Virus record (IMG/VR): IMGVR_UViG_3300006846_000047
Span: 1 to 33,322 of that record
Length of the DNA: 33,322 nucleotides
Source of the DNA: a virus
Strand: one strand, 5' to 3'
Shown here: positions 1 through 33,322 of the stretch, piece by piece
Numbering within the stretch: the stretch's first letter is position 1
How the letters are laid out: every line of letters begins with the position of its first letter
Notes under the pieces: generated by a model
The model's input: only the letters and a program-made list of their open reading frames with translations
The model's database searches: none
Told to the model about the DNA's origin: nothing
Translations under genes and position numbers: made by a program

Positions 1-2
1 TG

Positions 3-335
3 GTGTGGCACATGGTTCAGTGCCGGATGATGATCGGCTTCCGGAACATGGGTCCGGAGATGATCGTGGAAGAAGAACTCAGCGTTATCCAGAAGGGAGT
101 CGGCCAGTTCCTCGATGAGCGTTACGGGGAGGAAGATGTCGACCTCTGCTTCGTAACCCATGAGGGGTTGTATCACGAAGATACTGACCCACACCCAGAA
201 GGCTGGGGTTACTCAGAAGACCAGATGTGGGAGATGATCCCTGGCGACACCAAGGAGGAGAAAAAGGCTAACGTTGAGCGGATGATGGAGGGCGAGAAGC
301 CTGAGTGGCCAGGAGAAAAGGATGACTCTGGTTAG
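3..335 (+). CDS. Acidic hypothetical protein, possibly 5'-truncated by the window edge
   Basis: The reading frame is open from the window edge to TAG at 333-335 (up to 110 aa). The first usable codon is GTG at position 3, so the true start may lie upstream. The product is acidic and Met/Glu-rich, with a middle section containing Asp, His and Trp (residues about 45-75) and a charged, hydrophilic C-terminus. I recognise no family. The next gene starts 14 nt before its stop, so it belongs to a rightward, translationally coupled operon of small phage genes. Frame and context are good; the start and function are unknown. Confidence 0.6.
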   Translation: MWHMVQCRMMIGFRNMGPEMIVEEELSVIQKGVGQFLDERYGEEDVDLCFVTHEGLYHEDTDPHPEGWGYSEDQMWEMIPGDTKEEKKANVERMMEGEKPEWPGEKDDSG

Positions 336-561
336 TTGGGAAGAGAAGCATGAGCGACGGGAGCTAATTCGCCGTGTGTCTGACTGCCTCGAGCGTGCCC
401 GTGAGTTATCAGAGCTTGCGGATATGCAACTCAGCTCGTACCGTGCCAGGTCGCTGCGTGACCTCGCATACGCATACCGCCGCCGGGCCAAGGAAGACGT
501 CAAGGCGACTCGAGACCGCCTCCGGAGAATTCGGTCGAGGGAGGCTGGAGCCATCTCGTAA
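322..561 (+). CDS. Small basic, Arg-rich hypothetical protein
   Basis: 79 aa, starting with ATG inside the end of the preceding gene (14-nt overlap) and preceded by an AGGAGAAAAGG Shine-Dalgarno region. The product is largely charged and looks alpha-helical: an amphipathic helix rich in Arg, Glu and Leu through most of its length, with a basic C-terminal third. This could suit nucleic-acid binding or oligomerisation, but no family is recognised. It is the last gene before a promoter region (562-670), so it probably closes the upstream transcription unit, although I see no terminator hairpin directly after it. Confidence 0.7.
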   Translation: MTLVSWEEKHERRELIRRVSDCLERARELSELADMQLSSYRARSLRDLAYAYRRRAKEDVKATRDRLRRIRSREAGAIS

Positions 562-566
562 CAATG

Positions 567-583
567 TTGTACCTTTTTGTGCC
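567..583 (+). promoter_or_regulatory. Upstream promoter element TTGTACCTTTTTGTGCC, copy 1
   Basis: This 17-bp element recurs identically at 6800-6816. In both places it ends exactly 7 nt before a GTGACA -35 hexamer. Conserved sequence and spacing at two promoters argue for a bound factor, either an activator or a repressor, or for an UP-like element. It is roughly dyadic around the T5 core (GTAC/GTGC flanks). The function is inferred. Confidence 0.6.
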
Positions 584-590
584 AGGGACG

Positions 591-619
591 GTGACATCGG
601 TTGACGGGTATGCGATCAT
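591..619 (+). promoter_or_regulatory. Promoter P1 (GTGACA - 17 bp - extended -10 TGC GATCAT)
   Basis: The -35-like GTGACA (591-596) and -10-like GATCAT (614-619) are separated by 17 bp, with a TG dinucleotide giving an extended -10. The -10 is a poor match alone, but the whole layout, including the upstream element at 567-583, matches P3 at 6824-6852. It would drive the operon from 677. A motif at 624-634 (CATGCGATGCG) sits at the predicted start of transcription. Confidence 0.5.
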
Positions 620-623
620 CAAT

Positions 624-634
624 CATGCGATGCG
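624..634 (+). promoter_or_regulatory. CATGCGATGCG motif at promoter P1 (putative operator)
   Basis: The motif lies just downstream of the P1 -10 box. It recurs as TATGCGATGCG at 2333-2343, just downstream of the P2 -10, and in reverse orientation at 8592-8602 downstream of the promoter of the second HTH gene. Placement over three putative start sites suggests a shared repressor site. The binding protein is unknown; the two HTH proteins at 7876-8148 and 8622-8870 are candidates. Confidence 0.4.
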
Positions 635-676
635 ATCAACCTCGTAACCGCAAAACCGCAAACGAAAGGGATGCAA

Positions 677-865
677 GTGTCACATAGCCACGATCACCTG
701 GAGCTCTCGGGGGAGGAACTGGAGGCTCGCAAAACTGAGCTTCGTCAACACCTCGACCAGCTCTTCCCGAATTACCCCGCCGAGCAAATCGACGAGGTCA
801 TCAACTCGACCGCGTTCCAATTCCGCCGCTGCTCCTGCGGCGACTGGGAGGTCAAGCTGGTATGA
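677..865 (+). CDS. Small hypothetical protein, His/Glu-rich with a CxC motif
   Basis: 62 aa from GTG 677. An in-frame ATG at 671 abuts the GAAAGGG ribosome site (664-670), too close to be used well. GTG 677 leaves a 6-nt gap, similar to other genes that carry the same leader box. The N-terminus is His/Ser-rich, the middle is an acidic helix, and the C-terminal part has a CSC sequence followed by a Trp-containing strand (residues about 50-62). First gene after promoter P1; it overlaps the next gene by 4 nt (ATGA). No family recognised. Confidence 0.65.
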   Translation: MSHSHDHLELSGEELEARKTELRQHLDQLFPNYPAEQIDEVINSTAFQFRRCSCGDWEVKLV

Positions 866-1104
866 AGGTCATCGAACGTCACGAGGAAGGGCGGTACAAA
901 GGCCGCCCCAAGGTCGTGGAGCTGACGGAGTTGGAACAACTCGTCTCCGAGCTCTACAACATCCAGCTCGACCAAGGGCACGGATGTCTCGAGGCGATGA
1001 TCGTCCTCCGAGGCGCCGAAATTCCGCCGGGGCTGCAATCCGACACTCCGGTCCTCAATCGGGTCCTCACACCCGAACTGGTTGATTGGCTGACAGGACC
1101 ATGA
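862..1104 (+). CDS. Hypothetical protein, 80 aa
   Basis: Starts at the ATGA overlap with the previous stop and ends in an ATGA overlap with the next gene. Both junctions indicate translational coupling. The N-terminal 20 residues are basic, followed by a Leu/Glu-rich helix (about 22-35) and a mixed C-terminus ending in a predicted short helix. No motif or family is recognised. It is part of the P1 operon of small, probably early genes. Confidence 0.7.
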   Translation: MKVIERHEEGRYKGRPKVVELTELEQLVSELYNIQLDQGHGCLEAMIVLRGAEIPPGLQSDTPVLNRVLTPELVDWLTGP

Positions 1105-1361
1105 GCATCAAATCCGACACCGAGAATGCCAACGTCTGGTGGCACTCGGGGAAACGACGGAAGCCCGGCGAATTGGGCAGCCGCGTTCAGGTGTGGGTTG
1201 GGACTTATCTCCAGGACAAAGTCTTCGCCCACACCAAGATCTCACAGCTGCGCCGGGGCAATCTGCACCTCTTCAAGGTGCCCTTTGTCCTGATCGCAAT
1301 CTGGCCACGCATCCCGCGTGAGCAGACTGAGCCCAGGGTAAGAGGAGGAAGGTTGCTGTGA
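1101..1361 (+). CDS. Basic hypothetical protein, 86 aa
   Basis: The start is taken at ATG 1101, which overlaps the upstream stop (ATGA); an in-frame ATG at 1086 lies deeper in the previous gene and is less likely. The product is basic and Trp/Arg-rich with alternating hydrophobic residues (about 27-70), suggesting a beta-rich fold, and its C-terminal tail is Arg/Gly-rich. It resembles the small nucleic-acid-binding-type proteins common in phage early regions, but no family is recognised. Its stop overlaps the GTG start of the next gene by 4 nt. Confidence 0.65.
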   Translation: MSIKSDTENANVWWHSGKRRKPGELGSRVQVWVGTYLQDKVFAHTKISQLRRGNLHLFKVPFVLIAIWPRIPREQTEPRVRGGRLL

Positions 1362-1795
1362 ACGCACAAGAGAAAGCTGAGGTCCTGGGTAACGCCAGGC
1401 TGGCAATGCTCAAGGAGATCGGCAAGGCCTGGGAAGCTGACTTCCTGGACGAAGCCATCTCAGACATTGCCGAGGAAGCCCTGCTCAAGGTCGGCACGAG
1501 TGACCCGACCAAGCTGGACGGCATGGAGGAGCATTATGCGGAAGTTCAAAAGTTCTGCGACGAGGTGAAGAAGCAGTTCGCCCTGGAGCAGATCGGAACG
1601 ACCTTCGTCTACGTGGCCTTCGATCCCATCTATGGGACTCACGTCGAGCTCTTCTCCGAGCGCCCTCGCACACAGAGCCACGGCGATCCCTCAGACCCCG
1701 AGAATTGGGGCAAGTGGTACAGGGTGTACGAGGGGAACATCAACGGAGGCGACTCAATCCAGGTCGACGCGCTTGGGAAGGACTTGTTCAGCTGA
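1358..1795 (+). CDS. Hypothetical protein, 145 aa
   Basis: GTG start at 1358, with a strong AGAGGAGGAAGG ribosome site ending 7-10 nt upstream. The first 80 residues are acidic and look helical. The second half is richer in aromatic and beta-forming residues, with a Tyr/Asp/Gly-rich C-terminus. No catalytic motif is recognised. The stop TGA (1793-1795) shares one base with the ATG of the next gene, so the two are coupled. Confidence 0.75.
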   Translation: MNAQEKAEVLGNARLAMLKEIGKAWEADFLDEAISDIAEEALLKVGTSDPTKLDGMEEHYAEVQKFCDEVKKQFALEQIGTTFVYVAFDPIYGTHVELFSERPRTQSHGDPSDPENWGKWYRVYEGNINGGDSIQVDALGKDLFS

Positions 1796-2223
1796 TGGTG
1801 TTTCGTTGCTGGAGCTGCGGCTGCCACTTCTCGGATGGACCACCTCCTCTCGAGGCTCTGAGTCCCGTCCAAGCCGAGGTCGTTGGATCGGGTTATCGAG
1901 GTGATCCTGGGTTCATTCTCTGTGAGCAGCTCAAGAACATGAGCGTCTACAACTTCTGCTCGGTCTGCGTCCGCTTCGTGCACCTCCAGCGGGTGTGGGA
2001 AGACGACCTGGAGCATATCTTCATCCACCCCGACCAGCGACCCAAGCGGACTGATCCTGAGGGGAATCCCAGCTGCACGTGTGGCTTTGTTTACGAAGTG
2101 CCCGACGTAGCTTATGGGAGCTGGCGGTGGATATGGATAAATCGTGCCACGCGGTTGCATCGGGCACGAGAGCTGGGGCAGCCCTTCGATGACACTGACA
2201 TCAACCTCATGTCCGAGGTCTGA
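1795..2223 (+). CDS. Cys-rich zinc-binding-type hypothetical protein, 142 aa
   Basis: The start is ATG 1795 (TGATG junction with the previous gene). The frame is open further upstream, but that part lies inside the preceding gene. Cysteines occur as CWSCGC (residues 5-10), FCSVC (about 55-59) and CTCG (about 94-97), with several His nearby, suggesting one or two structural zinc sites. Trp and Arg are abundant in the C-terminal third. No specific zinc-finger family can be named. Last gene of the P1 operon before promoter P2. Confidence 0.75.
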   Translation: MVFRCWSCGCHFSDGPPPLEALSPVQAEVVGSGYRGDPGFILCEQLKNMSVYNFCSVCVRFVHLQRVWEDDLEHIFIHPDQRPKRTDPEGNPSCTCGFVYEVPDVAYGSWRWIWINRATRLHRARELGQPFDDTDINLMSEV

Positions 2224-2298
2224 TGGCACCGAGCGGCGCCACCGCCGGTTGCCCGGAGTCCGCGGGGAACAAAAATCAAACAAATGGTTCCCAAAGGG

Positions 2299-2327
2299 GT
2301 GACTTTGGTGACTGGGTTTGATATGAT
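2299..2327 (+). promoter_or_regulatory. Promoter P2 (GTGACT - 17 bp - TGA TATGAT)
   Basis: GTGACT (2299-2304) and TATGAT (2322-2327) are 17 bp apart, with TGA before the -10 (extended -10). The GGTTTGATATGAT core closely matches P3 (6824-6852) and resembles P4 (7808-7836). The 173-nt gap 2224-2396 otherwise contains only the TATGCGATGCG motif (2333-2343) and the ribosome site of the next gene. Confidence 0.65.
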
Positions 2328-2396
2328 TGCGGTATGCGATGCGATACTGCAAAACCCCAAACCCAATGCACCGCATGGACTGAAGGGATGCAAACC

Positions 2397-2582
2397 ATGC
2401 ACGGCTTACTAACTGTCGAGCTGATCGAGGATGAGGAGACCATTCGGCTCATCATCCACCGCAGGGACCGCGAACCCGAGACCCTCTTCCTCGACGCGGA
2501 TGACACATCCTGGGAACTCACTTTCCACGATGATCTCTCCGTCTGCGAACTCCGCACCTCTACGAACGGGGACTTCCGATGA
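2397..2582 (+). CDS. Small acidic hypothetical protein, 61 aa
   Basis: ATG 2397 lies 9 nt after GAAGGG (2382-2387), the same leader arrangement seen at 664, 6895 and 8607. An in-frame ATG at 2334 would sit at the promoter's transcription start, so it is rejected. The product is acidic (Glu/Asp-rich) with alternating hydrophobic residues, suggesting a small beta-sheet fold. First gene of the P2 operon; it overlaps the next gene by ATGA. No family recognised. Confidence 0.65.
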   Translation: MHGLLTVELIEDEETIRLIIHRRDREPETLFLDADDTSWELTFHDDLSVCELRTSTNGDFR

Positions 2583-3247
2583 GAATCCGCTCCGACAACG
2601 ATCGCCACACCCTGCTGCTTCACGACATGCACCAGGAATACACGGGCGACTTCGGCAATCACAACTCCAACTTCGAATCCACCAAGCCGGCGAACTCGAC
2701 GATCTGGGGCGACTGCGAACTCTTCTGGGACAGCTATGGGGTCTCACACACGCTCGCCGAGTTGCGAGGGGTTACCGAAGACCAGGGGAATACGCTGGCC
2801 CTCTCGGTGATTCGGACCATGCTCCCCGCTGAGTTCATTGACCGTGAGGGAGGCCCCGATGCGGTCACTGGGGTCTGGAGGCTGACCGGATCAATCGCCT
2901 TCCTGGAGATGAAGTTCCTCCAGTTGAAGGAAGCCCTCGATGTTGACTATGTCTCCGGGGACGACGACGCCTTCGATTACTGGCCCAACACGATGGACAT
3001 GCTCTGGGACTTCGCCCTCGACCTCGATGCGCTGACTCAGACCAAGCTCCACACAGGCCAGGTACACGAAGTAGCACGCAAGGTCTTCGAGGGGACGATC
3101 AACCGACGCTACTATGACGATCGGCCCAATACCGCCGAGGAGATCGCTGAGCAACGCGAGCTCTTCCTCCAGGAATGGGGGCTCAACTACCCCGATGGGG
3201 AGAATGAGTCCTGGAATTCCTGGTACTTGAAGGAGAATCAGGCATGA
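2579..3247 (+). CDS. Acidic hypothetical protein, 222 aa
   Basis: Starts at the ATGA overlap with the previous gene and ends in an ATGA overlap with the next. It is one of the largest proteins of the left arm. It is acidic, with many Asn, Asp and Trp residues, a central hydrophobic section (about 95-125) and a mixed helical second half. No zinc, nucleotide-binding or nuclease motif is visible. The coupling suggests it is made together with its two downstream neighbours. Confidence 0.75.
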   Translation: MRIRSDNDRHTLLLHDMHQEYTGDFGNHNSNFESTKPANSTIWGDCELFWDSYGVSHTLAELRGVTEDQGNTLALSVIRTMLPAEFIDREGGPDAVTGVWRLTGSIAFLEMKFLQLKEALDVDYVSGDDDAFDYWPNTMDMLWDFALDLDALTQTKLHTGQVHEVARKVFEGTINRRYYDDRPNTAEEIAEQRELFLQEWGLNYPDGENESWNSWYLKENQA

Positions 3248-3636
3248 CAGCCGAACAGGACTACATCATCAACAAGCTCTCGGTACGCGAGGAGGTCGAG
3301 GAAAACCTGCTCTCCTTCTTCGACGAGGTCGACGACTGGGCTGCTGATGTCACTCAGGACTTCCAGCGAGTTCCCTGGGGCGATCAGGACGTGCGGCTCT
3401 GGGCGCTTGGGTTCTACTTCGATCCCGAACGACAGAGGGAGGCCGACGACTGGGACCTCTGCGAAATGACCGAGGCTCCGATCATCGACTTGGTCCGCTA
3501 CTTCGAGGAACTCGGCTTGACCAAGGACACGATCCAGCCCGACCGCACCATCGAACGCAGCATCACCGATCTACCCACTGTGTGGGAGGGCCTCAAGGCC
3601 GCCTGCACCCGCCTCGCTGAAGGGGACTCTACATGA
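3244..3636 (+). CDS. Acidic hypothetical protein, 130 aa
   Basis: 4-nt overlaps (ATGA) on both sides. The product is strongly acidic and helix-prone, rich in Glu, Asp, Trp and Phe. Its character resembles the preceding 222-aa protein, and the two could be partners. No family recognised. DNA-mimic or anti-host proteins of phages are often this acidic, but nothing in the sequence proves that role here. Confidence 0.7.
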   Translation: MTAEQDYIINKLSVREEVEENLLSFFDEVDDWAADVTQDFQRVPWGDQDVRLWALGFYFDPERQREADDWDLCEMTEAPIIDLVRYFEELGLTKDTIQPDRTIERSITDLPTVWEGLKAACTRLAEGDST

Positions 3637-3827
3637 AATCCGCATACTTCGACTACGGGCGTTGCCTCACCACACCCAATGACGGGAAGCCGGCGTACCG
3701 TGCTCTCCGACACCGGGGCACCGTCCAACGCATGCTCTGGATCGGTGGGTGGTGGTTCTGCCTGCGGAATCGCAAATCCGCCCAGGCGGTCAAGGCTGCC
3801 CAGAAGAAAAGGATCAACAATGCCTAA
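3633..3827 (+). CDS. Small basic hypothetical protein, 64 aa
   Basis: Starts at the ATGA overlap with the acidic gene upstream. Basic, with a central aromatic stretch (about 34-44, with Met/Trp/Ile/Gly/Phe) and a Lys/Ala-rich C-terminus. The hydrophobic stretch is short for a membrane segment. The pairing of an acidic protein with a following basic one is notable, but no function is recognised. Its last 8 nt overlap the next gene. Confidence 0.6.
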   Translation: MKSAYFDYGRCLTTPNDGKPAYRALRHRGTVQRMLWIGGWWFCLRNRKSAQAVKAAQKKRINNA

Positions 3828-4098
3828 GGCCCCGTTCGACAACGAGCACATCGAGGTGGAGGGCCTGGAGGGCAAACGCTGCCGCATCCACTACCTCCAG
3901 CCGGGCCAGAAGCTGCCCCGAGAACTGATCGGGGTCGTGCTGGGAACCTCTGACATCTGGCCCGAGCGACTCTCCATCTCCCTCCGACCCAAGGCCGGAA
4001 CCACTGAACTGAAGTTCGAGTGGATCCTCGGGATGTGGATCACCGAGGCACCGATCAAGTTGCCCGAGCCGATCAAGGCCGAACGGAGGGTGTACTGA
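3820..4098 (+). CDS. Hypothetical protein, 92 aa
   Basis: The start is set at ATG 3820, preceded by AAAAGGA; longer in-frame starts lie fully within the previous gene. The product is mixed alpha/beta, with a Leu/Pro/Gly-rich middle and a basic C-terminus. The first half resembles small beta-barrel proteins in residue pattern only. Part of the P2 operon, one nt before the next gene's start. No family recognised. Confidence 0.65.
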   Translation: MPKAPFDNEHIEVEGLEGKRCRIHYLQPGQKLPRELIGVVLGTSDIWPERLSISLRPKAGTTELKFEWILGMWITEAPIKLPEPIKAERRVY

Positions 4099-4099
4099 G

Positions 4100-4399
4100 A
4101 TGGCGTTCCCAGGCCCTTACGCCCGCATCATCCGCAACGACGAAGGAGAGCCGATGGGGTGGGAGAACGACTACCCGCCCGACTACTGGCCTCCCGAGGA
4201 GGTCGACCCCGGATGGGGCCCCGAGGATGACAAGTTCGACTACTGCGTCGAGCTCATGATCGAGAGAGAAGGTCGGGACGACGACTGCCTCTACCACTTC
4301 TGGAAGGCTCACCCCGAGCTCGACAACATCGAGGCCGCGTATGCGGCATGGAAGCAGCAGTCACGGAGTGACTCTGGAAGGGAGAACCCCGATGGGTGA
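4100..4399 (+). CDS. Acidic hypothetical protein, 99 aa
   Basis: ATG 4100 follows the previous stop directly. The N-terminal half is very rich in Pro, Trp, Asp and Glu; the second half is helical, with several Cys/His (DDDCLYHFW around residue 55). The DNA at 4335-4400 encodes the C-terminus and then the next start, with an 8-nt overlap. No recognised family; composition suggests a small, soluble, non-enzymatic protein. Confidence 0.65.
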   Translation: MAFPGPYARIIRNDEGEPMGWENDYPPDYWPPEEVDPGWGPEDDKFDYCVELMIEREGRDDDCLYHFWKAHPELDNIEAAYAAWKQQSRSDSGRENPDG

Positions 4400-4961
4400 T
4401 GGATATACCTGGCAGGAAGTCAACCGACCAGAGCTGGGGGTCAGTCCGCCCAAGATTGACGAGACCGACCAAGCCCAGCTGACCAACGCCTGGTTCGGCC
4501 GCCACCCGGGGATGCCCGACGACGAGAAGCTACAACACACCTTCGACACCATCAACCGCATCCTCGAGGCCCGACACACGACCAACCTCAACCGGATCGT
4601 GTGGCACGCGGGAGATCCCTGCGGGGATGAGCCTCGCTGGGTGGAGGAGATCAAGCAGGACGGAGGCCACTTCCTCGCCATCTGCCCCGATTGCTCGAGG
4701 GACTTCATCCCAACCCGGGAGGCCTACCAAGGCCGCAACTTCATGGGTGCTCCCCTCTACCAGCACTGGGGCTACGAAAGTTACCGAGGCTGGACGGAAT
4801 GCCACCGCCCCGCAATCCTCGAAACCTTATGGGCCGTGCGAGGTGCTGCGAAGAAGCTAGATAAGTGGCACCCGGCATTCATCAAGAACCGACACACCGG
4901 CCTCTGGCGCAAGATCGACAACACCAACCTGGCAACCGACGGAAGGGATACCAATGGCTGA
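4392..4961 (+). CDS. Hypothetical protein with a possible Cys/His metal site, 189 aa
   Basis: ATG 4392 is preceded by GGAAGGGAGAA and overlaps the previous gene by 8 nt. A central segment contains C-G-D-E-P-R-W (about 76-82), then CPDC (about 101-104) with His residues between and after, suggesting a zinc site. The C-terminal third is rich in Trp, Tyr and His (about 125-175). Not recognised as a known nuclease. It overlaps the following gene by 8 nt. Confidence 0.7.
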   Translation: MGDGYTWQEVNRPELGVSPPKIDETDQAQLTNAWFGRHPGMPDDEKLQHTFDTINRILEARHTTNLNRIVWHAGDPCGDEPRWVEEIKQDGGHFLAICPDCSRDFIPTREAYQGRNFMGAPLYQHWGYESYRGWTECHRPAILETLWAVRGAAKKLDKWHPAFIKNRHTGLWRKIDNTNLATDGRDTNG

Positions 4962-5337
4962 GAAGCAGCTAAGCATGAGGGAGCAAGGCCAACTGGCCGG
5001 AAGGCGGAGGGAGGTGGGGGACAAGCTCGGGTGGCTCAATGAGCTCCGAGCAGGCATGACCATGGAGGAACTGGATGAGGTGGACAAGGTCCTCAACACC
5101 AGCCTCCAAGTGACTGCCCGAGGGGCTCGGGAAGAAATCGAACGCTTCGCCCACCTTCTCCTCCGAGCCGCAGGCCGCCACCCCATCGACGAGGGGAAGG
5201 GTTACGACATGGACAACGCCACCGTCACGCGGTTTCTGACCATGATCCGACCCTCGATGCGATCCATCCTGCAGGTAACGGGCACCCTCAATTGGCCCCT
5301 GCCCGCTTGCGAGGATGACTCAGCGGGCGACGGGTAG
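4954..5337 (+). CDS. Helical hypothetical protein, 127 aa
   Basis: ATG 4954 overlaps the previous stop by 8 nt, with GGAAGGG upstream. The product looks all-helical: Met/Glu/Arg/Leu-rich amphipathic helices across residues 1-80, then a shorter C-terminal region. It could be a small oligomeric or DNA-associated protein. No family recognised. This ends the run of tightly overlapping genes; a 76-nt gap follows. Confidence 0.7.
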   Translation: MAEKQLSMREQGQLAGRRREVGDKLGWLNELRAGMTMEELDEVDKVLNTSLQVTARGAREEIERFAHLLLRAAGRHPIDEGKGYDMDNATVTRFLTMIRPSMRSILQVTGTLNWPLPACEDDSAGDG

Positions 5338-5384
5338 GCTACCTGGGGAATCCGGGAAATGCGTGCGTGGGGGCGAATAGGGTG

Positions 5385-5417
5385 ATGATGAAACCGAACG
5401 AGAGGGACAAACCGTGA
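5385..5417 (+). CDS. Possible 10-aa leader peptide
   Basis: A tiny frame, ATG ATG AAA CCG ... CCG TGA, sits in the 76-nt gap after a GGGTG ribosome-like site. Its stop overlaps the GTG start at 5414 in the GTGA arrangement used throughout this genome. It may serve for translational coupling rather than make a functional peptide. It could be coincidental, so confidence is low. Confidence 0.25.
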   Translation: MMKPNERDKP

Positions 5418-5611
5418 GGGACGGACGGGACATGAACACGGGATGGTTCACCCGCAGGGACGATGGGTCTCGAGGGCGCTGGACGTGGAGTTGGACCAAC
5501 TGGACCTTCGGCGTCTGGTGGTACACAACTTCCATCAAGAAGATCAAACTCTTCGGGCTCGACCTGGGGCCTCTAGAATACGTCAGGCGCAGACCGAATA
5601 GAAGGGACTGA
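5414..5611 (+). CDS. Small Trp-rich hypothetical protein, 65 aa
   Basis: GTG 5414 follows GAGAGGGA with good spacing; an in-frame ATG at 5432 is an alternative. The product is basic and very rich in Trp (about 7 in 65 residues), with the pattern GRWTWSWTNW near residue 22-31 and a basic C-terminus. The aromatic stretch is not hydrophobic enough for a convincing transmembrane helix. No family recognised. Followed three nt later by the next small gene. Confidence 0.55.
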   Translation: MRDGRDMNTGWFTRRDDGSRGRWTWSWTNWTFGVWWYTTSIKKIKLFGLDLGPLEYVRRRPNRRD

Positions 5612-5614
5612 CCG

Positions 5615-5737
5615 ATGGGAGACCTCATATGGGTATGGTGGGCCTGCCCATCTTGCCCGGTAGATGAAGACAAGCCCGGTAAGTGTGGGGTCTGCGGAAG
5701 GGACCTCGTGAGAAAGACAAAGAAGAGGAAGGGATAA
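5615..5737 (+). CDS. Small zinc-ribbon protein, 40 aa
   Basis: ATG 5615, preceded by GAAGGGACTGACCG, runs to TAA at 5735-5737. The product has an N-terminal Trp-rich stretch, then CPSC and CGVC pairs (residues about 11-14 and 24-27) separated by an acidic linker, and a Lys/Arg-rich tail. Two CxxC knuckles in 40 residues are typical of a minimal zinc ribbon; the basic tail would suit nucleic acid. The role is inference. Confidence 0.65.
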   Translation: MGDLIWVWWACPSCPVDEDKPGKCGVCGRDLVRKTKKRKG

Positions 5738-5744
5738 ACTGAGG

Positions 5745-6101
5745 ATGCCAGTACGCCGAACAACCATCCGCCACGACCAGATACGTAGGTATCTGACGGG
5801 TGTGGAAATCCTGCCGGATGAGCACACCAGCCTGGACCTACACATCTCCGACCTGCTCAACGCGGTGAGAGTCCCCGCCATTGGGCCTCAAGAGTATACG
5901 GTCGAGAAGATCGTGGTCCATTACACCGACGGGCGACAGATAACCTACGAGAGAATGGGCCTACCTGAGGGACTCTCGGGCAGGGAGCGACAAATTTGGA
6001 AGCGGGACCATTTTCACGAGATCTACGGTGCGGGCCCGGGGCCACTTACCGACGGTATCTTCCCGGATGCGAACGGGGGAGCCGATCCTAAAGAAAGTTG
6101 A
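5745..6101 (+). CDS. Hypothetical protein, 118 aa
   Basis: ATG 5745 with GAGG just upstream. The N-terminal half alternates charged and hydrophobic residues (beta-strand-like, with a central VHYTDGRQITYERM-type hairpin). The C-terminal part is Gly/Pro/Asp-rich and probably flexible. Last gene before an 800-nt stretch without convincing genes. No family recognised. Confidence 0.65.
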   Translation: MPVRRTTIRHDQIRRYLTGVEILPDEHTSLDLHISDLLNAVRVPAIGPQEYTVEKIVVHYTDGRQITYERMGLPEGLSGRERQIWKRDHFHEIYGAGPGPLTDGIFPDANGGADPKES

Positions 6102-6237
6102 TCGGGTCGAGTCAGGGACGTGAGTGGGGGAGTTAAGTCGGGGAGAGTGAGCCGACGTGAGTGCCAACTGCATGGATACTCGTGCCGACATACCTGATGA
6201 GTGAGAGGGGCATCGCTGACGCAAGGTGAGTTAGAGC

Positions 6238-6284
6238 TGAGTGAGTGAGTGATAGCTATTTATAGCATCACGCTCACTCACTCA
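6238..6284 (+). repeat. GAGT-armed long hairpin, copy 1
   Basis: TGAGTGAGTGAG (6238-6249) pairs perfectly with CTCACTCACTCA (6273-6284). Inside, TGAT (6250-6253) pairs with ATCA (6267-6270) and GCTA (6255-6258) with TAGC (6263-6266), around a TTTA loop. That gives 20 bp with a CG bulge and an A bulge. The same 12-bp arms and overall architecture recur at 29449-29503. It has no U-tract, so a classical terminator is unlikely; an RNA processing site, a mRNA 3'-end stabiliser or a protein target is possible. Confidence 0.75.
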
Positions 6285-6723
6285 CTCACTCGCACCGATG
6301 CTTGGGGGCTTTTGGGTTGGGATTGATGAAAGGATGGGATGATGAGATTGGGATGATGGGTTAGGGATGAACAAAAAGTTGGGAAGAGAAGAAGTGGGCC
6401 GGGTCTTGGTCGTGGGGGGCGACTGAGGCCCGGCTTACTCGTGTGTAGGTGGGTAGACGGGTGACCGGTACGTGGGATGAGGAAAAGGACCGGTTGGTTG
6501 GATACGCGGCTGGGAAGAAACTTGAAGGTTATGCGAACGGGGACGGGTGAAACTTCCGGGAACGCTCGGAGCGGAACGAACGCGGCGAGAACGTTGTTCA
6601 GAGCTGCTGCCATTTGGGATGGGACGGACCGTGACCCGGTACTTCCGACTCCGAGCCAGAGCCGAGACTCCAGCCGGGTACCTTCCGCCGCCAACCAGAA
6701 CCGATGATCCGGTGGTGGCGCCA
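6285..6723. other. Apparently non-coding G-run region
   Basis: No gene can be supported in 6102-6909 apart from the elements listed. From 6304 to 6418 the + strand has about eleven runs of three or more G in 115 nt, in a loosely repeating GATGGGATGA-like context, giving G-quadruplex potential. The rest (6419-6723) is GC-rich. Short frames exist on both strands but lack ribosome sites and plausible composition. It may be a long untranslated region or a structured RNA. Confidence 0.4.
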
Positions 6724-6789
6724 TGCGGCCGCCTCGGACCGAGCGATGGACCGGTGCGGTCCGCTACAGGAAACCGCGGACGGGCCGCA
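6724..6789 (+). ncRNA. Possible branched RNA/DNA fold upstream of P3
   Basis: A perfect 7-bp closing stem (TGCGGCC 6724-6730 with GGCCGCA 6783-6789) encloses two small hairpins: CTCG/CGAG at 6733-6743 and GGACCG-GTG-CGGTCC at 6748-6762. The closed element is 66 nt, close to tRNA size, but there is no T-loop and no recognisable anticodon arm, so I do not call it a tRNA. It ends 10 nt before the conserved element at 6800. A chance fold in GC-rich DNA remains possible. Confidence 0.35.
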
Positions 6790-6799
6790 GGGAAACATT

Positions 6800-6816
6800 T
6801 TGTACCTTTTTGTGCC
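6800..6816 (+). promoter_or_regulatory. Upstream promoter element TTGTACCTTTTTGTGCC, copy 2
   Basis: Identical over 17 bp to 567-583 and again 7 nt before a GTGACA -35 box; the nearby GACG before the -35 is shared too. See copy 1 for interpretation. Confidence 0.6.
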
Positions 6817-6823
6817 TGAGACG

Positions 6824-6852
6824 GTGACAAGGTGTAAGGGTTTTGATATGAT
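6824..6852 (+). promoter_or_regulatory. Promoter P3 (GTGACA - 17 bp - TGA TATGAT)
   Basis: GTGACA at 6824-6829 and TATGAT at 6847-6852, with a TGA extension. The TTTTGATATGAT core nearly repeats that of P2. It would drive the 6910-7763 genes through a leader of about 50 nt ending in the GAAAGGGATGCA box (6895-6906). Confidence 0.7.
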
Positions 6853-6909
6853 GGGGTATCAAATGAGGGGGAACAAACGAACGCCCTCAAACACGAAAGG
6901 GATGCAAAG

Positions 6910-7059
6910 ATGCAAAAGCGATCGAGGTTGAAGTGGCCACCGCGCACCCGGCAACCCGCTCGGGCAGTCAAGGTCACCAAGATCAATCCGCTCTACGGGC
7001 CTGCGGTTTGCGATCACCGCGAACTCCACGCTCGCCTGGTTAACGGGAAGGCCTTCTGA
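6910..7059 (+). CDS. Small basic hypothetical protein, 49 aa
   Basis: ATG 6910 is 8 nt after GAAAGGG (6895-6901), in the same leader context as the genes at 2397 and 8622. The stop TGA 7057-7059 shares one base with the ATG of the SprT-like gene. The product is basic (Arg/Lys-rich N-terminus) with a single Cys-Asp-His cluster near the middle (about residue 35-37). It is probably nucleic-acid associated; no family recognised. Confidence 0.65.
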   Translation: MQKRSRLKWPPRTRQPARAVKVTKINPLYGPAVCDHRELHARLVNGKAF

Positions 7060-7424
7060 TGCAACTCTCGGATGCTTCCCGACTCGCACACCGCGAACTT
7101 GAGCGGCACGGGCTGACCGAGAGGGGGTGGACCTTCGGCTTCGACCAAGGGTCCCGCCGCTTCGGGTGCTGCCGATACCGCACCAAGCAGATCACCCTCT
7201 CGAGGGTCTGCACGCTGGCCAACGACGAGGCGACCGTCCTCCGGGTGATCCTCCACGAGGTCGCCCACGCGCTTCACATCCTCGAGGGCAACCCTCCGGG
7301 GCACGATGCACGCTGGTCCGCCATCTGCAAGGCCATTGGCGGGGATGGCCAACGCATCATCCACGACTCAGCACCCATCCCTCGCCGGGTTGGGATCTCG
7401 ATCCGCGACATCGGAAAGGGCTGA
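7059..7424 (+). CDS. SprT-like zinc metallopeptidase
   Basis: The 121-aa product has the metalloprotease signature HEVAH at residues 66-70, followed by a third likely zinc ligand at H82 in the GHDARW context. Before it comes the family-typical segment FGCCRYRTKQITLS (35-48). This is the layout of the compact SprT/SprT-like domain (zincin fold; relatives include bacterial SprT and the eukaryotic DNA-protein crosslink protease SPRTN). It lacks the C-terminal zinc ribbon of longer members. A role in cleaving DNA-bound proteins or a host factor is inference. It is coupled to the genes on both sides. Confidence 0.88.
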   Translation: MQLSDASRLAHRELERHGLTERGWTFGFDQGSRRFGCCRYRTKQITLSRVCTLANDEATVLRVILHEVAHALHILEGNPPGHDARWSAICKAIGGDGQRIIHDSAPIPRRVGISIRDIGKG

Positions 7425-7425
7425 C

Positions 7426-7500
7426 ATGGCCACCTACCGCTTCATGCTCTGGCTCACCCACTTCTGGTGCGCCCTGACCCGGGAAAGGTACGAGACATGA
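7426..7500 (+). CDS. 24-aa hydrophobic peptide
   Basis: ATG 7426 lies 6 nt after GAAAGGG and the stop overlaps the next start (ATGA at 7497-7500). The peptide has a hydrophobic aromatic core (Met, Leu, Trp, Phe at residues 6-17) and a charged C-terminus, so it could associate with membrane. The strong ribosome site and both junctions argue it is translated; it may mainly couple translation. Confidence 0.5.
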   Translation: MATYRFMLWLTHFWCALTRERYET

Positions 7501-7763
7501 CCTACCGCCAAAGGATCTGGCTCACCATCGGGCTTTCCGCCACCTTCGTACTCGGTGTGGGAGTGGGTGTGACGGGCCAGATTGAGCACGCCAAGGAATC
7601 GACTGACTCCAAGCACATCATGTACGAGGGGACCCGGACGACACCTGCGCTGGTCAACCACATCGCCAATGAGGTCTGGAACGCGCAGAAGTACGCCGAC
7701 TGGTGCGGCGGCTACGTGCAGGTTATCGGGACCGACGTCATGGTCGAGGGGTGCGACCGGTAA
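7497..7763 (+). CDS. N-terminally membrane-anchored small protein, 88 aa
   Basis: ATG 7497 overlaps the previous stop (ATGA). After a short basic start (MTYRQR) comes a hydrophobic Gly/Val-rich segment (residues about 7-27), either a signal anchor or an uncleaved transmembrane helix. The remaining about 60 residues would then face outside; they contain two Cys (W-C-G-G and E-G-C-D near the end) that could form a disulfide. No family recognised. Surface exclusion is one possible role. Confidence 0.65.
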   Translation: MTYRQRIWLTIGLSATFVLGVGVGVTGQIEHAKESTDSKHIMYEGTRTTPALVNHIANEVWNAQKYADWCGGYVQVIGTDVMVEGCDR

Positions 7764-7767
7764 GGCG

Positions 7768-7811
7768 AGTCAAGGAGTCAACCCGGGAGGCAAAGTCAAG
7801 GAGTTCCTTGA
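7768..7811 (+). promoter_or_regulatory. Operator: direct repeat AGTCAAGGAGT and inverted repeat over P4
   Basis: AGTCAAGGAGT occurs at 7768-7778 and again at 7794-7804 (26 bp apart). The second copy extends into a perfect inverted repeat, TCAAGGA-GT-TCCTTGA (7796-7811), whose right arm overlaps the -35 hexamer of P4. This is a typical repressor-site geometry. The product of the gene just downstream, an HTH protein, is the obvious candidate for autoregulation. Confidence 0.7.
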
Positions 7812-7836
7812 CATTGGCTACTCGGTTTGATACAAT
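7808..7836 (+). promoter_or_regulatory. Promoter P4 (TTGACA - 17 bp - TGA TACAAT)
   Basis: A near-consensus sigma-70-type promoter: TTGACA 7808-7813, 17 bp, TACAAT 7831-7836, with a TGA extension. It is the best-matching promoter in the window, and the inverted repeat at 7796-7811 overlaps its -35. Confidence 0.85.
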
Positions 7837-7875
7837 CTACTCATGATCAACCGACGCCCGGAAGGGGGTGACAAA

Positions 7876-8148
7876 ATGGCAACCAAGACTCTCACCGTGA
7901 AGGAAGTCGCGGAAATGATCGGCACCGATGGCCGCACTCTCCGCAAGTTCCTGCGCCACGAGGTGACCGAGGCCGGCGGAAAGGTCGGCGAGGACACCCC
8001 GGGCAAGGGTGGACGGTACTCGCTCGAGTCCACGAAGGTCAAGCAGCTGCAGAAGCGCTTCGACGCGTGGAACGAGTCACGCCGCTCCAAGCCCGAGGCC
8101 GAGACCGACGAAGAGACCTCCTCGGAGGTCGAGGTCGAGCTCGACTGA
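7876..8148 (+). CDS. Small HTH DNA-binding protein 1
   Basis: ATG 7876 lies 7 nt after GGAAGGGGG. An in-frame ATG at 7843 would be almost exactly at the transcription start of P4 and is less likely. The 90-aa product has an N-terminal helix-turn-helix (LTVKEVAEMIG then TDGRTLRKFLR, residues 6-27) followed by a glycine-rich, wing-like GKGGRY motif (about 43-48), then a helix and an acidic Glu-rich tail. This arrangement is common in actinophage small regulators of excisionase/MerR-like type. It is paralogous to the gene at 8622. Probably binds the operator at 7768-7811. Confidence 0.8.
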   Translation: MATKTLTVKEVAEMIGTDGRTLRKFLRHEVTEAGGKVGEDTPGKGGRYSLESTKVKQLQKRFDAWNESRRSKPEAETDEETSSEVEVELD

Positions 8149-8160
8149 GGCCACCGCGCT

Positions 8161-8270
8161 CCAGCCCACCGCATCCCGGGCTGGGGCGCCGTGGTGTAGC
8201 GTGAAGAGCCAGCGTGCCCGCTGGCTACGCGGGCCCGCGTGAGCGTGCAGAGCTAGCGGTCCTGGGGACC
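8161..8270. repeat. Cluster of perfect hairpins
   Basis: Four perfect inverted repeats lie side by side: CCAGCCC/GGGCTGG (8161-8184), AGCCAGCG-TGCC-CGCTGGCT (8207-8226), the 14-bp palindrome ACGCGGGCCCGCGT (8227-8240) and GGTCC-TGG-GGACC (8258-8270). None has a T-tract. They sit between the first HTH gene and the phased decamer array. They could fold as the 3' UTR of the HTH1 transcript or extrude as DNA cruciforms at an origin. Confidence 0.7.
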
Positions 8271-8300
8271 AAGTGGGTCCCGTGGAGATAAGGGGGTAAA

Positions 8301-8420
8301 CCGGACAAACCACGACAAACCCGAACAAACCACGACAAACCCGGACAACTCTGTACTAACCCTGCCAAATCGGACATTCTCGTACAAACTACACAGATAC
8401 CACCCGAAACCACCCGAAAC
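8301..8420. repeat. Helically phased decamer array (ACAAAC iterons)
   Basis: An ACAAAC core repeats at exactly 10-bp steps: 8305-8310, 8315-8320, 8325-8330 and 8335-8340. Degenerate copies follow in the next decamers (8341-8400), ending with two copies of CACCCGAAAC (8401-8420). The first four units also form a 20-bp repeat (CCGRACAAACCACGACAAAC, twice). Exact one-turn spacing puts every copy on the same face of the helix, as in iterons, centromere-like sites or intrinsically curved DNA. Confidence 0.8.
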
Positions 8421-8480
8421 TCCGCATCGCGGGCGGTTTGGGATGGCGCGGGATGGATGCGGCATCGGGGGCAAATCGGA

Positions 8481-8525
8481 CATCATGATGCGTCGGTCGC
8501 ATCATCCATCATGATGCATCATGAT
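8481..8525. repeat. CATCATGATG palindromes upstream of HTH2
   Basis: CATCATGATG, a perfect 10-bp palindrome, is at 8481-8490 and 8507-8516, with the overlapping near-copy GCATCATGAT at 8516-8525. Further copies flank the other side of the HTH2 gene (8881-8890, 9034-9043, 9102-9111). Probable binding sites for a dimeric regulator, most simply HTH2 itself. Confidence 0.7.
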
Positions 8526-8539
8526 TCATGAGATTTCGC

Positions 8540-8568
8540 TTGCTTCGCTGACGCATCGCGATTAGTGT
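8540..8568 (+). promoter_or_regulatory. Promoter P5 (TTGCTT - 17 bp - TAGTGT)
   Basis: TTGCTT 8540-8545 and TAGTGT 8563-8568, 17 bp apart, upstream of the second HTH gene. The matches are moderate. A reverse CATGCGATGCG motif lies downstream at 8592-8602, followed by the GAAAGGGATGCA ribosome box (8607-8618). Confidence 0.5.
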
Positions 8569-8621
8569 GACCCGTGAGCGATACGCACCGGCGCATCGCA
8601 TGACCCGAAAGGGATGCACTC

Positions 8622-8870
8622 ATGAGCGATTCAGCAAAGGGACTCACCGGGACCGAAATGGCGAATCTCATCGGGGCCGACCCGAAGGACTTTCGGCGTT
8701 TCGTGCGTCAGGTCACCTCGAAGGACCAACAGCCCGGCTCGGGGCGTCGGTACGCTTTCGACGCATCGGAGGCGGACGATTGGGCGGAGGCTTACGCCAA
8801 TCACGCCAAGCGTGCGGGACGTGCGCCCATCAGCATCGCCGACGTGAAAGGCGACGAGACTGACGCCTAA
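8622..8870 (+). CDS. Small HTH DNA-binding protein 2
   Basis: ATG 8622 is 8 nt after GAAAGGG. The 82-aa product has the same design as HTH1: a helix-turn-helix (LTGTEMANLIG then ADPKDFRRFVR, residues 8-29), a Gly/Arg wing-like motif GSGRRYAF (about 39-46) and a charged C-terminal helix, but a shorter linker and a less acidic tail. The gene is enclosed by CATCATGATG palindromes on both sides and ends in a strong terminator, so it forms a monocistronic unit. Regulator, replication-initiation or partition adaptor are all possible. Confidence 0.8.
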   Translation: MSDSAKGLTGTEMANLIGADPKDFRRFVRQVTSKDQQPGSGRRYAFDASEADDWAEAYANHAKRAGRAPISIADVKGDETDA

Positions 8871-8891
8871 TCATCATCGGGCATCATGATT

Positions 8892-8918
8892 AGGGGCGCC
8901 CTTCGGGGCGCCCCTTTC
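8892..8918 (+). terminator. Intrinsic terminator with UUCG tetraloop after HTH2
   Basis: AGGGGCGCCC (8892-8901) and GGGCGCCCCT (8906-8915) form a perfect 10-bp stem around the loop TTCG, followed by TTTCATTT. It ends the HTH2 transcript and faces the leftward operon ending at 9349. Confidence 0.93.
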
Positions 8919-9348
8919 ATTTGTCTACTGATGCATAATGATAAGTCAGCTCGCATCATTAATCATATTGCATCAGACGCCCTACGATGCACTCTAATGC
9001 GATGATGCCGCATGATAGTGTCCAGTACCACACCATCATGATGCGTGCGTTAGATCGCCTCTCATGCGTGTCTGCTGCGAAATGCGTGCGTGCGTGCGTC
9101 GCATCATGATGAGCGCATCTGCCGCATATCCCCCCAACCCCCCCATCTCGCTGAAATCGCCCATACCGCCGCGCATCCCGGACGGGGGCTCCCGCGGTCT
9201 GGCTGTAATTTTTGAAACCTACCTACACCGTTCATGCCCAAACACTCCGAGCCCTCCAGGTCCTCACAATCAGCCGACTCCACACTCTTCCAAGCACTCA
9301 CGACTCCACACACACCACCACCGCACTCCTCGACCCACCTCAAGAGTC
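8919..9348. other. Convergent intergenic region with repeated GCATCAT/CATCATGATG sites
   Basis: No supported gene. Locally AT-richer than its surroundings at 8919-9020, with many GCAT/ATGC words, then CATCATGATG at 9034-9043 and 9102-9111, and a (GCGT)4 run at 9084-9099. The part 9120-9348 is C-rich on the + strand (GT-rich on the - strand). It is probably the 3' untranslated tail of the leftward operon. No clear leftward terminator was found. Confidence 0.6.
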
Positions 9349-9639
9349 CTAGCCCTCCGGGTCTTTGGGATCGAAGAATGCGGCAGCACCGTGTAAGTTA
9401 TGGGCAGCTACGATCTCTTCGTTGGTATGGTCAGCACAGGCAAAGGCAATGGCACCGTCCTTCACCCACCTCGTCTCCAACTCCACCGGCCGAGCGAAGC
9501 TGGTTGGGAACTCATGCCAGAGTCCACTACTTCTCACATCAACACTCCCCTGCGGCGGCCCCAAAGCCAACGTACTAAACTCCTCGCCGCAGACAATGCA
9601 CCTACTCCTGCCCAAACCTTCCCGTCCGATCAGAGTCAT
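9349..9639 (-). CDS. Zinc-finger-like hypothetical protein, 96 aa
   Basis: ATG at 9639 (minus strand) overlaps the stop of the upstream 28-aa gene (ATGA), with GGGGGATG as ribosome site; a longer GTG start at 9660 is less likely. Residues about 12-15 are C-I-V-C, and a later C-A-D-H (about 66-69) could complete a CCCH-type metal site. The middle is Ser/Gly/Arg-rich. Last gene of the leftward operon. No family recognised. Confidence 0.7.
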   Translation of the reverse strand: MTLIGREGLGRSRCIVCGEEFSTLALGPPQGSVDVRSSGLWHEFPTSFARPVELETRWVKDGAIAFACADHTNEEIVAAHNLHGAAAFFDPKDPEG

Positions 9640-9722
9640 GGCATCCCCCGTCCAGCCCACCAGAGAACCACAATGCCAATCAGTCCGAAAACCACCAGAC
9701 CGATAATCTTATGTGTAGTCAC
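9636..9722 (-). CDS. 28-aa single-pass membrane peptide
   Basis: GTG at 9722 follows GGGAGGGGACGAAG, a strong ribosome site. The start overlaps the upstream stop (GTGA) and the end overlaps the next start (ATGA). The product is a basic/His N-terminus (MTTHK), one hydrophobic helix of about 17 residues (Ile/Gly/Leu/Val/Phe, ending in two Trp) and a short basic tail. It resembles small phage-encoded membrane toxins or pinholin-like peptides in form only. Both 4-nt junctions make real translation likely. Confidence 0.7.
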   Translation of the reverse strand: MTTHKIIGLVVFGLIGIVVLWWAGRGMP

Positions 9723-10093
9723 CTTCGTCCCCTCCCTACCACTTGTCGGTTAGGTTGTGGTCTCTTGCGCCTGCGTTGGATCGCCTGGCAGGATTTGCAG
9801 GTTGCCGTGCTCTCTTGCCCTCGCCGTACGGCACGGATGTATGCCCCCAAGAACTGTCCGCAGAGGCTGCGCTTGCGGCCGGCTTGGATGTGGGTTTTGT
9901 AGACGTACTCGGTTACCTCGCCGGTGGCTTCGTTCTTGTAGAGACGGCTGGGTGCTCCCGGTGGGTGTCTGCGCCGCGTTGGTTCTTGTAGCATGTACCA
10001 GAAGGAGGTTTGGTCGATCGGGGGTTCTTCGTCGCCGAAGAACGGAGCCATAAACGACCTGTTGGGTATTCGTCGAGGGCGTGACTCACTCAC
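9719..10093 (-). CDS. Basic Cys/His small protein, 124 aa (paralogue of the next gene upstream)
   Basis: GTG at 10093 overlaps the previous stop by 4 nt (GTGA). The C-terminal half has H-x10-C-G (about residues 69-80), then CKSC (about 99-102) and an Arg/Lys/Gln-rich tail. The upstream neighbour has the same H...R(S/T)LCG...CxxC order, so the two are probably tandem paralogues of a small zinc-binding module. The N-terminal third is Arg/Pro-rich and probably disordered. Function unknown. Confidence 0.75.
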   Translation of the reverse strand: MSESRPRRIPNRSFMAPFFGDEEPPIDQTSFWYMLQEPTRRRHPPGAPSRLYKNEATGEVTEYVYKTHIQAGRKRSLCGQFLGAYIRAVRRGQESTATCKSCQAIQRRRKRPQPNRQVVGRGRR

Positions 10094-10356
10094 TGATTGT
10101 TATCCCCAATCTCTTGGCTGACCTCAGGTATCTGACCGCCCCTGCTTGAATCGTCGGCCAGGCGCTGCGCCTCTGCCGCACGCTTTTTCTGGCAGGTTTG
10201 GCATTTGGGCATACCCGCCTCGGCGGTTGTGTTCCGGCCTTGGATCCCGTGAGGGCGACCGGCGCCGCAGAGGGTTCGTTGGCCCACGACCCAATGGAGT
10301 TTGAGGGACCAGCGTGCGTTGGGGATGGTGGGCTTGGTTTGATGCCATCCGATCAT
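10090..10356 (-). CDS. Cys/His small protein, 88 aa
   Basis: ATG at 10356 overlaps the upstream stop (ATGA). Key residues: H21 in LHWVVGQRTLCG (20-31), then CQTC (about 52-55) followed by a Lys/Arg helix. This H-x8-C...CxxC order is shared with the downstream gene at 9719-10093. Compact zinc-binding modules of this shape are common in actinophage genomes. The acidic/Gln-rich C-terminus is probably flexible. Function unknown. Confidence 0.75.
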   Translation of the reverse strand: MIGWHQTKPTIPNARWSLKLHWVVGQRTLCGAGRPHGIQGRNTTAEAGMPKCQTCQKKRAAEAQRLADDSSRGGQIPEVSQEIGDNNQ

Positions 10357-10874
10357 GTGTTCTCCTTAGTGGGTGCGGCTGCGGGTACCGACGAGGGCCA
10401 GTCGTCGACTGGATACGGCGGCACGCGGCTCGTCCCTCCGCACTTCCAACACGGCGACGGCAACTCCGAACCATTGCATTCGGGGCACAACATCTCGGGT
10501 GCGGCTGCGGGTACTCCCCCCAACGCCACATCATCGAGTCCGCACGAACACGGCTGGTCGATGGCGAGCGGCGTGTTCTGCGGTCCCACCCGGCACGTCG
10601 CGAGATGCCGCCCGTAGCGGCGTAGTCCTGCTTCGAGTACCGCAACCCTGGCCTCCGCGGCGAACGCTCGAATCTCGGCGCGGTTCGCTGCGGCTCCTGC
10701 GGCGTCGCGTTCTTCGGTGAGTACCGCGACCTGCTCCCGCAGGGCCTCATGGGATGCAGCGAGGGCGAGCGTCGACTCCGGTTTCGGCGCAAGTCCACCG
10801 CGGCATAGGCCCGGTGCCACCATCGACGCCACTTCCTCGGCGCTCAGGATTGCTTCGCTGTCAGGCATCGTCAT
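10353..10874 (-). CDS. Coiled-coil plus zinc-ribbon protein, 173 aa
   Basis: ATG at 10874 overlaps the stop of the upstream 26-aa gene (ATGA), which decides the start over ATG 10868 and GTG 10880. Residues about 38-85 form a long Ala/Glu/Arg/Leu-rich helix, probably a coiled coil. The C-terminal half carries C-x6-15-C clusters and a zinc-ribbon-like CPEC...CWKC pair (about 131-146). An 18-bp direct repeat (10371-10388 and 10497-10514) encodes a repeated VPAAAP linker. No family recognised. Confidence 0.75.
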   Translation of the reverse strand: MTMPDSEAILSAEEVASMVAPGLCRGGLAPKPESTLALAASHEALREQVAVLTEERDAAGAAANRAEIRAFAAEARVAVLEAGLRRYGRHLATCRVGPQNTPLAIDQPCSCGLDDVALGGVPAAAPEMLCPECNGSELPSPCWKCGGTSRVPPYPVDDWPSSVPAAAPTKENT

Positions 10875-10951
10875 ACCCACCCCAGTTCCCGTACGATGAG
10901 GATGACGAGCAGGACGAGGATGACGAGCACGAGAGCGCGTTCCAGACTCAT
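10871..10951 (-). CDS. 26-aa single-pass membrane peptide
   Basis: ATG at 10951 follows AGAAAGGTAACACC. Both ends overlap neighbouring genes by 4 nt. After MSLER comes an 16-residue almost purely Leu/Val/Ile/Ala segment, then a short charged tail (RELGWV). This is a clear one-helix membrane peptide, the second in the operon. Its size falls below normal gene-finding limits. It could be a toxin, an inhibitor of a host membrane enzyme or an accessory to exclusion. Confidence 0.7.
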   Translation of the reverse strand: MSLERALVLVILVLLVILIVRELGWV

Positions 10952-11118
10952 GGTGTTACCTTTCTGCTGAAGTGGCCGGTGCAACGGCGGCACCGCCACG
11001 TGAGTTTGTTGGTGATGGCGGAGGCGTTGAGTTGGAGGTTGTGGCGGTTAAAGTGAACCCAGCACCGAGCCCGCTTTCTCAGTGTGGGACGGGGGTTGAT
11101 GGGCATGAGGACTTTCAC
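10948..11118 (-). CDS. Small basic CxxC protein, 56 aa
   Basis: GTG at 11118 overlaps the previous stop (GTGA) and the stop overlaps the next start (ATGA). Strongly basic. A single C-W-V-H (about residues 19-22) precedes WRCRRC (41-46) and a final H, which would give a C/H...CxxC metal site. It resembles the other small Cys/His proteins of this operon. Possibly nucleic-acid binding; family not recognised. Confidence 0.65.
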   Translation of the reverse strand: MKVLMPINPRPTLRKRARCWVHFNRHNLQLNASAITNKLTWRCRRCTGHFSRKVTP

Positions 11119-11312
11119 GTGCGGACCTCGACAATCTCGACAACGGCTCGGGTTTGCCCGGAGACGTTTGCCATTCCCGTGCCGAGATCAAAGGGGGTAA
11201 CTACCGTGATGGTTCCCCCGACGGTGACGGACATTGTGACGGTTGAGGTGCCGTCGGCGTTCCGGGTTCGGAAGTATACCGTAGGCACCTGCTTCTTACG
11301 GCGGAGTCTCAC
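11115..11312 (-). CDS. Small beta-rich hypothetical protein, 65 aa
   Basis: GTG at 11312 overlaps the upstream stop (GTGA); the stop overlaps the next start. The N-terminus is basic (MRLRRKK), followed by alternating Val/Thr residues typical of beta strands (about 10-62). No cysteines, unlike its neighbours. No family recognised. Confidence 0.7.
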   Translation of the reverse strand: MRLRRKKQVPTVYFRTRNADGTSTVTMSVTVGGTITVVTPFDLGTGMANVSGQTRAVVEIVEVRT

Positions 11313-11791
11313 TCTTTCTCCTTGCTCTTGAGGCGGTGGAGGGCGAGGCGTTCAATGTACTTGGGCAGCTCCTCATAGAAGTCGACGATGATGTCGCCGT
11401 GGCAGAGTTGGGGCTTGCACCAGCAGAGAAGGATCTTGTTCTCGAGGGCCTTGAGACGGTCGATCCAGAGTTGGCCCTCGGCGCATTGTTCGAGGATGGT
11501 GGGAGCGCCTCGGATCATAACTCCAGACCAGCGTTTGCCCGTGTCTTCGTTGACCCGGCTGCCCACCCCGTGCGCCGGGCCTTGGCGACCGATGAGGCGG
11601 TCGAGCATGAGTTCCTCGTACATGCGCATGGATTGGATGCGGGACCGATAGTGGGTTCCGGTCTCGTCGAAGATGGTGCCGATGCGGTAGGGGTTCCCCC
11701 ACACCGAGCTGCGGTCGATGCGGAGGTAGTCCTTGGGATCGTAACATTCCCAGGGGAAGGTATGCATGTTGGCAACCCTAGGCGGGTTCAT
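11309..11791 (-). CDS. DUF4326 family protein
   Basis: The start is set at ATG 11791 (160 aa), 11 nt after AGGAGG. The frame extends upstream to 12217, but that part shadows the preceding gene. The product has the two hallmarks of DUF4326: WGNPY (31-35) near the N-terminus and the closing LLCWCKPQLCHGD (121-133), with a helix of the form LxxLxxLxxK between. The family is frequent in phages and its biochemical role is not established. Cys and His in the last motif suggest metal binding. Overlaps the upstream gene by 14 nt. Confidence 0.88.
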   Translation of the reverse strand: MNPPRVANMHTFPWECYDPKDYLRIDRSSVWGNPYRIGTIFDETGTHYRSRIQSMRMYEELMLDRLIGRQGPAHGVGSRVNEDTGKRWSGVMIRGAPTILEQCAEGQLWIDRLKALENKILLCWCKPQLCHGDIIVDFYEELPKYIERLALHRLKSKEKE

Positions 11792-12392
11792 CGGGCAAGG
11801 TTCCTCCTGGCTGGTAGCCGAACATGTCCTTGGCGGTTTGGACAACCTCGTCGGGTACTGGGTCGATGTAGTGCTCGACAATGGTGTAAGGGTCGTAGCC
11901 TTCGTCGTGGTTGGGGGCGTAGGGCTTGATGTAGCCCTCCCCGTTGCACTTCGGGCAGAGAGCCCTGCCGGCGCTTCTTGTCGGTACCCACCGGCGCTCA
12001 TCCCAGACAAGGCCGCCCCTGCCCTCGCAGATGGGACATTGGATATCGAAGTTCTCGCAGGCTTCGTGGAGGTGGACGTCGAGGATGCGGTCAAGTAGCC
12101 ATCGTCGCCAGGATGGCTTGTTGTACGCGGCTGCAGGCACGATGAAGAGGTGATGCACCCGGATGTCTCGGCGGGGGTGGCCCTCTTCCTTGCGGTAGCT
12201 GTTCCGGACGGGGTCAAGTTCGATCACGAGGGTGAGGCCGACTGAGCCCTGGCCCCGGTCGATGTGCTCCAGGCTGAAGGCCCACCCGTCCATGTACCGA
12301 AGCTCGCCGATGCACGCCAGCAGAGGGTGTGGGTAGAGGCACTTTTGCCAGTTGTCCCCAGCGGCCACTGAGCCGATGGTGAGGTGGTTCAT
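11778..12392 (-). CDS. DnaJ-zinc-finger-like hypothetical protein, 204 aa
   Basis: ATG at 12392 overlaps the upstream stop (ATGA). Residues about 119-152 contain CPICEGRGG and CPKCNGEGY, two CxxCxGxG repeats like the DnaJ central zinc domain. There are only two repeats instead of four, so at most one zinc can be held. The N-terminal 110 residues look alpha/beta and are unrecognised. No J-domain is present. Perhaps a structural zinc hairpin or a chaperone-like adaptor. Confidence 0.8.
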   Translation of the reverse strand: MNHLTIGSVAAGDNWQKCLYPHPLLACIGELRYMDGWAFSLEHIDRGQGSVGLTLVIELDPVRNSYRKEEGHPRRDIRVHHLFIVPAAAYNKPSWRRWLLDRILDVHLHEACENFDIQCPICEGRGGLVWDERRWVPTRSAGRALCPKCNGEGYIKPYAPNHDEGYDPYTIVEHYIDPVPDEVVQTAKDMFGYQPGGTLPDEPA

Positions 12393-12577
12393 TTGTAGGT
12401 CTCCTCGATACGGGCGAGTGCAGCCTCAGCCTGGATGGCTTCGACAGCTTCGTAGCAGTCGACACGGTTTTTGAGCAACTCGGAGGACATCATGGGCTCA
12501 CCGTTGCCGCCGATGATCTGGTACATCCACTTTTGGCCTCGCCAACCGCGTCGAACCTTTGTGATACGGAAAATCAT
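12389..12577 (-). CDS. DUF1508 (YegP-like) domain protein, 62 aa
   Basis: ATG at 12577 overlaps the upstream stop. The sequence follows the short DUF1508 pattern: an initial strand pair with aromatic residues (W-x-Y-x-I-I), G-N-G-E-P (24-28), a serine-containing S-S-E (31-33), then a helix ending in A-x-x-A-x-I. The family is a small alpha/beta fold of unknown function, usually found as single or tandem 50-aa domains. Assignment is by eye; moderate certainty. Confidence 0.6.
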   Translation of the reverse strand: MIFRITKVRRGWRGQKWMYQIIGGNGEPMMSSELLKNRVDCYEAVEAIQAEAALARIEETYK

Positions 12578-12951
12578 GGCTTTTTCTTCCCCTTTTTGGA
12601 CTTTTTGCCCTTCTTTTTCACCTTTACGCCGTCGTCAGTGACCACGAGAGAGCCACTTTTCACCAGTTCGGCCAAAACGGTGCCTTGGAGGCTCCAAATA
12701 GCCAAGGTGAGGCGTCTGTGCCAGAGCCGATGAGCCTCACGCGCACCTGCGTGGACTAATGCGGCGCAAATGTTGCAAATCCGGTCCTCCCCCATCAGTT
12801 TGATGAACTGGGCGTCCTTGTACCAGCCATTGAACTGTAGGGAGAGGTCCGGAAACGCCTGTTCGAACACCGGCTCGAATTCGCTGAACTCGATCTGGTG
12901 TTCTCGGAGTGTCTTGGCGACCTCCATTTCTTGGTAGGACTTGGTTCTCAA
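12574..12951 (-). CDS. Hypothetical protein with Lys-rich tail, about 125 aa
   Basis: The stop overlaps the next start by 4 nt. The frame opens to ATG 13047, but a strong lipoprotein gene occupies 12953-13111 in another frame. The start is therefore probably TTG 12951 (2 nt after that stop, with GGGGGTG upstream) or ATG 12927. Residues include C-N-I-C and H-x5-H in the second third (possible metal site) and a hydrophobic helix. The tail is a run of Lys with Gly/Ser (last 16 residues), suited to nucleic acid or membrane surface. Confidence 0.65.
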   Translation of the reverse strand: MRTKSYQEMEVAKTLREHQIEFSEFEPVFEQAFPDLSLQFNGWYKDAQFIKLMGEDRICNICAALVHAGAREAHRLWHRRLTLAIWSLQGTVLAELVKSGSLVVTDDGVKVKKKGKKSKKGKKKP

Positions 12952-12952
12952 C

Positions 12953-13111
12953 TCAGCACCCCCATGTGGTCGTAAGGCTGATTTGGCAGGCGAGTTCTTC
13001 TCGCCACTCAGCGCCTGGAGCATCTGCCGGGTCCTTGGGTGGCGCATCGGCTGTGTGGACGCAGCCAGCCAGTGCTACCACACCCAACAGGAGGACGGCG
13101 ATTTTCCGCAT
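12953..13111 (-). CDS. Small lipoprotein, 52 aa
   Basis: ATG at 13111 follows GAGGGGGTGA with ideal spacing. The product starts MRKIAVLLLG and reaches a lipobox L-A-G-C (residues 14-17), so Cys17 would be lipidated after signal peptidase II cleavage. The mature part (about 36 residues) is Ala/Asp/Pro-rich and contains two more Cys. Phage-encoded lipoproteins are known to mediate superinfection exclusion; that role is inference. Second gene of the leftward operon. Confidence 0.8.
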   Translation of the reverse strand: MRKIAVLLLGVVALAGCVHTADAPPKDPADAPGAEWREELACQISLTTTWGC

Positions 13112-13124
13112 TTGTATCACCCCC

Positions 13125-13457
13125 TCAGACTGCTACCAAGTGACCCCGACGGGCCTTCTTGGTGGTTCGGCGGCTAAGGCGGCGTGCGATTTCTTCTGCC
13201 ACGTCGTAGGCGTCGTAGGGCTCCTGCACCTTCACGTGCCAGTCGGGCGTGGAGTACTGAAGGCTCATTGAGCGGTCTCCGGCATCCAGGATGCGAGCGC
13301 GTTCCTTGCCGCATGTGCTGCATCGGCTGTTTGTCTGGCGAAGCCGCCCTCGCCGCCAGGGCTTCTCGTAAGCTTCCCAGTGGTGGTTATTGCCACCCGG
13401 CATACACATCAGCTGGGCGGTAGGTACGTCGGTCAAGCCTTGCACGTACTCAGGCAT
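13125..13457 (-). CDS. First gene of the leftward operon; zinc-type protein, 110 aa
   Basis: ATG at 13457 follows GAGGAGGGATGA. A central section reads His-His-Trp, then, after an Arg-rich linker, C-S-T-C-G-K (about 46-51), giving an HH...CxxC metal-type site. The C-terminus is Arg/Lys-rich (about 90-108). Transcribed from the promoter at 13488-13516 with a short leader. The layout resembles the other small Cys/His proteins of the operon. Function unknown. Confidence 0.75.
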   Translation of the reverse strand: MPEYVQGLTDVPTAQLMCMPGGNNHHWEAYEKPWRRGRLRQTNSRCSTCGKERARILDAGDRSMSLQYSTPDWHVKVQEPYDAYDVAEEIARRLSRRTTKKARRGHLVAV

Positions 13458-13480
13458 TCATCCCTCCTCGGTCGATTGCC

Positions 13481-13493
13481 TAGCATCATGCTA
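13481..13493. promoter_or_regulatory. TAGCAT-C-ATGCTA palindrome over the leftward -10
   Basis: A perfect 6-bp inverted repeat with a 1-nt centre. It contains the leftward -10 hexamer (13488-13493) and includes a GCATCATG core related to the CATCATGATG sites around HTH2. A plausible operator. Confidence 0.5.
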
Positions 13494-13516
13494 TCAGGGG
13501 CGGAACTAAAGTGCAA
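13488..13516 (-). promoter_or_regulatory. Leftward promoter PL (TTGCAC - 17 bp - TGA TAGCAT)
   Basis: Read on the minus strand: TTGCAC (13516-13511), 17 bp, TAGCAT (13493-13488), with a TGA extension as in P2, P3 and P4. It should drive the 14-gene leftward operon. Confidence 0.7.
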
Positions 13517-13587
13517 ACCCTTTGATCCTGACCTCGTCGTCACGAGAACAAGAAATGACTTACGAGAATAAAGCCGCGACGGGGCAT

Positions 13588-13617
13588 TTGACTGGGAACG
13601 TCGACCTGTGCGACAAT
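13588..13617 (+). promoter_or_regulatory. Rightward promoter PR for the structural operon
   Basis: TTGACT (13588-13593), 18 bp, GACAAT (13612-13617) with TGC before the -10 (extended -10). It lies divergent from PL, about 70 bp away. Transcription would begin near 13624, immediately before the hairpin/T-tract at 13625-13656. Confidence 0.65.
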
Positions 13618-13624
13618 CTGTAAG

Positions 13625-13656
13625 GTCCGGCCGGTTATCACACCGACGGACTTTTT
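13625..13656 (+). terminator. Hairpin plus T5 at the 5' end of the structural transcript
   Basis: GTCCG (13625-13629) pairs with CGGAC (13647-13651) and CGGT (13632-13635) with ACCG (13642-13645), followed directly by TTTTT (13652-13656). It looks like an intrinsic terminator but lies right after the PR start. It could act as an attenuator, a 5' protective hairpin or a put-like antitermination element. Confidence 0.6.
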
Positions 13657-13662
13657 CATGTC

Positions 13663-13675
13663 CGGGCTTCGCCCG
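13663..13675 (+). promoter_or_regulatory. Small hairpin just before the ribosome site
   Basis: CGGGC-TTC-GCCCG (13663-13675) is followed directly by the AAAGGAGTG ribosome site of the first structural gene (ATG 13687). It may modulate translation initiation or form part of the leader structure with 13625-13656. Confidence 0.45.
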
Positions 13676-13686
13676 AAAGGAGTGAC

Positions 13687-13989
13687 ATGCCCACGCAAGC
13701 AGCACACGAGTGCGCCTCCGGGGTCGAAGTCGAGCAGTGGCACGACGAGGCCTTCGCCGAATACCAGGCGGCCTTGGACGCCTACTCGGATGACATCGCC
13801 TCACGACGTTCTTCCGGGGACGGTTCGGGGTTCGATGAAGACCTCCGAGCGGCGTACGAGGAAGCACGCGACAACCTGGTGGCCGGTACCCAGTACTGGC
13901 GGCAGGTCGGGGAACAGGTCGGAACCCGTCAGGGTCTTGCCATCGTCAACAACGTGATCGAGCCCGAAGACGAGGGGGATTCCGAATGA
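13687..13989 (+). CDS. Acidic hypothetical protein, 100 aa
   Basis: ATG 13687 after AAAGGAG. The product is acidic and helix-prone (Ala/Glu/Asp/Tyr-rich) with a disordered Ser/Gly stretch in the middle (about 40-50) and an acidic end. First gene of the rightward structural operon; it overlaps the next gene by ATGA. May be a small assembly factor or chaperone for the following virion proteins; no family recognised. Confidence 0.7.
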   Translation: MPTQAAHECASGVEVEQWHDEAFAEYQAALDAYSDDIASRRSSGDGSGFDEDLRAAYEEARDNLVAGTQYWRQVGEQVGTRQGLAIVNNVIEPEDEGDSE

Positions 13990-14660
13990 ACCTGCTCAAG
14001 CCCCGTGACAACATCGTCCCGGTTTTCCACGAGGAGCACCCCACTGTTCTGAGTGGCAAGCTCATTCAGCACTGGGATGACCGGCAAGACGCGGTCGTAT
14101 TCGCCCCACACCTCGAGTTGACCGTCTTCAGCAAGGAAATCCTGAACGAGCTCTCGCCTGAGAAGGTGGAGTTGCTCAAGCGGGGTGTCCAGGGTGGAGC
14201 GTTCAACGCTGCCAGCGGCATGTATGCGGCGAACTTCCTCGATGTCTTCGACGCGACGCAGCTGGCGTTTGCCTTCCTGGCAGACACCATGAAGATTGCG
14301 ATGTACACGAACAGCATCGCATCCATGTCGTACTACACGGATACCGTGCAGACGGCTGCGCCGTACAACGCCAATGAGGTCTCTGGTACCGGGTACACGG
14401 CTGGCGGTTACACGTTGGCCAACAAGACCTGCACCCAGTCGCCCAACGGCACGGTGATGTTCGACAACACGGTGGACCCGAACTGGAGCATCACTGGTTC
14501 GTTCGCCACCGCTGCTCGAGGCGCCGTGGTCTACGACACGACCATCGCCAGCGCCTTGATCTGCGCCATCAACTTCGGCGGGGACTTCAACGTCACCAAC
14601 GGCACCTTCACCATCCAGCTCAACTCGCTGGGCATCAACACGCTCCAAGTCGCCGCGTAA
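13986..14660 (+). CDS. Putative virion structural protein, 224 aa
   Basis: ATGA overlap with the previous gene. The N-terminal 110 residues are mixed helical; the C-terminal half is Gly/Thr/Asn/Ala-rich and beta-prone, as in tail spike, decoration or base-plate proteins. It directly precedes the large adhesin-like gene and shares its low-charge, Thr/Asn-rich style. Assignment as a structural protein rests on composition and position only. Confidence 0.6.
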   Translation: MNLLKPRDNIVPVFHEEHPTVLSGKLIQHWDDRQDAVVFAPHLELTVFSKEILNELSPEKVELLKRGVQGGAFNAASGMYAANFLDVFDATQLAFAFLADTMKIAMYTNSIASMSYYTDTVQTAAPYNANEVSGTGYTAGGYTLANKTCTQSPNGTVMFDNTVDPNWSITGSFATAARGAVVYDTTIASALICAINFGGDFNVTNGTFTIQLNSLGINTLQVAA

Positions 14661-14672
14661 CCGGAGTAGGCT

Positions 14673-17600
14673 ATGGCCTTCCCGACGATCCCGACTTCGG
14701 GTGCGGGTCGAATCATTGCGGTTCAGTCGGTGGCAGAGACGGGGACAACGCACACGTCCCCGGACCTGTCATCGCTGACCAAGAATGCTGGTGACCTGCT
14801 GATCGCCATTGTCCTGTTGTACGATGGTAACTCCAGCAATGCCGAGTTCTCGAGCTGGGGCGGCAGCTTCACCGAGTTCGGCGACTTCGCCACGACCACG
14901 ACGCTCTCGATTGGGTGTGCGTACAAGTTCTCCACTGGCTCGGAAACTGGTACGTTCACCGTCACGTCGAGTGGGTCGGCGAAGGCAGCATTCTTCCTGA
15001 TGTCTATTGCTGGCGCTCACCCCAGTACGATCCCAGAAGCGGGTGGGTATGCCACCGGCACCAACGCTAATGCGAACCCCGGCTCTCTCGACCCGGCCGG
15101 GTGGGGTACTGAAGATACACTGTGGATTGCAGTTGTTGGGACGGGTGAGGACGCAACGGCCGGCTCGTTCACCTCCCCCAGCGCAGCACCAGCGAACTTT
15201 ACCAGCATGTTCACCCGGGCGGCCAACGATGATGTGGTCGGTAGCATCAACGCCGCAGTCGCTTTCCGTCAGAATACTGCTGGGTCAGAAGATCCGGGCA
15301 CGTTCACGAACGACACCTCGAACATTCGCTGGGGCGCAATTACCATCGCCGTTCGCCCGGTAGCTGATGTTGCAGTCACCCCGAGTACAGTTGCTGGTAC
15401 CGGTTCAGTACCGAGCATAACAATCTCAGCAGTTCCCACACTGACGACGTCAACAGTTGCTGGCACGGGCTCGACGCCTGCGGTTACGGTGAGTGCTACC
15501 GCCGATGTGGCGGTTTCGACTGTAGCTGGTACGGGCTCAGTACCTTCGGTGTCGATTTCGACAGCCGGGCCGACGGATGTTCCGGTAGCTACGGTTGTTG
15601 GTACAGGCGCTGTCCCGAGCGTAGCAATCTCGGTCCCGACCACTGTAGCTGTTTCAACGGTTGCCGGCATTGGTACTACGTACGGTACGTTCGACCCGTC
15701 CTCGATCCCGAACTTGGTTAGCCGAGTTGAGACCTTCAGCACTAGGGGGATTGTCGAGTCATCCGGGGCAGTAAGCTCGTGGCAGGATCAGGCCTCTGGA
15801 GTAAACTACGACCAGGCGACCGGTACAGCCAAGCCGACTCACGGCATTCGCACTACTCCCAGCGGGGTGGGTGCCCTCGACTTCGATGGCTCAAGTGACC
15901 ATCTGCTGCAAACCGCCACCCGCACGGTCGGCCAGGGACATACCGTCTTCTTCGTGCTATGCAGCGACGAGGGAGCTAACGGAGTCGGCAAGACCATGTG
16001 GCGGGAGAATAACACTGGCGGCGCCGCCACGATGGGCTTCCAGAAGACCGCTGCGAACCAGTGGGCTGCTGTTGGTAACGCGGTCAACATCATCACTGGG
16101 GCGATTGTTGACACCAACTGGCACGTGTTCGTCATGCGGCTCGACGGAGCAAACGGCGCCGGGATGCTCCAGATCGACCAGACTCGGTTTAATGGGTCTC
16201 TCGGTAACGGAACGACAAGCTCGTTCTCGGTAAGGCTCGGCGGAAACGCTGCTCCGACCACTTTCATGGATGGCGGGTTCGCCGCATTCCTCGACTACGA
16301 CCGGATTCTGACCGACGTTGAGGTCGCCCAGATCGTTACGTACCTGGATTCGGTGTACATCGCTGGTACCGGCCTCAGGCTCTCGACGACGGCGAATGTA
16401 GGGGTTTCAGCGGTCGCCGGTACAGGTGCGGTACCCGCAGTAACGATTGACGTTCCGGCCGGGCAGGACGTCCCCGTCTCCACTGTGGCAGGTACCGGGT
16501 CGGTTCCTTCGGTAACGATTTCTACCACAGCGAACGTGTGGCTGACGCCGACGTTCAGCCCGAGTGATACATTTAACCGAGCAGACAGTTCGACCTCACT
16601 CGGTTCAACTGATGTCGGCTCCCTGCCCTGGATCGCTCAAGCTGGTACATGGGGCATCAGCAGTAACCGGGCGTACGTTGCGACCAACGCTGGCGACAAC
16701 CAGAATACAGCGGTAGTCGACACCGGATTCTCGGACGGCGTCATTCAAGTCACAGTTCCAGCTGCCGGTGATGGCTCAATCTGTTTCCGCTCGGTTGACA
16801 ACAATAACCACTTCGTTATCGGCAGCATCGGCGCTGCGGTTCAGCTGTACAAGCGCACTGCCGGGTCGTATAGTGGCGTCTTGACGTCGGGCGGATCCCT
16901 GCTCGCCAACGGTGACGTCGTTCAGGTGATCCTAAATGGTGACAGTATTCAGTGCCGGATCAATGGCGTTGTCGCCTTCAACTTCAACGACTCTTCGTTC
17001 CAGACTGCGACCAAGCATGGTCTCCGTACTTATGGCGGCGGCCCGGCGATGCAGTTTGACGACTGGTCGTTCGTAGGATACGGGCCAGTTAGAGGTATCG
17101 GCTCGGTACCAGCCGTTAACATCAGCACAGGTTCTTCTACCAATGTCTCGGTTAGCACGGTTGCCGGGACTGGTTCGGTGCCTTCAGTCACCATTAGTGC
17201 CACCGCTACTGTTGCTCCGGCTACGGTGGCGGGTACAGGGACAGTTCGTACTGTAACTCTGAGCGCTACTGCTAACGTCGCAGTTAGCGCCGTAGCTGGC
17301 ACGGGCTCGGTGCCTGCCGTCACCCTGGTAACGCCCAGCAATGTACTAGTCTCAACCGTGGCTGGGACGGGGACAGTTCGTTCGGTTACTATCGCTACTA
17401 CAGCTACAGTTGCGCCGAGTACAGTGGCCGCAACTGGCTCAGTACCGGCAGTTACCATCGTGATTGGTACTAACGTTGCTGTTTCGGCAGTGGCGGGAAC
17501 TGGGTCAGTACCTTCGGTCGCTATCGCTTTCTCGGGTGCAGCGACGCCTGCGACCGTAGCAGGGACTGGAGCTGTACCCTCAGTAACAATCAGCACTACG

Positions 17601-18248
17601 GCAGTAGTAGCGCCCAGCACGGTTGCTGGGACTGGTACAGTTCGGACCGTGACCATCTCCGCCTCGGCGGTGGTTGCTCCTGCTACCGTGGCTGGTACGG
17701 GGTCTGTCCCTGCAGTCTCCATCCAGACGGGGGGCAGCACTACAGTCCCGGTCAGTGCGGTGGCAGGAACTGGCTCAGTGCCAGCGGTTACCATCTCGGC
17801 TACTAGCAGTACTGCTCCAGCAACAGTGGCAGGTACTGGGACCGTTCGCACGGTAACCATCAACACCACTGCTACTGCGCCAGTAGCCCCCGTTGCAGGT
17901 ATTGGGTCGGTGCCGGCAGTGACTATCGCTGCATCGGCTACCGTCTCGGTAAGTCCAGTGGCGGCCTCGGGAATTGTGCGGGCGGTTGCGATCGCTACGA
18001 CCGCTCAAGTGCCTCTCACGGTTGTCGCCGGGGTTGGCTCTGTTCCCAGCGTTGCCATCAAGTTCAGCGGCATGGCGATCGTACTTACGGTTGCTGGAAT
18101 CGGTAGTGTACCCTCGGTCACCATCGTTTTCGGAGTGCCCGAGGTTGGGCTGGAAATCAGCCTTACTCGCGTGCTCTCAGGCTGGGCTGTTACTGAGGTG
18201 GCGAGAGGCTGGAAGATGACTAAGGTCTTGCCCGGCACCCAAACCTAG
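14673..18248 (+). CDS. Repeat-rich adhesin / tail-fibre-like protein with two LamG/ConA-like domains, 1191 aa
   Basis: Layout: an N-terminal beta-rich domain (1-232) without recognised family; about five copies of a roughly 22-aa repeat with the core VAGTGSVPSVTIS (237-345); a LamG/concanavalin-like domain (341-562) with the typical LDFDGSSDHL and NWHVFVMRLDG segments; two repeats (577-620); a second ConA-like domain (625-801); then about sixteen repeats (803-1153), often alternating GSVP and GTVR versions; and a short distinct C-terminus with two Trp. LamG-type domains commonly bind carbohydrate, so host-surface attachment is likely. Repeats conserved in protein differ strongly at synonymous sites. 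Its location before the terminase is unusual for a fibre. Confidence 0.8.
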   Translation: MAFPTIPTSGAGRIIAVQSVAETGTTHTSPDLSSLTKNAGDLLIAIVLLYDGNSSNAEFSSWGGSFTEFGDFATTTTLSIGCAYKFSTGSETGTFTVTSSGSAKAAFFLMSIAGAHPSTIPEAGGYATGTNANANPGSLDPAGWGTEDTLWIAVVGTGEDATAGSFTSPSAAPANFTSMFTRAANDDVVGSINAAVAFRQNTAGSEDPGTFTNDTSNIRWGAITIAVRPVADVAVTPSTVAGTGSVPSITISAVPTLTTSTVAGTGSTPAVTVSATADVAVSTVAGTGSVPSVSISTAGPTDVPVATVVGTGAVPSVAISVPTTVAVSTVAGIGTTYGTFDPSSIPNLVSRVETFSTRGIVESSGAVSSWQDQASGVNYDQATGTAKPTHGIRTTPSGVGALDFDGSSDHLLQTATRTVGQGHTVFFVLCSDEGANGVGKTMWRENNTGGAATMGFQKTAANQWAAVGNAVNIITGAIVDTNWHVFVMRLDGANGAGMLQIDQTRFNGSLGNGTTSSFSVRLGGNAAPTTFMDGGFAAFLDYDRILTDVEVAQIVTYLDSVYIAGTGLRLSTTANVGVSAVAGTGAVPAVTIDVPAGQDVPVSTVAGTGSVPSVTISTTANVWLTPTFSPSDTFNRADSSTSLGSTDVGSLPWIAQAGTWGISSNRAYVATNAGDNQNTAVVDTGFSDGVIQVTVPAAGDGSICFRSVDNNNHFVIGSIGAAVQLYKRTAGSYSGVLTSGGSLLANGDVVQVILNGDSIQCRINGVVAFNFNDSSFQTATKHGLRTYGGGPAMQFDDWSFVGYGPVRGIGSVPAVNISTGSSTNVSVSTVAGTGSVPSVTISATATVAPATVAGTGTVRTVTLSATANVAVSAVAGTGSVPAVTLVTPSNVLVSTVAGTGTVRSVTIATTATVAPSTVAATGSVPAVTIVIGTNVAVSAVAGTGSVPSVAIAFSGAATPATVAGTGAVPSVTISTTAVVAPSTVAGTGTVRTVTISASAVVAPATVAGTGSVPAVSIQTGGSTTVPVSAVAGTGSVPAVTISATSSTAPATVAGTGTVRTVTINTTATAPVAPVAGIGSVPAVTIAASATVSVSPVAASGIVRAVAIATTAQVPLTVVAGVGSVPSVAIKFSGMAIVLTVAGIGSVPSVTIVFGVPEVGLEISLTRVLSGWAVTEVARGWKMTKVLPGTQT

Positions 18249-18256
18249 GAGGAAAG

Positions 18257-18583
18257 GTGATCCGTAGATCCCGCACCGGCACTGAACTCATCAAGGTTGG
18301 TGTGGAAGCTGCTGTTGCCGGCGCTCCGGCTGATCCTACGGCGTATGCCGTAGAACTCGCCTTCATGGTCGAGGGCACCCGGCCAACTGACGTGGACTAC
18401 CACGTTGGTAGCTGGGAGATGATTCGAGGCAAGCCCTACGCTTGTCTCATGGTAGGTCCGGCGGGGGCTATGACCTTGACTGAGACTGACGAGGTCTACA
18501 TCCCCTGGGTGAGGATCGACTCACCGGGAGCAGAGAAGCCAGAAGTCAAGGGTGGCCCCGACGATGTGATCGAGGTCTACTGA
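18257..18583 (+). CDS. Small hypothetical virion-type protein, 108 aa
   Basis: GTG 18257 follows AGGAGGAAA. The product is beta-prone, with alternating hydrophobic residues and a Pro/Gly-rich C-terminal section. Placed between the adhesin gene and the small terminase. The stop shares a base with the next ATG (TGATG). A small structural or fibre-associated protein is possible; family not recognised. Confidence 0.65.
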   Translation: MIRRSRTGTELIKVGVEAAVAGAPADPTAYAVELAFMVEGTRPTDVDYHVGSWEMIRGKPYACLMVGPAGAMTLTETDEVYIPWVRIDSPGAEKPEVKGGPDDVIEVY

Positions 18584-19227
18584 TGGCAGCCACACCCACT
18601 GAGCTGGACTTCTCGGTTGTAAACTATGACCGAGACCCGCGTCCGCTCCGACCCAAGCACCACAAGACCGGCAAGGCCCTGAGTACCAGCAGGAAGCAGG
18701 CCAGGGCTCGTGCACGCCGGGCGATGAAGAAGAAGGGTATCCTCGAGGTTGATGGGCTGTACAAGCCGATTGCCGAGTGGGACTCGGAAGAACTAGCCCG
18801 GGGCCGTCCTCGTGATAAGAACGGCAACTTCCAGGGCAAGGCTCCGGCTTTCATTAGCCGTGAGCTGCACGAAGAGGCGATGTCTCGGTTCAGGCAGTTC
18901 ATCCGTGACGGTATGAACGTCAACACCAACATTGCCATCAAGACCATCCAAGACATCTTGGAATCAAAGGAAGTAGATGAGAACGGTAAGCCGGTGGTCA
19001 GTGCGGCGACGAAGCTGGAGGCTTCAAAGTACCTGATCGACCACCTCTTGGGCAAGCCGAAGCAGCGTGTGGAGACCGATATCTCCGTGAAGCTGCAGGG
19101 CTTGATGGCCACTGTGATGGTGACTCCCGACGCCTTGCCGGCTCAGATTGGCTCCTGGAACCAGACCAGCCCCCGAGCAATCGAGGAAGCCATAGAGGAT
19201 GCAGAGTGGTCGGAAGAGGATGATTAG
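18583..19227 (+). CDS. terS: Small terminase subunit (putative)
   Basis: 214 aa. N-terminal segment basic (Lys/Arg-rich, about 20-50), then helical regions. The 130-170 section reads A-T-K-L-E-A-S-K-Y-L-I-D-H-L-L-G-K-P, a pattern typical of small terminase/phage DNA-binding subunits just before their C-terminal oligomerisation part. It is encoded upstream of the large terminase, as in most tailed phages. Its role would be to recognise the packaging site and load the motor. The family match is by eye. Confidence 0.65.
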   Translation: MAATPTELDFSVVNYDRDPRPLRPKHHKTGKALSTSRKQARARARRAMKKKGILEVDGLYKPIAEWDSEELARGRPRDKNGNFQGKAPAFISRELHEEAMSRFRQFIRDGMNVNTNIAIKTIQDILESKEVDENGKPVVSAATKLEASKYLIDHLLGKPKQRVETDISVKLQGLMATVMVTPDALPAQIGSWNQTSPRAIEEAIEDAEWSEEDD

Positions 19228-19235
19228 AGGTGACC

Positions 19236-19718
19236 GTGACACACCCGTTTGTCGCTATCCCTCTCGCCATCGCCGCTCTGATAACCGCCTGGGCAGTAAT
19301 TTGGAAGCGAGGGGTTGTCCCTTGTTACCAGTTTTTCGCTCGGATCACCTACATGCTAGGTCGAATCGAGGATGAGTTTGCTCCCAATGGGGGGAACTCT
19401 TTAAGGGACCAGGTAGATCATAAGGCTGATAAGAACGACATCGGCCGTCTGGAAGCTGGCATGCTTGAGGCAATCCGCATAGGAAGCGAAAATCAAGATA
19501 CTCTAACCGAGCTCAACAACAGAAACCATTGGCACGTGGATCGGCCGGAGGTTCTAGCTCGGCTTAGGTTGGTAGAGCAACGACAGGAGCAAGTCCGGGT
19601 TAGTATCCTGGCAGCTCTTGCGCCAGTGGCAAAAACTGAGGGGGCTTTTGGTACCTTGATTACTCAGGTACTTGAGGCTCTACAGGATGAGCCAGAGTCG
19701 ATTGAACAAACAGACTAG
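19236..19718 (+). CDS. N-terminally membrane-anchored protein (holin- or DUF2746-like?)
   Basis: The start is chosen at GTG 19236, 5 nt after AGAGGT; GTG 19230 is equally open. One hydrophobic helix (residues about 5-24) is followed by a short basic/aromatic stretch, then the motif PNGGNSLRDQVD (about 50-61), which recurs in actinophage single-pass membrane proteins. A long helical, coiled-coil-like region completes the protein. A single transmembrane helix with a cytoplasmic coiled coil fits a holin or membrane-associated assembly factor; which is unknown. Confidence 0.6.
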   Translation: MTHPFVAIPLAIAALITAWAVIWKRGVVPCYQFFARITYMLGRIEDEFAPNGGNSLRDQVDHKADKNDIGRLEAGMLEAIRIGSENQDTLTELNNRNHWHVDRPEVLARLRLVEQRQEQVRVSILAALAPVAKTEGAFGTLITQVLEALQDEPESIEQTD

Positions 19719-19726
19719 GGGTAGTC

Positions 19727-20068
19727 ATGGCCGACGATGATCTCTGCGAACTCTGCCAGCAGTCGAGGTATTGGCACCTCAAGCACAAGCCTCAACACCA
19801 GTTCGTAGGGCCCGAAGACGAAAGGACACTGAAGACTGAGCCGACAGAGCCGGTTACGGTGTCGAGAGCTGGTGACCCAGTGCTTCGGTTGGCTCTAGTC
19901 CATGCCGGGGTTATCACTGAAGAAGACCTCAGTGAGGCTCAGCGGTGGATTGATGCCGCCCGGGACAACGCGAGTGCTCTGGTGCTGCTGCCCGATGAAG
20001 ACGGGAGGATGCAGTACCACCTCATGGACTTGAACGAGGCTATGAGGGCGAAGGCGGCAATGGGATGA
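19727..20068 (+). CDS. Cys/His N-terminal motif protein, 113 aa
   Basis: ATG 19727 after a GGGGTAGTC region. N-terminus: C-E-L-C (7-10) and H-L-K-H...H (about 17-24), a CxxC...HxxH zinc-finger-like knuckle of the type common in phage small proteins. The C-terminal half is helical and acidic. Coupled to the JAMM protease gene by an ATGA overlap. Possibly a zinc-binding adaptor; function unknown. Confidence 0.7.
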   Translation: MADDDLCELCQQSRYWHLKHKPQHQFVGPEDERTLKTEPTEPVTVSRAGDPVLRLALVHAGVITEEDLSEAQRWIDAARDNASALVLLPDEDGRMQYHLMDLNEAMRAKAAMG

Positions 20069-20421
20069 AGATTCCGTTCTCGCTCGACGTTGTAATCCCG
20101 AAGATCGTCGAATTCGGCCTAGCCCGAGTTCCCAACGAGGCTTGCGGGTTAGTAATTCCCAACCTGGACAATCCGGTAGATACCTGGGTCCATGAGTTGA
20201 TCAACCGCAGCCCGAGCCCACAAGATAGCTACATCTTCGACGCTGAAGCCATGAAACCCCTCTTGACTGACCAGGAGGTCTGGAGTGATGTTCTGGTCTG
20301 GCACACACACCCGAGCGGTCGTATCGGACCCAGTCAGGGGGATATGGAGGCCCGGCATCCAGCTCTGCATGGTCGTTATCTGGTTGTTGCGCTACCTCAC
20401 GGCGAGGCGACCCTCTTCTAG
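20065..20421 (+). CDS. JAB/MPN (JAMM-type) metalloprotease
   Basis: 118 aa, a single compact domain. It shows the JAMM catalytic set: E25 in NEACGLV, H80-x-H82-P in HTHPSG, and S90-x-x-D93 in PSQGD; the residue order and spacing match zinc-dependent JAB/MPN isopeptidases. In phages such domains usually occur in tail-tip proteins related to lambda K. Here it stands alone between small and large terminase genes, so it may process a head protein or protect or modify a partner; that is inference. Confidence 0.9.
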   Translation: MKIPFSLDVVIPKIVEFGLARVPNEACGLVIPNLDNPVDTWVHELINRSPSPQDSYIFDAEAMKPLLTDQEVWSDVLVWHTHPSGRIGPSQGDMEARHPALHGRYLVVALPHGEATLF

Positions 20422-20429
20422 GAGGTGAA

Positions 20430-20654
20430 ATGGGTCTGAACAGGGAAACTGGGGGCAGCGAATACACCGGAGTGATGGGGCCGGCTGGGGTGCCGAAGTA
20501 CAAGAAGCGCAAGGCACTCAGCGCCTCAGAGGAAGCCCGCCTCATGCGTCTCACGGGCACGCGTGACCCCCAAGCGCCCATCAGTTGGCGGCATTGGAAC
20601 GGTCAGAAGGTAGATAAGTCAGCTCGAGAGATCGAGGGAGAAAACCAGTCGTGA
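20430..20654 (+). CDS. Small basic hypothetical protein, 74 aa
   Basis: ATG 20430 after AGGAGGTGA. Lys/Arg/Ser-rich with a short helical middle (SASEEARLMRL, about 31-41). It overlaps the GTG start of the large terminase by 4 nt (GTGA), so the two are coupled; it might be a packaging accessory. No family recognised. Confidence 0.7.
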   Translation: MGLNRETGGSEYTGVMGPAGVPKYKKRKALSASEEARLMRLTGTRDPQAPISWRHWNGQKVDKSAREIEGENQS

Positions 20655-22027
20655 CGACTGCCAGGCAAAACACTAAGGTCCTGAGAAAGGACCGATACTT
20701 CCACAGCACAGGCTACTACCCACACGCTGCGCAGTGGGAGGTCCATAAGAACCCAGCCCGGATGAAGGGCCTCAGCAATGGTCGACGGTGGGGCAAGACG
20801 CTCCTCGGCGGCAAGGAATGCGAGGCTACTGCATGGGTGAAGAACCGGCTGGGGCAAGTCCAGCGAGGGTGGATCATCGGCCCCAACTACGACGACGGCG
20901 AGAAGGAGTTTCGCGTACTCTACGACTCGCTGAAGGCGTTGGGTGTGGATACCATCAGCCAGAAGTTCCTCAAGAACGAGGAAAATGGTAACATGCACAT
21001 CCTCACCAATTGGGGATGGGATGTCGAGGTGCGCTCGGCTGCTCACCCCGAATCTCTGGTGGGTGAGGGTCTGGACTTCGTGCTTTGCGCCGAGTCGGGG
21101 CGATTGACTCGCCACATGTTCACCGAGTACGTCCGACCTGCCTTGTCTGACAAGCGGGGTTGGATGCTGGCAACTGGAGTCCCCGAAATCGCCACCGACA
21201 CCTCCCTGCTCTACTGGTGTTGGCAACGCGGGCAAGACGTGAACCGACCCACCTGGGCCTCTTGGCAGATGCCGAGTTGGACCAACCTCATCGTGTTCCC
21301 TGGTGGTAGAAACGACCCAGAAATCCTTGATGCTGAGGAGGACCTCACCGAGGATGAGTTCGCCCGTCAGTACGGCGGGAAGTTCGTGGAGCGAGTTGGC
21401 CGAGTCATGAAGGAGTGGGACGATGCTCACCACCTGGCCGACTTGCCCTACAACCCGGACTGGCCCTTGTACGCAGCTGTTGACTACGGATACACCAATC
21501 CCTTCGTCTGGCTGTGGATTCAGATCGGCCCGTTCGGCGAGATCAATGTCATTGGGGAACATCGCTGGGAGCTCATGGATACGGGTGAGATTGCCAAGCG
21601 AGAGCTGAAGGATCATCCTCTCACGCCTCGCTGCGTTGCTTTCTACCCCGACCCGGCAGAACCCGATGACACCAACACGCTGCAGCGGCTACTCAAGATT
21701 CCGGCTCGCAGCAACACTGGAGGCGAGCTCAAGACTCGACTGCAGTTGACTCGGCAAGCGCTCAAGGTTCCTGAACCTCATCAGCAGTCTGGCTTCCAAG
21801 CTCGACCGCTACTTCAGGTGGACCGGCGATGCACCCAGCTCGCGTGGGAGATGCGAACTGGATACCGCTGGCCCGCCCACAAGACTGAGGTCAAGAACGA
21901 CAGCGAGTTGCCGATGGACAAAGACAACCACGGCCCTGAGGCGCTGGGAAGGTTCATGAAGGGCTACTTTGAACCCGTCGAGGGGATTCGACGGACTCGA
22001 CAGAGTCGAGTGCTAGTCAGGAGATGA
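20651..22027 (+). CDS. terL: Terminase large subunit
   Basis: 458 aa, GTG start in the GTGA overlap. ATPase domain: Walker A-like NGRRWGKT (43-50), Walker B LDFVLCAES with the catalytic glutamate (about 148), and a coupling-motif-like LATGVP (about 173-178). Nuclease domain: AAVDYGYTNP (about 275-284), with the aspartate of an RNase H-like fold. Powers DNA translocation into the prohead and cuts the concatemer. Length and order fit siphovirus TerL. Confidence 0.93.
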   Translation: MTTARQNTKVLRKDRYFHSTGYYPHAAQWEVHKNPARMKGLSNGRRWGKTLLGGKECEATAWVKNRLGQVQRGWIIGPNYDDGEKEFRVLYDSLKALGVDTISQKFLKNEENGNMHILTNWGWDVEVRSAAHPESLVGEGLDFVLCAESGRLTRHMFTEYVRPALSDKRGWMLATGVPEIATDTSLLYWCWQRGQDVNRPTWASWQMPSWTNLIVFPGGRNDPEILDAEEDLTEDEFARQYGGKFVERVGRVMKEWDDAHHLADLPYNPDWPLYAAVDYGYTNPFVWLWIQIGPFGEINVIGEHRWELMDTGEIAKRELKDHPLTPRCVAFYPDPAEPDDTNTLQRLLKIPARSNTGGELKTRLQLTRQALKVPEPHQQSGFQARPLLQVDRRCTQLAWEMRTGYRWPAHKTEVKNDSELPMDKDNHGPEALGRFMKGYFEPVEGIRRTRQSRVLVRR

Positions 22028-22030
22028 CAG

Positions 22031-23563
22031 ATGTCGATCCTCGACGACCCGGAGGTCTTCACTCCGTACAGCACCATCAAGCCACTCACCGACCAAGACG
22101 AGATGCTGGTCTGGGTGCCGGAGCTGGACAGAGACAGGATCCTGGCCTACCAGAAGTACGAAGAGATCTACTGGAGCCACAAGACCGCGTTCAAGCTCAA
22201 GGATGTCACGGCGGATGGGATGCCGCTGTATATCCCGAATCCCATGACGATCTGCGATGCAACCTCGCACTTCTTCATGAAGGGCTTGGAAATCACGGCT
22301 AAGGGCGCCTTTGGTGAGGCTTGGAAGGCCTTCAACGACCGGGAGGAGTTCCTCGCCAAGTTTCACGAAGCCAAGCACTCAGGGGTGGTGAGGGGCGATT
22401 TCCTCCTTCACCTCACGGCAGACCCCACGAAGCCTGAGGGTACCCGAGTTTCCATCAACTCGGTTGACCCAGCGATGTACTTCCCCGAGTTCGACGACGA
22501 CGACCTCAACCGCGTAAAGGCCGTCAACTTGGTCGAGCTGGTAATCGACGAGGATCGACCCGAGGGCATTGTTATCCGCCGGCAGCGATACTCTTACGTC
22601 TCCGTTGGTGAACAGCGGAAGGTGCTATCTCAGCACGCTACGTACGAGGCTCGAGACTGGTGGAAGGGACAGACTGCGGTTAAGATTCTCGACATCACCC
22701 CACCCACGGTACTTCCCGACCCCATCGCCACGATCCCGGTCTACGCCTACAAGAACAAGCCTTGGCAAGGTCAACCGTTCGGCAGCTCGGAGATCAGGGG
22801 GCATGAAGCCCTTCAGTCTCGGATCAACCAGAGCGCCACCGACGAAGATGTTGCCCTGGCTCTCGAGGGGCTGGGAGTCTACGCCACTGACGCACCACCT
22901 CCCACACGCAGGGAGGACGGGCAGGATATCCAGGTGCCCTGGGTGATCGCTCCTGGCATGGTCGTCGAAGTGCCCACCGGGTCAACGTTCCGCCGCGTCG
23001 AGGGTCTCAAGAGTGTCGAGCCTTTCCAGGCCCACCTCAAGTTCCTGACCGACTCGGTCTATGAGGCGACGGCAACATTCCGCCCCTCAACTATCGACGC
23101 GCAGATGGCTGAGTCAGGGATTGCCCTGGCCATCAAGTTCCTGCCCACCATGGCCAAGCTGGAAGAACGTGACCTCCTGGGTGTGGGAAAGACCCAGCAG
23201 ATGATGCACGATCTCAAGTTCTGGTTCGTGGCTTACGATGGCAACACGGCCATCAGCGACACCGACGAGGCTGTCATTACCTTGGGGGACAAACTCCCCG
23301 AGAACAAGACAGATCGGTTGAATGTTCTCAACAACCTCCTCGACCGCAAGGCGATCTCCAAGGAATTCTACCGGCAGCAGATCACAGAGCTCTACGGTAT
23401 CGAGTTCCCCTCGAACATCGCCACGCAGATTGAGGAAGAACAGCGTGCAGCAGCAGAGCTGATGCAGGAAATCAACCCCCAGCCTCAGGAAGGGGCACCG
23501 GGGGGTAGCACAAGCAACAACAAGAGTCGCCCGAATGAGTCAGGTGGTACCGAAGCCAAATGA
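22031..23563 (+). CDS. Portal protein
   Basis: 510 aa, directly after TerL (4-nt gap). The sequence has the mixed alpha/beta layout of actinophage portals: an N-terminal helical part, a central wing with beta strands, a long stem/crown helix around 330-400 with the EATATFRP-type motif, and a Gln/Glu/Pro-rich C-terminal tail. Forms the dodecameric DNA channel at one capsid vertex. Assignment rests on position, size and the general pattern. Confidence 0.88.
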   Translation: MSILDDPEVFTPYSTIKPLTDQDEMLVWVPELDRDRILAYQKYEEIYWSHKTAFKLKDVTADGMPLYIPNPMTICDATSHFFMKGLEITAKGAFGEAWKAFNDREEFLAKFHEAKHSGVVRGDFLLHLTADPTKPEGTRVSINSVDPAMYFPEFDDDDLNRVKAVNLVELVIDEDRPEGIVIRRQRYSYVSVGEQRKVLSQHATYEARDWWKGQTAVKILDITPPTVLPDPIATIPVYAYKNKPWQGQPFGSSEIRGHEALQSRINQSATDEDVALALEGLGVYATDAPPPTRREDGQDIQVPWVIAPGMVVEVPTGSTFRRVEGLKSVEPFQAHLKFLTDSVYEATATFRPSTIDAQMAESGIALAIKFLPTMAKLEERDLLGVGKTQQMMHDLKFWFVAYDGNTAISDTDEAVITLGDKLPENKTDRLNVLNNLLDRKAISKEFYRQQITELYGIEFPSNIATQIEEEQRAAAELMQEINPQPQEGAPGGSTSNNKSRPNESGGTEAK

Positions 23564-23607
23564 CCGGGCACTGACAGGGGCGTGACGCCCAGAAGGGAGA
23601 CGGCGAG

Positions 23608-24285
23608 ATGCCGGTCGAAGAGGCACCCGAGTGGATCAACTTCCAGTTCATCGGGTTCGAAGAGGGAGACGAGTCGGAGTCCGAAGAGGAAAACGACGAC
23701 GAGAACTCTGAGGACGAGGAAGAGGAAGAGTCCGAGGGTGAAGGCGAGAAGGGCAAGGCGGAAAACACCGACGGTCTGAAGTCTGCTCTCCGTAAGGAGC
23801 GTAAGGCACGCCGGGATGCTGAGCGGGAGCTCAAGACGCTTCAGCGAGGCAACCAGCAGAAGACCGAGGAAGAAGAGAAAGATATCGAGGCCGCCAAGCA
23901 ACGTGCCCAGAAGGCCGAAACGACGAGCGAGAAGCTCGCAGGCAAGCTGCGTGACCGTGCAGTCAACGAGGTCATCATCAAGGCCGCCACAAAGATGAAG
24001 TTCGCCGATCTGGACGACGCGCTCGCCCTGATCAACCGAGACGACATCGACGTGGATCAGGACGACGACGATCCCTCCGAAGTCGACGTGGACGAGACTT
24101 CTGTCCAGGACGCTCTCAAGGCCCTGGTCAAGCGGAAGCCTCACCTCCTCGTCGTTACGGAAGAGGGTGGGAGCAGTTCTGGCGGTCGCATGGGTGGCCG
24201 GCGTGACAAGAACAACAAGGGTGAGCTCGACGAGGAAGCTCTCGCTGAACTCTACCCTGCTTTGCGGCACGGAGTTCGCCGGTAG
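23608..24285 (+). CDS. Scaffold protein (putative)
   Basis: 225 aa. An acidic, low-complexity Glu/Asp/Ser segment (18-50) is followed by a Lys/Glu/Ala-rich coiled coil (about 55-120), then a smaller helical domain and a Gly/Arg/Lys-rich tail. This is typical of internal scaffolds between portal and capsid genes. I see no protease motif in it or fused to it. It should direct prohead assembly and be lost on packaging. Confidence 0.8.
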   Translation: MPVEEAPEWINFQFIGFEEGDESESEEENDDENSEDEEEEESEGEGEKGKAENTDGLKSALRKERKARRDAERELKTLQRGNQQKTEEEEKDIEAAKQRAQKAETTSEKLAGKLRDRAVNEVIIKAATKMKFADLDDALALINRDDIDVDQDDDDPSEVDVDETSVQDALKALVKRKPHLLVVTEEGGSSSGGRMGGRRDKNNKGELDEEALAELYPALRHGVRR

Positions 24286-24324
24286 TACCAGCATCTCACG
24301 TCCAAACGAGAAAGGAAACCAACT

Positions 24325-24705
24325 GTGCGGTTCGACAAGTACGACCCGATCAGCGGCGGTTTCCGAGCGCCCCTGGCAGCAAACTACACCGGAGCGGCAG
24401 CCGCCATCGGTGTGGGGCTCAACAGCAGCGGTCAGGTGACGGTCGGAGTCTCAGTCGCCACCATCGGAATCGTCGGTGTCATCTGCCTTCCGAAGGACAA
24501 GAAGGCCGGCGACGTCGTCGACGTCATGACGGCGGGGGAAATCGTGGAAGCCGGGTTGGCAGCGGGAACGCTGTACACGGCCAACACGACCACCGGAGTC
24601 ATCTCAAGCGGAGCAATCTCGGCGACGCAACAGCTCGTCGGGTTCACGGTCGAGGCTTCTCGCCTCATCGTCCGCGTCGCCACGCTCCAGTACATCGGAA
24701 CCTGA
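24325..24705 (+). CDS. Capsid decoration / head protein (putative)
   Basis: GTG 24325 follows GAGAAAGGA. 126 aa, Gly/Ala/Val/Thr-rich, beta-sandwich-like with few charges. The gene order scaffold - small beta protein - major capsid is where lambda gpD- or DUF2190-like decoration proteins lie. Probably sits on the capsid surface. Not recognised by motif; the call is contextual. Confidence 0.7.
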   Translation: MRFDKYDPISGGFRAPLAANYTGAAAAIGVGLNSSGQVTVGVSVATIGIVGVICLPKDKKAGDVVDVMTAGEIVEAGLAAGTLYTANTTTGVISSGAISATQQLVGFTVEASRLIVRVATLQYIGT

Positions 24706-24718
24706 GAGGAGGTACATC

Positions 24719-25921
24719 GTGAACGTGCAAGTCCTCAACAGCGAAGAGCGAAAGGCCCTGTACGTCTTCGAGAGCCTTCTCGAAGTCGCAGGGTTCGACT
24801 GGTCCGATGTCGACCAGCTGGCAGGGTACGACCGAGGCACGAACGAATTTGCCGACGTCATCACTCAGTCGGTGGACGGAGCGGACCTCAACCGGATGTG
24901 GTCAGAGTTCCAGAAGGCGGTCGCACTTCTCAACCGCCAGCGGACTCCCCTCATCAACTGGCTCACCTTCCCAGTCACCCAGCCCACGGAGCGAGTGCTC
25001 TTGCCCGTGGCGGACGACTTCGAAGAGGCCACCGAGTTCGGTGAGCCGAAGGGCAAGCGGATCGGTACGCCGTTCGTGGCTGGGTACGACTTCAAGTGGT
25101 ACGACCTGGCACACCGCTTCACGTGGCTCTTCCTCATCGAGGCGAGCCAGCAGCAAATCCGAGCCCTCAACTCGGAGACGCTGGAAGCGGACCTGCGCCT
25201 GGTCTTCACCAAGGTCTTCCGAGGGTTGTTCAACAACGTGAACTCCTCGGCGACCGTGAACGACCAGAACGTGAACGTGTACCGCTTGTGGAACGCCGAC
25301 GGCCAGGTTCCGCCCCCGTTCAAGGGTACGACCTTCGCCGGCTCCCACACGCACTACCTCGCAAGTGGTGCGGGCACCATCGACCCCGGTGACCTCACGG
25401 CCATCGAGGACGCCCTGTACGAGCACGGCTACCGCCGGAGCCTCGGGTACGACTTGATCCTGTTGGTCAACCGCCAAGAGGGCAAGACGATTCGTGGATT
25501 CATCGCCGGCACGGCCTCGGCTCAGTACACCTTCATCCCCGCAGAGGGTTTCGGCGGCGGCGTCTTCTTGCCGGCGAACTCGGGGATCATCGACCGGCCC
25601 GCACTCAACTCGCAGGGTCTTCCGGGCATGATCGGTACCTACGGGCCGTTCGTGGTGATCGAGGAAGACTACATCCCGGCGGGCTGGGTCATTGGGGCGG
25701 CCAGCGGTGGCGAGCAGAACATCGGGAACCTCGTGGGCCTTCGGGAGCACGAGAACGCAGCTGCTCGGGGTCTCCGGCTCATGCCGGGTCCGGGGCAGGA
25801 CTACCCGCTCACCGACGCCTTCTACCAGCACGGTCTGGGTGTGGGCGTCCGTCACCGGGGTGCCGGCGTGGTCATGAAGATCACGGCGGGCGGTTACACC
25901 ATCCCGACCGGGTACGCGTGA
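24719..25921 (+). CDS. Major capsid protein
   Basis: GTG 24719 after GAGGAGGTACATC. 400 aa. N-terminal acidic helix region, then residues typical of an HK97-fold capsid protein of actinophages, including an E-loop-like Asn/Val-rich region around 180-215 and a long helix with LILLVNRQEGK near 245. No obvious cleavable delta domain. Should be the most abundant head protein; a strong stem-loop follows its gene. Confidence 0.85.
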   Translation: MNVQVLNSEERKALYVFESLLEVAGFDWSDVDQLAGYDRGTNEFADVITQSVDGADLNRMWSEFQKAVALLNRQRTPLINWLTFPVTQPTERVLLPVADDFEEATEFGEPKGKRIGTPFVAGYDFKWYDLAHRFTWLFLIEASQQQIRALNSETLEADLRLVFTKVFRGLFNNVNSSATVNDQNVNVYRLWNADGQVPPPFKGTTFAGSHTHYLASGAGTIDPGDLTAIEDALYEHGYRRSLGYDLILLVNRQEGKTIRGFIAGTASAQYTFIPAEGFGGGVFLPANSGIIDRPALNSQGLPGMIGTYGPFVVIEEDYIPAGWVIGAASGGEQNIGNLVGLREHENAAARGLRLMPGPGQDYPLTDAFYQHGLGVGVRHRGAGVVMKITAGGYTIPTGYA

Positions 25922-25951
25922 TCCTGATCTGACCCTGCCCATCAGCGGTTA

Positions 25952-25992
25952 GGGGCCGGCTCTTCCGACCTACCCCCGGGAGAGCCGGCTCC
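25952..25992 (+). other. Strong hairpin after the major capsid gene
   Basis: GGGGCCGGCTCTTCC (25952-25966) pairs with GGGAGAGCCGGCTCC (25978-25992): 15 bp with one or two G-U pairs and an 11-nt loop. There is no T-tract. Possibly an mRNA processing or stabilising element that helps the capsid gene be expressed more than downstream genes. Confidence 0.75.
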
Positions 25993-26020
25993 GAGCCACT
26001 AGGTGCTTGAAAGGAGCATC

Positions 26021-26359
26021 ATGGCGAACTACGCGCCCGACAAGCCCGGAGTGGCTGGGGCCGTACCCGTTTCACATGCTGCGGCGGCGTCGGACTCGTT
26101 CGACAACAACGGTCGGGTGATGATCCGAGTCAACAACGCTGGTGGTGCTTCCACCGTGCTAACCGTTGACGACCCGGGAACCAACCAGCCGGTCGCAGCA
26201 ACCGCGTTCAACCCGGACGCAGCCATCACCATTGTCAACGGTACCACCAAGGTGATTGGCCCCTTCCCAACCGCCCGGTTCAACGATGGCAACGGCCGCG
26301 TGCAACTCTCGTGGTCGGTCACGGCATCGGTGACCTGGGAAGCCTACGCCACCGAGTAA
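26021..26359 (+). CDS. Small head/decoration-type protein, 112 aa
   Basis: ATG 26021 follows AAAGGAG; a GTG at 26003 would overlap the ribosome site and is rejected. The product is Ala/Thr/Val/Asn-rich with alternating beta residues, like a surface or fibre protein of the head. Located between the capsid hairpin and the connector genes. A role in capsid decoration is plausible but not shown by motif. Confidence 0.65.
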   Translation: MANYAPDKPGVAGAVPVSHAAAASDSFDNNGRVMIRVNNAGGASTVLTVDDPGTNQPVAATAFNPDAAITIVNGTTKVIGPFPTARFNDGNGRVQLSWSVTASVTWEAYATE

Positions 26360-26369
26360 GGAGAGCAAC

Positions 26370-26699
26370 ATGAGCCGTGAGGTGAAAGAGATCAAGACCC
26401 TCGACGACCTTCGGTACAAGGCGGATCACAACCTCCTGACCGAAGACGAGCGAGCCGAGTACGACGACGAAGACATCCAGAAGCTGCTCCGGGGTGAGAA
26501 GGTCAAGTTCAAGGGCCTCGGCAAGCAGGGGTACGACGACGGCGAGGACGAGGGTGACCAGTACGACGGCATGAGCAAGAAGGAGCTCACGGCTGAGCTC
26601 GCCTCTCGTGTCGACGAGAACGGCGACCCCCTCTCCACGTCCGGGACCAACAAGGAAATGGCCGAGCGTCTTCGGGAGAACGACGCAGCCAACGCCTGA
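26370..26699 (+). CDS. Acidic protein with C-terminal SAP/HeH-like domain, 109 aa
   Basis: ATG 26370 after AAGGAGAGC. The first 65 residues are acidic and unstructured-looking. Residues about 68-102 show the SAP/HeH helix-extension-helix pattern: M-S-K-K-E-L-T-A-E-L, then L-S-T-S-G-T-N-K, then E-M-A-E-R-L-R-E. Such motifs sit in many phage head-connector regions and can bind DNA or act as a small docking domain. Confidence 0.75.
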   Translation: MSREVKEIKTLDDLRYKADHNLLTEDERAEYDDEDIQKLLRGEKVKFKGLGKQGYDDGEDEGDQYDGMSKKELTAELASRVDENGDPLSTSGTNKEMAERLRENDAANA

Positions 26700-26710
26700 G
26701 GAGGTAAACC

Positions 26711-27031
26711 ATGGCGGTGACCGACAGTGAGCGTCTCCGGGCGCTCGTGGGTGAATCCATCCCTACGGGTGGCTCCGCCACGGACACGCTCCTGACCGAA
26801 GATCAAGTCAATGACCTGCTCACTCGCTACGGGACTCCCGAGGCTGCGATGCAGGAAGCCTGGCTGATCAAGTCCGCTCAGCTTGCAACGCTGGTGGACA
26901 CGGTTGAAGGCTCCTCGATCCGCAAGCACTCGGCCGTCCACAAGGCCGCACTGAGTCAGCTCAGAGTGGTCAACACAACGGCGGGCGGCCGAGTGACGCG
27001 GGTCCACCAGATCGTGAGGCCGGATACCTGA
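26711..27031 (+). CDS. Head-to-tail adaptor (putative)
   Basis: ATG 26711 after GAGGAGGT. 106 aa, helical throughout, with the pattern L-T-E-D-Q-V-N-D-L-L followed by A-W-L-I-K-S-A-Q-L that fits the small helical adaptors attached to the portal ring. Its stop shares one base with the next start. Position before the stopper-type gene supports this. Confidence 0.72.
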   Translation: MAVTDSERLRALVGESIPTGGSATDTLLTEDQVNDLLTRYGTPEAAMQEAWLIKSAQLATLVDTVEGSSIRKHSAVHKAALSQLRVVNTTAGGRVTRVHQIVRPDT

Positions 27032-27447
27032 TGCCCACGTCCGCTCAGGCTCGCATTGAGCAGAAGATGCAGCGGCGAGCCACTCAGGAATTCATCAGCT
27101 CCCACCCGCTTCGGATTCGACTTAGCCGAGTCGTTCGGAGCCGCGACACTTTGGTGCGGGGTGGAACTGCAGTGACGTTCGACGGAGAGACTGCGGAGCA
27201 GACTTTCCGCATCGCTCACGGCCCGCCTCGTCGCCGACGCCTCGAGAACAACCCCCCACACCCGCAGCATGCGGAAGTACCGTTCGCCAAGGACCTGTTG
27301 ATCGGGACCTGGGATGCGGACATTCGTATCGGGGATGAGTTCGAGCACGAGGGGGTGCACTACCGGGTTTCGTACGTCTTCCAGGACAGGGACTACGAGA
27401 CCGTGGCAAACATTGAGTCTACGACTCAGAACATCGAGGCTCCGTGA
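27031..27447 (+). CDS. Head-to-tail stopper/connector (putative)
   Basis: Starts with TGATG overlap. 138 aa. Basic N-terminal half and a beta-rich C-terminal part with aromatic residues, as in SPP1 gp16-like connector proteins. Located second in the connector cluster. Closes the channel after packaging. Family assigned by position. Confidence 0.65.
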   Translation: MPTSAQARIEQKMQRRATQEFISSHPLRIRLSRVVRSRDTLVRGGTAVTFDGETAEQTFRIAHGPPRRRRLENNPPHPQHAEVPFAKDLLIGTWDADIRIGDEFEHEGVHYRVSYVFQDRDYETVANIESTTQNIEAP

Positions 27448-27866
27448 GTGGGCGTCCAGCCGACGTCGGGACCTCAGGGGTCGGCAAGGGCGGCGGCATT
27501 AGGTGGATCACGAACCCGTACAGGACCGGTGGGAGTGCGGGGCGATTCGTCATTCACCTAGCCGTCGGCCTTGCCGCCTTCACCAAAGGGTTTGCCCGGC
27601 AGGTCGAGCAATACGCAAAGGACAATGCCCCATGGGAAGACCGAACCGGCGACGCCCGAGATGGTCTCAAGGCCATCGGAGAGCAGCGCCTGACTACGTA
27701 CACCATCACGCTGTATCACACCACCAGCTACGGTCTCTGGCTGGAGGTTCGTTGGGATGGCAAGTACGCGATCATCGTCCCAACCCTCGAAGTCATGGGG
27801 CCTCGTTACATGGCTGAACTGGCAGCCTTGAATCTTGGTGGTATCGCCCGTCTGGGAGGAGGATGA
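27444..27866 (+). CDS. HK97 gp10-like tail connector (putative)
   Basis: GTG 27444 in a GTGA overlap. 140 aa. The central section YAKDNAPWEDRTGDARDGL then beta strands with Y-H-T-T-S-Y-G-L-W-L-E resembles the gp10-like minor tail component family. It is followed by an ATGATG junction with the next gene. Probably links the neck to the tail tube. Confidence 0.75.
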   Translation: MSGRPADVGTSGVGKGGGIRWITNPYRTGGSAGRFVIHLAVGLAAFTKGFARQVEQYAKDNAPWEDRTGDARDGLKAIGEQRLTTYTITLYHTTSYGLWLEVRWDGKYAIIVPTLEVMGPRYMAELAALNLGGIARLGGG

Positions 27867-28285
27867 TGGCGACTGACCTAAGAGCCATCGTCTTCCAAGC
27901 CCTGCGGGAAGATCCCCAACTCGCCGCCCGTGTGGGAGACCGCATCATCCAGCGAGCCAGCTGGGATGTTGAGGACGGCACGGTTGAGCCTCGCCCGTCG
28001 GAAGTACCCTACTTGGTGTATGCGATGTCGGATGAGTCAACCATCGGCCCTTCAGCCATGAACGCCACTCGGCGTTACTTGATGGTGTGGGCGCATGACC
28101 TGCCTGGCGACTACGGGATCAACATCGACCCCATTCTCGACCGGGTCAAGGAGGTGCTAGTAGCTGTCGAACAGCAAGGTAAGTTCATGGAGATTAGGTT
28201 CCTCGGGAAGAGCCCTGACCTCTACGACGACATGCTCAAGCACATTACCCGGTATAGCCGGTTTCACGCAACTCTCACAGAGTAA
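27863..28285 (+). CDS. Tail terminator (putative)
   Basis: Two consecutive ATG codons (27863 and 27866) offer starts; either gives about 140 aa. Alpha/beta with a helix, central beta strands and a C-terminal helix, as in lambda gpU-like terminators. Located just before small accessory and major tail genes, as expected. Caps the tail tube for joining to heads. Confidence 0.72.
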   Translation: MMATDLRAIVFQALREDPQLAARVGDRIIQRASWDVEDGTVEPRPSEVPYLVYAMSDESTIGPSAMNATRRYLMVWAHDLPGDYGINIDPILDRVKEVLVAVEQQGKFMEIRFLGKSPDLYDDMLKHITRYSRFHATLTE

Positions 28286-28294
28286 GGAGCAGCA

Positions 28295-28585
28295 ATGCCG
28301 AACGTCATGTGGACGGGTCCGGAGCACGTGCGGATGATCAGCAAGGCGGACCTCGGCTTCGAAACCGAGTCCGACGAGGTCTTCGAGTGGAGTGCGGCAA
28401 CGCGCTTCATGCAGGAGATGACCCAGGAAGAGTACGACAAGCTGGTGGAGCTCACCGGGCCGGGAACCTGGGCCACGGTCGAAGTCGAAGCTGCTGAGGA
28501 AGTCGAGCCGAAGCCGAAGGCCAAGGCGAAGATCACGCCCGCCGATGCGACGAACGAATCGTCAGGCGAGCCAGCTCAGCCGTAG
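28295..28585 (+). CDS. Small tail-region protein, 96 aa
   Basis: ATG 28295 after GTAAGGAGC. N-terminal about 60 residues are compact and aromatic, with a helix near TQEEYDKLVEL. The C-terminal 35 residues are Lys/Pro/Ala/Glu-rich and probably disordered. No family recognised. It may be a small connector or part of the tail tube interface. Confidence 0.7.
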   Translation: MPNVMWTGPEHVRMISKADLGFETESDEVFEWSAATRFMQEMTQEEYDKLVELTGPGTWATVEVEAAEEVEPKPKAKAKITPADATNESSGEPAQP

Positions 28586-28586
28586 G

Positions 28587-28661
28587 AAGCGTCAGGCATC
28601 AGCCAGAAGCGATGGAAGTCTCGATAGTTGTGACGACCCTCTGACGACTGCCTGATCGCTT
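28587..28661 (+). ncRNA. Long-range RNA fold between tail genes
   Basis: AAGCG-TCAGGCA (28587-28598) pairs with TGCCTGA-T-CGCTT (28649-28661): 12 bp with one bulged T. It encloses 50 nt that can fold further (TCAG 28599-28602 with CTGA 28641-28644). It lies in the only sizeable gap of the tail-gene cluster, upstream of the Com-like gene. Could be a regulatory leader or processing site. Confidence 0.5.
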
Positions 28662-28688
28662 GCGGAATAACTCGGGGAAGTGACCGAC

Positions 28689-28925
28689 ATGGAATTGCGC
28701 TGCCCACACAAACTGCACGGCATGCTGCTCGAGGGCGGGGTGCTCGAGGTCAAGTGTGACAGCAAGTTCTGCGGCCACGCTCCCGGGGTGGTGGTTCTCC
28801 ATCGGTTCGACGCTGTGACAGGCGAGTTGCTGGAGACCAAGACGTACAAGAATCCCGAATTCGGCACGGAAAGGAGCACCACCAATGCCGATCGCAACGA
28901 CTCCGCTGCCCTACGGTCTGCGTGA
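28689..28925 (+). CDS. Com-like small zinc protein, 78 aa
   Basis: ATG 28689 (ribosome site GGGGAAG); a GTG at 28680 is possible. Residues: C-P-H (5-7), then after a short beta hairpin C-D-S-K-F-C-G-H (about 23-30), a Cys/His zinc knuckle like the N-terminal part of Mu Com and related phage zinc fingers. The C-terminus is hydrophilic and its last 41 nt overlap the major tail gene. Com regulates translation in Mu; whether this one does is unknown. Confidence 0.65.
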   Translation: MELRCPHKLHGMLLEGGVLEVKCDSKFCGHAPGVVVLHRFDAVTGELLETKTYKNPEFGTERSTTNADRNDSAALRSA

Positions 28926-29421
28926 CGTCAAGGTCGCCCTGCTCGACACTGCAGATGCACCGGGCACGAAGGTCGACCTGCCAGTCTCACAGACGTTCAG
29001 CTTCTCGGAGGCCGAGGAATTCACCGAGCTCAGGGGTGACGACAAGGTCGTCTCCATCCGAGGCAAGGGACCCAAGGTCTCGTGGGAACTGGAGGCGGGT
29101 GGCATCTCACTCCAAGCGTATGCGGTGATCGGTGGCGGTACGCTGTCACTGACCGGCGTCACGCCCAACCAGATCCGCAAGGTCAACAAGAAGGTCACGG
29201 ATGTTCGTCCGTACTTCTACGTCGAGGGCCAGGTCATTTCGGACTCCGGCGGTGACTTCCACGCAATCGTGTACAAGTGCCGCACCGACTCGGACATCGA
29301 GGGCGAGTTCAAGGATGGCGAGTTCGCCATGCTGGGCGCGTCGGGTACCGGCATCGGTCACAGCTCGACCGACAACCTGTACGACCTCATCCACAACGAG
29401 ACGGTGACGGCGATCGTCTAA
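28885..29421 (+). CDS. Major tail protein (tube)
   Basis: ATG 28885 after AAAGGAGC. 178 aa, almost entirely beta-prone, with the segments ELRGDDKVVSIRGKGPKVSWELEAGGIS (about 48-75, shortened here by description) characteristic of siphovirus tail tube proteins. It is followed by a long hairpin (29449-29503) and then the tail chaperones, as expected. Confidence 0.85.
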   Translation: MPIATTPLPYGLRDVKVALLDTADAPGTKVDLPVSQTFSFSEAEEFTELRGDDKVVSIRGKGPKVSWELEAGGISLQAYAVIGGGTLSLTGVTPNQIRKVNKKVTDVRPYFYVEGQVISDSGGDFHAIVYKCRTDSDIEGEFKDGEFAMLGASGTGIGHSSTDNLYDLIHNETVTAIV

Positions 29422-29448
29422 CACCGAAGCCAACAGCCCATCGGAAAG

Positions 29449-29503
29449 TGAGTGAGTGAGTGCGTGCGTGCATCGCCCTAAAGGGCGAATGCTCACTCAC
29501 TCA
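29449..29503 (+). repeat. GAGT-armed long hairpin, copy 2
   Basis: TGAGTGAGTGAG (29449-29460) pairs with CTCACTCACTCA (29492-29503). Inside, CAT and CGCCC (29471-29478) pair with GGGCG and ATG (29483-29491), around a TAAA loop. A TGCGTGCGTG bulge (29461-29470) separates the two parts. The 12-bp arms match copy 1 at 6238-6284. It follows the major tail gene and lacks a T-tract. Confidence 0.8.
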
Positions 29504-29585
29504 GCTCATCTCACAATCTCTCACCCTCCGGGTTGGGATGGGTTGAGCGAAGGTGCCACTGCCACAGGAGCCCAAGGAGGCCATC

Positions 29586-30275
29586 ATGGCAAAGTCAAAG
29601 AAGGGTAATGGTAAGTCGAGCAAGGCTCAGAAGGCTTACCGTGAAGCCGTACTGCGAGGTGACATCAAGGCTACTGCGGGTAGGAAGATCAACCCGCAGG
29701 ACATGACCCCCACCTCGGCAACAGAATGGAAGAAGGCCCCCACCGTAGGTGAAGGCGTGCCTCTCCCCTTGCCCAGTGGCAATACTGCCTTGGTGCAACC
29801 GCTCGGTATTCCTGAGCTGATGAAACGAGGGTTGATCCCAAATCCCCTCATCTCCACCGTCACTGGCGTCCTCGACGACGCTGACCTCCGCATGGAGAAT
29901 CCCTCCCCCGCCGACTACGCAAAGGCGGACAAGAAGCGCAGGAAGAAGCTGGCTGACGAGATGGAAGTCTGGGCTCGCAACCCCGAGATGATGGTCGCCG
30001 TGTTCGATATGGCGGACAACATCACCTTGGCGTGCGTTGTGAAGCCGGAAGTACACCCCGTGCCCGAACCAGGTGAAGACGGAGTTGTGTCTCGTGAAGC
30101 CTCGAAGCTGTACATCGACGAGGTGGACTTGGACGACAAACTCTACATCATGAGCTATGGCATGGCGGGGGTCCGTGACCTCGATCGGTTTCGTGAAGAA
30201 CTTGCCGGAAGTGTGGGGGTTGCTCCAGCTCTCCAAGTCGTGGCAAGTGAGACCGAGTCAGGTGATGGGGCTTGA
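29586..30275 (+). CDS. Tail assembly chaperone, first frame
   Basis: ATG 29586 after AGGAGGCC; a longer start at 29553 lacks a ribosome site. 229 aa. A basic Lys/Ser-rich N-terminus is followed by helical segments. It corresponds to lambda G: binds the tape measure before tube assembly. The downstream frame (30157-30480) overlaps it, as in the G/GT pair, implying a programmed frameshift. The fused GT product would extend to 30480. Confidence 0.85.
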   Translation: MAKSKKGNGKSSKAQKAYREAVLRGDIKATAGRKINPQDMTPTSATEWKKAPTVGEGVPLPLPSGNTALVQPLGIPELMKRGLIPNPLISTVTGVLDDADLRMENPSPADYAKADKKRRKKLADEMEVWARNPEMMVAVFDMADNITLACVVKPEVHPVPEPGEDGVVSREASKLYIDEVDLDDKLYIMSYGMAGVRDLDRFREELAGSVGVAPALQVVASETESGDGA

Positions 30276-30480
30276 GGGGTACGAGGCGTTTTGCTTTGAC
30301 CAAGCTCTCACCTTTCTCGAGGGGGAGATAAACTCAAGGTGTGACAAGGGGGTAGGCAAACAGAAGGACGCCGAAAAGGAAGCTCTGGCGAGAAGCCGGT
30401 GGCTTACCAAGTACATCGGGGGACCCGAAGCGGCGAGCAAGGTCCAAGGCCAATTCAAGGATCCAGCCTCGATGTTCTAG
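30157..30480 (+). CDS. Tail assembly chaperone, second frame (frameshift extension)
   Basis: Frame open from 30154, entered by ribosomal frameshift; an internal ATG at 30157 is probably not a separate start. Going from the 29586 frame to this one needs a +1 (or -2) shift. Contains the typical P-S-Q then helix with W/Y and E-A-F-C-F-D-Q-A-L near the middle, as in GT-type C-terminal parts. Made in small amounts with the first frame; feeds the tape measure into tail assembly. Confidence 0.8.
   Translation: MAWRGSVTSIGFVKNLPEVWGLLQLSKSWQVRPSQVMGLEGYEAFCFDQALTFLEGEINSRCDKGVGKQKDAEKEALARSRWLTKYIGGPEAASKVQGQFKDPASMF
30215..30219 (+). other. Candidate frameshift site GGGGG
   Basis: In the first frame the codons read GTG GGG GTT. 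A GGG codon in the P site can re-pair one base forward (GGG again), moving translation into the second frame at TTG. Another run at 30167-30171 is an alternative. Both lie in the only window (30154-30275) where the two frames overlap. Confidence 0.45.
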
Positions 30481-30489
30481 GAGAGTTGC

Positions 30490-33150
30490 ATGGCGGATTA
30501 CAGTCTCGGAAGGGCGCATGGTGAAATTGATGTAGATGCGTCTAGTCTCGGGCGTGCATCCGCGTCGCTGAAGTTCATGGCTGACCGCATGCTGCTCTTG
30601 GGTGGAGCGGCTATTGCGGGGTTCGGGTATGCTGTCAAGGCTGCTGCGGACTTCGAGACGCAGATGTCTCGGTTCAAGGCGGTCAGCGATACATCCGAGA
30701 AGGACCTTGAGCGGGTACGGCAGAAGGCTCTGCAGCTTGGTCGTGACTCTGCGTTCGGTGCCAAGCAGGTTGCTGAAGGCTTCGTGGAAATTGCGAAGTC
30801 GGGAGCTACGGCTACTGAGGTCCTAGCCGGACTCGGAGATGCTGCGGTCTATCTGGCGGCTGCTGGTGAGATTGACATGGCTTTGGCCACGGAGATTCTC
30901 ATCAACGCCATGCGGCAGTTCAACATCGAGGCCAAGGACGCAGGGCACATCGCTGATCTCCTTGCTGGTGCGGCGAACGCCTCAACTTCCGAGGTCGACG
31001 ACCTGGCGAACTCACTGAAGTACGCTGGTCCTGTTGCTGCTATGGCGGGTATCAGCATTGAGGACACTGCTACGGTCCTGGCGATGTTCGCCAACGCAGG
31101 TATCAAGGGCAGTCAGGCTGGTACCACACTGCGAGGCGTGATCCTCGGCCTGGCGGCAAACACGCCCAAGGCAGAGAAGACTCTGCGCTCTCTGGGCATT
31201 GTTACTCTGGACGGGGCGAACGCCTTCTTCGACTTGGAGGGTAAGCTTAAGCCTCTGCCCGAGGTTTTCCAGATTCTTAACAACGCACTGTCCGAGCTGA
31301 ACCCGAAGCAGCGGATCAACGCCCTCAACGCCATCTTCCAGCGCCGAGCACTCACGGGTGCCTCTCTGGCTGCTCGAGATGGAGCTCTTGGCTTCTTGGC
31401 CATGCGGGGGGAGGTCGAGAAGACCACTGCCCAGGAGGTCATGAAGGAGAAGCTCGACAACCTCAACGGGTCGTTGAAGATTCTCAAGTCCTCTTTGGAG
31501 ACCTTCGCCATCATTGTCGGTGAGAACTTCCAAGAGCCGATGAAGCGTACCGCCGACGCGCTTCGAGAGGTTACGAACTGGCTGTCCAAGCTTGACCCCC
31601 GGATTCTGGAGGCAGGAGGCTATGCCCTCTTCGCCTTCGGTGCCTTCCTGCTGTTTGGCGGCATCCTGTTTAAGGTCACCCAGTACACCATCCAGGCTTA
31701 CCGAGCCTTCCGGGGCTTGGCTGAAGCAATTGGCTTGGTCCGGCTCATGGTTCTTCAGCTGTATGCCGCGTTGGGCCCTGTAGCCATTATCATCTTGGCG
31801 ATCGTAGCAGCCCTCATCATCATTGGGGTTACTGCTTGGTATGTCTACAAGAACTGGGATAAGATCTGGAGCTGGATCAAGGAACACCCGGCGTACGCTG
31901 CCATCATCGGTATCTTGGCTTTGTTCATTGCTCCCCTGTTGCTGATCGGCTTCATCCTGGGAGCGGTAGCTAAGAACTGGCGAGAGATTTGGGACAAGAT
32001 TAAGCAGTGGAGTAAGGCGGCTGCTGACTTCTTGGAGCGAACTTGGGACGGCTTGGTTCGCTGGTTCCGAGAGTCTTTTATCCCCTTCTTCACAGTAACT
32101 CTGGTAAACTTCTTCAAGACCCTGCCAGGGAAAATGGCTGGCTGGGCAATGGCAGCAGTAGATGCTTTCTTGGGCATTTTCAACAACTTCCCCTACAAGG
32201 TAGGCTTTGTCCTTGGCTTCTTGGTGGGTGTTTTCATCCGAGCCCTCACCGAATTGACTAGCCTGGGTCTGAGGTTGATGGGTGAGTTGGTGGAGTTGCT
32301 GGGTGAGGCTCTGCGTGAGTTGATCCCCTGGGCCATCAATCTCTGGACAGACATGTCCATCAAGTTTGCCGAGGGCATTTGGTACATTGCCGAGCACATG
32401 CCGGAGTGGCTGCTTCGGGTGATGGAGAAGTTCCTCCAGTTTTACGATTGGATGGTACAGAAGGGCATCGACCTCGGTATTCAGATGCTCGAGAAGGCTG
32501 CCGAGTGGGCTATCAAGTTTGGCCCACGCATCTTCGAGTTCATTGCCGACCTACCTGCCAAGTTCTTCCAACTTAGCCTGGACATCTTGATGGGGTTCCT
32601 GAACGGCCTCGACCTGGGTATTGGCGGAGTGGTGGAATGGTTCACCAGTTTGCCCCGCAAGATCATGGAGCCCTTGGCCAACCTCGGTATCAAGTTCTTT
32701 GAGCTGGGTATCGAGATTATGAAGGGGTTGATCGAAGGTATCAAGTCCATGGCTGACAAGGCCAAGGGCGTGATGGGTGACATTGCTAACGGGATGACGG
32801 GTGGTCTGACCGACAAGCTGGGTATTACCTCTCCGTCCAAGGTCTTCCACCAGCTTGGTGTCCAGACCATGATGGGTCTTGAGCGAGGCATGAAGGCTCA
32901 CCAGAGGAAGGTGCTGGCACAGATCGACTCCCTCGGGAACAAGATGCCCGATCGGCTGCCTCCCATTGCCTGGGCAGGTAATACTCGCATGGGTTCTGAC
33001 GGGGGTAACGTGAACATCGACACGGTCCGAATCCAGATTGTTGGGGTATCGGACCCGGCTCAGGCTCAAGCTGCTGGGGCTGCTGCTGCCGAAGGATTCT
33101 CCGATGCTCTGGCTCGACGCCAGGTCCAGACTGAAGCAAGGATGATTTGA
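30490..33150 (+). CDS. Tape measure protein
   Basis: 886 aa, ATG 30490 after GGAGAG. The first 350 residues follow the phage minor-tail/TP901 tape measure pattern (conserved Ala/Gly-rich helices, e.g. around 88-130 and 155-215). Hydrophobic segments at about 376-395, 427-452 and 469-494 are likely membrane-spanning and may help DNA entry. The remainder is helical, with Trp/Phe-rich repeats. Sets tail length: at roughly 1.5 angstrom per residue it suggests a tail near 130 nm (inference). Last complete gene. Confidence 0.93.
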   Translation: MADYSLGRAHGEIDVDASSLGRASASLKFMADRMLLLGGAAIAGFGYAVKAAADFETQMSRFKAVSDTSEKDLERVRQKALQLGRDSAFGAKQVAEGFVEIAKSGATATEVLAGLGDAAVYLAAAGEIDMALATEILINAMRQFNIEAKDAGHIADLLAGAANASTSEVDDLANSLKYAGPVAAMAGISIEDTATVLAMFANAGIKGSQAGTTLRGVILGLAANTPKAEKTLRSLGIVTLDGANAFFDLEGKLKPLPEVFQILNNALSELNPKQRINALNAIFQRRALTGASLAARDGALGFLAMRGEVEKTTAQEVMKEKLDNLNGSLKILKSSLETFAIIVGENFQEPMKRTADALREVTNWLSKLDPRILEAGGYALFAFGAFLLFGGILFKVTQYTIQAYRAFRGLAEAIGLVRLMVLQLYAALGPVAIIILAIVAALIIIGVTAWYVYKNWDKIWSWIKEHPAYAAIIGILALFIAPLLLIGFILGAVAKNWREIWDKIKQWSKAAADFLERTWDGLVRWFRESFIPFFTVTLVNFFKTLPGKMAGWAMAAVDAFLGIFNNFPYKVGFVLGFLVGVFIRALTELTSLGLRLMGELVELLGEALRELIPWAINLWTDMSIKFAEGIWYIAEHMPEWLLRVMEKFLQFYDWMVQKGIDLGIQMLEKAAEWAIKFGPRIFEFIADLPAKFFQLSLDILMGFLNGLDLGIGGVVEWFTSLPRKIMEPLANLGIKFFELGIEIMKGLIEGIKSMADKAKGVMGDIANGMTGGLTDKLGITSPSKVFHQLGVQTMMGLERGMKAHQRKVLAQIDSLGNKMPDRLPPIAWAGNTRMGSDGGNVNIDTVRIQIVGVSDPAQAQAAGAAAAEGFSDALARRQVQTEARMI

Positions 33151-33151
33151 G

Positions 33152-33322
33152 ATGGCGAACTACAACCCCAACGCGACGGAGACGCTGGGTCCTGAGCTAC
33201 TGGCAGCTGTGCAGGCTCAGGCTACGGTCAACTCCTCAGGCGCTGGTGTGGCCACCTCCATTCTGTCTCTCGGGGCAGAAACCATCAACGAGGTTCGACC
33301 CTTCCTTGCTCGGTGTGATGTT
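33152..33322 (+). CDS. Distal/minor tail protein, truncated by the window end
   Basis: ATG 33152 just after the tape measure stop. The first 57 residues are seen; an Ala/Gly/Ser-rich start then a helical part. In siphoviruses the distal tail protein gene follows the tape measure, so this is probably Dit or another minor tail protein. The 3' end lies outside the window. Confidence 0.6.
   Translation, partial: MANYNPNATETLGPELLAAVQAQATVNSSGAGVATSILSLGAETINEVRPFLARCDV

Follow-up and report, generated by a model that had tools for sequence, protein, structure and literature searches.

The CATCATGATG palindromes that surround a small helix-turn-helix (HTH) gene in the 33,322-base viral record analysed here (the window) are explained best, and with moderate confidence, as a dispersed binding-site array of an HTH protein that controls an early gene module of the terminal-repeat type. 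Across the whole record exact copies of CATCATGATG number four, with none away from the gene, hereafter HTH2. This matches the preliminary description at all four positions, and within this record the count that it proposed confines the exact motif to the array near HTH2. Two one-mismatch copies, both CATCATGATT, exist as had been described, although each lies one base higher than was given, at 8517-8526 and 8882-8891. The features of the array are as follows.

8301-8348, unstranded: iteron-like tandem array of CCGGACAAAC, period 10 bp, 4.8 copies, upstream of the palindromes
8456-8466, unstranded: inverted repeat GATGCGGCATC, ATGC half-sites with a 1-bp spacer
8481-8490, unstranded: palindrome CATCATGATG, upstream cluster, exact match
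8507-8516, unstranded: palindrome CATCATGATG, overlapping the 16-bp perfect palindrome TCATGATGCATCATGA at 8509-8524
8517-8526, unstranded: near-copy CATCATGATT, in tandem with 8507-8516 at a 10-bp period
8882-8891, unstranded: near-copy CATCATGATT, past the HTH2 stop codon and ahead of the terminator
9002-9016, unstranded: ATGATGCCGCATGAT, which holds the inverted repeat ATGC-C-GCAT
9034-9043, unstranded: palindrome CATCATGATG, downstream cluster
9102-9111, unstranded: palindrome CATCATGATG, downstream cluster

The exact and near-copy sites are confined to 631 bp around HTH2. All six share the core ATCATGAT, every copy of which in the record (6 of 6) lies inside 8482-9110; the outer C is present at the left of all six and the outer G at the right of four. 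The 16-bp palindrome results from the tandem placement of the sites at 8507 and 8517, and the near-copy at 8882-8891 forms the right arm of a dyad, CTAATCAT..ATGATTAG, at 8867-8893. A copy with two mismatches is found at 8934-8943. The half-sites GATGC/GCATC occur 22 times in 830 bp against about 2.5 expected, an enrichment of about nine-fold. Repeats resembling GGACAAATCGGACA, akin to the iterons at 8301-8348, are also observed around the HTH gene of one related locus (L029).

The array could not be reproduced from local composition. Dinucleotide shuffling of the whole window (300 rounds) never yielded a 10-bp palindrome with over three occurrences, and in 2000 local shuffles none exceeded two. 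Four copies of CATCATGATG did not arise once in 3000 trials per model with Markov models of order 1, 2 or 3 that were trained on 8301-9230 itself (a model of order 4 was overfitted and uninformative). The array is therefore real and not a by-product of the local di- to tetranucleotide content. No match was returned for 8150-9300 by DNA similarity to known phages or for 5200-9500 from Rfam, and a literature search on the palindromes found nothing relevant. A scan of the sequence collection for paired CATCATGATG returned 87 stretches, which carry no weight in the argument.

HTH2 lies within the array and is followed by its own terminator, in agreement with the earlier report of palindromes on both sides of a lone HTH gene. 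The genes and signals that bear on the argument are listed here.

7808-7836, plus strand: HTH1 promoter, TTGACA-17-TACAAT, with the ATG 6 nt downstream, leaderless type
7843-8148, plus strand: HTH1, 101 aa, paralogue of HTH2, phrog_21603 (E 5.5e-13)
8622-8870, plus strand: HTH2, 82 aa, phrog_21603 family, predicted small MerR-like winged helix
8892-8915, plus strand: intrinsic terminator of HTH2, 10-bp stem, TTCATTTG tail

The match of HTH2 to the phrog_21603 profile has an E of 2.8e-8, and the protein also matches an HTH DNA-binding family. The gene stands alone, the next likely genes to its right run leftward, and no sigma-70-like promoter was found for it. An operator-like inverted repeat, GTCAAGGA-GT-TCCTTGAC at 7795-7812, overlaps the -35 element of the HTH1 promoter. 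Further to the left, 6105-7055 is a long gap with no clear gene, G-rich and with a GC skew of up to 0.23, that carries short repeats such as TGGGATGATGAGAT and GATGCAAA; it may belong to the same end-zone as the array. The record covers part of an actinobacteriophage genome: its terminase, portal, major capsid and tape measure proteins match phage families, the capsid protein being closest to that of Arthrobacter phage Wollypog, followed by Gordonia, Curtobacterium and Microbacterium phages. No end repeats were found in its 33,322 bases.

The predicted structure of HTH2 was modelled with moderate confidence (pLDDT 77) and comprises a helix-turn-helix, a wing-like loop and a long helix. It superposes best, albeit weakly, on DNA-bound RacA, HiNmlR and other MerR-type domains. 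The best Foldseek match is the RacA-DNA complex (probability 0.98, with a weak E of 0.064), and the structural matches, which reach at best a weak Z of 5.5, include the gpNu1 fold (Z 3.8) and the Par-centromere domain of pSK1. No Pfam match, and so none to MerR/HTH_17 above the gathering score, was obtained for HTH2, and its relatives gave only weak HTH_17/MerR_1 hits. The predicted fold thus resembles that of RacA, BldC and other MerR-superfamily winged-helix proteins, but HTH2 has only 82 residues, lacking a sensor or long coiled coil, and its best structural matches share about 10–20% sequence identity, with scores too weak to place it in the MerR superfamily. Because the structural scores are weak, the fold does not settle the function of HTH2.

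No close homologue of HTH2 was found in viral contigs, so that the CATCATGATG array itself is known from a single genome. The phrog_21603 family can, however, be traced through HTH1-like members at 18 loci in viral contigs, using a closer HTH alignment since the first was too diverse; all 18 aligned members match the profile. Named phages that also carry the family are Shrew, Triscuit and Huwbert. No relatives were confirmed in bacterial genomes. About a dozen further phage records have palindrome arrays next to genes of this family. There the palindrome is the 14-bp GWATGCYRGCATWC, with up to 13 copies per contig; it was first chosen by eye and tested afterwards. The form ATGCYRGCAT has 52 sites in 13 records; an HTH gene lies no more than 3 kb away from 47 of them, where 16.1 would be expected. 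HTH-bearing records contain 10.98 sites per 100 kb, capsid-related loci that have no HTH gene 1.23. The nearness to HTH genes could reflect confinement of the palindromes to a noncoding-rich zone. The dyad extends to G-W-ATGC-YR-GCAT-W-C, the second flanking pair being complementary in 41 of the 52 sites and G-C in 38 of those, and this outer symmetry looks like that of a protein dimer site.

The sites of the relatives occupy intergenic linkers, commonly past a terminator or 40–75 bp upstream of the next -35 element, and up to 13 of them are spread over 8 kb at about one per gene boundary. The linkers carry a recurrent element, a terminator followed by GGGGCGT..TCTGAGGGGG..GGGG and then GWATGCYRGCATWC, roughly one per gene boundary, in L163, L165, L167, L170, L176, L179-L181, L030, L142 and L156. 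A sequence model of this element found no match in the window. As the linker consensus is absent and the window core ATCATGAT is not that of the relatives, the likeness is one of arrangement and not of sequence. The helix region reads GADPKDFRRF in HTH2 versus GTDxRTxRKF in most relatives, and the site sequence differs where the HTH2 protein differs. On these comparisons, palindromes beside and downstream of the HTH genes are a family trait whose core varies between lineages.

The position of the family in complete genomes suggests what kind of module is controlled. Comparison of genome ends identified exact direct terminal repeats of 4512 bp in Shrew (L030 1-4512 and the right-end copy), 3811 bp in Huwbert and 3795 bp in Triscuit (the latter two recorded under L195 and L197, respectively). 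Each repeat in these three complete genomes contains one or two HTH genes, which are consequently present at both genome ends. By analogy, 8.3–9.2 kb of the window may be the terminal repeat of its phage. Tyrosine and serine integrases (PF00589, PF00239) were not found in the window, itself a fragment, or in 12 related records that include two complete genomes, and the relatives look lytic. The terminal redundancy of SPO1 is a host-takeover module (PMC10531801, PMC6873191, PMC8208478) and, like the repeats described here, places small early genes, including one for an acidic DNA-mimic protein, in the terminal repeats of a lytic phage. SPO1 is unrelated to these phages, and the window region, part of a fragment, has a putative place in a terminal repeat. 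An early zone of the host-takeover type, as in SPO1, is a better fit than the immunity region of a prophage.

Among known phage systems, the nearest in layout are the stoperators of cluster A mycobacteriophages, asymmetric sites bound by a monomeric immunity repressor and distributed genome-wide in temperate phages (PMC9283540, PMC6550527). In both cases many copies of one phage-repressor site (a presumptive one in the window) are dispersed on phage DNA, some away from promoters. The window sites differ in being perfect palindromes confined to 8481-9111 of a 33-kb fragment, and the protein here is a small MerR-like winged HTH, with no integrase found. That no integrase was found in the 13 records, together with the HTH genes in the terminal repeats of three complete genomes, disfavours an immunity array. 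Of the larger nucleoprotein complex that was first proposed, the multi-site array is retained; its immunity version is disfavoured, and a ParA-based partition complex finds no support, as no ParA-type ATPase (PF13614, AAA_31) was found in the 13 records, the window among them being a fragment.

In the proposed operator array, the palindromes would be bound, through a half-site close to ATCAT/GCATCA, by a small winged-helix regulator that the phage encodes and that belongs to the phrog_21603 family. HTH2 itself, as a dimer or in pairs, would be the simplest binder, and we infer that it binds CATCATGATG and that binding represses; HTH1 could be the binder instead. With sites on either side of the HTH2 transcription unit, such a multi-site operator array would regulate HTH2 and its neighbours in the early gene zone, most likely by repression. 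Transcription might be lowered by bridging of the two clusters, about 0.4–0.6 kb apart, and a silencing loop is possible.

An unlikely alternative, though the strongest of those considered, is that the palindromes have no cognate protein and are a symptom of a regional grammar that disfavours AG, GG, GT and their complements, which would leave the end-zone rich in CATG, GATG and GCAT, and so in palindromes. In the related records, sense-strand AG, GG and GT are nearly or wholly missing from gene-length blocks that lie next to phrog_21603 HTH genes or within terminal repeats. These blocks, and the milder depletion in the window, are listed below.

L029, 5782-6844 (1063 nt with one occurrence) and 4490-4800: AG/GG/GT-poor blocks
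L145, 7566-7963 and 8400-8837: AG/GG/GT-free blocks; 398 and 438 nt with none
L147, 6330-6749: AG/GG/GT-free block; 420 nt with none
L158, 7573-8116: AG/GG/GT-poor block; 544 nt with one
L159, 8522-9709: AG/GG/GT-poor region, including 673 nt with two
L030 (Shrew), 2713-3952: AG/GG/GT-poor block; 1240 nt with five, part of it free on both strands
Window, 8351-9110, unstranded: two-strand depletion of AG/GG/GT and CT/CC/AC, O/E 0.73 and 0.75, mainly noncoding

The longest AG/GG/GT-free run in 324 kb of control loci is 81 nt, and in scans of full records the long blocks fall either close to HTH genes or within terminal repeats. Twelve blocks pooled with Shrew left out (5060 nt) hold 4 AG, 4 GG and 1 GT, and no other 4-mer is missing. 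The strand of a block matches the direction of its gene, as is also seen where opposite-strand blocks abut in L159, and a terminator often marks the block end. Because the three words are nearly absent from the coding strand, the proteins are made without glycine or valine; both residues are absent from twelve genes, 11 of which stand at the lowest count reachable with synonymous codons, while Shrew 2947-3282 is one above that minimum. Recoding the same genes with the codon usage of their own contig gives 10 to 31 occurrences on average. Homologous proteins of L158 and L145 both obey the avoidance, whereas the Huwbert homologue has 42 occurrences, so the avoidance is set by the genome and not by the protein. 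The genes may be escaping an endoribonuclease that acts at AG/GG/GU, as suggested by the leaderless appearance of most of them. The block begins near the start codon in some genes and includes the promoter in others, and a promoter that is also free of the words, as in several cases, is not predicted by an RNA-level cause. No protein family or literature that explains the avoidance was found.

For the window, the depletion at 8351-9110 is the deepest trough of the record (O/E sum 1.48, versus a lowest value of 1.80 in 1552 other 760-bp intervals), and the Shrew terminal repeat, an extreme of the same grammar, holds both CATCATGATG and ATGATGCATCAT. Against this, the region-trained Markov models of order 1–3 never give four copies, and masking of GATG/CATC/GCAT/ATGC lifts the O/E values to 0.87 and 0.90, so that part of the trough is due to the palindromic words themselves. 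The window contains no avoidance block, only the mild two-strand deficit of this region. That HTH2 itself obeys the avoidance was ruled out by synonymous recoding, its codons being unbiased with 49 occurrences observed against 49.6. It is similarly doubtful that the array belongs to an end-zone grammar which avoids a nuclease or binding protein acting on AG/GG/GT. In that case the palindromes would be signals of one system together with the HTH proteins and the G-rich linkers, and the window phage would represent it in weak or decaying form.

Slightly less likely again is a replication origin or a packaging or terminus element, at which the palindromes and the 8301-8348 iterons would bind a replication or terminase protein. 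Besides the iteron-like array, the weak match of HTH2 to the terminase small subunit family phrog_57 (E 3.7e-5), the gpNu1 fold among its structural matches, the place of the family in the terminal repeats of complete genomes and the position of the downstream half of the array between convergent genes all point this way. However, HTH2 is the only one of the 18 members to match the terminase family, versus 18 of 18 for phrog_21603, and palindromes spread over 8 kb at about one per gene boundary, as in the relatives, are unlike an origin or pac site. There is little likelihood that the palindromes are recombination or linker sequences bordering exchangeable single-gene cassettes: many units of the relatives do come with a promoter and terminator of their own, and a palindrome-bearing linker lies between them, but no tyrosine or serine recombinase was found in the 13 records and the dyad symmetry of the sites resembles that of a protein-dimer site. 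RacA binds scattered palindromes, and a RacA-like partition or anchoring site would accord with the RacA-DNA and pSK1 matches, yet it is very improbable given the weakness of those matches (Z 5.5 or less), the lack of a PF13614 match in the 13 records and the lytic appearance of the relatives, in which no integrase was found.

The avoidance seen in the relatives has a significance of its own, in that whole genes in unrelated phages lose every glycine and valine codon through a near-complete avoidance of AG, GG and GT, for which no previous report was found; its selector is likely a strong, unknown phage-host interaction. As for the operator array, HTH2 and CATCATGATG provide a candidate pair of protein and binding site in an HTH family of actinobacteriophages that is still uncharacterised and whose arrays lie past terminators and upstream of promoters and not solely at promoters.
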